Source: Antedon mediterranea
Taxonomy: Eukaryota; Echinodermata; Crinoidea; Comatulida; Antedonidae
NCBI RefSeq assembly: GCF_964355755.1
Contig: NC_092679.1
Coordinates: 744,001-808,000 of the forward strand
DNA length: 64,000 nucleotides
Reading direction: 5' to 3'
Positions within the stretch are counted from its first letter, which is position 1, and each line of letters begins with the position of its first letter. The notes below the pieces were generated by a model. It made no database searches, was not told the origin of the DNA, and saw only the letters and a list, made by a program, of their open reading frames with translations. A program made the position numbers and the translations under genes. Shown here in pieces: positions 1 through 64,000 of the stretch.

Positions 1-1100
1 TATATTAAGATGTTTTAATAGTAATTTATCTTTAATTTCAGTTATTTAATTTTTTTATATTTCAACATTGGACGGTCTGGTAAAAGGGTGCGTTTTTATA
101 AATAGCATTCTTGTATTTGAATAAAATGAGTGATTAAAAAAATGTATAAACAAAGTGTGTAGTGTTGGTTTTTATTTACTGAAGAACAGAGAAAGAATAC
201 AAAATTATTAAGAATGTCAATAAATAAAATAGAAAGTGCAAAGTTTAACAAAAATAAAATTAGTCAATACAACAATTGTAACTGTATTAGTGGTTATAAG
301 TTTGCAAGGTGACGCTATAGGCATATTTGACTGATTGCTGATGAACTTTTCTCAATATGATGTATTCACATTGTTCTTGGATAGCAATCTACCAGTCACA
401 GTCAAATAAGCCTGGTCACAACCATGTAAGTACACATCGTATAAACCCACATAAACTGGACTCACTTTTGTAATTTGGTCCATAAATTCTTTAAAAAATT
501 TAATTTAACATACTTGGTATAAACATTTCTCTGCCAGCACAGAAATATAGCATTATACGCAAGTGCATGCTCACTAAAAGTCCTCGTTCAAAACAAATCT
601 AAACAGTTAAATTTAAATTACTCACTTTTTAAGTATCATCAAAATTAACCTAAAGAAAGATAGAAATTAATGAAAAGTTTGACAAATAAACAATTACAGA
701 AATGCTCTTAAGCCAACAGTGGTTTTTGCTCAAATTCTTCAAAACAATCTTTTTATATCAAATTTTAGGCGCTAATGCGAGTTGTCAACATTCTGCAAGC
801 ATAAAATTGTAAAAAATCAATAATTTTTTATTTATAACTATTTATAATCAATCAATAATTGAGCACCCTTCAGAAATCCATTGTCAGGTTAGCTTTGTGA
901 AAATCATTGCTAGGCCTGTCGATAAAGTATGTAGGCCTCACAGGACAGAAACTGCATTAGCGCTAAATGTTAAACATTATTTGGTTAATCTGTAGGAGAG
1001 AATACATCTTCCACATTTATACATAAATATCAGTCAAGAGCCACATACATATTTGATTCTGTAATATAAATATAACATATTCTAATAAACAATAATCATA
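1..1100. other. Intergenic / 3' flank of the KCTD3-like gene, no gene seen
   Basis: AT-rich sequence with no supportable coding exon on either strand. It probably includes the 3' UTR of the KCTD3-like gene, which ends at 1101 on the minus strand. An AATAAA near 119-124 on the plus strand could be the polyadenylation signal of a gene lying to the left, but nothing else supports this. Confidence 0.4.
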
Positions 1101-4100
1101 TTAACAATGTGTAACTCTGACATCATTTACATTTTCCTCATGACCCCCCTCTGCTCCAAGTGGTAGATCCTCTGTGCTACGGTTGCCAAGGTGGTTACTA
1201 GATGCTCGAAGCTGATTGGTTCTTAGTGGCATTAATGAGGTTGCTGGACTAAGTGAAGGGGTAGTACAGCGTGATGAACTAAGATCACATTGACCCATTA
1301 AGTATACCAGCTCTTCATGAGATGGGCCTGCTAAATCGGTAGCTACAAAAAAAATGTTTAACAAATTATTTTTTTCAACTTTAAAAAAAAAGAAAACGCA
1401 TTATATATCTTAATAATGCTTATTCTGTGATTGCATTACCAACAAGCCATTTCCAACTCTTTATTATGTAATTAGACTAAAAACAACTTACTTTTGTCAG
1501 ATTTTGAATAAGATTCCAGTGCCGTTGTTAAATCCCAAATCTAAAAAAAGGTATAAAATTTGATTACAAAGTATTTTGTAATTCGTAAAAAGGTTTAATA
1601 ACTACAAGAAAATGTTGTAAATGACTAACCTGTACACTTCCGTTAGAATGTCCTGTAAACAGAAAGCGACGAGGCCTTGACCCCATCCGACTTGACCCTT
1701 CGCACTCATGGACACTAAAACAACTAATGAAGCTTGTATCTACTGAGCGTATCTCACATACCCTGTTGATGAAAACAGAAAATGTAGTTTGTGTATCGTT
1801 AGTTACTTGGTGGTATGATGCTTGGCTACCAATCCAAGGTTCCTGGTCATATGTCAGAATTTTTTCTAATCACAAATTACAACTCCACTAAAACAAAGTC
1901 AAATAAATAAATAAAATAATATATCAAATACAATTAGTTTGCCAAGCAGACAGTGTATGGATTTTATATATTTATTTATACTGCCACCCACCTGTGTCCT
2001 GTAGACGATACTCTTACATAAAGTAAGTCCGTCTCTGGTACAACTTTTTGAATAAATACTTGTTGATCTTCCCTGTCACCATAGGGACCTGGAAATAAAA
2101 ACAAATAAACAAACAATGAAAGGATCAACATATTTCCAATACCAGGTTCTCATATACTCTTCTTCTTGTGTCCATATTTTTCCTCACTTTAACTAAAGCA
2201 AATTTACACAGACAAGCTGTAACGGTAAGCTGAAAACCGCATAGCTTGTCCACGTATAATCTGTATCTATCCTGAGTGGAAACCGCCCGGCTGCTTTGAG
2301 TTGTGTGTCAATGGTCATAAGGAATAACATAAATATATGATGATGATTTTTATTACTGTTACCGGTCGTCTGTGTAAATTGGCCTTTACTTGGTCGCATA
2401 ATTATTGTCACTCACTCACCAATATCATTACCAACTGGATAACTTGGATGGCAATCTGGTTCATCTAATGACAGAACCTTGAATGAGGCAAGAGGTGTTG
2501 ACCCTGGTTGAGTTGAAAGCATTCCACGGAATCGGGTCACATTCCACGTTCGTACATGATTTGATTCAGAACAAACTATAATACAATTACAGGGTAGTAC
2601 ATACTAAAAAAACGGTCTAAAAATGTTCAACTGATTTTATTCTATTTTAAGTACCTACTAAGGGGACACTTTTCTGTGAACTGAACAAAGGGAAATATGT
2701 TGCAACACTACAGTCAACCGCTATTCAGGGGACATCGCCATTAAGGTGACCAGTGGCTATGAGCACTCATTGGCTAAACCCAGGGGCCCCGGAGCTCATG
2801 GGGGACCCTGAGCAGTGCGCAGAGGAAAAACGCCCAAGGCCTCAGGCGTGGAGGGCCACTTAGGGTTCCTAAACCAGGGGCCTCACAGGCATCAGCGTTA
2901 TGTCACTGAAGGCGACACTGTGATGGGTACAGAAGGGGTTCTGTTGTATTAAATTAATGAAGAGTGAGGCTTACCCGATACAAGGTGTTTCTCAGACAGC
3001 ATCACCTTTGTAATACGACTTCTATGAACGGTAAAAGTCTGGAACAGTTGCGGTCCCTGTCCCATCGTCTCAGGATGTTGCACAATCATTCGCACTTTAC
3101 CAGAACTTGTACCATACGCAATTTCAATCCAATTCCCCATTAAAGCTAAATCAATCAAATTCAAATTTTCATCATAAATAATTGAATAGATCACCTTCAT
3201 GTATAATCATGAAAAAGCAATGGTCTACATTAATTCGCAGGTGATTTTGTAGCTAAAGATGAGCACATTGGCTGCAGATAAATATCTTTATAATTTGAAT
3301 CATGATTGTTTTACTTCACCACATACAATATGCTTTTTAGATTGAAATTACATTTAATTATTAAAATCAGTAAACAAAAATAAATTAATATGGCAATATT
3401 GGATTTCATTTCTTTCTCAGCTGGTATAATTTTTCACATTAAAAGTTTGAATAAATTTATCTGGGAAAAACACATGAAGTTTGCTGGCTTTGAGATAGAT
3501 CTATTTCTGTAAAACACGTCACATAACTTACTCGTAATGTTGTAAGCAGATATCAATGTTTATCAGCTTGGGGAAATCCTGACAGATTGCATAACTCAGT
3601 ATTAAACATTAATAAGCCTCAAAACATATGGTTACAAAATTGCTAGCATTTCATCATAAGTTAACATTTACAAATAAAATAACATTTAACAGAACTGTAA
3701 TACACAAAAATGTGAAATGTTAGCATTTAAATTCAGCAAAATACAAATAAGTAACATATTTTAATATTTAATGCTACAATTGTATTTGCTTCTTCTCTTC
3801 TATAATATTTATTATTTAATGAAAAAAATGAACATACTTATCTTGGGAGTGAGATAAACACTCAAAGCAGTAACTGCATCCTGGGAAGGGTCAGCGTAGA
3901 GTTCAGTGACCAGCAGGTCATTGTCTTTCATTCGTAGAGGGAATTTTTCCATATCTACCAAAACATAATAGTAGATAGTAAGTTCCTCAATTATCTATAT
4001 AATTATCTTCTTCATCCACATTAGATATCTTGTTCATATCCTCATTTTTGGAGATTAATTGATTTGTCAGATCAGGAACCATTACTCAAATTTCATATTG

Positions 4101-7100
4101 AGTAAATTCTCATCTCGAAACTATTCCAAACTAAGTAATAATCACAAGCTCTGAATCAACACATTCAAGCTTTATTTATTTAGTATATATTATTTGTATT
4201 AAATCATTATCATCAGTAAACGCCTCTCATCTTGTGACATGAAGTTTTCCACTTTACACCAAAAATGTTATTGTATGTAATGTTATTGTATGTAATGTTA
4301 TTGTATGTAATGTTATTGTATGTAATGTTATTGTATGTAATGTTATTGTATGTAATGTTATTGTATGTAATGTTATTGTATGTAATGTTATTGTATGTAA
4401 TGTTATTGTATGTAATGTTATTGTATGTAATGTTATTGTATGTAATGTTATTGTATGTAATGTTATTGTATGTAATGTTATTGTATGTAATGTTATTGTA
4501 TGTAATGTTATTGTATGTAATGTTATTGTATGTAATGTTATTGTATGTAATGTTATTGTATGTAATGTTATTGTATGCCTTTTACTCTGCTGCATGGGAT
4601 GATTTTGTATTATATACTTCGTTAAAAATTAAAAAATTACCTATGTAGTAGATAGAACCATTTGTGCAACCTAGCAACAGGAACGTCCCTGCTGTATCGT
4701 AGCTACTGATTGGCTGAATATTCTGACACTGAAACAATAGAATTTTATAAATTGGAACATATAAAATGTTTAAAAAAAGCAAAACTTCAGCAAGTCATTT
4801 ATAATGTTGCTGGTAATAATAAAAATGAAACATATACTCAGTTTATTTACAATGCAAAACAAGTGACAACCAAAATGATTAATATAATAACTAAAACTAA
4901 AATAACCTGTTTTTAAATCAGTAATAAAATATAATAAGCATTTTTTTTGTGTTAATTATGTCAATAATTGATGATTTGGAATTTGGCCATATTATAATGC
5001 CTAACTGGAATTTCCACTCTAACAATGGCAATCTCCCAAGGGCTAGATGCCAATGATAATAACATTTCATCATCTTTATAAATATAAGATGTAGTAATGC
5101 AAGCCAGTAAATACTTGAAAGATGAGATTCAATGTTTGGAATTTGTACAGTGCTCAAATATATCAATACAATATACACACATGATGAGTGAAACACATTT
5201 TGTAAGTATAAACTAGACTAGATAGTGTATATAGTGAGGTGGGTATTGCCTTCACCTAATGTATAGGTACTAAGTCTATTGAGCCTAAATAGGTATTTAA
5301 GGGATGATTTGGTTTTACCATGTTGAAACACTGATTCTTGTCAGATCACTAAAGTTTAGCAGTGTTAAGCCCGGGTTAGAGCTTGGATGGGATACCATCT
5401 GGGAATACCGGGTGCTGTATGGAGCTGGGATCCGGTTAGGCATTTAAAATCAGCACTGCTGACTCTTATGGCAGCCCCCTGCATCTAGTATCTACCTCAG
5501 GTGAAGGCAGGCACTAGACGATCAATGTTAGGACCAATCAAGGTGCTTTAAACAGTCCTAGCTTAGTCATCATATATATATACACAAGAGACCTTTAGCT
5601 AATCTGCCTACATACTAAGGCTAGGTCCAACCTATTATACAACTTTACCTGCCAACTACGGGTAACTGCATGCCACACTCCTACTTTCCCTGTATGACTA
5701 GTAGCAACCAGTTGACTTCCGATAAAAAATAATGAATCGACTCTCACTCCAAGATCAAAAGTACCTGAAACGAATTCATTCATTCATTCAGGAAAAAAAA
5801 ATCCAGTAATTTTAGTAAAGTATGATAAATATACAGTAGCTAAGAGCACGCCAGCCAGGTTTTAGATGATCATCCCCTTCCTGAAGCACCCTTTTCAAAC
5901 TACAGATCAACAGCAAAAGTATATATATTTTCTTAAGCTCTGTCTACACTTTCAAACTTTATGTGACAAAAAATGTGATGTGCCCATATATGGACATGAT
6001 GACATCATATCACTACCATATTTGGGTATATCACTACCATATTTGGGCACATCACATTGTTTTTGTCAAGCTAGTTTGATAGTGTAGATTTTAGAGCTTT
6101 ATACAAACCTATTTCATTTCTTAAACTATCATCTTGACAACACCATAAACGGATCATACTGCCAAATGCCACAGCCAGCATCTTATCTCTTCCATCTGTC
6201 TGTGTCACTCCAACAACTTTAGAGTTGAGAGCGAGTCGTTCAATGGACTGTTCGAGATAAGGACTCGTAAAAACGAGCTGCCATCCGCTGGATTCCTTGA
6301 TACGATAACAACAAACAAAGTGTGCATAGGCTACAGCGATCCAGCCGTGGTGTCCTGTTACTATTATTACTTTTCGTGGATCTATATCTATACAAAAAAT
6401 AGAAATAATTATTTAATGGAAAGGGGAAAACCCAAACCTTAAATGGAGATTATAAGATAAATAGCGGTGTAGTATAAAATGCAATGTATAAGAAATCAAT
6501 TTTGAAGCACAGGGCCGTAGCCAGGATCTGTCCAGTGGGGGTTCGGACACTAAATATTTGGGTCAACCCCCCCCAACCCCCCCCCCCCCCGGGGCCTGAT
6601 GCGAAGCGAATTTTGTTAAATGACACCCCTAGATGGCCGGAAAAGACACTCTCGTGCAGCATGCTACCGATGAGCAAAAAGATCGTACTTTTTTCCTCCT
6701 TCTCAAACACGTCGATAATTTAAAGGACGATAACTATTTGTTGCCGTATGTTAGATGCGCGTGCTCTGTGTGCGGAACCGCCGATTGTTTGATCATTTAC
6801 TCCGTATTTTGTTTTGCGTTCAAGTTCAATGCGAACGTACATCTAGGAGCAGCCCCGAAAAAAGCACACTGGTTGAAGGCAAATGCTATTTGCTAGCTCT
6901 ATCTATAATATTTATTTACAGCAATTTGTTGAGGAATATAAATATGTAAATAGGTGATATTGATACATTTTAATACGTATCGGCTGGTGGTCTAGAAAAA
7001 AATAATCGGATGCCATAATGTGAACTACAGTACTTGATACCATAGATATTATAGTGTAAAATATTAATATTCACTATAATCCTCTATGATACATTATACT

Positions 7101-10022
7101 TCATAGTCACACATAAATACTGATGTACGTCGGAAGGCTATATACTTTATGCATGCTGCCTAACTGCCAGTGATCTAAACAATTATAGGTACGCAGTTGT
7201 CTGGCGGTGTCCTTTGTACGAATCGTTCGTGCCCCAGTTCGCTATGAGACGCGTCAATATCATGTTACATGCAGGGACCAAACATTTATTTTTTAGGTTA
7301 AAATCGGCAATTCATTTGCAGCTTTTAGAAATTTACAGACACGTATCGCTAGTTGACGCTCATACAGAGAAGAAGGTTCACGAACAAGTTTACGAATTTT
7401 TCAATTTACAAACAACTTTTTGTACTGTGGGGCACGTATTTGGAGGATTCTTGGAGATGAGGGTGAGGTATTGGGCATGTCGGGGATGGGGGTTCGCAGT
7501 CAGTTAAGGGGGGTTCGCTGTAAAGGGGGGGTTCGCCCGAACCATAAAAACCCCCCCTGGCTACGGGCCTGAAGCAGCTGCATAAATTCTTTTGATAAGG
7601 TAAATTAAAATAAGGGACTTACTTAAATTCATTTCTATGTCAGATTTCCGATACTCAATTGCTGATTGAGGGCGATGATCACGACTTGACATACTTCGTG
7701 CTGACCCTGGTCTTGATCGTAGTTCTGCTTCTGTTGCAATGCTGTTGCGTTGCTCGCTCCGAGCAGGGAAACCTGAAGCAGAAACAATTTACTTTAATTG
7801 AGGATAAAAATCAACATTATTTTTGTTGAAATTCATTTACAACAAATTTTGATTTACTAAAGGTCTGTCTACACTCTATCAAACTTTATGTAACAAAAAA
7901 ATGCGATGTGTCTATAATGGACATGATGTCATATCACTACCATATTTGGGAATATCACTACCATATTTGGGCACATCACACTTTTTTTGTCAATCTAGTT
8001 TGATAGTGTAGACAGAGCTTAAGAAGGTATGACTTACATGGAGCATTGAGGTATCCATGGAATAGAACATTGCCACAGTTTGATCTCCCAAGATCCTCAC
8101 AAAGTGATAACTTCTTTACAAGAGGAGATATGCCATAGAACTCTGCATCATGTCTTAGAGTGGTAATATTGACACCTCTTAAATCCAAGTCTTTGGTTCG
8201 CATGTAATTTAAGATGGGAACAAACACCACTGGGTCACGATCAATAAATATCTGTTAAAACAAATATTAATTTAAAAAAATTATAAAAGAAAATTGAAAT
8301 ACCCCGATAAATATATATATTATTTAAAACAAAATTATTAATGAAGTTATTTGATTGAAAATGAATGCAAAGCTTGACAGGCTTTTAACATTCATGTTTG
8401 AATGACCAATATAATGTAACTTACAGCTCCTTCCTCATCTCTCATTGATGATATACGACCACTGAGAAGACTGAAAAGAGAAAAATAGCAATGCATATTC
8501 ATTTTGGTTTTGTGAGTTTAAAACCGCAAATAATTAACATGCATTTTCATAATCATATTTCTTACCTGGAAAAGAAGGAATCTGGTACCCATGATAGTGT
8601 TTGTTTTGAGGTTGAAAATCTGAAATGAAATCATTATGCACTTTATTTACCAAAAGATGGTATTAATATCAATCAGAAGTTCAAACCAGAAATAACTTGT
8701 CTAGCTAGGTTAGGTAGAACTAGCCTACTTGGCTGAATTATTTTTTCTCCTTGTTTACCATACCAATGGCTTAGGCTAAATAATTCTAAGTAATTTATAC
8801 TAATAGTCATCCATTTTATTCAAATTTAAAAATGTATACAGTACTTTCATCATCATCAAAAAATCATTCATTTTTTATTAATTAAAAATGAATCACATCA
8901 GAAAACAAAAACAGGTTGATATAAAATAAATAAAGAGATAAAAAGAAATCACACAAAAACTTGAATTCATGGTTTCTGGGGCCGATCGTAACAGTGAATG
9001 AAATATTCCAGTCACCAGTCTCGGGTCTAGGCCCTATCTAGAAGGCATGTGCCGCTAGCTAGAGTGCTCGGGTAGGTTGCAAACTAAGCGCAGGCGGCCT
9101 ATCTACTACTAGGCTAGCCAGCCGGGAAACAGACAATCAGGACCACGGGCGATCGGGCCCAAGACGATCGGGCCCACATTTTGCGGTCCCGATCGTCTTA
9201 CCAGTTGGTTCCGATCGTCCAGTATTTTCAGAACCACCTTGGGCCCGATCGTCTTAGCATTGGGCCCGATAGTCTTTTTTGATATATAAAATGATGTGCC
9301 ACATTTCATTCCTAGTGCTTAGTGTTGACGTTTCTTTCGTAAATTAAGATTTTAATTAAAAAGGTTAATTAGATTTTTCTGATTTTATCATAATTTTCTC
9401 CTAATTAACACTACTGGTTTTAAGAATTTCTTACCAAATAATCTCGATTTATGAATAAATGTGATTGATTTTGATTGTTATTAATATTATTGTGTTGTAT
9501 GTATTCCCGTATTAAATTTTTGCTCTAGGCTAGGCCTAGGCTAGGCCTGTACAGTGTGATATAACTTGACTTCTCTCTTGCGACAAAATTAATATCACGT
9601 ACATGCGTGAAACCTGATTCGGTAATACATAACAATTAACATATGTTCATATTTTCCGGACTTTAAATCGAATAATTATTTTTTTTAATTTTCCGAGAAT
9701 GTTTTGGGCCCAACGTCTTATTCATTGGGCCCGATCGTCTCTGGTCCCGATCGTCTTTCACCCTTGATGGGCCCGATCGTCTCACGATTTGGGCCCGATC
9801 GTCTTGAAGTGGCCCCGATCGTCCGTGGTTCCGATCGTCTGATAAACTAGCCAGCCTTCTTTTTTAGGCCTGGCCTGCTGGTGATGGGCCCTCTAATCTA
9901 GGAGTAGTTAGCAGCTAGGCCTAGTCCTAGGCCATGGAATTATTGTATTTTATTCAAATTACTTACTTTGTTCCACCAACATTTAGTTTGATTATTTCAC
10001 TGGGTGGAAAGGTGTAATTCAT
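1101..10022 (-). CDS. KCTD3: KCTD3/SHKBP1-like BTB-T1 and WD40 repeat protein
   Basis: Cytoplasmic BTB/POZ (T1-type) protein followed by WD40-like repeats. Mammalian KCTD3 is known to bind HCN3 channels and SHKBP1 to bind SH3KBP1. Exons in transcript order: 10022-9967, 8619-8566, 8470-8425, 8251-8038, 7772-7623, 6387-6109, 5764-5649, 4728-4641, 3954-3838, 3145-2975, 2575-2420, 2088-1992, 1762-1630, 1540-1492, 1342-1101. They sum to 1968 nt (655 aa plus stop) with all phases consistent. The BTB core shows [30 protein letters not shown] and [11 protein letters not shown]. The WD region shows [39 protein letters not shown] and [10 protein letters not shown]. The C-terminus is [18 protein letters not shown] plus about 50 residues, so the long tail of human KCTD3 is missing. 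The start is the only ATG before the BTB strand. Introns hold a 723-bp DNA element, a 1,062-bp element, two MITEs, a 5S-derived repeat and a 15-bp satellite. I cannot separate KCTD3 from SHKBP1; this may be the single pre-duplication gene. Confidence 0.87.
1800..1880 (+). repeat. tRNA-type SINE fragment
   Basis: CTTGGTGGTATGATGCTTGG and the following 50 bp match the copy at 38551-38740, which has a B-box-like GGTTTAAGTCC. This is a short, degraded copy in a KCTD3 intron. Confidence 0.5.
2750..2905. repeat. Dispersed GC-rich repeat (GGCTAAACC/GGGGCC family)
   Basis: The segment GGCTAAACCCAGGGGCCC followed by a GGAGGGCC block resembles the leader of the 70-bp tandem array at 52300-52711. It lies in a KCTD3 intron and is much richer in GC than its surroundings. 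The class is unknown. Confidence 0.45.
4266..4577. repeat. 15-bp tandem repeat, ~21 copies
   Basis: The unit TGTTATTGTATGTAA is repeated almost without error for ~312 bp inside a KCTD3 intron, 64 bp from the exon at 4641-4728. Because the unit is a multiple of three, both strands give long artificial ORFs (MLLYV or HTITL repeats). These are not genes. Confidence 0.97.
5311..5560 (+). repeat. 5S rRNA-derived SINE (SINE3-like) or 5S pseudogene
   Basis: Positions 5311-5421 align over nearly the whole of 5S rRNA: TTACCATGTTGAA near the 5' end, CTTGTCAGATCAC, then GCTTGGATGGGATACC and CTGGGAATACCGGGTGCTGT. The IE and C-box parts of the internal pol III promoter are therefore recognisable. Box A is altered to AAGTTTAGCAG. 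A non-5S tail of ~130 bp follows, which is the arrangement of SINE3-type retroposons rather than of a 5S gene; no T-run follows the 5S part. It lies in a KCTD3 intron on the opposite strand. Confidence 0.7.
5935..6099 (+). mobile_element. MITE family A copy 1
   Basis: Member of the ~160-bp family with ends AAGCTCTGTCTACAC and its inverse. The interior holds CATATATGGACATGATG and twin CACTACCATATTTGGG blocks. The right end lies about 10 bp from the KCTD3 exon at 6109-6387, so it sits next to a splice donor. Confidence 0.85.
6510..7571. mobile_element. 1,062-bp DNA element with CAGG...CCTG inverted ends
   Basis: The ends are CAGGGCCGTAGCCAGG at the left and, inverted, CAGGCCCGTAGCCAGG at the right, next to a C-run and a G-run. 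AAGCA occurs directly outside both ends (6505-6509 and 7572-7576), a probable 5-bp target-site duplication. The interior has two plus-strand open stretches (around 6588-6896 and 7214-7507) that I do not recognise. The first includes [11 protein letters not shown], a CxxC-like segment. They could be transposase remnants or captured DNA. The element fills most of the KCTD3 intron between exons 7623-7772 and 6109-6387. The superfamily is undetermined. Confidence 0.75.
7861..8022 (+). mobile_element. MITE family A copy 2
   Basis: A near-complete copy with GTCTACACTCTATCAAAC at the left and GATAGTGTAGACAGAGCTT at the right. It ends 16 bp from the KCTD3 BTB exon (8038-8251), on the donor side. Confidence 0.88.
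9124..9846. mobile_element. 723-bp foldback element with clustered GGGCCCGATCGTCTT motifs
   Basis: The sequence is bounded by an exact 10-bp direct repeat CTAGCCAGCC (9114-9123 and 9847-9856), a target-site duplication. Terminal inverted repeats are imperfect: left CAGACAATCAGGACCACGG, right (inverted) CAGACGATCGGAACCACGG. Both ends carry clusters of CGATCG-centred copies of GGGCCCGATCGTCTT, about five on the left and seven on the right. The centre is ordinary AT-rich DNA without an ORF. A 9-10 bp duplication is typical of Mutator-like elements, but the family is not proven. It lies in the first KCTD3 intron. Confidence 0.82.
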
Positions 10023-10384
10023 TTTTAGAATAATATTAAGGAATTATAAGAGAAATTGTTCATCTTTCTTGTGTCGTCGTATGTACTTGTACGTCGTGTG
10101 TGATGAGCAATCGCATGATGTGTGATGCTCCACTACACACTCTAGGCCTATACTCTAGAGTAGTCTCTATGCAAAGATACTATCTTTTCGTCTCAACAAC
10201 AAAATCATAATATAATGCGGATATTGCGCAATTATTTATTGACTAATGACCTATCGCCCATGTGTTTCATTACACATCGAGCAGGTTCCACGTGCTTCTA
10301 TTATTGACTAATATTTATTTATAAAGTATAGTCATCCTAATTTTATTTTCATTTTATGTTCAGTTTTTGCACAAATAAGTTCAT
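10023..10384. promoter_or_regulatory. Bidirectional promoter interval KCTD3 / TRAF3-like
   Basis: The two start codons face away from each other and are 362 bp apart, so both promoters and 5' UTRs must fit here unless there are upstream untranslated exons. It contains a CACGTG E-box at about 10290. No TATA box can be placed with confidence. Confidence 0.55.
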
Positions 10385-13300
10385 ATGAGTGATTCTCCTC
10401 TTAGTCTTACCTTTCCTCAGGCTGCTGTGTCCACACAGCACGACGCCTCATCAGACCAAATCTCTAATTTGTTAGCACTGACACATAACTCTTTTCAAAA
10501 GTGTTTTGATTCCCAAGAAGTTGAATTTATAGAAGGAAGTATATTAGACGACCTAAGATGTGTTTTGTGTCGACGTCCCCTCCTCCGGGCGCAGCAGGCA
10601 CCTTGTGGATGCAGATTTTGTTCATGTATTTTGAATCAGACATACGAGTAAGTAGGCTATGACGTAATGATTTTGAGTTTTGTATTTTTAAAGATGCATT
10701 GTCCCTTTTACTAATTCCAAAAAAAATTATTTAAACAATTTCGAAAAAAGTCGGTCATTTTGAAGTATCATAATAGTTATTAACTTTCACCAAAAATTAT
10801 AGTAAAAAAAAAATCTTTTCTCAGTGAAATACAGACGTTTTTTGTTCAAAAAATAACTTTGATTTCCAGTCAAAGTTTTTGATCAAAACATATCCTAATG
10901 GAACGCGCTTGTTTGGCTACTCTGTATGCATAATCATAAACTTCCTCGCGATCTGTGTGAAAACACCTTCTCAACCGTGACGAGTTGTAAACAATCCTAA
11001 TTAGCATCATTCATAATGCATACTCGTGGTTTGAAATCTTTGTTTACTTTCGCTCACGACGATTTTCAAGACGAAATGTAATTAAACTAATTTACCTGTT
11101 AATTACGTAAATTTGTTAATTTTGGCTCGAATTTTCGACTTAAAGTGAATAACTTTAATATTACTTTGATATGGCCAATTTAAATTCAGAATATTTTGAC
11201 CTTCATATGAAAATATGTATGTTGAGACTTAATTTTAATTTTTAAATAAAGGTATTTTATTAAAATGTAACACCGTATCTAAACTTTAGAAATGGTGATA
11301 CTAATCTTCTTTTTAATCAGAGGGCCCAAGTAGAATGCAAAAGTTTTAGGTCAATCGACCCAGTATAAATTTGTCTGGATGAGTAGCCTAATCGACGTGA
11401 TTATGACTTAAAATATTTAGACTGGTAATCTATATATATATGACTAATTTAAATCAATAGCCTCATCATAATTTGGCTGTTTAAATTTAGTCACTACCGT
11501 AGTTAGCCTATACGATCTTTTTCACCTTCGAAAATAGAAGAAATGTTTTAAATTTTATTTGATTTGAAAGAAATAAATGTTAATTTGAATTGAATTGACC
11601 TTTTAGTGACTTCGTTTCAAAATCACAAGCATTACATGTTGCAACACTATAGGCAATAATAACTATTTATTTATCCATTTTTATCACCATAACTTTGGCC
11701 GTACGATACTAATAATAGGCCATATAATAATCTTTATAATGACTATATTTTAATAAACCTCTTTTCAACGAACCGGGGAAGACATGTCATTTTTATACAT
11801 CATGTTCTTTTTTTATTGAAATTATTAAAACGTAGGCCTATGTCATTAGTCATGTTAGCATTGAATTGTTATAGCCTCCTACCATTTTTTTTATTCATTT
11901 TGTTTATTGATTTTATTAATAAATCGTAATTAATACTTACTTATAGTACAGTATCGCTCCAAACACTATCCAATAACATTAAATGACTCCAAAATAATTG
12001 AAAATAAATTCTGTTGTAGCGATTTTGAAAATACTGTTTGTCCGAACTGTAATGAAGAATTTAACAAGAAAGAACTGGCACCCGACCATCATGCCAGACG
12101 GCAAATCCAAAGGGCTATCGTGTACTGTCCTCATAAAGACAACGGGTGTATAGACACGTTCCCTCTAAAGGAACTTAAAGAACATGTTGAAGGTTGTCTT
12201 CATTCGCCTGTTGTCTGTATGCACCATACCCGAGGATGTCAAGCCAAGTTGTTGAGAAAGGATCTGATGGAACATTTAAAGAACACTTGTGATTATCGAT
12301 TGGTTAAGTGTCAATATTGCAGCGAGAGCCTTCCCCATACGGACGTTCAGGTCAGTACACTTTCCTATACTAGTAGTAGGCATACTTTATCTTTAGGCCT
12401 AATATTTGAGAAATTTAAGAAAAAATATTCAAAAGCAGAAAAATAATGGTAGGCCTAAACATGACATTATCTTTACGAAATAGCGCTATATAAATGTCGC
12501 ATTATATATAATGACTTCAAATAATTATCTTACGGTATATTATTCATTGAATTCTAGGAACATGAAAAATCCTGTTCAAAATTGCCGGTCAATTGTCCGA
12601 ATAACTGTGGCCAGAAGGACATACAGAAGGACCTTATTGAACAACATATAGATGAATACTGCCCACTTCAAGAAAAAACCTGTAAATACCAACCTTACGG
12701 ATGTACATTTAAGGTAAGTGGTATCTTTTGGTACTTTATAATGGTATTATAAGGTTGAACAGGGTCCCTAAGATGGGGGTTGGGAGTGTAGGTGTTGGGA
12801 ATGTACAACTTTGTTCCTCACCTCAGGCCCAGCTCTCATACAAAATGCATATTAAAAACACACGTACAATCTTTTATTGATTATTGCTCATTTCAGGGTG
12901 TGTTGGAACAATTAGAAAAGCACATGGACGTGGATGTTAAGAAACATCTTCATTTGGTAACCATGACAACTGCAATGTTGGATTTAAAATTTTCGGAATC
13001 GTTACGTTACATCAGCGAATTAAAGGGTCAGAGAAGCGTAGATGATGAGAAGGAAAAAGAACTTTTGAGAGAGATTAATTCAATAAAGAATACGCTTAAA
13101 GTTAAGGATGAACGATTTGGCAGTTTACAGGTAAGCATAGTCATCATGAAGATGATAATGAAGATAATGATGATAATAATGATGATGATGATGATGATGA
13201 TGATGATTATGATGATGATGATGATGAAGACGATGATGGTGTGGATGATGGTGATGATGATGACGACGATGATGATGGTGATGATGATGATGGTAATGAT

Positions 13301-14979
13301 GATGATGACGATGATGATGATAATGACGATGATGATGATGATGATGACGATGATGATGATGATGATGATGACGATGATGATGATGATGATGATGATGATG
13401 TAAAAATTATGTAAAAGTTGATAGTGCGTGTTTATAAATTGTGTCTTTTTGTGATTCACTATTCCAGAAATTCTTTGGTAAGCATTTGGATAATTTCAAA
13501 ACATTTGAAGCCAAAGTTGAAAATGCGGCTGACAAAAGGGATTTAGTGGAACTACGACAATTACTGATACCTCTACAAGATTCCGTAACACTATTGGCAA
13601 GAAAAGTGGAAGAAGTTGAAGAAAATGCACACCGTGCAGTGGGTGTCCCATCAACAATTAGGCCTATAACGAACGGTATGTATCTAAAGCATTTGATGTG
13701 CCCATTATGGACATGATGATGTCATATCACTACCATATTTGGACATATTACTACCATATTTGGGCACATCACACTTTTTTTGTCAAACTATAGTTTGATA
13801 GTGTAGACAGGGCTTTATAATTAATAGTTTCAGAATGAGAGAATTGTCATTGATATTTCTCCTTAGTTCATGTTAGGCCTCAACCACTTCACACCGTCTA
13901 ATTATTTCATACTTTATGGCAATCACTCGTGATTTTGTAGAAGTTAGAATGTGATTGTGTGGTATACAGTTAGAATAATATTTTGAAACTATAATCGTCT
14001 CTTATAATTTGTATAGGACATGGACAAATAGCGAGTTTTGAGAAAGAGTTAAACGTTCAGTCTGTGAAGCAAGCTGAGAACGAAATACGATTCCAACTGT
14101 TGGAAACAGCCAGCTATGACGGTGTATTGCTTTGGAAAATCTCGGGAATAAGTCGAAGGAGACAAGAAGCCGTGAATGGAAAAATACTATCTTTGTACAG
14201 TCAGCCGTTCTATACCAGTAGATATGGTTATAAGATGTGCGCAAGGATATATCTAAACGGGGACGGGATGGGCAAGGGGACGCATGTTTCTCTTTTTTTT
14301 GTCGTCATGAAAGGGGACTACGACGCCCTTCAACAATGGCCCTTCAGGCAAAAGGTAATATACATTAATATTTATAGTTTTTAAGAAGAAGTATGAATAA
14401 AAGGGAATTCTATTGAAGCCCGGTATTAAAACCACATTTCCCATATATTTTTCTTTCTTTCTTGTGGTTGTCAAAATAACATTTAGGCCTATAACTACAT
14501 GACTTATTATTTAAGAAATTCCTTTCAGAACTCCCAAAACTAAAAAAAGAATATTACCAGCTTATAATAATATTATCTCATCACTTATCACTTTCATAGT
14601 CCTCGCCTACATCATTATGAGTTACCACAGCTTGTGCTTTTGTAGCTATGAAAACTTTCTTTTTTAATTTTCCCATCATTGTTTTTTTCTCACACCCGAA
14701 ATTATTTCTTTTTCGGGTCGACGTATGATTTATTTATTAATGTTCTTTTTCTAGGTGACGATGATATTGCTTGACCAGGAGACTGGTACACGGAGTCTAA
14801 CAGACTCATTCAAGCCTGACGTGCGCAGTAGTAGTTTTAAACGACCTACTGGTGACATGAATGTTGCATCCGGGTGCCCCCTGTTTGTGTCCAATCAAGT
14901 TTTACGTGATTCAGCTTATGTTAAGGATGACACAATGTTTGTTAAGTTAATTGTCGATACATCTGACCTGTTCATTTAA
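10385..14979 (+). CDS. TRAF3: TRAF3-like TNF-receptor-associated factor
   Basis: Cytoplasmic adaptor that docks to TNF-receptor-family tails through its C-terminal MATH domain; vertebrate TRAF3 regulates NF-kB and interferon signalling. Exons: 10385-10647, 12020-12350, 12558-12713, 12897-13130, 13468-13675, 14017-14354, 14755-14979 (1755 nt, 584 aa; human TRAF3 is 568). Order: N-terminal RING (CVLC ... CGCRFC ... CPNC, ~residues 57-98), TRAF zinc fingers (CPHKDNGC, CMHHTRGC, CQYC, CPNNC, CKYQPYGC), a coiled coil, then MATH. The MATH part has YDGVLLWKI, LSLYSQPFYT, YLNGDGMGKGTH, SLFFVVMKGDYDAL, MNVASGCPLF and ends IVDTSDLFI. These read closer to TRAF3 than to TRAF2. The RING is abnormal: where TRAFs have CGHRFCxxC, this has CGCRFCSC, so the His ligand is Cys and the last spacing is one residue short. 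Intron 4 contains a GAT microsatellite and intron 5 a MITE. Confidence 0.85.
13141..13400. repeat. (GAT)n microsatellite
   Basis: Interrupted GATGAT runs of ~260 bp start 11 bp after the splice donor of TRAF3-like exon 4. They create spurious poly-Met and poly-Ile frames on the two strands. Not coding. Confidence 0.95.
13685..13816 (+). mobile_element. MITE family A copy 3 (left end lost)
   Basis: The left terminal repeat is reduced to TAAAGCATTTGATGTGCCC. The interior and the right end GATAGTGTAGACAGGGCTTT are intact. It starts 10 bp after the TRAF3-like exon 5 donor. Confidence 0.82.
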
Positions 14980-15056
14980 CAGGAGACACAAAGCAAGGAC
15001 GTAGACGCATCGTAATAATCCATCGCTTGTGATTGGTGCGCACAATCATTACTAAG

Positions 15057-15189
15057 GCTTGGTTCCCAAGAGACGCAAGCAAGGGCGTAGACGCAACGCA
15101 AGTGAATTGACCAATCACAAATGAATTGGAATAATCCATCGCTTGTGATTGGTCAAATCAAATACGTGTCTCTCTGTGGGAACCAAGCA
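15057..15189. mobile_element. MITE family B copy 1 (GCTTGGTTCCCA ends)
   Basis: Inverted ends GCTTGGTTCCCA and TGGGAACCAAGC enclose AGACGCAAGC and TTGACCAATCACAA blocks that are themselves inverted (TTGTGATTGGTCAA). A second copy lies at 59834-59926. Confidence 0.8.
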
Positions 15190-15832
15190 TAACCCTACTG
15201 CTATAATAATATAGGCCCTACCTTGAATGTAGTATAAATAATGTTATTGAAATTGAACACTTATGTACAGTATGGTATTTTATAGTTTTTATATTTATTT
15301 ATATATAATCTATTTAAAAATGTACAACTTATATCTATTATTACGGAATTAATTCAATGAAATTAAATTTCAATAGTAATAAATTCAAAGTAAAAAACGT
15401 TTATAAATACAGTATTTATAGTCTATTAAGGTGTATTAAGCGAAATCAACTTTTATTTTTATAATGAAGTAATACTCGCAATATTTTTTTTTTAAAGTTG
15501 TCTAGGCCTATAGTAAAGTCATCATTATTGTGCCAATATTTTATAAAGAATAACACTTTTGATAATATAAATTTTAGTTTTAATGGTAAAATAAACAATG
15601 TTAAGGCAAAATTAAAGATATTTAGGTAAGTATGGCACTACAATTTTATATGTAAATATTTTCTTGTTTATTTGTTATTAGAAAAGGATAATTTCCTTTC
15701 TGCTGCCTAAGTTTCAAGAAAGTTGTAATAGTTAGTTATGTAGCCTACATTTGAATTAATATTTTTATCATTGTTTTTCGAACTATTTTGAATTATCATT
15801 ACATTTGTTTAAATATGAATTATTAATAATTG

Positions 15833-15977
15833 AACGGTATAGGGCCTACCTTGTTGCATAATATCGCCTACACATAGATCTATATTTCACAGGCAGTAAA
15901 CACATGAGTTACACATGAACGGTATAGGGCCTACCTTGTTGCATAATATCGCCTACACAGTAGATCTATATTTAAAC
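15833..15977. repeat. Two direct copies of a ~55-bp segment
   Basis: AACGGTATAGGGCCTACC through TAGATCTATATTT occurs at about 15833-15890 and again at 15918-15975, separated by ~30 bp. It is a local duplication with no other sign of function. Confidence 0.85.
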
Positions 15978-17075
15978 ACATGAGTTTCTATTTTAATGTT
16001 TGATTTGTTTGCATGACCAATGCTGACAGCATCACAAACTTTATTTATAGAAAAAAACTAATATTGCAAATAAATAGAATGAATTAGCAGGCCTAAATAT
16101 CTTTCTTTTTTAAAACCGAAAACATTTTTGGAAATATGTGTCCTTTCACTTTCGGTATAGTTACATCTTTGAGCAGCAACAAAATATCTGTTTTTTCTAC
16201 ACATTCATGACTGTGTTTCATATTCGAGTACTATTGTATCGCTGTTCTGCAATGAGGCCGCCTGTTGCATTCATATCTAATGATTCGTATGATTGCGTAA
16301 TAATAATATGCGATGGAATTAAAAGTGTGTTTGAACACATGACGTTGCATTGACACGTCACGGTCACACCGTGTTGTGTTAACATGCGCTATTGTACCTT
16401 TGATCATGCCTTATTTGAGTCACAATCGTTACTATCACATGTTTAGCCACATCATATTTATTTAGTAATATATTATTATACTATGATGATATCAAATTTA
16501 TGGTCACGCCTATGTTCATGAAATGTATATTATGCTTTACTTTATTGTAATAGTACCGTACTAATTGGTACTTACTATACAGTAGATATTTAGTAAACAT
16601 AAATAATGAAAATCCGGTCAGTTTATCTATAAACTCCCTAAAAATGACGTTATCCATTGTAATTATAGGCATCCTGTTATTTAATGAATAAGCCGACAAC
16701 GAAAATTTCTGTTATTATTTTTTAATATTATTATGATAGCATAAACATAAAACATACAGTAGGCCTATAATAACATTCATTTTAACAAAAAAACGGGAAA
16801 ATTGTGTTATTCAATACATAGTTAGGTAAAATAACAACCTCCATTCCTTCATTTTATCACGTACGTCCATTTTTACAAAATCAATTCAGGATCTCCATCA
16901 AATGGAAAAAAAAAGAAAACATTTATAATTTATAAAAAGGGAATGGAATGCAACTCTAAAGAAAAATTGGTATCTCACATGCAACAGTCCATTGTTATAT
17001 TAATACAATTTATATATACAAACGACAACATTTAAATAAAAACGATTTGGAAGCATAAAATATTGTTTATTCCAG

Positions 17076-20000
17076 TTACGGGTCGGGTTCAATGTAGTCT
17101 GAGTTGTTGTCTGAACTAAGATTGTTTGGCGCGTCTTTATCTGCTGCTGCATCCATTGTAGCCACTCTATCATTTCTTCCCATGATAGACGAGCCAGGCT
17201 GGAGGTATTGGTGAGGTAGTAAGTAATCTGTACCGAACTCCTCTTCCATGTCTTGGTATTCCGTGGAGTCACCAAGCATGTGGAGCTTGCCATTCAAAAG
17301 CTCTTCCTCAATGTCTTGATAATCTGCTGAATCTCCGAGCATATTGAGTAATTCTATCGATCCTTTTTTTATCATTTTTGTCGGCGTTTCCAAAGTTTTA
17401 TCAAAGTCTTTTGAGTCACCTAACATGTTGTCTGCGCTCTTCGTATTGGCGGTAGGTATTAAATCGTGTTGATCGCCCTTATTTGCAGACTTGATTGTAA
17501 TAATTTCTTTCTCAAAATCTTGATATTCCATAGATTCGCCTAACATATGGACAGATTCATTGCTCCGACCACCACCACCGGTCGTGAGGTATTTATTGCT
17601 GGTGTTTTCAGTAACGTCCACGTGACCACCAGTATGTGTTGGCGGGTAAGTATGAATTCCACGAGTGACGTCAGGATGCCATCTCTGGTGGTTGCCAGGA
17701 TAATTTATCCCGCGTATAGTAGAATCCAAGGTTCCCGGATCTTCATGTTCGTTATCAATCTTGTAGTAATACGGACCAGGGGGTCGCCAAACATTGGCAG
17801 TAGTTGGACCTTTCAAATCTAGATAGGCGTAGCTTTCAGATGACGCCTGGCTAGGAACCATACGTCGTCGCCTGTTAGATGGGTCGCCGTTAGATGGGTC
17901 GCCGTGAGATGCATCGTCGGCAGGCGTGTCATACAATCTATTACGTTTAGGAATCGGGACTGCATATTCAGGTTCGTTTAACTGCTTATTATGTTGTCGT
18001 AGACTTGTATATTTAATTGGGTAACCAGGGAGATAGTACGCATAACCTTCAGGATTGACGGCGTACAAGTGCTCTGGGACGGCAACGCTTGATGGCAGGG
18101 TTCCTTTCTCAGAGTACGGAATGTAAGTAGAGTAGGCGCTGTCGGCTTGACTTGGTAACGTTTCACCTGTACACGGAATAATAATTAAAAATAATTATCA
18201 TGTTGTATAGTTTTATTATATAATTTATTAATTAATAATGTTCGAAAGAATGTGTATCTATGAACGTGTCTGTCACCAGTAACCATGGATATCACTAGAA
18301 ACGGTAACTCATGAAAGCGTAGGAGCTTAAAAATCAATTATAATTGGGTTGTGTTTTTCTTTCAATGTAATGGCTGTGTTATCTATCTGTTCATCGCTTG
18401 AGTAATTCAAAAATTTGTTTTTATGAGTACGTGACAAAAACATGTTACGAGGGGGTGGGGAGTGGGAGTAAGTATTTCACTATCATTGCATTAAAATAAT
18501 TTTTATTTCTTTAAATAATAATAAAATTTGGGCAGAACAGTAAATTGTGTTGAAATAACAGTAGGCCTACTTACTTCTATAGCCCACGCCCGGCCTCACT
18601 CCAAATGATTTATGGCTATTATTTTTCGTTTTGTTTTTCTCCAACCTACATAATTATTGTGAAACAGAGTATTAGCATGGAGTTGTAATTTCAACTCTCT
18701 GGTGTTAATTATGCCAATTTGACAGTTTTAATTTGAATATCTTAAAGCCTTTTTTAAACAATTCCTATATTCACTTTCATAATCAACTGGGGCGTTAAAT
18801 GATATAATGTTTTAGTTCTGCCTTTAAAAAAAAAACCGTTACTCTTGTAATAACAGTCAGGAAAAGCAGTACCATTTGTACAGTATAATAACAAATATTG
18901 TTCATTCATTCTTTATATGTTTTCCCTAATCGAAATCGAACAGGAAAAGTGACAATCCTGTTTTTATTTAGTTTTATTAGAACCAAAAATAAATAAAACC
19001 AGTTAACTTATTGGCCTAATATAATAACCATATTCTGCATGTCAAGATTCTTGTTATTTTATTTTTGACATTTAAATGAAAGTCATATGTCACAAGGATG
19101 TTTCGGGGAAAAGTAAACATTTTTAGCACAAATTAATTGTTACTTCTTTCTATATTTTATGAATATCAACAAGGATATCCGTAATGATGTCCGTCTTGGA
19201 TAAATATAAAATAATTCGATAAATTCCCTTGTATTGTACGTATTGTATTCTGTACAATTCGGTAACTGGCCATAGGAGGAAATACATATTTCCTCCATTG
19301 ATGGGAAAACTCACCTTCGTTTTCTTCGGAATAATAATGTTATTAATGTGATAATAAAGATGATAAATAAGACGGCTGCTGAACCGGAAGCTGCGACCGT
19401 TAATATTGGGGACATGTGGCCATTCTCCCTGACAAACGTCATCTGTGACGCATTTGCCTGACTTGTGTTCCCTAAAAAGGAAATAAAATAGATTATTAAT
19501 TAATTATCTAATATATCTTTTTATGTCATAGGCCTACAACGCGCAGGACAAAATCAATTGCTTCTTTATTGATAGTTTATTTTTGGACAAGTGTAATAAC
19601 TTGTGTAAATTATCTAGTTTTACAACTATAAATGAGTGGCAAATATCATTTTTTTTAATACTGATATTTAATATATTATTATAATAATGATAAATTAATA
19701 TATTTTTATATATTGTAATGTAAAATTCCATCGTTTATTGATTATACAAAATACACCCCATTGGATCATTAATGAGTAATTAATATATCAACTGAGTCAG
19801 AATAAGAGAAACACTAATAGAAAATTACAACAACAGAAAAGGAATTCCGTGGAAATTTAGGTACACCTCCATGATAGTACTAACAGTGAATCACTGTTCA
19901 TTCAATCGTGAATATAGTAAATCGGTGAGGGCGCCATGCTACTTGATCAGAACATGGAGTAATTATTTATTTTTCTAAATAATTCCTCCATAATCAGAAT

Positions 20001-21697
20001 CAAGAAACTTTTTTTTTTCTTTTCCATAATGATGTTTTAAACATTATTAGTATCATCACTTACCTCCAGGCATATGTGATGCAGGACTTGTAACCACTGG
20101 ATATATTGTCGTGATTTGGGCAGGAGTTTTATCGGAATTTGGTCTTCTTTGACCTGAAATATCCGAATGGTTTTAAATATTTAAGTAACTCATAACTCAT
20201 CTACAGTTAAATTATGTACAGAATCAGTTCATTTTTAGTGCTCACTTCGTCCATTAGATAAATAAAACTAATTGGCCTATATAACTATAATTAGAAAACA
20301 AAATTAAAGGAATACCTCGAGTGGTAACGATTGGTCTTGAGGTGGTTACAATTTTGGCTACTTTGCTGGTAGTTGGTAATGGGTCGGTACCTTTTTTTGA
20401 AAAAATAAAATAATTGTATATAATATTTGGTGTAAACCAAAGTGTAATAATCAGAATTATGACTGTTATTAATGATTATGGTGATGACATTGCGGGTAAT
20501 AGGAATAGCACAATCTCTATGTAGTAACAATACCTGGTGAACCATGTGACTGCGTTTGTTGTGTTGTAGGCCTACTACCAGTAGTATAAGGTATAGCAAC
20601 GTTGCCTTTTGTCGTAACTGATGTTGCTTCAGTAGGCTTGGCAACTTTACCTATTGAATACAAAATATTAAACATTAACATGTTTTTCTTAATCTTTTAT
20701 ATACTGTACATATATTAATCAATTACATTTAGACGCAGAATATTAAGTATTTTATTTGTAGACCCGTAATCTATCGATAAGGTTACCCAAACTCTTGCTT
20801 ACTGAACTGAACATAAGCAAATTAATTAATTAATTTTCGGTTAATATTCGGACGCATTATTTTTTCTCCTATTTGATAGAGCCAAAAGGTTTCAGTGTAA
20901 TAAGGTGACTGAGCATGGGCTCTTCCACAAAGGCACATTCAAGATTGATCTAATTACAGATTATGAGTATAGATTATACTATTACAGATTATGAGTATAG
21001 AATACTATTACAGATTATGAGTATATATTATACCAGATTATGAGTATAGATTATACCATTTAAATTATCTATAGATTGAAAGATTTATATCTTTAGATGA
21101 CTCATGACGTTGATCCTTAGCCTGCCCACATATACAAACATCCTTATTCCTATATTCATCTACCATGCATTTCCACAGTGTTGTTGCTCGATCCATGCCC
21201 TATGTAATAACACATACATAAATTACATAAATTAGGGCATGGATCGAGCAACAACACTCTGTGGAAATGCATGGTAGATGAATATAGGAATAAGGATGTT
21301 TATATTTTAAACATGGATTATCAAATTCCGGATATCGAGAGTTTGTGAAAGTGTTACTTTATCCGTCTGGATCAAGTGCCAGAAACATACCACTATATCA
21401 AATCACTATTATGTTTTCGCGATATTTCTTTTCGTACATAAGTACGAGGACCCCTCATGAAACGTCACAAAATAAACATGAATATTCATTAGTCATATCC
21501 ATAACCCATTAATAATTGAAATAAAGGACTTTAATCTGATCTATTATATATATATATCTATGGATAGCAGTTTACTGATTAAATTGTTGTCAATCCTATA
21601 CCTACCACTGTCATAGCAAATCCTACAAGTTGCTTCACCGTATTTTTCAACACATTCTGGCCATTGCGAAATGATTTCTTCTGGGCGTGACGTAGAG
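17076..21697 (-). CDS. Unrecognised type I membrane protein with repeated tyrosine-motif tail (N-terminus missing)
   Basis: Exons in transcript order: 21697-21606, 20650-20534, 20390-20316, 20153-20064, 19471-19315, 18166-17076. The first visible exon encodes a short Cys-containing segment (WPECVEKYGEATCRICYD). Three same-phase exons give a Thr/Ser/Pro-rich stalk (TTSKVAKIVTTSRP and similar). Next comes one membrane span (VAASGSAAVLFIIFIITLI) with a LLFRRKRR stop-transfer, then a ~360-residue cytoplasmic tail. The tail repeats a motif four times: MLGESMEYQDFEKE, MLGDSKDFDK, MLGDSADYQDIEEE, MLGDSTEYQDMEEE. It also has AYLDL, PSQAD and PSQAS, and ends SDYIEPDP. The YQDM copy fits the YxxM consensus for PI3K p85. 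The phases of exons 19471-19315 and 18166-17076 do not join (a direct join gives a stop), so a small exon is missing or one allele is broken. The signal-peptide exon was not found; an in-phase candidate ends at 21996. A TNFR-like receptor is possible but unproven. Confidence 0.6.
20957..21062. repeat. Short tandem repeat, ~28-bp unit
   Basis: About four imperfect copies of ATTACAGATTATGAGTATAG plus a few bases. They lie in an intron of the membrane-protein gene, ~70 bp from the long hairpin. Confidence 0.8.
21130..21304. repeat. Long near-perfect hairpin (73-bp arms, 30-bp loop)
   Basis: The left arm at 21130-21202 and the right arm at 21233-21304 are reverse complements except for a 2-bp difference beside CCACAG/CTCTGTGG and a few terminal bases. 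The loop is AT-rich. It lies in an intron of the minus-strand membrane-protein gene. It could be a palindromic foldback transposon or a transcribed double-stranded-RNA hairpin; arms this long are unusual for an animal pre-miRNA. Confidence 0.92.
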
Positions 21698-23155
21698 CTG
21701 TAAAATAATTAAATTCAATTTTAAATTATTAATGATAATAATAATTTGCAGTTATTAGGCCTACCTATAGAGTGAGAGTTTATGTTGAAAGTTACATTAT
21801 GACCCGTGTCAGAGTTTCGTTTAAGTTATCCCTCATAATTTAAAGAGAAAAAATTATAGCAGAAACATACTGGTTTAAAAAGTTAAAACTATACATTGAT
21901 GCAGTTTACTTCACGAAACGGAAATAGCCGCTACTCAATCCGTTAAAATTTACGGCAGTAGTGTTAGCAAATGTCGTAAAGCAAATTCCCCTTACCTTGC
22001 CAAAAGAGCAATCTCTGAGCACAGTATACGGAACTCCTCTTGTAGAAACGGACTGGACATGGTGTTACGTACCAGTGTATATTATCCCCAGTTACTGGTT
22101 AACTGCAGTTTATCGCATAAAATGCCGTTTATGCGATCAAGAATACAAGATATTTACAAATATTATATATCCGTTATAAAGGATCTCTAGATATAAAATT
22201 AAAGTGTTATTTCAAGAAAAAATTCTACCGACTGGAAGCCACTTCAAAAACAATAGCCGACGTAAATGATATTGATGGATTAATTGTTAAGAATAACGGA
22301 TTATGAATATGAAATACTTTGTATCGTCATCGTTCCTTTAATCCGCATCCGGTCGTTGGAAGACATCCGTCGTTGGACTAGATTGTTCATTTTATGGATT
22401 GAACGGTGGTCTTAAACCGGTCATGGCCAACGGACTTAGCATGCTGATGGTGGTCAGCTTATGCTCATTTCCCTTTCTACCACCACCATCTTTCTTTAGA
22501 TAAATAAATACTACGGCGTAATTTAAAAATGAACACAACATTTACTAATTTGCAAACAAATGATAATCTATGAATAATCTTGCAAAATGCGAAATATTTC
22601 CACACAACGCATCAAGAGATTAGCTACAAAGATGCTCTTGAAAACAATGATCAATGACGTCTACGCGAAATCAATGATTTCTACACGCGCACACTGACGT
22701 TTACGCGCAAACAATGAAGTTCACGACACGCGTTAACTATATAATGACATACATTATGTAAAACAGTTACGTCGTTCACGCGCAAACTTTGAGGTGCGCA
22801 CAAAACAATGTTACAAAAAAACACTAGAATAAGTAAATTTATTTATCACAGTGATCTTAAATTAAGAATTTAATGAGTCCTTTTATACAACCATGTTTTG
22901 ATATAAATATTGAGGGAAATGTAACAAACTTTCAGAATCTATTGTTTTAAGTTAATGTAAAATCAAATCTTGCAAACCAGCTATTTTACAATCTCATCAA
23001 TGGTTATTTATCTAAAAATTAGTCATAAGACACATGTATAACGATTTAGTATTGTATCTCGTCATATTATGATTGGTAAAAGAACCACATTATCAGCTGG
23101 CATCTTGAATGGCGTGGTCAATTAACAACTCTCTGGTCTGATTCTATTGCCATGA
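21698..23155. other. Intergenic / 5' part of membrane-protein gene
   Basis: This should contain the missing first exon(s) and promoter of the minus-strand membrane protein. A possible exon end is the GCAAG|GTAAG donor at 21996, in the right phase, but no signal peptide is evident. Around 22640-22800 there are several copies of an ACGCGCA/CAATGA(C/A)GT-like motif of unknown meaning. The rest is featureless. Confidence 0.4.
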
Positions 23156-26100
23156 TCACAAACTTTCTGGAACTTCTTTTCGTATGAATCTTGATTGGTA
23201 ATCCTCGAGTGTGTGCTGTAAAATAATAACAAATATTTATAATAAAGGTATAGAGTTTACGTTGCAAGATATGGCCAGACTTCCATACAACTTTTGATTT
23301 TAATTTCTTAAATTCTTGTCATTATTTATTCGGTTATTATTTTGCTCATTTAAAGAGAAAAAATGTATTATACATATGTTAAGGAAGCATAAACAGTTAA
23401 ATATAGGACAAAAAGATAGCTAGAAAATAATGCTCTCAAAATCGGTCCCAAATACTTAGCATGTACTTATTTCAACATACCTGTTTAAGGTCTATCACTA
23501 CTCCTTGTGGAACGTGTTGTAATAAAACCTCTAAGTATAATGGAGCATCAGTTGAAGATAAATCTTGCACCTGAATAAAAAAAAAGGAATTTTCAAATTT
23601 CAAATATATTTTATTGTATGAAAAAATGTCTGGCAAACTGCCAATTTAATGAATACAATGTGAGTACAGCTTTGATCATTTTCATGTGTACTTTAAATAT
23701 ACCATATATATGACAAAGTATAGTTCCAGGGGGCGACATTGAATTAAATTAACAGTGGAATTGACCATAGTATCAAATTTAGCCTAAATTAAGGAGTGGG
23801 ATAAATACTAGAAATATAGAATTGGATGTGAAACTTTGGCACCAACAATTAAGTCCACTTGTTTTGATTTAACTTGTTTATTTGTCATAGTAGTTTTAAT
23901 TTGAGTGTGTTTCAATGAGTTTATATGACTTAATCATAATACAGCAGTTTATATTTATACTGACAAAGACAGCCCTGTCAATTATTTAAGGAAACAGTTT
24001 TTATGACTTATTTGTGTAGACTGCTATAACAACATCATTGTAAAGGAAATGTCTCTAATAAAGAACTGTAACCAGAGAGTTGCTGTAACTGTTAACCTCA
24101 TGGGTGGGGTGGTTTCTGTATAAGTAATAAACAATAATAATTATATAACTAGATTTGAACTCGTCACTACGGACGAGTTAGGTTATCCGCATCGCAAAAC
24201 CCACGCGCATGACACCTAAGTTAGAATATTGCGCGCAGAAAAACGATTATGCCATTGAAAAAATGTTAGTGAGCCCTCTATTTTGTGTCGCATCTAAGTG
24301 TGTACGGTATACACTATATACTGTATACGTACTACATACAGTGCAGAATAGGTGAAAATAAGTGACCAAAGTTATTGACGCATTTGAACATGATGACGTC
24401 ATCACAACTTTAAAAATGGTGAATCATGCGAAAGATAATTGATTGATCTAGACAATATAAAAAAATTGAGTGAAATGGAATACGGATAAGTGGAGATGCG
24501 CTCTATTAAATTTGACGAGCTATGACGAAAGAGAAAAAAATCCTATATTTTATATTCGGGTGGCCATACAATGACGTCACAATGTCCGGTTAGCCATATC
24601 AATGCATGATTCGAGAAAAACAACTCATCTACTTCCAGAATATGTAATTTATAAAAAGTTCACCTCATAGTTTAGAATTTATTACTGTTTAAAAAAAGGT
24701 CTAATTTTGACGATTTTTTGAAGTTTTTCATCAAAAACACGCGCAAATTATCCAATTCTACGTGCTCGTGTGACGTGATTTTAAGTCGAAATTGATTGAA
24801 AATTTATAAATTTACTAGAAAAGGCTGAAAAAACAAAAATCAAGCAAAAAAAATATGTTTTTGCGCTACGTGCGCACGCGCGCGTAAAAAATTTGCGCAC
24901 GCGTGGGAATTTTTGAAATGCTCAAAATGACATGAAACGCATAGAAAATTGATTAGAAATTGATTTTTCGCTTTTTGAAATTTTAAACGCGCGTGCGCGC
25001 GTAACTTTATTAAAACATGCCATTTTTAATCCATAGAAAGTTTGCGCAGGATATGACTTAAATTTTCACCAAGTTTCAATACAAAATGACTTTTGGTTTT
25101 TAATCTATGATCAATCATTGAAATTCATAAAATCGCGCGTAACTTACGCTGCGCGACTCAAAAATCAAAAAACAAAGTTTCTTGCACATCTACAGATATA
25201 GGTCAATCTTATGACAAAGTTATACAATCATTTGTTAGCCAGAATTAGAGATATGCTTGCAACAAAATTCGTGGAAAGAAAGAAGAAAAAAGAAAAAAAA
25301 CTAGACATGAAACTCGTCACTTTGACGAGTTAGTTATCCGCTCGACAAACGCCACGTGCACGTCATACGTTAGAATATTGCACACAGAAAAATATTAAGG
25401 CATTATGACCTGAACTGAAGAATATGATATGTTATTTCTGAATTCTGTTATTTTGTGTCATATACATAGTATACACAGTACAATCTGTATACATATCACA
25501 AACAGTGTAAAATAGGTGAAATTACGGGACCCGTATTTTATTGTAATTTTTAACATCTTGACGGCTTCAAAATGAAATGCAAAAGTAGAAATTTCAGAAT
25601 GAAATTATCTCAGCAACAACATATTAACGTGTAGAAGAAATTTGAATACGTGAAATATTGATGCGCGCTCTTTTAAATGTAATGAAATATAACGCAAAAG
25701 ATGAAAATACGACTTTTTTTATATAACTGGCCATATGATGACGTCACAACATTCGATTGGCACAATTTTCACATGATTTTGTATCTACCATACAATAGCT
25801 TCCTGAAAACGTTTTAATCGTGATTATCACATTTTATTCTTACGAGCTATAACAGATTAAAATTTACTGTAAAGATGAAATTAATGACCAAAGTAATTTA
25901 AATTTTTAGGCATGATGACGTTAATAAAATTAAAAAATTTTAAATTCATGCAAAAGATAGTTGATTAACCTAGAATATATTAAAATCGGGGTGAAAATGG
26001 ACAACGAATAAGTGGAGATGCGCTCTATTAAATGTGATGAGCTATGACGAAAGAGACAAAAATCCTATATTTTATATTCGCGTGGCCATACGATGACGTC

Positions 26101-28370
26101 ACAATGTCCGGTTAGCCATATTAATGTATGATACGATATCTACAACTCATCAACTTCCAGAATATGTAATTAAAAAAAAGTTCCCCATGTAGTTTAGAAT
26201 CTATGAATGTTTAAAAATAGGCATAATTTTGACGAATTTTTGAACTTTTTCACCAAAAACGCGTGCAAATTATCTAATTCGACGTGCTCGTATGACGTAA
26301 TTTTAAGTCGAAATTGTTTAAAATTTGGTAACATTACTAGAAAAGGCTGAAAAAACATAAATCACGCGAAAAAAATATGTTTTTAACGCTACGTGTGCAC
26401 CGCGTGCGTAAAAATTTTCGCGCGCGTGGGAATTTTTGACATGCTCAAAATGACATGAAACGCATAGAAAGTTGATTAGAAGTTGATTTTTCGCTTTCTA
26501 AAATTTTAAACGCGCGTGCGCGCGTAACTTCTTGTGAAACATGCTATTTTTAATCCATAGAAAGTTTGCGCTTGATATGACTTAAATTTTCACAAAGTGT
26601 CAAAACAAAATTATGTTTGGTTTTTAGTCTATGATCAATCATTGAAATTCATAAAATCGCGCGTAAGTCACGTTGCGCAACTCTGACGTCATTCAAAAAT
26701 AGGAGGTGCACAAGTTCACGTAAATTTCGATATGTTGACAAAGTTACGATATGTTCTGTTTACAAGTTTTAGAGAAACACGACGCACAAAAATGACAGAA
26801 AGAAAGAAGTATAATACAGGAAAAAAATTTGATGAAACAGGACGATTACAAGGAGTTATCCGCTACTAAGCGGATAACTAATAAAAAAAAAAAAAAAGAT
26901 CCTGACAATAACAAGGGGTTATCCGCCAAGTGCGGATAACCAAATAAACACATTACATCAACAAATTAATATACTACAAAGAGGAAGTTCAAGGCAAAAA
27001 ACATTGCCACAATAGTAGACTGTCTGTCTGTCTGTCTGACCATTGATTAATCATTCATCAAATCTACAATGAATAAATGAAAACACTGAAAAATAAATTT
27101 AAAAAAAAAAAAAAAATTTTTTAGCATGTCATACCTGTATAACTCTTTCGTGTTCTTTTAGTGTAAAATCTTTTGGTTTTAAATTTTCAGAGATTCCTTG
27201 TTTTCTTATAGTATGAATCAATGTTGATTTTCCTGGTAATGCATACCTGTGTAAAATGACAATTACTACTTTACATCTTAAAAAACAAAATTATTTGTCT
27301 TTTAAATAAATATTTTTACGCATTTTTCACTTTGTTTCATTACTTTGTTTAATTTCATTTTGCATTACATAATTTATTTAATTTTCTTTTACATTAATTA
27401 TAAATTCTGCACCTGCACGTAAAAAAAACCTATAATAAATGTTAAATTATTAATTTAAATTTATACAACTTACGTGTCAATGACATTAATGTCCATGTGT
27501 ATAGCCAAGTTGTGTGCAAATTGTGCATAATGTTCAACAGCAGTACAATCGTATCCAACAAGGGTGATATTCGTAACTGGGTAGATATTTGCCGATGAGG
27601 GCTCTGGAATGTCTTGCTCAGGAAGTGGTTGATAGCGAAACTACAACAATTTTATACAAAATATGGATACTAAATATGCACTGTTTGATCAAATTCTTTT
27701 TTTTTGTCTATACAATTATCCTTTATTTTTCTGAGTTGTTTAATATAACCTACTAAGTCATATTATTATTATTATGTTTTAATTTAATTAATAATATTTG
27801 CTCTAAACACAACTACATTATCAAAATACAATTATCAAAAATAGATACCTCTTCCAAATCTGTTTCATGGTTATCGTGATAAGATTTAGATTGAGTAAAG
27901 ACTTGCTGCCTGTGATGCTTTAAAAGCTGACAATATGTTACTTCTTGTACCCTAATAGTAATATTAACAATAACAATAAATATCAAAAATTACATTTTTA
28001 TCTTTTTGACTGAAGTTTAAATGAAAAAATAAAATACAGTATTAACATTATCCGAAAATTACATACCCTATTCTCTTAAATTGTTTGACAAATAAAAACC
28101 ATCTACATCTAATTATTCTACCCAATAACAATATAAACTAGGCCTAGAAGCTATTTTATCGCTAGGCCTTAAACTAGGGAGGCCGACGACAGGAAAGCCC
28201 TCCGCGGCTTCCTGGCTCATCTCATTCTCTCTCCCCGGCCCCGCGGCCCCTTCATTCGGAGGGTAGGCCTGGCATTTGTGGAATTAAAAAAGCATATAGT
28301 AGTACCTTGATTGTTTCAATAAACACGCATTACGTACGGGACGTATTATTCTTCTTAGAGTAATATTCAT
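23156..28370 (-). CDS. MRPL48: Mitochondrial large-subunit ribosomal protein L48
   Basis: Component of the 39S mitochondrial ribosomal subunit with an S10-like fold. Exons in transcript order: 28370-28306, 27951-27849, 27640-27474, 27246-27135, 23570-23481, 23215-23156 (597 nt, 198 aa plus stop; the human protein is 212). The N-terminus MNITLRRIIRPVRNACLL is basic and lacks acidic residues, as expected for a mitochondrial targeting sequence. The S10-like core includes TLVGYDCTAVEHYAQFAHNL, INVIDTYALPGKS, KEHERVIQVQDLS and EVLLQHVPQGVVIDLKQHT, which line up with the human AYDMTLAESYAQYVHNL, SYAMPTK, THERVVQISGLS and SSLPEGVRLSVKEHT segments. The 3.6-kb intron 27134-23571 holds two Helitron-like copies. 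POLR2G lies upstream on the same strand, about 1 kb away. Confidence 0.93.
24149..25300 (-). mobile_element. Helitron-like non-autonomous element, diverged copy
   Basis: Read on the minus strand, the 3' end is a hairpin (AACTCGTC, loop CGTAGT, GACGAGTT) followed 5 nt later by CTAG and then T, the Helitron terminal signature. The loop and spacer differ from the other copies while the stem is kept. The interior is related to the 1.5-kb units but lacks a few hundred bp. No ORF longer than 60 codons. It abuts the next copy directly. Confidence 0.7.
25301..26945 (-). mobile_element. Helitron-like non-autonomous element, ~1.5 kb, in MRPL48 intron
   Basis: The minus-strand 3' terminus is AACTCGTC/GACGAGTT hairpin + TCATGT + CTAG at 25301-25304. 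The body to about 26815 is nearly identical to the three units at 42936-47592. The far end carries a short module with GTTATCCGCTACTAAGCGGA (inverted repeat) and an A-run at 26830-26880, then a variant module at 26890-26940. The interior has GACGTCA and CGCGCGTGCGCGCG tracts and no coding potential. Confidence 0.75.
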
Positions 28371-29374
28371 TTCTAAATATATTTTGAAATAAATAAGTAA
28401 ACTAGGCTAATGTTAATATGCAATTCGGTGGTTGACTTTTCTTCACACACGTCACACACAAAACACGTTGTTTATTTATTAAAAGGTGGCGCTATATACA
28501 ATTTGTGTTACGTCACGTCTGTACTGCGTGAAGAAATGGAATAAGTGCGCGTGCGCCCATATGGACATGATGATGTCATATCACTACCATATTTGGGCAC
28601 ATCACACTTTTTTGTCAATCTAGGCCTAGTTTGATAGTGTAAATAGAGCTTAACGTTAACAGGCACAGACGCACAGTGAAATAATACACTTCTCTTGGCT
28701 TTTATTTAAAAAAGGTCACAATGACAAAATATTTTACCGAGTTTTGAATTTATACAAATTATCATACCTAAGAAAAACTATGTACACGTACAATAATAAA
28801 AAACATGGGTAACGTACACTTCATTGTGAACTCCAACAATGTTTGGTAGCATTATTCATTAATTATCCTTGTATTTATTTTGTATTCAGTATTTCTCCTT
28901 TTCCATAAATGATCTAAAATGTAGGACAACAGAGAGTAGTGCATTCTTCAACAAACCTGTACAATGAACCTGTACAATGAACCTGTACAATGAACCTGTA
29001 CAATGAACGCAATGTATATACAAAGGGATTTATTTTTTCACAAATAAATATGCTTTTTCCAAACCATGCCACTTTTTTTTAATACATCAAGATTGTCATG
29101 AGAATTAAATTGAAATACATTGCTTGCAATTTAATTCTCTTATAGTAGTCTAGTACAACACACATGTACACAAGTTGAATGTGTCATTTCCACAAAGGGT
29201 CAGACAAACTTCAACCTTCCAAACAATGATGGAGACTCAATCATATCTGTGTTCACACCTTTCCAACTGGAGACACACACTTTTCTTGATCTGGGTCACT
29301 ACTAACCAGTCAATATCAGTGGTTATATCAACCATTCAATAGACATCATCATTTTCATAATCAATATAGCAGCT
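28371..29374. other. Spacer between MRPL48 and POLR2G
   Basis: Holds a truncated MITE at 28554-28652 close to the MRPL48 start, four copies of the 13-bp unit ACCTGTACAATGA at about 28956-29008, and presumably the POLR2G 3' UTR. No gene seen. Confidence 0.55.
28554..28652 (+). mobile_element. MITE family A copy 4 (partial)
   Basis: GCCCATATGGACATGATG to the right end GATAGTGTAAATAGAGCTTA, with one CACTACCATATTTGGGC block lost and a TAGGCCTAG insertion in the right arm. It lies ~190 bp upstream of the MRPL48 start codon, probably in its promoter. Confidence 0.8.
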
Positions 29375-31585
<2,211 letters not shown>

Positions 31586-32269
31586 TTTCGTGTTAATAAG
31601 CGTCTAGCAAATGTATAAAAAAATATAAAATGTACAGATATAATAAACGGCTGACTCTCTAAAACGGTTGACTCCCGGTCGTAATTATCAACACCCGGTC
31701 AGCCCGGTGGTATCCTCAGGAGACGCCCGGTCCAGTTTTATGATATAAAATGATGTAAATTACATTTTATTCAACATGCTTTAGAGTGGTAGTTTTAACT
31801 TATATATATTTTTATTTCCAGAAACAAGTTAAAACTAGTTAAAATAATGTAAAACTTTTTATTCGTCACAACACGTACGTCCACAACGCGTTCAACGCCA
31901 CGCAAAACATCACTTATTACGGAGGGCGGTCTTCAGTTTAAGGCGGTTTTCACGTCACAAAATGTACAAAACGTACAATTAATATCACAATAACATAATA
32001 TGTTAGCATGTACATTTTATATCATATAACCCTACCGCAAAAATGACGACGTCGTCAGCGTTAAAATCTCATGCACGTCCATTATCCGCAGACCCAACCC
32101 TACTTGGAACTTTTTAAACATTCTTTTAGCTTCAATACTCAGTCCATCTTTCTTTAATTCTCTTTATTTTGTTATCTGCATGCTTTATCTTTCTCTTTCT
32201 TTTTTTCCTCAAGTACCATCTCCCTAGGCTCTCTCAGATGGCCAATTTATTTTTCTCATTTGATTTCTA

Positions 32270-32460
32270 TTATTTATTATTTTTTTCTTTTAGAACGTCT
32301 TTGTTTATTCATTATTTTATTTTTATTTTAGTTAATTATACTTTTTAAATTTTATATATTTATTTCAATTTTATTTTGAATTGTTGTAAACTTTTTAAGG
32401 GTCCATGATCAGCTTCGGCTGAATGGACCGGCCTCGTTAAATTATTGAAATAAATAAATC
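32270..32460 (+). mobile_element. 5'-truncated non-LTR retrotransposon 3' tail
   Basis: AT-rich sequence leading to GGGTCCATGATCAGCTTCGG, CTGAATGGACC and a terminal ATTGAAATAAATAAATC, the form of a CR1/L2-type LINE 3' end. GGTCCAT and ATGGACC form a small stem. There is no reverse-transcriptase frame. The left boundary is approximate. Confidence 0.5.
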
Positions 32461-32507
32461 GATCATATTATATGCAGATAAAGGCAGGTTTGCGGCGCTA
32501 TTGTTCT

Positions 32508-32677
32508 AAAGCTCTGTCTACACTATCAAACTTTATGTGACAAAAAAATGTGATGTGCCCTTATATGGACACGATGATTTCATATCATTACCATGTTTGG
32601 GCATATCACTACCATATTTGGGCACATCACAATTTTGTTATCAAAACTAGTTTGATGGTGTAGAGTGACAGAGCTTA
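32508..32677 (+). mobile_element. MITE family A copy 6 (complete)
   Basis: AAAGCTCTGTCTACACTATC at the left and TAGAGTGACAGAGCTTA at the right, with both CACTACCAT..TTTGGGC blocks present. It lies 238 bp upstream of the SGPP1 start codon. Confidence 0.9.
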
Positions 32678-32914
32678 GGAGCGTGGAAGTGAATGAACCT
32701 AGTCTAAGTGTCCCACGTGACCAAATTATTACGTCATAGCGAAGTTAATCAGCTGATTTTGGAAGCACGAATCATAACACACGCCGTGAAAAGCTAGCTG
32801 CTAAATGAAAATAGAGCAGCGCTGACTTTACTTGCACACGGCAGCTACGGGCTGGTGCTTGACATTTTAAAGTGCAATTCTGTATAGTTACATTATTTTA
32901 TTTCTGCTGAAAAC

Positions 32915-35900
32915 ATGGCAAACTTTGGTAAATATGTTCGTTTACTACACAGTGCTGAAGCTGTCGCTGAATTTCAAGCGCTTTTCGGTTTACAGAAAAT
33001 AAACAAAGCTAGGCCGCAAGAGGAAGACCACGCTGCTTCTGAAGATGAACAACAGAATGGAAAACTACCGGCGGCCTCCTCAACAAAAGAGTCGTCGGTT
33101 CACAAAAGAAAGCATGTTGATTCTCAACATTTACAAAACTCAACTTCAAGTAGTTTTGAAAATGATGAAATGGAATTGGATACTACAGACAATGTTATCA
33201 TAAAAAACAAAATATGGTATTATTTATTCTGTTTCGGTGCTGAACTAGGAAACAAATATTTTTATCTTGTGTTTTATCCATTTTTCATGTGGAATTTTTC
33301 TGCTTGGCTTTTAAGGAGGGCCATTTATGTGTGGGTTGTTACAATGTATTTAGGACAAGCTGCTAAAGAACTGATAAAAATGCCAAGACCATCGTGCCCA
33401 CCGGCCATTAAGATGGAAAGACGTTACGAAACCGAGTATGGCATGCCGTCAACTCATGCTATGGTTGGAGTATTAATGCCGTTCACTCTTTTGTTATCAA
33501 GTATTGGTCGTTTTGAGGTACACACATGATTTGATTTAATTTACTGAACTTTTTATTATGGCGCCTTCACAAAGTAGCCTTTTAAATACCTTGAAAACAG
33601 CCTTAAAGGTCTTTCACACTGTTCCGACACGGTTCTGGTCCGGCAAATCGAATGCCAATGTTTCGTTTTCACGATTCCCCACGTGGCTATGTGCGAAGTC
33701 GTGTGAAAACGAAACATTGACGTTCGATCGCATTTGCCGTTATCGTACAAACTGTTGATTGGCATTGACATCAACTTTTAAATTAAGTACAGCAATGCAT
33801 CAAAAGTATTAATAACTAATTTTGTTTTAATGTTTTTATTTTGCAGTATCCTTTCTTACTTGGACTTATTGTGGCAATCTTCTGGACAAGTATCGTTGTC
33901 ATGAGTAGAATGTATCTTGGTATGCATAGCTTACTTGTAAGAATAAATATTTATAATTCTAATAAATTTGTGTCTTAGAATTGAATAAGTATTTGCGCTC
34001 TTTGAAATTTCACAAGAATCCCTGTCATAATTCAATCAATTGATGACGTACAGTAGACTGCAATTAAAAAAAAAAGAATACTTTAGGAAGAGTATTGCGC
34101 AAAAGCAACTACAATACAGTCAATATTTTATAAAGGAATTTATTTTGTATCCTATATCAATATGTGGTGGTTTTGTAACCCATTAAGCACACACACTTTG
34201 CAAACATGATTTTAAACAAGATAACGCACTCATTCTGTCAGTATGAAAGCTGATGGTGATGGAAGTAGTGACCTATTTCCAATTTAAAAAAAAAATCAAA
34301 CAAGCGTAGTAATTATTTTCACCTATTTCTACATTATTTATCGTATATATTATTTTGAAAGATATCACAAAGTGTATTAATAACATATAGCATTATTTTA
34401 TTTTGTCTTCAGTTCAAGTTCATTAGCATAATACAAAAAATGGATAAAAATATTGAACTGTATTTGTATATTCCTTTTAAATATGTCTGTAAAACTAAGT
34501 ATTGGTATTTTAGTAATTAACATTTAAAAAACATGCACATACATAATAATTCAAAAGCATGGCAGATTTATAACAAAATATACACAAATCGGCTTATTTA
34601 ACGAATGTCAACGATGATCTAACGAGATACTAACAGATTTCAGTTCCTTTGTTAACATATATCCTCATTGTATGCAAATAACTGCCAAAAACATGAACTC
34701 TTTGACCTTTCAGTGGGAAGCGTTATTATTATGCTTTTAAACAAATACAATGAAAGAGAAAGAAAAGAACCACAAGCATTATTTCCTTTGTAAGTTAATA
34801 ATAATACTGTATGATAAACAATTTCCAGTAAATAAAAATATACGTGGAGTGTTTTTATACATTACATCATGATATCATGATAGACGCTAATTGAACAGAC
34901 TATGACGAGTATTATGTATTCTGTTATCGTCTGCTGTTAAATTATTATTCTCTGAACCAAAGTGAAACTCATTATTATGACACTACAGTCGTCATTCATT
35001 TAACACTTGAACTTTATTATCGTAATTCTTTATATAAAATAAATTGAAGTTGAACATAAAATATCGCATCCATATAAAAATACAAAACATTGCACTCAAC
35101 AAGTAATCAAAGATACACAAGATACTGTACATATTAACATACACACAAGACACATCACAACACTAGCTAAGGTATTTTACAATTTTGATATCTGAAAAGA
35201 ATTACTATGACCGAATAACCCGTACCACCAATACAACCATTTCGTACCCAGCCCTCCTGAGACGAAATACTCTGATTTAACACTTACTAAGGTATTTTAT
35301 AATTTTGAAAAGTTTTTTTTAGTTTTGAAAAGTAGTTTTATGACTGAAAAACCCATTCATTTATTGATCAGTGGAAAATTACTTCCATTTATTGTCATAA
35401 AATATATATACTGTACCACCAATATCCATGATTTTGTACCCAGCCCAGACTAAATACTAAATGTGTCTATTGATTCACTAATTAACGTAACTATTTTCAA
35501 ATTGTTATAGGATGTGATTGCTGGCATCACCGCTGGCACCTTACTGATGACAATGATGTTTCCTTTTCTTAATGTCATCGACGACTGGGTACTCAACAGT
35601 AAGATGGCGCCCTTCGTTATACTATTGCTTATACTTGTGTCAACTCTCGTATTCCCGAGGGACTCCAAGAAATGGCGTGAAACACATGCCGACACTTTGA
35701 ACATAACGAGTATCTCCGGTGGAATAGCAATTGGATCATGGATAAACACCTACATCGGGATGCTGGTTCCGTACACGGGATCGTTACCGTATGTGCTATC
35801 GCTACCAAGCCTTTTGACGATAGGAGTGATGCTACTTAGGATGGTTGTTGGCGTGCCTCTTCTTCTGCTGATGGACGAGATTTTAACGTTTTGTATACGC

Positions 35901-36080
35901 AACACAATGGCGAAATTGTTGGGCGTGCCGTTAAACAAGAAAACCAAACGACTAGCGCTTATTGAATTGCCGCATAGATTTGGAGCGTACTTTACTATGA
36001 CTGTTGTCTGTGTAACTATTTCACCTTTGACCTTTCAGTATTTAGGTCTTGACCCTCATGGTCCTTATATGGACTTATAA
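32915..36080 (+). CDS. SGPP1: Sphingosine-1-phosphate phosphatase, SGPP1 type
   Basis: ER membrane lipid phosphatase that hydrolyses sphingosine-1-phosphate to sphingosine. Exons: 32915-33517, 33847-33936, 35511-36080 (1263 nt, 420 aa plus stop; human SGPP1 is 441, SGPP2 399). All three motifs of the PAP2/LPP phosphatase superfamily are present: C1 KELIKMPRP, C2 MPSTHAM and C3 SRMYLGMHSLLD, with the C3 motif split by intron 2. The N-terminal ~85 residues are hydrophilic and weakly conserved, starting MANFGKYVRLLHSAEAVAEF. YYLFCFGAELGNKYFY matches SGPP1 better than SGPP2. Several hydrophobic spans follow. The N-terminal ATG is the first in frame, ~35 bp after an upstream stop-rich region. An AATAAA begins only 7 bp after the stop (36087-36092). 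Confidence 0.93.
33641..33739. repeat. Imperfect inverted repeat in SGPP1 intron 1
   Basis: AATGTTTCGTTTTCAC at the left and GTGTGAAAACGAAACATT at the right form the inner arms, with CGGCAAAT and ATTTGCCG outside. The arms are ~30-38 bp around a 28-bp loop. Probably a small foldback element. The short ORFs on both strands here follow from the symmetry. Confidence 0.75.
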
Positions 36081-38422
36081 ACAATGAATAAAGACTTTTT
36101 GATTGATTTCATACATTTACTAAAAAGATAATTCGAGGAGTGCAGACTTAGTTATAGTCTAAACTTATCTTAAGCCACTGTGACTGTTGATACCATGGAG
36201 CTAGATAAATTTGTGCTAAAATAATTACAGTTAAAGTACTAGAGGAGGATCCATGAATTGATTAGGGAGGAAGAGAGCAATATATAATATTAATAATAGC
36301 CTGTTAAAAAGACATGTAGTTCATCATTTAATTTTAGATTTTTGAAAGGGTCACGTCCACATAGAGCCATGCCTATGTACAATGTAATAAAATACAGTAA
36401 TTCCTATTACCATGGAGTAATAATAATAAATGGTACAATGTAATCTATCAATTTTATACTTTCTCTGAACCTACTAGTTTTATATTTTCTGTTGTTCTTA
36501 TATTTTTTAAATTACAGTATATCTGTATTTGTTTGTAAAGTAAATTTTCATTTAACTTGACCAAAAATCTTTGGACACAAAATATAGTTTACTGAGCAAT
36601 TTTTAAAGTACTGTACAACAATTATAAGTTGATTAGTTGTGAGATAATATTAAAACAACAAACATTCATAGAGTATACAATAAGACTGAAACAGAAAATA
36701 ATTCATGTGGGACGTTCATAATTATACACTTCTTGCATGCGTTTTTAAAACAATAAAGTAATCTATGTTTTACTGTAATTTAACTGATGTTCAAACAATT
36801 GTGGAAAATTTAAATGTAAAATATATGATGCTTGTTGCATGATGTAATCATTGATTAAAGATATTTTAATTTAATCTTAATTTGTATAGCTTTCTTTGTT
36901 GTTTTTATATCTGTATTACAGTATTACAACACACATAAGAAGATGGCAACCAAACTTCACATTCTTTTAGTTTAGTGTTAAATAAGCCATGGAGAAATAA
37001 GTTTTTCCATGTATAACCATGGAGGTACCTCCATGGTATAACAGATGAGGTTTTTGTTTCAATTTGGTAGAGGAAACAATTAAAATAGAAAGAACAATAA
37101 ACAATAAGTTGATTTTACAGCTGTATGTCATTCAGTTTAACCTTGACAAGCCCACCACAACAGATGCTGTTATCAGCCTAATTAGTATGTTGTAAACAAG
37201 CCCATCACAACAGATGCTGTTATCAGCCTAATTAGTATGTTGTAAACCTATTAAAGATAGCCATCTTTAAAATACAGTTGAAAAATGAACCAATTCCACG
37301 TAATTCAGCTTGCATAATTACTATTTTATTGTATAGATTTACCAGTACTGTATTTTCAATATCATTTGCTTCTAAAAATAGATCAACCTAAACACATTTC
37401 AAAATTAATTAATTATGCATTTTGTGTGTTCTAGATTATTGAGAGTACCCTGTATACACTGATGGAATAAATATCAGGCATATATGATGGTATTAGATTA
37501 TACAGGTACAAGTATGTTTTACCATACAGATATTATCTCTATGGTTGTATCTTCTGATTGGAAGGTATTTACTACAGTTTTTAAGAATTACTGAGAATTA
37601 ATACGATTTGAGTCATCGAAAGGGCTTTCTGCCTTGAGCTCAATTTCCTGAAAAGCACCATTTAAACTAAATTTAGACAGTCTTGTATTAAGACCTATAC
37701 CCACACATTTTAACTGCTAAGGTTGATTATGTATGGAATGCCAAAAAGGCATTATAAACATAGTCTGTTGAGTTAGTATTTGGTATGCCATACACTTTAT
37801 GAAGTTACAGAAAAATTCAAAATAATATTCTGTTACCATACTGGTATTCATTTTACATATTACAGTATTTATTTAACTTTAATTTCTTCATAGCTAGCTT
37901 TAAATTATCAAACATTATATAAAAAAGTAAAACAACTTGTCAGAAGACCTACTTAATATCAGTTGGACTTTGTAGTCATTTATATCAAATGAACTATATC
38001 AAATAAGATTTATATTCAACATGATAATATCGATAGAAGTCCATGGTACGATTTTACAACGCCCAATTAGAACTTCATTTTTTATGATATTAAATCAGGC
38101 AACGAACTTAAGGCATTACCTAGGCATGCCCAGAAGTGTTCTGGCATCTTTCCCCGCCCCACCTTTAACTTTATTTTGGCATACAGAATAACTAGTAAAA
38201 TTACTCATAACATCAGATGGTACTTGGCATGAACCCAGTATCCTGGGATTTGAAGGCAAGCATGTTGTTTTCATCCACTTTCAATACTCTATGAGTGCTA
38301 TACATAATCTACAGAGAATCCTATACAGTAACCCACTCAGATCAGAAAATTTTGGAGCAGACGACTTCTTCATGATTTTAAATCATCATATCAATGTCTA
38401 AAATATGTTTTTCTAGCCTCAT
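36081..38422. other. Convergent intergenic region, 3' of SGPP1
   Basis: AT-rich and without coding exons. It contains a ~50-bp direct duplication (CAACAGATGCTGTTATCAGC plus flanks, at about 37150 and 37205). The rest probably includes the 3' UTRs of SGPP1 and the small membrane protein. Confidence 0.5.
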
Positions 38423-39012
38423 TCATTCCGATTCATTTATTGACTTTAGCTTATCATAGATATTAGGTAGATTGTAGTTTAGCAAGCGGCTCATTCCAAG
38501 ACTAAACAGCACTGAAAAAAAAAACAATGAAAATTCAAATAAGTAAAGTTGTGACTTGGTGGTTATGATGCTTGGCTACCAATCCAAGGGTCATGGGTTT
38601 AAGTCCTGTCATGTCAGGATTTTTTCAAATGACTCCCAAAGACTTGTAATAAGACTTTGTTTATGTTACATAGAACATCTTTCGTATATGTTTGTCTTGT
38701 GAACAGGATTCGCTTATGGTTATTCGTGGCAATTAGATCGTTACAGCAATTTCTACAAAATTACAAATTAAGATTCCCCTTAAAAACCATAAAATAAAAC
38801 TTACAGACAGAGGTTATAACAGACGGTGCTCTGCTTAGTATTGGTCGTGTGGCATTGGCATGTCGTCTATATCCACCATAAACTACGTAAACACTCATTA
38901 ATATAGCAGCACCGCCACCAAACATTCGACATTCAAAGCAATCGTCGACATTAAAATCTTTGAGTTGTTCTACTTGTTCATCAAATTTGGCCTTGTTTGG
39001 GGCATTCATCAT
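38423..39012 (-). CDS. Small two-TM protein, DMAC1/TMEM261-like (DUF4536) candidate
   Basis: Two coding exons, 39012-38805 and 38511-38423 (297 nt, 98 aa plus stop). The protein begins MMNAPNKAKFDEQVEQLKDF; the second Met is an equally possible start. It then has a CFEC pair, a Gly-rich first span (GGGAAILMSVYVVYGGYRR) and a second, weaker span (RAPSVITSV-LLFSLGMSRLL), ending SINESE. The CxxC followed by GGG, a membrane span and a basic turn recalls DMAC1, a complex I distal-arm assembly factor of the inner mitochondrial membrane. The match is short and from memory. A TTTCCAG acceptor ~25 bp upstream of the ATG implies a 5' untranslated exon, perhaps with a donor near 39859. Confidence 0.6.
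38551..38740 (+). mobile_element. tRNA-derived SINE
   Basis: GTGACTTGGTGGTTATGATG resembles an A box region and GGTTTAAGTCC ~45 bp later a B box. A non-tRNA body follows (TCTTGTGAACAGGATTCGC). Related copies occur at 1800, 50078 and 61645. Confidence 0.6.
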
Positions 39013-41375
39013 TCAATGAATCAATCTGGAAATATCAGGAAGCTAGCACCTAGATAAAAAGATAATAATACAACTAACATCAGGGAAAAATTCCATTTAA
39101 AAATTGTTCTTAGCAATATTGCTAACCAAACTGATTTTTTAGTCACAAAACAGTTTGGTAATGGTAACATTGGTATTTTATTTTTTTGCTACACAATTTT
39201 AGAAATGTGTAGCAATAAGGTTGTTCTGTTTGTACAGCTTTACTGACGAAATTATTTCCTGAAATAAGAAATATTGAATTAGGCCTAGGCCTAGCCTAAT
39301 ATTAATAAATAATTTATAAATTATATATATTGTTCCACTGAAAAATATGTTTTGTTGAATATTCCACTTCTATTTTTACTATTTCCATATATATATATTC
39401 ATCTGCAAAAACTAATTTTTTTAATTTTTTTGTTTTGTGGGTAGGCCTAATAAAATAGGCCTAGCTAGGCCCCTAGCCTAGGCCTACATACAAATTTCAA
39501 AATACATCCATACAAAAACAGTTAATTATGCTTAATTTCTGAAAGTACTATACGAGCAAGAAACATGATCTATATCATTGTCACAAAATTAATTCAAGTT
39601 ACACGTGTGATACAACTAGCCAGTCCATGCATACCTAGGCCTAACATGTGCTACCTACAATAGGCCTACATCATGCCCTTCCCCTGACAAAACCAATGCT
39701 GAGTGGGCCTAGCTAGGCCTAGCTTGGGTAAAGTTTGGGCGTTTAAAAAGAAATTTAATTTTCTGCATTTAGAGAGAAGATATATAAACGTAAAATAAGT
39801 TGCGATAATGCATTTAAGCATTATTGGCTTTTAAAATAGTAAAAAAGAATGATTTTACCAAATAATCACAAACGCCGTGTTTCTTGTTTTGACAACTTCC
39901 CTCTATAGTTTTAACAACAAAACATTGGAATTTTGACATAAATTAGCAAAACAGCAGGAGGAGGAGACAGCCAGAGAGGAAAAGACGATAATTGGTGATG
40001 AATTTGTCCAGGTTTGTAATCGTTATTATTGATTTTAGATATTCTGACGCTTTTATAACATTATGAGATTGTTCTTGAGCCATCAAATGTATTTTGTTTT
40101 GATTTGGGAGGTCTTAAACTGTAATTTGACTTTTCTAGGCTTCATTTCATTCATACTAGACGGGTAACATTGACAACATCAATTCATTGTATTGTATAGC
40201 CTGAAAATACTATTATTATTTAGCCTAGCCTAGTCATTATTTATGTTATGCGCGATTTGAACGATTTGCGCAATTTGAAATTGCGCAAAAAAATCCTTAC
40301 GCAATTTGAAATTGCGCAAAGAATTCTTGCGCAATTTAAAATTGCGCAATGATTTTTTTGCGCAATTTGAAATTGCGCAATCAACTTGCGCAATTTCAAA
40401 ATGCGCAAGAAAATCTTTGCGCAATTTTAAATTGCGCTGCACAATTTGTAAATTGCGCAAGATAGTTCTTGCGCAATATGACACCTTTGCGCAATTTGAA
40501 AACGAACTGTAAATTGTCAAATTGCGCAACAAAATTCTACCAGACAACGGTATTATAATAATTTATTGGAAACTAAATAACTCAAAATAAAACATAATAA
40601 ATGCGAAGATAACATGTGTATAATAAATTCATAACATTTATTATTACAATTAAATAATATTATCACTGTAACTTGAAATAAATGAAAATAAATGTAAAAA
40701 TTAAGTTTTTAATATTAGTTTAAGCTAGGCCATGTAACCTAGTCAGTATCAGTAGTCCAGACCCTAGCTAGGCTAGAGTAGTATAGCCGGCCGCCCGCGC
40801 CGCGCCCGCCTGGTGGAACACCACCGCTTCATTTTCCTTCGTCGGTTCTTCGACGGTATGAATATATTTGCACTACTAAAATAAGGAAATGCGATATTTA
40901 TCTTTAATTTTGAATCATTCTTAGAAATTACTATAAAAATATGGGTGTGCATGATTTCACAATCTGTCGAAAAACCTTGCGCAATTTGCAGATTACTTGC
41001 GCAATTTAATACGTTGCTTGCGCAATTTGAAACACATGTTTCAATTCAAATTGCGCAAGGATTTTTTTTGCGCAATTTCAAATTGCGCAAATCGTTCAAA
41101 TCGCGCATAACATTTACAATATTATTTAATTAGCCTACTCTGTCCATTATCACGTGTAAAAACAGTCTTTTATGATATATTAATGAAAGGAAATTTAGTC
41201 TAATAAATAGAACTGCATGTTACAATGTGTGTATGGAATAGTCATGCAATTTGCATAAATTATAATTCTAAATATTTTATGATGTTTTATGATTTTTCAG
41301 AATGTAGAAAACTGAAGTAGCTGGTATGTTTTGAAAATTGCATTTAGTGACTGTTACAATTAAACAACTGCAATT
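39013..41375. other. Divergent promoter region small-TM gene / UNC79
   Basis: Holds the probable 5' untranslated exon of the minus-strand gene (around 39859-39900), clusters of TAGGCCTAG, and the 869-bp palindrome-cluster element at 40244-41112. The UNC79 promoter and any untranslated exon must also lie here. No other gene seen. Confidence 0.5.
40244..41112. mobile_element. 869-bp foldback element with TTGCGCAATTT palindrome clusters
   Basis: Terminal inverted repeats TGTTATGCGCGATTTGAACG and its inverse extend for ~45 bp, flanked by TTTA on both sides (40240-40243 and 41113-41116), a likely 4-bp target duplication. About a dozen copies of TTGCGCAATTT or its complement, many as perfect palindromes, fill 40265-40530, with a few more at 40975-41100. 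The middle has a GC-rich block (CCGCCCGCGCCGCGCCCGCC) at about 40790-40810. No transposase. It lies 264 bp upstream of the UNC79 start codon. Confidence 0.85.
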
Positions 41376-44300
41376 ATGTCTACAAAATCAGAACAATGTA
41401 AGTATCCGCCAATCCATAAAGTGGTCATTCCTTTTTGACAAAATCGCCAACCCTGAACTTTTGACGTATTCAATTGGGAATTTTACTGTTGAGTATAGTT
41501 TTTCCGTTGAGTATTATTTAACAGAGTATTTTGAGCATTGAGGTTGAAGAAGAAGATGAAGAAATAAAAGTGGGATGAGACAAAAAATTATTTAATCATC
41601 ATTAATAATAATATTAATATTCATTTTTCAGGTGCACATACAGTAGGCCTTAGTAGATTTTTTTTTTTTGTAAAATTGTTTACACCACCAAAATGAAGAG
41701 AGCTTGTATAAAATATTTGTGTTTCTTTTTTTAGTTTCAAATAAGATCCGTAATCTGACTGATTACCAGAATCGTGTAATCAACAACACCGTGCCGCTTC
41801 CTAATGGCACTGATATTGCCAACACACTTAAGTATTTCTCACACACCCTTGGAAAGTAAGTTTGTACTATTTGTTTTATTATTTTGTTTTCTTCCTCAAC
41901 TTGTATGAAACTTTATTTAATGATTTTCTTTGTTATTTTCTTTTCAAAGCGTCTTAAGACTACAGAAATAAACTTTCTCTCTAAGATCCAAGCGATATTG
42001 TATGTAACAATGTAAATGTATATTGCTGAATAATGTAAATGTGAATAGTGAATCATTTTTGTTTAAATAAATCAAAATTCAATCAAATTACCATTATCTC
42101 TGATTTCAGTATAATCTTTGCCAAGTCTTTAAATTTATTGCAATACTATTGGGAGTGCAGTCGCATCAGATAACCCCTTACTGACCTTTCCTCTTTGTAC
42201 CAAGTGTCCCATAAGGCTACACGGTTCTCTCTATTCATTTCATTTCCGTAACAAAAGTTTGAACTGGATGCGTTTTCCTTGCCCTAAAACACACCCACTG
42301 ACACCTATAAATGGAGACTCTAACGTACCTCCCACCACTAAATCCTCGGACCCTTCATCAACCCCACAGAATATATACTGTGTTGATTTTAGAAGTAATG
42401 TGTTCTATTAGCACATATTAAAAAATATTTTAACAAAGAAATTGAATTGTTTTTTAGTATTCTGCAAAATGCAGCCGAAGAATGCAGTAGAATGAAGCCG
42501 ACGTCAACACGGCGACGCGTTAACATGAGACTGGCAAACTATCCTAGTCTGGATTACAATCAGTTCTACGACACATTAGTAGCACTTATAGATATTGTGG
42601 AGAAGATCGAATTTGGTCAATTGGGTAAATCTGTCAGATACAACACCATTGTAAATCTATAGAATAATATTGATGTGATGTGATGATATATATGTAAAGC
42701 ACCATTGAAAATGTTATTCATGAAAAGGGTGCTATATAAATGTAGTATTGTTTTATAGTATTAAAAAAAAACTAATTCAAATCTTTCAGATGAAAAAACA
42801 ATGCATAAGAGTTCAGTTCATTTATCAATTTATAGCATATAGATATTCATGTTTAATTCAATTTGTATAATATATTATTATTACCTATTACTGTGAACCA
42901 TTGATGAGTGAACAATGTAAAATTGAAATAACAAACTAGACATGAAACTCGTCACTTTGACGAGTTAGTTATCCGCTCGACAAACGCCACGTGCACGTCA
43001 TACGTTACAATATTGCGCACAGAAAAATATTAAGGCATTATGACCTGAACTGAAGAATATGATATGTTGTTATTTCTGAATTCTGTTATTTTGTGTCATA
43101 TAGTATACACAGTACAATCTGTATACATATCACAAACAGTGTAAAATAGGTGAAATTACGGGACCCGTATTTTATTGTAATTTTTAACATCTTGACGGTT
43201 TCAAAATGAAATGCAAAAGTAGAAATTTCAGAATGAAATTATCTCAGCAACAACATATTAACGTGTAGAAGAAATTTGAATACGTGAAATATTGATGCGC
43301 GCTCTTTTAAATGTAATGAAATATAATGCAAAAGATGAAAATACGACTTTTTTTATTTAACTGGCCATATGATGACGTCACGACATTCAATTGGCACAAT
43401 TTACACATGATTTTGTATCTACAATACAATAGCTTCCTGAAAACGTTTTAATCGTGATTATCACATTTTATTCTTACGAGGTATAACAGATTAAAATTTA
43501 CTGTAAAGATGAAATTAATGACCAACGTAATTTAAATTTTTAGGCATGATGACGTTAAAAAAATTAAAAAAATTTTAATTCATGCAAAAGATAGTTGATT
43601 GACCTAGAATATATTAAAATCGGGGTGAAAATAGACAACGAATAAGTGGAGATGCGCTCTATTAAATGTGATGAGCTATGACGAAAGAGACAAAAATCCT
43701 ATATTTTATATTCGCGTGGCCATACGATGACATCACAATGTCCGGTTACCCATATTAATGCATGATCCGATATCTACAACTCATCAACTTCCAGAATATG
43801 TAATTAAAAAAAAGTTCTCCATGTAGTTTAGAATCTATGACTGTTTAAAAATAGGCATAATTTTGACAAATTTTTGAACTTTTTCACCAAAAACGCGTGC
43901 AAATTATGTAATTCGACGTGCTCGTATGACGTAATTTTAAGTCGAAATTGTTTAAAAGTTGGTAACATTACTAGAAAAGGCTGAAAAAACATAAATCACG
44001 CGAAAAAAATATGTTTTTAACGCTACGTGTGCACCGCGTGCGTAAAAATTTTCGCGCGCGTGGGAATTTTTGACATGCTCAAAATGACATGAAACGCATA
44101 GAAAGTTGATTAGAAGTTGATTTTTCGCATCCTAAAATTTTAAACGCACGTACGCGCGTAACTTTTTGTGAAACATGCTATTTTTAATCCATAGAAAGTT
44201 TGCGTTTGATATGACTTAAATTTTCACAAAGTGTCAAAACAAAATTATGTTTGGTTTTTAGTCTATGATCAATCATTGAAATTCATAAAATCGCGCGTAC

Positions 44301-47300
44301 GTCACGTTGCGCAACTCTGACGTCATTCAAAAATATGAGGTGCACAAGTTCACGTAAATGTCGATGTGTTGACAAAGTTATTTATTTCTTTATTCTGATA
44401 CAAAATCAATAGGATAAAAACACAAAAAGTACCGAGACGGCAAACTTATTTCCATTGTGGTCCTAAACAAATATAACAGAATAAACAAGGAAAACCACAA
44501 TACGATATGTTCTGTTTACACGTTTTAGAGAAACGCGACGCACAAAAATGACAGAAAGAAAGAAGTACTAGACATGAAACTCGTCACTTTGACGAGTTAG
44601 TTATCCGCTCGACAAACGCCACGTGCACGTCATACGTTAGAATATTGCACACAGAAAAATATTAAGGCATTATGACCTGAACTGAAGAATATGATGTTGT
44701 TATTTCTGAATTCTGTTATTTTGTGTCATATACATAGTATACACAGTACAATCTGTATACATATCACAAACAGTGTAAAATAGGTGAAATTACGGGACCC
44801 GTATTTTATTGTAATTTTTAACATCTTGACGGTTTCAAAATGAAATGCAAAAGTAGAAATTTCAGAATGAAATTATCTCAGCAACAACATATTAACGTGT
44901 AGAAGAAATTTGAATACGTGAAATATTGATGCGCGCTCTTTTAAATGTAATGAAATATAACGCAAAAGATGAAAATACGACTTTTTGTATTTAACTGGCC
45001 ATATGATGACGTCACAACATTCGATTGGCACAATTTTCACATGATTTTGTATCTACAATACAATAGCTTCCTGAAAACGTTTTAATCGTGATTATCACAT
45101 TTTATTCTTACGAGCTATAACAGATTAAAATTTACTGTAAAGATGAAATTAATGACCAACGTAATTTAAATTTTTAGGCATGATGACGTTGAAAAAATTA
45201 AAAAATTTTTAATTCATGCAAAAGATAGTTGATTGACCTAGAACATATTAAAATCGGGGTGAAAATGGACAACGATTAAGTGGAGATGCGCTCTATTAAA
45301 TGTGATGAGCTATGACGAAAGAGACAAAAATCCTATATTTTATATTCGCGTGGCCATACGTTGACGTCACAATGTCCGGTTAGCCATATTAATGCATGAT
45401 TCGATATCTACAACTCATCAACTTCCAGAATATGTAATTAAAAAAAAGTTCTCCATGTAGTTTAGAATCTATGACTGTTTAAAAATAGGCATAATTTTGA
45501 CGAATTTTTGAACTTTTTCACCAGAAATGCGTGCAAATTATTTAATTCGACGTGCTCGTATGATGTAATTTTAAGTCGAAATTGTTTAAAGGTTGGTAAC
45601 ATTACTATAAAAGGCTGAAAAAACATAAATCAAGCGAAAAAAGCATGTTTTTAACGCTACGTGTGCACCGCGTGCGTAAAAAGTTTCGCGCGCGTGGGAA
45701 TTTTTGACATGCTCAAAATGACATGAAACGCATAGAAAGTTGATTAGAAGTTGATTTTTCGCACTCTAAAATTTAAAACGCGCGTGCGCGCGTAACTTTT
45801 TGTGAAAGATGCTATTTTTAATCCATAGAAAGTTTGCGCTTGATGTGACTTAAATTTTCACAAAGTGTCAAAACAAAATTATGTTTGGTTTTTAGTCTAT
45901 GATCAATCATTGAAATTCATAAAATCGCGCGTAAGTCACGTTGCGCAACTCTGACGTCATTCAAAAATAGGAGGTGCACAAGTTCACGTAAATGTCGATA
46001 TGTTGACAAAGTTACGATATGTTCTGTTTACACGTTTTAGAGAAACGCGACGCACAAAAATGACAGAAGGAAAGAAGTACTAGACATGAAACTCGTCACT
46101 TTGACGAGTTAGTTATCCGCTCGACAAACGCCATGTGCACGTCATACGTTAGAATATTGCACACAGAAAAATATTAAGGCATTATGACCTGAACTGAAGA
46201 ATATGATATGTTGTTATTTCTGAATTCTGTTATTTTGTGTCATATACATAGTATACACAGTACAATCTGTATACATATCACAAACAGTGTAAAATAGGTG
46301 AAATTACGGGACCCGTATTTTATTGTAATTTTTAACATCTTGACGGTTTCAAAATGAAATGCAAAAGTAGAAATTTCAGAATGAAATTATCTCAGCAACA
46401 ACATATTAACGTGTAGAAGAAATTTGAATACGTGAAATATTGATGCGCGCTCTTTTAAATGTAATGAAATATAACGCAAAAGATGAAAATACGACTTTTT
46501 GTATTTAACTGGCCATATGATGACGTCACAACATTCGATTGGAGCAATTTTCACATGATTTTGTATCTACAATACAATAGCTTCCTGAAAACGTTTTAAT
46601 CGTGATTATCACATTTTATTCTTACGAGCTATAACAGATTAAAATTTACTGTAAAGATGAAATTAATGACCAACGTAATTTAAATTTTTAGGCATGATGA
46701 CGTTAAAAAAATTAAAAAATTTTTAATTCATGCAAAAGATAGTTGATTGACCTAGAATATATTAAAATCGGGGTGAAAATGGACAACGAATAAATGGAGA
46801 TGCGCTCTATTAAATGTGATGAACTATGACGAAAGAGACAAAAATCCTATATTTTATATTTGCGTGGCCATACGATGACGTTACAATGTCCGGTTAGCCA
46901 TATTAATGCATGATTCGATATCTACAACTCATCAACTTCCAGAATATGTAATTAAAAAAAAGTTCTCCATGTAGTTTAGAATCTATGACTGTTTAAAAAT
47001 AGGCATAATTTTGACGAATTTTTGAACTTTTTCACCAGAAACGCGTGCAAATTATTTAATTCGACGTGCTCGTATGACGTAATTTTAAGTCGAAATTGTT
47101 TAAAAGTTGGTAACATTACTATAAAAGGCTGAAAAAACATAAATCACGCGAAAAAAATATGTTTTTAACGCTACGTGTGCACCGCGTGCGTAAAAAGTTT
47201 CGCGCACGTGGGAATTTTTGACATGCTCAAAATGACATGAAACGCATAGAAAGTTGATTAGAAGTTGATTTTTCGCACTCTAAAATTTTAAACGCGCGTG

Positions 47301-50300
47301 CGCGCGTAACTTTTTGTGAAAAATGCTATTTTTAATCCATAGAAAGTTTGCGCTTGATGTGACTTAAATTTTCACAAAGTGTCAAAACAAAATTATGTTT
47401 GGTTTTTAGTCTATGATCAATCATTGAAATTCATAAAATCGCGCGTAAGTCACGTTGCGCAACTCTGACGTCATTCAAAAATAGGAGGTGCACAAGTTCA
47501 AGTAAATGTCGATATGTTGACAAAGTTACGATATGTTCTGTTTACACGTTTCAGAGAAACGCGACGCACAAAAATGACAGAAGGAAAGAAGTATAATACA
47601 GAAAAAAAAAAAAAAAAAAAAATATGATGAAACAGGACGATTACAAGGAGTTATCCGCTACTAAGCGGATAACTAATAATACAGAAAAAAAAAAAAAAAA
47701 AAAAGATGATGAAACAGGACGATTACAAGGAGTTATCCGCTACTAAGCGGATAACTAATAATACAGAAAAAAAAAAAAAATTTGATGAAACAGGACGATT
47801 ACAAGGAGTTATCCGCTACTAAGCGGATAACTAATAATTTGGCATATCAAGCACAATCATACATACAGGAGTATTTGGCATATCAAGCACAATCATACAT
47901 ACAGGAGTTTAAGCAATAAACATAGAACAGATTTAACTTCTCTTGTTCAAAACAATAATTTACAGTTAGTTAGCAATTTAGTTACATAAAAATAATACAA
48001 ATATACAAGCTAGATTTATGCAAAATAATATAAATGAGTTACATTGAATACAACATCAATCACACATTTTGTATTTATTTTATGAATCTTTTTTTTTTCA
48101 TTTTAGTTCTTGGAAATGCAATCATATCACTGTTTGGAACAACCATGTGGTTTGTTGACCCCGAGACCGTTGACACGATCCCTCACACAGTGGCGTCTAC
48201 TTTGGCCATCTTTCCCCAAGACTTACAGCAAATGACCGTGAACTTACTGACCAATACGCTGATACCGGTTTGTTTAAGTAAGTAAACTAAGTTGTTACCA
48301 TAATTGCTGTCATGGAAACAATTTTGTTTGTTGTTTGTTTGTTTCTCTGCATGCACACATAACATTTACAACTAGAAAGCCACTCCGAGAGTGCATACCT
48401 CCACCTACTGTAAAATTCTCCTACATAAGATTTCTCCGGTAAAAAAAAAAAATATATATATATTTGTGTGTGTCTTAATGCTGTTTGTGATTTAGGCTAA
48501 TTTCACTACAAGCATGTGTATGCGAGTTTGGTGTAATGGTTATGTAACAAGCCTTTCAATTAACAATAGTTTCAGTTGACTAACAAAAGAACAGCAACGC
48601 GAAAATCAAACGAGTGAATTTGAAAAGAAAATAGGTTTTTTAAACTACTGGCATAAAAAAACGTGCACATTAAATCAAATTATGTTTTAAAATTACAAAT
48701 CACAAATTATAACTCTTGCCTCTTGTACAAAAATGAAGTTTTTTGGACAACTAGTTCTCGAGAAAATGCAATTTCAGTATTCTTGTATACTTTAAGACTA
48801 CTCGCCGGCTGTTGAAAAATTCTGTCCTATCTTTTAACACTAGCAGGTCTGAAAAGTATACTAAAAAGTGGTCCAGAATTGGGACAATGGTCCCAAAATT
48901 TAATGGAATGGACCTTGACCACATATCTATCTGTATATTCATTTTGGTAAAGATCTTGTAATTACTTTTTGAGTAATCCTGCTAACAAACAAACAAACAC
49001 ACGCTACCGATTACATATACCTCCTTGGCGGAGGTAAATGAAAAATAAAGTGTGCAGAATGAGGCCAAAATAAGTTTGGAGACAAAGTTTAAGTTTCAAG
49101 TTCACTTGAAGTTGAAGAATAGAAACTGAATATTATAAAAATAAATAAGATAATTATTTCTTGTTCAGCTGAAGTGCAAAATGTAGGAGAAGAGAACTAC
49201 GCAAGCATGTCAATGGTGACGGTAGTGATGCTGGTGCTAGAACATTGTAAAAATCCAGGTTAGTTTCAAGACTAATTTCTGATTATATTATTTTATTTTA
49301 TTCATTTTTACAGTATATACAAAAATATAAAAGAGAATATAAATATATATAAAAAAATATACAATGCTGAGAAGAGACAAAATCATTATGAAAAAAAATG
49401 TCACCAGTAAGGTCTGTCCAACAGTGTAATTCAATTTCAACTGTACTGTATATCTGCAGCAGTGTAGTAACTCATCTAAGAAGATAATAATTGATCAAGA
49501 ATAAAATTTGCTTTATATACACCGCCTCATTATTGTATTTATTTATTTCAGCTTTGCATTCAAAAGTGATTGAGTGCATAATGACATACAAAAAAGATGT
49601 TTTTAAGGTATAGTACAATAATTATACATTGTTCTTCCTTGAAGTCCAGTAAAAACAATAAAAGTTAAACATTTTAGACTAGAAGACAAACAGTGAGAAA
49701 CTCAACAGTTCTTTTCAGAACTATATATACATGGTGTACTGTAACTATATATACATGGTGTACCGCAAACCTTACATCAACAAGAAGCAAGAGAACATAA
49801 CTTTAAATCAGATTTTTAATTGATTCAAGTTGAAGAATTTATAATTATTTACAGTATTGACGACAAATATTAAAAGTATTTGATATAGTGTGTTGGTTAC
49901 TGACAGGCTAATAGATATTATAACATGCTTGATTTGCTTATATCTAGGACATGATGTGTACCATAGCACACGGCCCATCCAAAGCAAGAGCACATGCAGC
50001 TAACTTACTCTTCAACTATTGGCCATCTCTTGCCCCGATTAGAGTTGATCCACGAGAATTTGCATACACAGGTAAATTAGTAGTGGTTAACGTGCTTGCA
50101 TTCCAATTCCAAGGTCCAGGGTTCAATCCTAACCTACTACCAGGGTTGTAACTAACGACTCTTGTAACAGTACACCACTCCCTAGACTTCAAATGAGAAT
50201 GATAAATTATAAAACAGTTGATCCATCCTGTAATTGGCAAGTTACTTGATTTTGGATGCGTATGAAATTAAAATAAAACATTTTGTTGGATTTCATCACC

Positions 50301-53300
50301 ACAATACAATAAGTTAAATTGCTATTTAATTTGTACATTACCGTTTATGATTATTGTTTTTGTACTGAACAGCTTGGGACTATATGTTATGTCAGAGAAA
50401 AGATTGCCTTGTACCTAAAAACAACGCTGCAGTTAAGGTACTTTGAATTTTAAATATGTTGATAACATGGAAATACCAATAACCACACATTGAATGACTT
50501 AAGAACGAACTCAAAATGAATTGAATAAAATATGTGTATAATGTGTATATTATGGTACAGTAATCTCGGTTTTTATAAATCATTGTGTCGCACTTTATTT
50601 ATGAATTTACTTCTGTTTTTACCCAAGATGTGTATGGACTATGGAGTGGCTGGTAAATACAGTAAAGTACCTTATCCTCCAGTCTATTTCTGTGCTGATT
50701 GTTGTGAACTTGTTGCAAGGTAAATATATCTTGTAAAGATCCCATCTTTCAGGGTTGCTATATAAGAATTATAGTATTTGTATGTAATTATTTCAACATA
50801 AATAGAAACTATAGTACTACTGCTGTGTCATCTATTTTTATTATTTTTGTTTATTTATTTGTTTGTTTATCTTTCAATTTCTTCCATCTTCTCTTTTTAG
50901 GGAAACACGAAAAACAATGATTCCAGTTTTAAATCCAAGAGAGTTTGTTGCAAAAGAATGCGAAAATAAGGTAAAGTGTTTTTAATTTTCATCATAATAA
51001 ACTGACCATGTAAAATTATTCTATTGCAGTAACTGCAGTAACTAGATTTCTTTACTGCAATAAACATAGGATTTTAGTTTATTTTGCTGCGCATGCTTAT
51101 GAGACAGTCTGCAATAAACTGTGTGTATGATTACCAAAACAAAGTGTACTTACTGCAGTTACTGCAGTAGAATGATATCGACCCTAATACATTTTTCACT
51201 TCATAGAACTGCCAATCATCAGACAAAGGTGTGACGTTTGTTTGTTTCTCACCTGCCTGCACCAGTCTACACAGCCACCTACCAATGAGTTACTGCAAGT
51301 CCTGCTTCGCTTACAACCACAAAGATGTTAACCATACCTATCAAGAGTTCCCTGAAGACCCTTGGTCACGAGAGAAGGAGATGCAGGCCTACTTTACAGA
51401 GGCAATTGTTAGGTTAGTATTACATCATTGTATGCAATATTTCCATGCAAAAAGTACATGTTGTTGGCGGATCTTAACTCACAATTTAAACGTTTTGCTC
51501 TACGTTTACTGTGGACTTTGGAAATCAGAGTCACAACACTGATGTTAGTGGTTGGTATTACCGAAATATTCGTCCATATCTTAGTGTTGAATTGTATTAA
51601 ACAATTTTTTATTGCGGTTGACTTTGGGCCGACTTGACTTTGGGCCAACTTGACGTGAGGCCGACTTGACCTGCACCCTTAACAACAAACTAACATAACA
51701 TTTTCAAAACTGTATAGCCTTTTAAAAGAAGCGCAACCAGTTGATGATGATCTTAAAGCCAGTGGAAACTCGGACAATACGCATGATGACCGATATGCAC
51801 ATACCCACGACAACGACGTACACGAGTCCAAGCTGAACTTAGATGACCCACGCATGTTGAGCAGATTCGGTATCTGGCTTCTAGTGGAAAAATGTCAACC
51901 TAGTGAGAAGACTGCTGGAGAGGTCATAGGTCGACTGTTAAACATGTTGTTTCAGTGGTATTTCTACACATCCAAAGTTCCTGATGATGGTAATTACTTA
52001 TCATTAGTATACAAATAATTAATGTTTATGAGTTGAATGGTGAGAATATTTCATGAGTTGAACAATTGACTGCTCTTTTTAATTTGTAAGAATACAATCA
52101 TGTGTGTTATAATATCCCATATAAAATATAAAAGAAATGTAATTAGAATAGTTATATTCTCACTAAAACTAGATGAGTATTAAAGCAGGATTCACTTTTT
52201 TTTTTAAACTTCAGATGTTGGAAACTGTGTTGAAAAATTGAAAACAGATGTAAGTTAGATTGAATTAATATTTTTCTTTACAATCAGTTGCGTAACAGCT
52301 ATGATTGCTCACTGGCTAAACCAAGGGACCCAGAGCTTGAGGAGCCCGACAGCTTGAGCAGCTCACGGCATCTACCCAGTGTTAAAGGGCCCATTAGGAG
52401 TGCGAAACCAAGGGCCCCAGCAAATGAATAGCCCACTGCAACTAACCAGCGTTGGAGGGCCTCTTAGTAGTGCTAAACCTGGGGCCCCTGCAAATGAATA
52501 GCCCACTGCAACTATCCAGCGTTGGAGGGCCTCTTAGTAGTGCTAAACCTGGGGCCCCTGCAAATGAATAGCCCACTGCAACTAACCAGCGTTGGAGGGC
52601 CTCTTAGTAGTGCTAAACCTGGGGCCCCTGCAAATGAATAGCCCACTGCAACTATCCAGCGTTGGAGGGCCTCTTAGTAGTGCTAAACCAGGGGCCTATG
52701 CCTCCTGCGTCACGCCATTGTTTACAATAAATGATACTTTTGATTTTGGCTTTAATATTATAATGTATATGTAATTTTTATTTGCTATGGTTCTTGATTT
52801 TTCAGTATGTTTCTGGTTGGTTGGCTAATGTTCGTGTAAACTGCTTTGATGTGTTTGTTAACTGTTTATTACCTCAACCACCACAATACGCAAGGGTTGG
52901 AGGACACTGGTAAATCAATCTTTATAAATCAGAAAATTAAATTAAAAACAGAAACACAATGTAGCACAAATTAATTTTTTTTTTACAAAAGTATATTACT
53001 CATAAATATTCATGGTTTTATTTGAATATTCATAGTGTGATATAATTATTTATTTGTTTTACCCAGGGACACCCTTTGCAGCAAAACATCTGAAATTGAT
53101 CAAGGTCTACAGATCATATTTAGTCTGACTCTTTACAACTGTGTAACATACGAGGTAAAACAATTTATATTTGTCTATATTCTTGCTCTTGATTGTCCAG
53201 CTTGTTAACTAATACACAGTCTCCCAATACCGGACTCTCTGAAAACCCAAAACTCTCTACCAATACCAAACTTTGCTTGAGGTACCAAAGGTCTCAGCAC

Positions 53301-56300
53301 CTATATATACCTCCATTATCTCAAATTATATATAATTTGTATATTAGCCTGGCAGCGCAAGGTTGTCTGGTATTGGGAAAACTGACTGTGTTACCTTTTA
53401 TATGTACTGTAGGTCTGGGACAGCATAATGCCTCTATGGATGGAAGCCATTCAGAGAAACATTAGTTACGATGACCTCTCTCAACTTCAAGACATCTTGT
53501 GTAAGCTGTTCTCCACTGACATCCCTCTGCCATTCAGGACTGATAAGGTCTTCCACTTTATCTCATCTAAGTTCAAAGGACCAAGTGCTGCTCAGATGCT
53601 TGAGTCCCTTCAATGGCTTCAGGTGATTTTTTCTCTTGTAATTCTTAAGTATAGAAATTACCGTACTTCACTCCCAATAAGCGGAACACTGTATTGTGAA
53701 GCAAATGAGTTTTGACACAGAGGCCAACCAATAGGTGTTTCCTTAATTATTCGTTCTACTGTAAATAACTTAATAAATGTTATATGAATAAATGATGTTA
53801 TAACGTTCTAATCATCAACAGGAATGTTATTGTCTTATTACCCTAACTATCATTTTTTCCCCAAATGCTTTAATATAATGATAATTGTTATAGATATTGT
53901 GTGAATTGGACATATCATTGCCCTTTGACCTTTTGGTGTCAATGTTTAATGACGGCATCACTTGGATGAAGGGACCAAATGCTAAACAGCAAGGCAGAAA
54001 ACGTCATCCATCACAACCTAGTACAGGAAGTATGCAAAGTCCCAAAGCAGACACCCCTGAAGTAACAGTGGACTCTCCCACTCTTCTTAGCCTCCAAGAT
54101 AGTGTGTTCTTAGATCCAGAGGAAGATGTCAACCTGCAATGCTTTGTGGTCATGTTGGATTTGATCCTTAGACAGGTGATATAAAAATGAAAATCATTTT
54201 ATGTGTGCATGCCAATAACATTTAAAGCCTTGTCTGCACTATCAAACATTATGTGACAAAAAGATGTGCTATGCCTATATATAGACATATAGATGATGAC
54301 ATACCACTACCATATTTGTGCATATCACTACCATATTTGGGCACATCACACTTTTTTTGTCAAACTAGTTTGATAGTGTAGACAGAGCTTAATAGTAAAT
54401 CAAGATTGGAAGAAGTGAAAACAACATTATATTTGAATCAACTAATGAAGAAGCATGAATTTTAAATTTACTTTTATATTTCAAAATAAAAATGCATGTC
54501 ATTTATATAAAGTATATGTTGATTATTTTATAATTGCATGTTATCCTCCCCCTAGTCTGGAGTAGAATGCACATGACTTGTTAGTGTACATGTTGAAGTT
54601 GCATAATTAGCATTACCTGCACATATTGCATGATGACTTGTTAGTATACGTGTTGAAGTCACATAATTAGCATACCTTGCACATAATGCATGATTAAAAC
54701 ATGTAAGTAGTTCTAATTTATTTTATTTAATATGCAGTCAACTCTCTCAGTACCGAAAATCGGAACTCTCCAAAAACTTTTTTTAGGTTCAAAAGGTTCA
54801 AAATACATTTTTTACCATTAAAAACACATTAGAAGGATTAAGAGAGTTTACTGTATTAAGATCTTTGAAGATTTGCATTGCAAAATATTAATATCCATCT
54901 TTGTATGTTGTTGTATATTTTATTTATTTATTATTCATTCTGTTGAAAAATTGGATCAGACAAGATTGAAAATAAAGAAAAGTACAAAAAGCAACTTATT
55001 CTCTGGTCCCTAAATAATACACCTTAAATAATTAACAGAATTGTAGAAAAAATATATCAAAAATATAAAACGAATACATCAAGAATTATTACTTAATATT
55101 ATTATAAATCAAGATAATAGACAAAGCATCGTACATCAACATTATCGACTCTCCATATGTGTTGTTTTTAAAGTTTAAGTTCAAGTGCAATGTAAACATT
55201 TATTTACTTTCTTTCCTAAACTATTAACAATAATATAAATTAATAAGGTACAGTACTTAAATCTATCTTCTCAAATTTAACAAAACAATAAATGGTTTAT
55301 ATTACAGTATGATTCTCAAAGCTTCCAGTTCTCACTTGGTTTGGAACACAAAGAATCCAAGGAGACATTAAGTGTAATAATGTCAATGCTTCAAGCCCCC
55401 TGGGGTGGTGCTCATTGTTGCACGACAGGCGACGAGAACCAAGAGTGTACGCTCTGTGACCTGTCTGCCTTGTGGTTTCAACTTGCGTTATTGATCTTTG
55501 AAACAATTGCTGGAGAGAATGAAGTAAAAGTGGCGGATATGCCTGAGGTGTCCGAGTACGATTTTGATACAAAGATTAAACGTTTGGTACAATTTCAAAA
55601 GGACTGTCCGCAGAAAGACAAATACACACCGACAGTTGAGATAACTGAAAAGCCTAAACCAAAGAAACTTGGACAGCAGGTACTTACATATTTATTCTCG
55701 CATATTTCAGAGTATAATAGTAGGGCGATTTAAAATGATTGAAATCAACTAAAAGAGGAGATGAGATTAATTCTTGTCCTGCTCTAGGTTGCTTATAAGG
55801 TCCTATGTAAAGCACCTAGAAGGGTCAGTGATCCATTAGGCGCTATATAAATACTGTTTATTATTATTATTATTATTATACATTTCAGTAATCATCTTAA
55901 TTCTATTTCCTTTTTTAGGCTAAAGCTCAGTCATTAGATTTAGGACAAGTACAGTCCATTTCAAGAGGAGGTAAGCACCAGCAAGCTGATGCAAAATCAT
56001 TGCCAACATCAAGAGGTAACGCCCCAAGACTGCACAAGGTGTCAGAGGATAGTTTTAACGATGATCAAACAGGTATGATCATGTGTTATGCTTTTTATTC
56101 TCTTTGTAAACAGTTTCATTTTATTGGTTTTTTTTATATGTTTGTTATCAAACGTTTCAGCCCTTTTGCAGCTGTTTGTTTTTTATTTATACCTAAACAA
56201 ATAAATAGAAAAAAGTGGAATGCTTTCAATGTTTGTTTTAGTAGGAGAGGATGCTGTTTTCGTTCATTTACAAGAGCAGTCTGTGTGGGACACAAGTTAT

Positions 56301-59300
56301 GGTGAAGTTCACTTCAAAATGTCTGAAATTCCTCTACCACTTCAGATCTTAGCAGCGTTAGTGAAGGTAATGCCTTGCAAATAAACACTAGTAAAGTAAT
56401 TTCCAAATATTAAAATAAAGTCGACAATGACGTTTCGGTTGTTATGGTACAAAAGATGTTGTAAAGCTCTGTCTACACTATCAAACTTTATGTTATGTGT
56501 TGTGGCCATATATGTACACGATGATGTCATATTGCTACCATATTTAAGCATATCACTACCATATTTGGGTGCATCACACTTTTTTGTCACATGCAGTTTG
56601 ATAGAATACACTTTACTTTCATTTCCTTTTGCAAACCTTACTTTAAATAATACATGTTTTGATAGAATATTTGGTATTACCTTATTTGATAAGCAGTTTT
56701 CTATTTTGCACTGACCTCTGTTAATATCTTACAATTGATACTTTTCAGGAACTTCCAAAGCATGATGATTCTGTTGTGTTGCACTACCTGACTAGTTGTA
56801 TTCGTATTGCGTGTTTAAATGAACAGTCACTACGGGGTGCCACCAAGGACAACATCACTTTTCTCGTTTATGCACAGGAACAGCTTCTTATTCCAAAGTA
56901 AGTATCATAAAAACACTGAGGAAGTTAAGTTAAAAATCTAGATGTTGATAAAAAAAATTAAATAAGCAAAAACCTAAATCAAGATGATAAAAGTAAAACA
57001 GCCAGAAAACTTATATATTTATATAAAAAAAGACCAATAAATAATAAACATTTCCAATCTATATCAATGAAAAAGTGTTATCCCACTACCGTGTTTATTT
57101 AACATCAATGGCGTCAATTCACAGAATAATATGATTTGTTTTTGTAGTATGTGGAGATTAATGCAAGGGGAATTGTCACATCTGGTATCACTTATGATTC
57201 CCATCATACACCACTGCGTAGCGCTACCATGTGGAGCAGACGCCCTCTGGAGAGTTGTGGATAGTGAAGTTAAAAGCGAAGACTGGCAAACGAGGTTTAG
57301 AGGCGGTAAGAAAATAATTTTTTTTATTGAAACAAGAACTGGATGTGTTTTTTTTACCATTTTATTATATTATAAGAACATGAAAAAACAAGACATTTTT
57401 ATGTTGTTAATGTTGTTGTATTAATGTTACCTATTGTTTTTTTAGTTGAATCTATTGGTGCTTTCTTGCGATTTGCTGACCAGAAGGCAATCGCTACCAA
57501 CTCTGTCATTATGAGTACACTTGCTCACATTTTTAGTAGTCTTATTGGTTGTGCTGAAGACATCTGTCCAGCTGTAGCTACTCGTACAGTGGTTATGTTG
57601 GAAACTATACCAGCTAATGCACTCAAGGTAAATACGTACAAGCTATTATAGAACCCCTCCTTTGGGACACCCTTATTCTATTTAGGGGACACCCACCCCT
57701 ATTTAGGGGACACCCACCCCTATTTAGGGGACACCCACCCCTATTTAGGGGACACCCACCCCTATTTAGGGGACACACATCCCTATTTAGGGGACACACA
57801 TATTCATAGAACACTAACACTAATTGAGCTCTGGGAATGCAAATTTTAAAATACATTTAAACTTAAGTTGAAAAGGTATATCTTAAACTCTTATTCTTTT
57901 GATATATTTTTACATTATTTTATCTTATTTGACAGTATATTATATATTGATTCTGGTTTTCCTATTTTAATAATGTTTGCTTGTTATTGTTAATTGTTGC
58001 AATGTATTTTAATTTGGGCTAAACTGGAAGGGTTAAAGATGACATCTTCAAAGATGGTTGAAATAAGAAAAATAAGAAGACTATGGCGAACCCTTTTTCA
58101 TCGTTTGTTTTTTCTTCAGGTTCTTATACACTGTCTTGAGTTCCAGTGGGATTCTGTTCTTGAGGACCGTGCTCTCATACTTAGCCGTCTCCACCAGCTA
58201 AAACATTACCTACCAGCTCCATCAATCTTCACATGGGAGTTCTTTATGAACCGTTTAGACACACTTTCAGTAGAAGCACAAGTTGACATGGACCAGAATA
58301 GGGAATTCCCCTTTCCTGTCGGTATGTTATGATTATAGAGAATGTTTTATTACAAAAGCACACTGTTTTTACTGGTGTTAATAGTATTTCATGGGGATTC
58401 TTATATTTGCAACATGTGGGTATAATTTTACATTATTGATAACTATAATAGTTTCATATAATTATAACTCAAAAATAAAACTAATTTAAATTTACTGAAT
58501 ATAATAATTATTAGTTTGTTGTGATCTATTACCATGTTACTAAGACTTCCCCTTGTTGGTGAAACCGCCTTGAGTATTAACACCGCCCTCTGTTGGTGAA
58601 ACAATGCCGTACCAGTTTTGGTGGTGAACTGTTTGTATTGATATTAATGTTTTGTGAACTGGTTTTAGATTTCTAAAAGCATGTTGTGATTTTGTTGTGA
58701 AGATAAACAATTGGAATTATTTTACTAGCATTGTGATGTAACTCGATGAGGTCGTGGTTATTTTTTCCTTCTCTAACGTTGTGTATCTTTTTCCATTTTT
58801 TAACCCTTTTGTATTGTTTTGTCTTCTTCAACGTTTGATGTGCTGTGTCATTGCATCTGGCTTTCTTAGCCGAGAAACGTGACACAACCAATCCCAAGCA
58901 ACAGTCAAGCGGTAAGAGCATGAACATGTAACCATATCATATGTGTGTGTGTGTGTGTGTATATACATTTATTACAGACATATTAAAACTCTAACCTACC
59001 ATGTGATGTACTGGAAAATAATTAATTTAGAAATGATAAAGATGAGGAAATCTTTGAATGAGAAAAGGCCAACTCAACTGACAATTCAAGCCTAGAATCT
59101 TCTAATAGATATTTAATTACCTGACCATTGTATATATGTATTACTGTATATAAAATATGGATTGTTTGGAAACCATTAAACCATCAATCATAATTTAATG
59201 TTACATAATAATATTTATCACCATTTATGGGTTTCATGCTTTTTTATCATAATCATTATTGGCTATTTTTAACTGTTACTATTATGTTTTATGTCTTATA

Positions 59301-62300
59301 TATTTATGAATTAGTAATTATCTTCTATTAAATATAAAATTAAAAAATACATTTCATTCTTACATCGTCATTGTCAACATTTAAAAAAATCATTGATCCA
59401 TCAGTTATTGGTACTGATTCAATTGTACTGACATCACAAAACATGTGCTGACATCACAAAACATGCTGACATCATTTAATTTCATAGCATTATTAACATT
59501 GTAATGTTTAAATCATATTTGCTTCACTACATTTATTTTTTATTCCAATTTTTTATGAATATCAATCAGTAAATTCATTTATTTTCAGAAATCATTGTTA
59601 TTGTAATTAGTGCATGTAAAGGCTAACCTATTATAGTTTAGATTTCAGTTATTTAGTGTTATAGGTCTGTAGATAGTCAAAGCACCTAAAACCATTCCTA
59701 AATGAGATTCTACGTTTATTTATCATTTAAAGATGATTATCCGAAACAGTGCAACAAATGATAAGTTAATATGAACATTCTGCTGTCAATATTATGCTCT
59801 TCTAGAAGAGTGAGATAATGGAAAGGCCCTTAAGCTTGGTTCCCACTTGAACGCAACACAAGTAATTTGACCAATCACAAGGCAATGAATCGTCCCAACC
59901 ATGCGCCGTCCAAGTGGGAACCAAGCTATACTGTCATAATTCAGCATTTTAGATACCAATAATAAATTGTATTTTTCTAACAAGATTTTTCACGATCAAG
60001 AACAGTATCAGGAGAAAAAACTGAAAAACCGAACCAAACAAAGCTACACCGTGCCATGATTATACGCACCCAGTCCGACACGCCACAATCAAAACTTCGT
60101 CATCAAATGATGCCCTCTACGTCAAGTTCGACTAAAAGGTTCTATCCAAGAAGTGAATCTGCACCAACTAATCTTTGGGCTTTTAGAAGAAAAGGCGGCG
60201 TGTTTCGATCCTGTAAGTTGAAAATCAAATTTTCTTGTTTTTAAAAAAAATCTGAGAATTTAACCTGTACACTAACTTCAAGCTGGTGGATAATTTCTTC
60301 TTTTTCTTTCATTTGTGTAGCTGAACGATCAACATACAGTAACCAATCTTCACCTGATAATGTCTTAAGTCTTGGTTCACTCGCTGAAGAGGTCTTTGAA
60401 GGTAAATCTCAATTTACATAATCATTTTCATTATAAGGTACCTAAATTAATAAATTCTCTGTTCACATAGCCTAGCAAAAACCTTGAGTTTACACACACT
60501 AGAAGATGAGCAATTTATTCAGTGAGATTTGAGCTGCTTTTGAATACAATGGCCTGATTTATAATCCTTTTCTGCCAACAGATGGTTATTTGGGTTTTGT
60601 GGAAGAGGAACAAGTTCCACTAACAACCGAGTCACAACAGACTAATCCAGTTGATCTGGCATTCATTGATAAGGAAACCGTTCATCAATTAGTCACGCTC
60701 TTAATGAGGGTAAGTATCTAATGAGCACAGCATTCGTTGTTGTTCACTTGTGACTTGAATGAAGTCAATTCTATAAGATTTCATCATCATCATCATCATG
60801 CGGATGCATCCAAGATGGAGTTCACAATGCCACGCCACAATTCTTTGTTCTTTCTTTAATCAATCAATCAAAATCAACCTGTGGTCTTATTTGACTCCTG
60901 TATATATAATTATTACTGATTCTTCATATCTCTTGTACTTCTTAATTTTTGTAACCATATTATATGGCCAATTGAGACAAGTTTACTTCTAGGTTGATCC
61001 TCATTTTATGCTCTGTATTATTATGGCATTTGATGAAATACATATTTGTTGATATTTTGAATAAATATAAATAATTTTAATTGACTCAATGTTACTTTCA
61101 GTTCATGGCAGAGTCCACTGAAGATGACCAACATGGTTCTTCTAAAGCAATGGTAAGTTGCATGTATGTTTGTTTGTATATCCTTTGAATGTATTCAGTT
61201 ACCATGGAGAATGTTTGTTTGTATAGTATTATTTTGAACCTAACCTGGAATCTGGTTGTCTGGCAATGGTATTCCTTAATAATGCGCGTCCCCTGTTGAT
61301 CCTATCATGGTCTATTCGTCTATACAGACTTTTTTTATTCATTATCCTAATGTAACACGTTTTTAGTGGGCCTCCTCTCTCAAGCCCCTTGTGGTTTCTT
61401 GGAAATTGAGGTTGATAGTAATATCATGTAGCACATGATACATTATTGCTGACCCTTAAAAGGAGTGTGATTACTTCATGATTTTATTTTCAATTTTGTT
61501 TCTGCTTTGCAGAAGACTGTTCTGCGTCATCTGTATGCTCTTCTTGGATTCAGTAAAACAGAGAAGCTGTTCAAAATCGCTCCACATCAACTCAGAGAAT
61601 CTTCTGTCTTTAATGCTTTTATTGCAGGCATAGCTAAGGTGAGTGGAGTTTGGTGGTTAAGATGCTTGCCTATCTATCCCATACTTCTGGGTTCACCCCC
61701 AAAGACAAACATCTACCTGTGAACAAGGTTGCGACCCTTAAGAAGGACAGTGAATGAGTGAAATCTTATTGGTTATCCATGGCAGTATGCCTTAATTGAG
61801 AATGAGAGTCACACACTCAGAGAATACACTTGCATTGTTTTCATATGGTGTATTATTGTAAATATAAAATAGCATAAATGGTTTTATCATATATGAATGA
61901 GTAATAGTCGCAGGCATGGGTATGAAACATTAGTGGGTGTGGTTATAATTGCATAGCATTAACAATGGAATTTACCAATGTCTTGGGACTGAAATTTGGA
62001 ATTACACTTGAGCATGGGATTACAATTGAAGTCATATACGGTATATACTTGAAACAGGTCATGGATTACAATATTAAGTTGGGTACCAAGATTCTACCGC
62101 TAGTTGTTGAGCTACTTAAGTATTGTCCGTCACCTCAAAAGACTCCTCACCACCGCCAACATCAAGACTACACACTGTTTTTCTTGGAGCCACACTGCAG
62201 ACAGTCATGGCTAATGACAATCCTTGTAATACTCTACAAGGTAGGTTTATCATTAATAAATACTGATCATTTTGTGTTTGTGTTTAAACTTACTACTTAC

Positions 62301-64000
62301 TTGGTTGTCCTAAAGTCTGAAAAATATGTCTTGGTGAAAACCCAAACGCACTAGGAATTCCCATAACTGAAACACTTCCACACATTTTAGTTAGCTACTG
62401 TATGCATTTGTTTGCTATCCAAATTCCTCTCACTCCCTTTTGAAATATTTTCCGTCATTCAAACATTTGCGCTTTCCCTGATTTGGTTCCATACTATTCT
62501 GTTTTGGGCAGGAAGGTTTGTTACTGTGCTAGTCTACAGTTTTTCCTTTTGAATTACATGGCTGTAATTCTTATACATGTTTTTCTATGCTTTAGTATGA
62601 CATTGATTCTGCTGATCTGAAGAGTACTCTAGAGGTGCTTATTACAATCTGTATCAATACAATAGAAGGACATGTTCACATCTGTAAACCTAAACTACCT
62701 GAACCCCCTCAACCTGAGGACATCTGGGGTGCAACCAATGATGACCCACCTAAGTCAGGTAGCAATTTTGTTTGGTGCTAAAGCTCTGTCTACACTATCA
62801 ATGTGATGTGATTTGCCCATATATGGACATGATGATGTCATATCACTACCATATTTGGGAACATCACACTTTTTTCATCTAACTAGTTTGTTTTTTATTT
62901 GTTGCTCATTCATCAAATGCAATACAAATATAAAAATGACAGGATGAGAGCAAAAGGATAACCCTATAAGCTCTAGAGCAGCTCTAGCGCTTGATAGTGT
63001 AGACAGAGCTTAACAAACTCCCATAAGTTTATAATAGCCATATTATGAACATTCATTTGGCCCTAGTTGTTTGTAGAGTTTCAATATCTCTATTCAAATA
63101 AATATATACACCATATTACATTGTACAGTGTAGCTTTATGCTGTATTTTAATACAACAGAAAGTAGAGTATGAAACCGGATTCTATATTCCAAAACATAT
63201 GTTATATTTTCAGACTCTCCTGGTATTGGTTTCGATAGCAATTCTAGCAAAGGTTTTACTCCAGGGGGCACTCCACTTCACACATCAACCCCAAATAAAG
63301 AATCAGTTGGAAATAGCGGAGGTCAAACCGTCTGTAAGATGTTGTACTTATCTGATAACTCATCAGCGTCAAGGGTCGTTTCTAGTAATGTTGTTTCTAC
63401 GATCGTCGAAGAGGAAGAAACGGGAGAAACAGTTGAAATGCTTGAGCCAATAGCAGAAGCAAGTTTAGAAACTGCTACTGCAAAGGTGATGTTTGTTGAG
63501 AAGGAAGAAGACTTAGTGGTCACCTGTAAACCACTTGTCATCGAGGAAGAACCTGTTATTGAAAAACAGATTACGGATCCATCATCGGAAGAGAAACAAA
63601 AGATTCCTTACACAGTTCGCAATCGACGAAAAAGAAAGAAACCGATTGTGAACATTGCAACAACAGGTACACCCGATGCACATAGGAAAGGATCCAATCA
63701 AAGATCAAGAGGAAAGAGGTTTTACAAAAGGTCAGAGACGCTCAGAGGATCCGAAAGAAGAAGCAGTGTTCACTCAGCCGTGCGACGGTACAATGAAGAT
63801 AAAAACATCATGGCTCTTAACAGGTACATACAAGTTTTTAAAAATAATTTTTTAAATAAAATGAAATTGACAAAATGAATTGTAATTTTATCATGTCATC
63901 TTGTTTTTTTTTGTATTTTTATTAACTTTTATACTCCTTTTATTAGCGTTTACACTGTTGGAGGTAATTAAATAAAATAAAAAATGAAATTTGATATTTA
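41376..64000 (+). CDS. UNC79: UNC79 homologue, NALCN channel complex subunit (3' end beyond window)
   Basis: Large HEAT-like scaffold of the NALCN/UNC80/FAM155 sodium-leak channel complex. Exons: 41376-41397, 41735-41855, 42458-42624, 48107-48277, 49169-49258, 49552-49607, 49948-50071, 50373-50437, 50628-50719, 50901-50970, 51207-51412, 51718-51989, 52215-52249, 52806-52909, 53067-53154, 53413-53622, 53894-54175, 55308-55679, 55919-56072, 56242-56366, 56749-56897, 57148-57304, 57446-57627, 58120-58321, 58870-58911, 59985-60212, 60321-60401, 60582-60709, 61102-61152, 61513-61638, 62058-62240, 62596-62758, 63214-63823, 63947-63963 (last one weak). About 1715 codons, in phase throughout; human UNC79 is ~2600 aa. 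The start MSTKSEQFSNKIRNL and NGTDIANTLKYFS match the human N-terminus. Other matches: YPSLDYNQFY, LLSRFGIWLL-type, APWGGAHCC, WEFFMNRLDTLSVEAQ, NAFIAGIAKVMDYNI. The final exon ends in a basic, Ser-rich linker (RNRRKRKKP). Confidence 0.93.
42665..42760 (+). repeat. Retroposon tail fragment (GTAAAGCACC ... GTGCTATATAAAT)
   Basis: Shares the GTAAAGCACC ... GCTATATAAAT module with the copy near 55810-55875. This is a common end of SINE/LINE 3' regions. Located just after UNC79 exon 3. Confidence 0.5.
42936..44567 (-). mobile_element. Helitron-like element, array unit 1 (with nested insertion)
   Basis: Starts CTAGACATGAAACTCGTCAC on the plus strand (minus-strand 3' end: hairpin + TCATGT + CTAG, host T outside). 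Unit length is 1632 bp, 120 bp longer than the next two because of an insertion at 44381-44502. Joined directly to unit 2 at GAAGTA|CTAG. No coding capacity. Confidence 0.78.
44381..44502 (-). mobile_element. LINE-like 3' tail nested in Helitron unit 1
   Basis: The ~120-bp segment is absent from the equivalent site of the other units, where GACAAAGTTACGATATG is uninterrupted. On the minus strand it reads AGGACCACAATGGAAATAAG, TACTTTTTGTG, then ends CAGAATAAAGAAATAAA, a non-LTR retrotransposon tail. A related tail lies at 54900-55050. Confidence 0.7.
44568..46079 (-). mobile_element. Helitron-like element, array unit 2
   Basis: A 1512-bp unit bounded by CTAG at 44568-44571 and the next CTAG at 46080. 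The same hairpin end as unit 1 and a nearly identical interior. No spacer of host DNA separates the units. Confidence 0.78.
46080..47838 (-). mobile_element. Helitron-like element, array unit 3 plus terminal modules
   Basis: The body runs 46080 to about 47592, followed by three copies of a ~75-bp module. Each module has an A-run, ACAGGACGATTACAAGGAG and the inverted repeat GTTATCCGC / GCGGATAAC, at 47600-47838. The modules occur only at this outer end of the array, as at 26830-26945 in the other array, so they probably belong to the element's 5' terminus on the minus strand. A 36-bp direct repeat follows at 47838-47912. Confidence 0.75.
48370..49040. repeat. Possible dispersed repeat with CCTCC / GGAGG ends
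   Basis: GCATACCTCCACCTACTG at the left and ATACCTCCTTGGCGGAGGTA at the right bound an AT-rich ~670-bp segment inside an UNC79 intron. The style is that of a retroposon or MITE, but I see no second copy in the window. Confidence 0.3.
50078..50270 (+). mobile_element. tRNA-derived SINE
   Basis: TAGTAGTGGTTAACGTGCTT (A-box-like) followed by a good B box GGTTCAATCC about 35 bp later, then a non-tRNA body. It starts directly after UNC79 exon 49948-50071, ~10 bp past the donor. Confidence 0.7.
52300..52711. repeat. 70-bp tandem repeat with dimeric higher-order structure
   Basis: Four 70-bp units start at 52431, 52501, 52571 and 52641 (GCCCACTGCA ... CAAATGAATA), preceded by a diverged leader related to 2750-2905. 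Units 1 and 3 read ACTAACC where units 2 and 4 read ACTATCC, so the array grew by copying a 140-bp pair. Located in an UNC79 intron. Confidence 0.92.
54224..54391 (+). mobile_element. MITE family A copy 7 (complete)
   Basis: AAAGCCTTGTCTGCACTATC at the left and GATAGTGTAGACAGAGCTTA at the right, with both internal CACTACCATATTTG blocks. Lies ~50 bp after UNC79 exon 53894-54175. Confidence 0.9.
54900..55050 (-). mobile_element. LINE-like 3' tail
   Basis: On the minus strand it reads GGGACCAGAGAATAAGTTGC, TTTTTGTACTTTTC and ends CAGAATGAATAATAAATAAA, resembling the tail nested at 44381-44502. No coding remains. Boundaries approximate. Confidence 0.5.
55785..55880 (+). repeat. Retroposon tail fragment with (ATT)n
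   Basis: GTAAAGCACCTAGAAGGG, then GGCGCTATATAAATACTG and a TTATTATTA run. The same module as 42665-42760. Lies in the intron before UNC79 exon 55919-56072. Confidence 0.5.
56463..56610 (+). mobile_element. MITE family A copy 8 (right end diverged)
   Basis: AAAGCTCTGTCTACACTATC at the left is intact. At the right only CAGTTTGATAGAATACACT remains. ~100 bp after UNC79 exon 56242-56366. Confidence 0.82.
57660..57805. repeat. 22-bp tandem repeat, ~6 copies
   Basis: The unit TATTTAGGGGACACCCACCC plus two bases, with two degenerate copies at the right. In an UNC79 intron, ~30 bp after exon 57446-57627. Confidence 0.93.
59834..59926. mobile_element. MITE family B copy 2
   Basis: GCTTGGTTCCCACTTG and CAAGTGGGAACCAAGC are exact inverse ends around TTGACCAATCACAA. 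Shorter than the copy at 15057-15189. Lies ~60 bp before UNC79 exon 59985-60212. Confidence 0.82.
61645..61790 (+). mobile_element. tRNA-derived SINE fragment
   Basis: GTTTGGTGGTTAAGATGCTT with a B-box-like GGTTCACCCC ~40 bp on, followed by TGTGAACAAGGTTGCGACCC, shared in part with the 38551 copy. It starts a few bases past the donor of UNC79 exon 61513-61638. Confidence 0.6.
62780..63012 (+). mobile_element. MITE family A copy 9, split by a later insertion
   Basis: Left AAAGCTCTGTCTACACTATC; right GATAGTGTAGACAGAGCTT. The right arm is interrupted at 62891-62990 by 100 bp of foreign DNA with TTG on both sides. Confidence 0.88.
62891..62990 (-). mobile_element. Retroposon tail nested in MITE copy 9
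   Basis: On the minus strand it reads GGGTTATCCTTTTGCTCTCA, CCTGTCATTTTTATATTTG and ends in AAATAAAAAA, like a truncated LINE or SINE 3' end. TTG at 62888-62890 and 62991-62993 may be the target duplication. Confidence 0.65.

Follow-up and report, generated by a model that had tools for sequence, protein, structure and literature searches.

Gene structure and predicted topology

The locus described here encodes a tyrosine-rich tail with a repeated MLG[DE]S motif, and the question it raises is what kind of protein carries this tail. It lies on the minus strand of the window, the whole 64,000-nt stretch of DNA that was analysed, and all coordinates are positions in that window. The preliminary description had placed a membrane protein tail at 17076..19471 and quoted from it MLGESMEYQDFE, MLGDSKDFDK, MLGDSADYQDIE, MLGDSTEYQDME, AYLDL, and a C-terminal SDYIEPDP; every one of these strings was found in the open reading frame at 18194-17076 (minus strand), which is long and free of stops and has an AATAAA at 17071, just past its stop on the same strand. 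The interval 17076..19471 does hold the transmembrane segment and the tail, but the predicted gene reaches further, to about 22060. As predicted, the gene (22060-17076, minus strand) has eight exons with canonical splice sites and compatible phases that give an uninterrupted frame of 585 amino acids (Table 1), and residue numbers follow the model with this first exon, the start codon of which has an A at -3.

The transmembrane and tail exons are out of frame if joined directly at their best sites, and a 71-nt exon was therefore placed between them. The 1148-bp intron separating the two was screened for exons that are 15-250 nt long and end in a consensus-like donor. This gave three phase-compatible open candidates with one common GTAAGT donor, and the acceptor of the 71-nt candidate was the most pyrimidine-rich among the three. 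Codon usage was then scored with a model trained on 4314 codons, which came from the frames of immunoglobulin (Ig) receptors on C7 (see below) and from long exon frames of the window, and was compared with that of 1000 open stretches, as overlapping draws, of window DNA presumed to be non-coding. None of these 1000 stretches reached the score of the tail exon, and the scores of the three stalk exons were reached by 0, 0, and 5 of them (in the order of Table 1) and that of exon 2 by 13. The first, transmembrane, and 71-nt exons are unsupported by codon usage, because their scores were matched by 183, 461, and 276 of the 1000 stretches, respectively.

This silence of codon usage for three exons of a model predicted from sequence, together with the extra exon or weaker acceptor needed for an in-frame junction between the transmembrane segment and the tail, would fit a gene-model artefact or a decaying gene, the tail frame being unexpressed or spliced to other exons. 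We consider this explanation very improbable, as it is opposed by the long stop-free tail frame with its coding score, by the poly-A signal right after the stop, and by the constraint on the repeats that is described below.

Table 1. Predicted exons of the gene and copies of the repeat, in window coordinates
Feature	Position	Strand	Details
Candidate exon 1 (weak)	21996..22060	-	ATG at 22060; MSSPFLQEEFRILCSEIALLA; in frame with downstream exons; donor GTAAGG, phase fits
Candidate exon 2, short Cys-containing ectodomain segment	21606..21697	-	Splice sites and phase fit
Predicted stalk exon	20534..20650	-	Ser/Thr/Pro-rich; phase 1-1
Predicted stalk exon	20316..20390	-	Ser/Thr/Pro-rich; phase 1-1
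Predicted stalk exon	20064..20153	-	Ser/Thr/Pro-rich; phase 1-1
Transmembrane exon	19315..19471	-	NTS/NAS glycosylation sites, transmembrane segment, RRKRR stop-transfer
Predicted 71-nt juxtamembrane exon	18575..18645	-	RLEKNKTKNNSHKSFGVRPGVGYRS; basic stretch; GTAAGT donor
Last exon, cytoplasmic tail	17076..18166	-	~362 residues; stop TAA at 17078-17076
Repeat copy 1	17505..17549	-	HMLGESMEYQDFEKE; in spliced numbering VHMLGESMEYQDFEKE; Y437
Repeat copy 2	17397..17429	-	NMLGDSKDFDK; in spliced numbering DNMLGDSKDFDKTLE; F476 replaces Tyr, no YQD half
Repeat copy 3	17301..17345	-	NMLGDSADYQDIEEE; in spliced numbering LNMLGDSADYQDIEEE; Y505
Repeat copy 4	17238..17282	-	HMLGDSTEYQDMEEE; in spliced numbering LHMLGDSTEYQDMEEE; Y526

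The predicted protein consists of a short cysteine-containing N-terminus, a Ser/Thr/Pro-rich stalk, one transmembrane helix, RRKRR, and 391 cytoplasmic residues. Its cysteines are found only at positions 14, 37, 46, and 49; the stalk of ~112 residues (54-165) is free of cysteine, with Ser, Thr, and Pro making up 40%, and glycosylation sites are predicted at 148 (NTS) and 153 (NAS). The hydrophobic peak, which marks the transmembrane segment at about residues 169-194, is followed by RRKRR. The first exon as predicted has no clear signal peptide; among decamers that start within residues 1-35, ILCSEIALLA is the most hydrophobic. The predicted topology is type-I-like and single-pass, and with the transmembrane segment in the exon at 19471-19315, 26 tyrosines in the 391 cytoplasmic residues (6.6%), and four repeats, the earlier characterisation as a single-pass membrane protein whose tyrosine-rich tail carries a repeated motif holds. 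AlphaFold2, run on the tail as a single sequence, gave no confident structure (mean pLDDT 36.9), in a kind of run that can also fail on folded proteins, and the tail is probably disordered.

Two minor observations made by eye concern the upstream part of the gene. The two stalk exons within 20650-20316 (minus strand), both of phase 1-1, have KVAK and TT-rich stretches in common (KVAKPTEATSVTT / KVAKIVTTSRPIVTT) and may go back to an ancient duplication of one exon. Between exon 2 and the first stalk exon, the intron contains a long, foldback/MITE-like palindrome (catgcatttccacag... / ...ctgtggaaatgcatg) at about 21300-21150. The letters CRIC had also suggested exons 1-2 as the start of a RING-CH (MARCH) gene, which was unsupported by Pfam.

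The MLG[DE]S repeats and their constraint

The core [HN]MLG[DE]Sx[DE][YF] is present in all four copies and in three of them continues as YQD(F/I/M)E. As had been noticed before, Phe stands in place of Tyr in one of them (copy 2, F476). The conserved core is to be extended by one residue at its start, since His or Asn precedes the Met in every copy. It had also been missed that MLG[DE]S, which is best conserved, precedes the tyrosine and is present even in the copy that lacks Tyr. The spacing of ~21 residues between tyrosines that had been given is correct for copies 3 and 4 only (Y505 and Y526), the distance from Y437 to Y505 being 68. LG[DE]S occurs four times in the tail, a number reached by none of 200,000 shuffles of the 391 residues, in which the maximum was three, seen once. 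The [HN]MLG[DE]S repeat is thus real, well-defined, and above chance. Genome-wide, a degenerate DNA pattern for MLG[DE]S..Y.[DE] gave four matches, three in this gene and one with an in-frame stop (backwards control, 0), with copy 2 missing because the pattern demands Tyr; a genome-wide gene family defined by this pattern was accordingly rejected.

Pairwise comparison of copies 1, 3, and 4 over 16 codons gave a pooled pS of 1.13, at which synonymous sites are saturated, and a pN of 0.18. For the 9-codon core, the values in all six pairs of copies were 0.79-1.31 for pS and 0.13-0.28 for pN, from small numbers (4.2-5.3 synonymous sites per core per pair). Because the amino acids are kept while the synonymous sites are saturated, the protein sequence of the repeats seems to be under constraint. 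The distances between the copies are unequal. A pattern of this kind would result from selection on a short linear motif, be the copies old duplicates or of separate origins. Furthermore, copy 2 retains MLGDS yet has Phe and no YQD, so that the upstream MLG[DE]S half seems to function in its own right.

This last point bears on the possibility that the core binds a non-SH2 partner (by kinase docking, by contact with a scaffold protein, or through Ser phosphorylation at S-x-[DE]), in which case Tyr phosphorylation would only modulate the binding. The retention of [HN]MLG[DE]Sx[DE] in four of four copies, the Phe copy included, and the low pN of the 9-codon core in all six pairs would be expected from such a role. 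The Tyr half is still retained in three of the four copies, however, nothing relevant to the strings MLGDS and YQDM/YQDI turned up in a text search of the literature, and we know of no motif of the MLG[DE]S form. On balance, this explanation appears improbable.

Tyrosine motifs in the tail

Motif enrichment was judged against shuffles of the tail. YxxP, which the preliminary description had overlooked, occurs six times, compared with a shuffled mean of 2.04 (p 0.0097), and [DE]Y.[DE]Phi occurs three times, compared with a mean of 0.10 (p 0.0001; 20,000 shuffles). The YxxPhi-type motifs that had been pointed out are indeed present (seven in the tail), but their count is no higher than chance (mean 4.63, p 0.16). 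Similarly, YQDM (Y526) does fit the YxxM consensus for PI3K p85, but it is a single YxxM among 26 tyrosines, which makes the PI3K reading weak; receptors that bind p85 usually have several such sites.

The absence of a classic ITAM, also stated earlier, was confirmed, since YxxL/I-x6-12-YxxL/I had no match in the tail, either in this form or with [LIMVF], and an ITAM receptor was rejected. The motif scan of the tail likewise found no ITSM, NPxY, Y.N (Grb2-type), or CxxC, and no HRD or VA[IV]K kinase motif. An NPxY tail was rejected on this count, as were a LAT-type adaptor, given the absence of a juxtamembrane CxxC, and a receptor tyrosine kinase, given the absence of the kinase motifs in the tail and of any Pfam domain over the cut-off.

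An immune-type activating or inhibitory receptor was also weighed, in which YQD(F/I/M)E would serve as hemITAM-like half sites and clustering would recruit a Syk-family kinase or a tandem-SH2 phosphatase. There is a precedent in CLEC-2, a receptor with a cytosolic YxxL that is reported to signal when Syk, by its tandem SH2 domains, crosslinks two receptors (PMC10082178, in part), and the acidic residue before Tyr and the hydrophobic residue at +3 in three of the four copies are in line with it, as are the DYQEMENE-like motifs that Ig receptors encoded elsewhere in this genome have in their tails (see below). With no match in the tail for the ITAM or for the hemITAM-like pattern [DE][DE].?Y..L, a single match for the ITIM pattern [SIVL]xYxx[ILV] (IKYTSL), which lies outside the repeats and is unremarkable in a tail so rich in Tyr, and a predicted ectodomain devoid of any Pfam domain, we regard such a receptor as rather unlikely.

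A trafficking tail is a further alternative. Y.D.E has three matches in the tail, all within the repeats, and these Y-x-D-x-E copies could be di-acidic/tyrosine signals for ER export or sorting, with a constraint unrelated to phosphorylation. One signal is normally enough, and the presence of three copies counts against this explanation, as do the conservation of MLG[DE]S, the Phe copy with no DxE, the enrichment of YxxP, and the 26 tyrosines, all of which it leaves unexplained. Although the VSV G signal YTDIEM resembles the Y.D.E form (excerpt of PMC3779271), we find a trafficking function of the repeats hard to favour and hold it to be improbable.

Relatives in databases and in the genome

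The earlier statement that no family was known for the tail agrees with our searches. Neither the tail nor the predicted ectodomain with the transmembrane segment had a Pfam match over the cut-off (each had a single one at chance level, E 0.22 and 0.3), the tail had no relative in NCBIfam and nothing at E 10 in the PDB, and two repeat copies gave nothing relevant in the PDB (best E 2.3). In the gene's own genome (354 Mb, 18 contigs), the sole match of the tail at E <= 0.001 was itself, and up to E 10 the piece comprising exons 1-2 had no match outside these two exons. The gene was not identified in the excerpts of the literature on echinoderm phosphotyrosine receptors.

With the transmembrane and juxtamembrane part as query, two places on C7 were matched (E 0.12 and 0.13, 38% over 58 residues) in addition to the exons of the gene itself. 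Ig receptors are encoded there, either in a single long open frame or in two that overlap, and their tails carry LEDYQEMENELY; the Ig assignment refers to Pfam Ig models below the cut-off for the one receptor scanned. Genome-wide, a scan for [DE]YQ[DE]PhiE gave 31 matches and its backwards control 11. The 31 comprise 3 in this gene, 4 in C7 receptors, 8 in a repeated element, 3 that are xanthine dehydrogenase-like by eye, and 13 others, among which no receptor was recognised by eye in the 12 inspected. A stricter scan for [DE]YQ[DE]xExE gave 11 matches (control, 2), distributed over this gene (3), C7 receptors (4), and places elsewhere with no recognised receptor (4). The likeness of the C7 motif was noticed post hoc, and its four copies count as one event because they belong to one family.

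Like this gene, the C7 Ig receptors (at about 3.7 Mb) have [DE]YQ[DE]PhiExE in their tails and a weak transmembrane/juxtamembrane similarity; unlike it, they have Ig ectodomains and a single exon and lack MLG[DE]S. Alignment of the tail with their tails was no better than chance, 161 of 1000 shuffles scoring as high, and on this result and the E-values of the transmembrane match, a detectable common ancestry was rejected. The DYQEMENE-type motif of the C7 receptors is probably a convergence on a shared ligand type.

The Ig receptors were also observed in their own right. Apparent arrays of intronless Ig-domain transmembrane receptors are located at C7:3700001-3760000, C7:2.41-2.47 Mb, C3:11.87-11.90 Mb, and C3:18.74-18.91 Mb, with matches at 76 places (E<=0.001; more than one of them in some genes), 64 of which lie in open frames of 400-727 aa. 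In the stretch of C7 that was inspected (3700001-3760000), tails vary and repeat the Tyr motifs LEDYQEMENELY, YVNNP (several times), and VYSELNKPDYKECENEIY. The arrays are a possible expanded immune receptor family.

A putative phosphotyrosine docking scaffold

Taken together, our preferred reading is a type-I-like, single-pass protein in which a short mucin-like ectodomain is combined with a long, probably disordered tail that serves as a phosphotyrosine docking scaffold, and we give it a probability of about one half. Its basis is the anatomy, the repeats, the constraint at the protein level, the enrichment of YxxP, and the fact that no catalytic motif or domain was recognised, whereas the splicing, the topology, the phosphorylation, the partners, and the cell type are inferred. 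The continuous frame over eight phase-compatible exons, the hydrophobic peak ahead of RRKRR, the 26 tyrosines, the three [DE]Y.[DE]Phi sites, the weak indication of disorder, and the [DE]YQ[DE]PhiExE of the C7 Ig receptor tails also speak for it. In this mechanism, clustering of the ectodomain would bring in Src- or Abl-type kinases, which would phosphorylate the tail; SH2 adaptors of the CRK/NCK type would then dock on the six YxxP sites; and the repeated MLG[DE]Sx[DE]YQD(F/I/M)E modules would bind a second partner in several copies and hence with avidity.

The proposal of a docking scaffold draws on the analogy with the YxxP tails of DCBLD1 and DCBLD2, which have eight and seven YxxP, respectively, and bind CRKL-SH2 after phosphorylation by SFK/Abl (PMC6029619, in part). 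Both are, like the present protein, single-pass with many YxxP in the tail, against six here. They differ in having CUB, LCCL, and discoidin domains, none of which was found by Pfam in the predicted ectodomain, and the present protein in turn differs in its short Ser/Thr/Pro-rich ectodomain and its extra MLG[DE]S..[YF] repeats, the comparison being one of descriptions and not of alignments. It may thus work like DCBLD1/2 without being one, as it shares the YxxP feature and not that of the ectodomain.

Transmembrane adaptors of the LAT, PAG, LAX, and NTAL type have a small ectodomain, one transmembrane segment, a long tail with many tyrosines, and no enzyme, and all of these features are shared by the present protein. 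LAT/PAG-type adaptors have a juxtamembrane CxxC palmitoylation motif, whereas the tail here has neither CxxC nor Y.N, and its stalk is larger and glycosylated-looking. Mucin receptors of the MUC1 and CD43 type combine a Ser/Thr/Pro-rich ectodomain with a signalling tail, as the present protein putatively does; in contrast to them, its stalk is only ~112 residues long, no SEA domain was reported by Pfam, and its tail is about five times the length of that of MUC1. The failure of the DCBLD, ITAM, and LAT-type features lowers the case for membership in these groups and not the working analogy. The gene is best described as one that belongs to no family found in Pfam, PDB, or NCBIfam but is putatively of a known kind, the phosphotyrosine scaffold.

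Several observations count against the docking scaffold. MLG[DE]S, where conservation within the repeat is highest, is N-terminal to the tyrosine and persists in the Phe copy, and a role as a plain SH2 ligand would not account for this. YxxPhi is not above chance, Y.N sites and a clear signal peptide were not found, and codon usage is silent on three of the exons, as described above. A further possibility would be that [HN]MLG[DE]Sx[DE][YF]QDPhiE is a bipartite signalling motif not described before, made of a phosphorylation-independent MLG[DE]S anchor and a phosphotyrosine site, which would be present in multiple copies in a lineage-specific mucin-like receptor and the Tyr half of which would have been acquired independently by the expanded intronless Ig receptors; this idea is speculative, and we think it rather doubtful.

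If the docking-scaffold reading is true, an animal lineage has made its own multi-site phosphotyrosine scaffold by combining YxxP of the CRK type with a new repeated module. The similar YQ(D/E)PhiE in some tails of the expanded Ig receptors would then suggest that the lineage favours one SH2 reader common to both.

Genomic neighbourhood

The gene is flanked on one side by a gene with a weak Pfam similarity, below the cut-off, to ribosomal protein S10 (27640-27473, minus strand) and on the other by a plus-strand TRAF gene, with zf-TRAF in 11934-12443 and MATH in 13995-14381. The region of the TRAF gene contains, by eye, a long repeat of the GAT/ATG trinucleotide type (13031-13495) with several frames open. 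Further away, an exon at 51207-51539 (plus strand) is similar to UNC-79 (Pfam PF14776, E 7.9e-13), and a reading of the large plus-strand gene from 51207 as UBR4 was rejected on this assignment. At 4216-4645, a 15-base unit repeated about 20 times in tandem, again with several frames open, was observed by eye.
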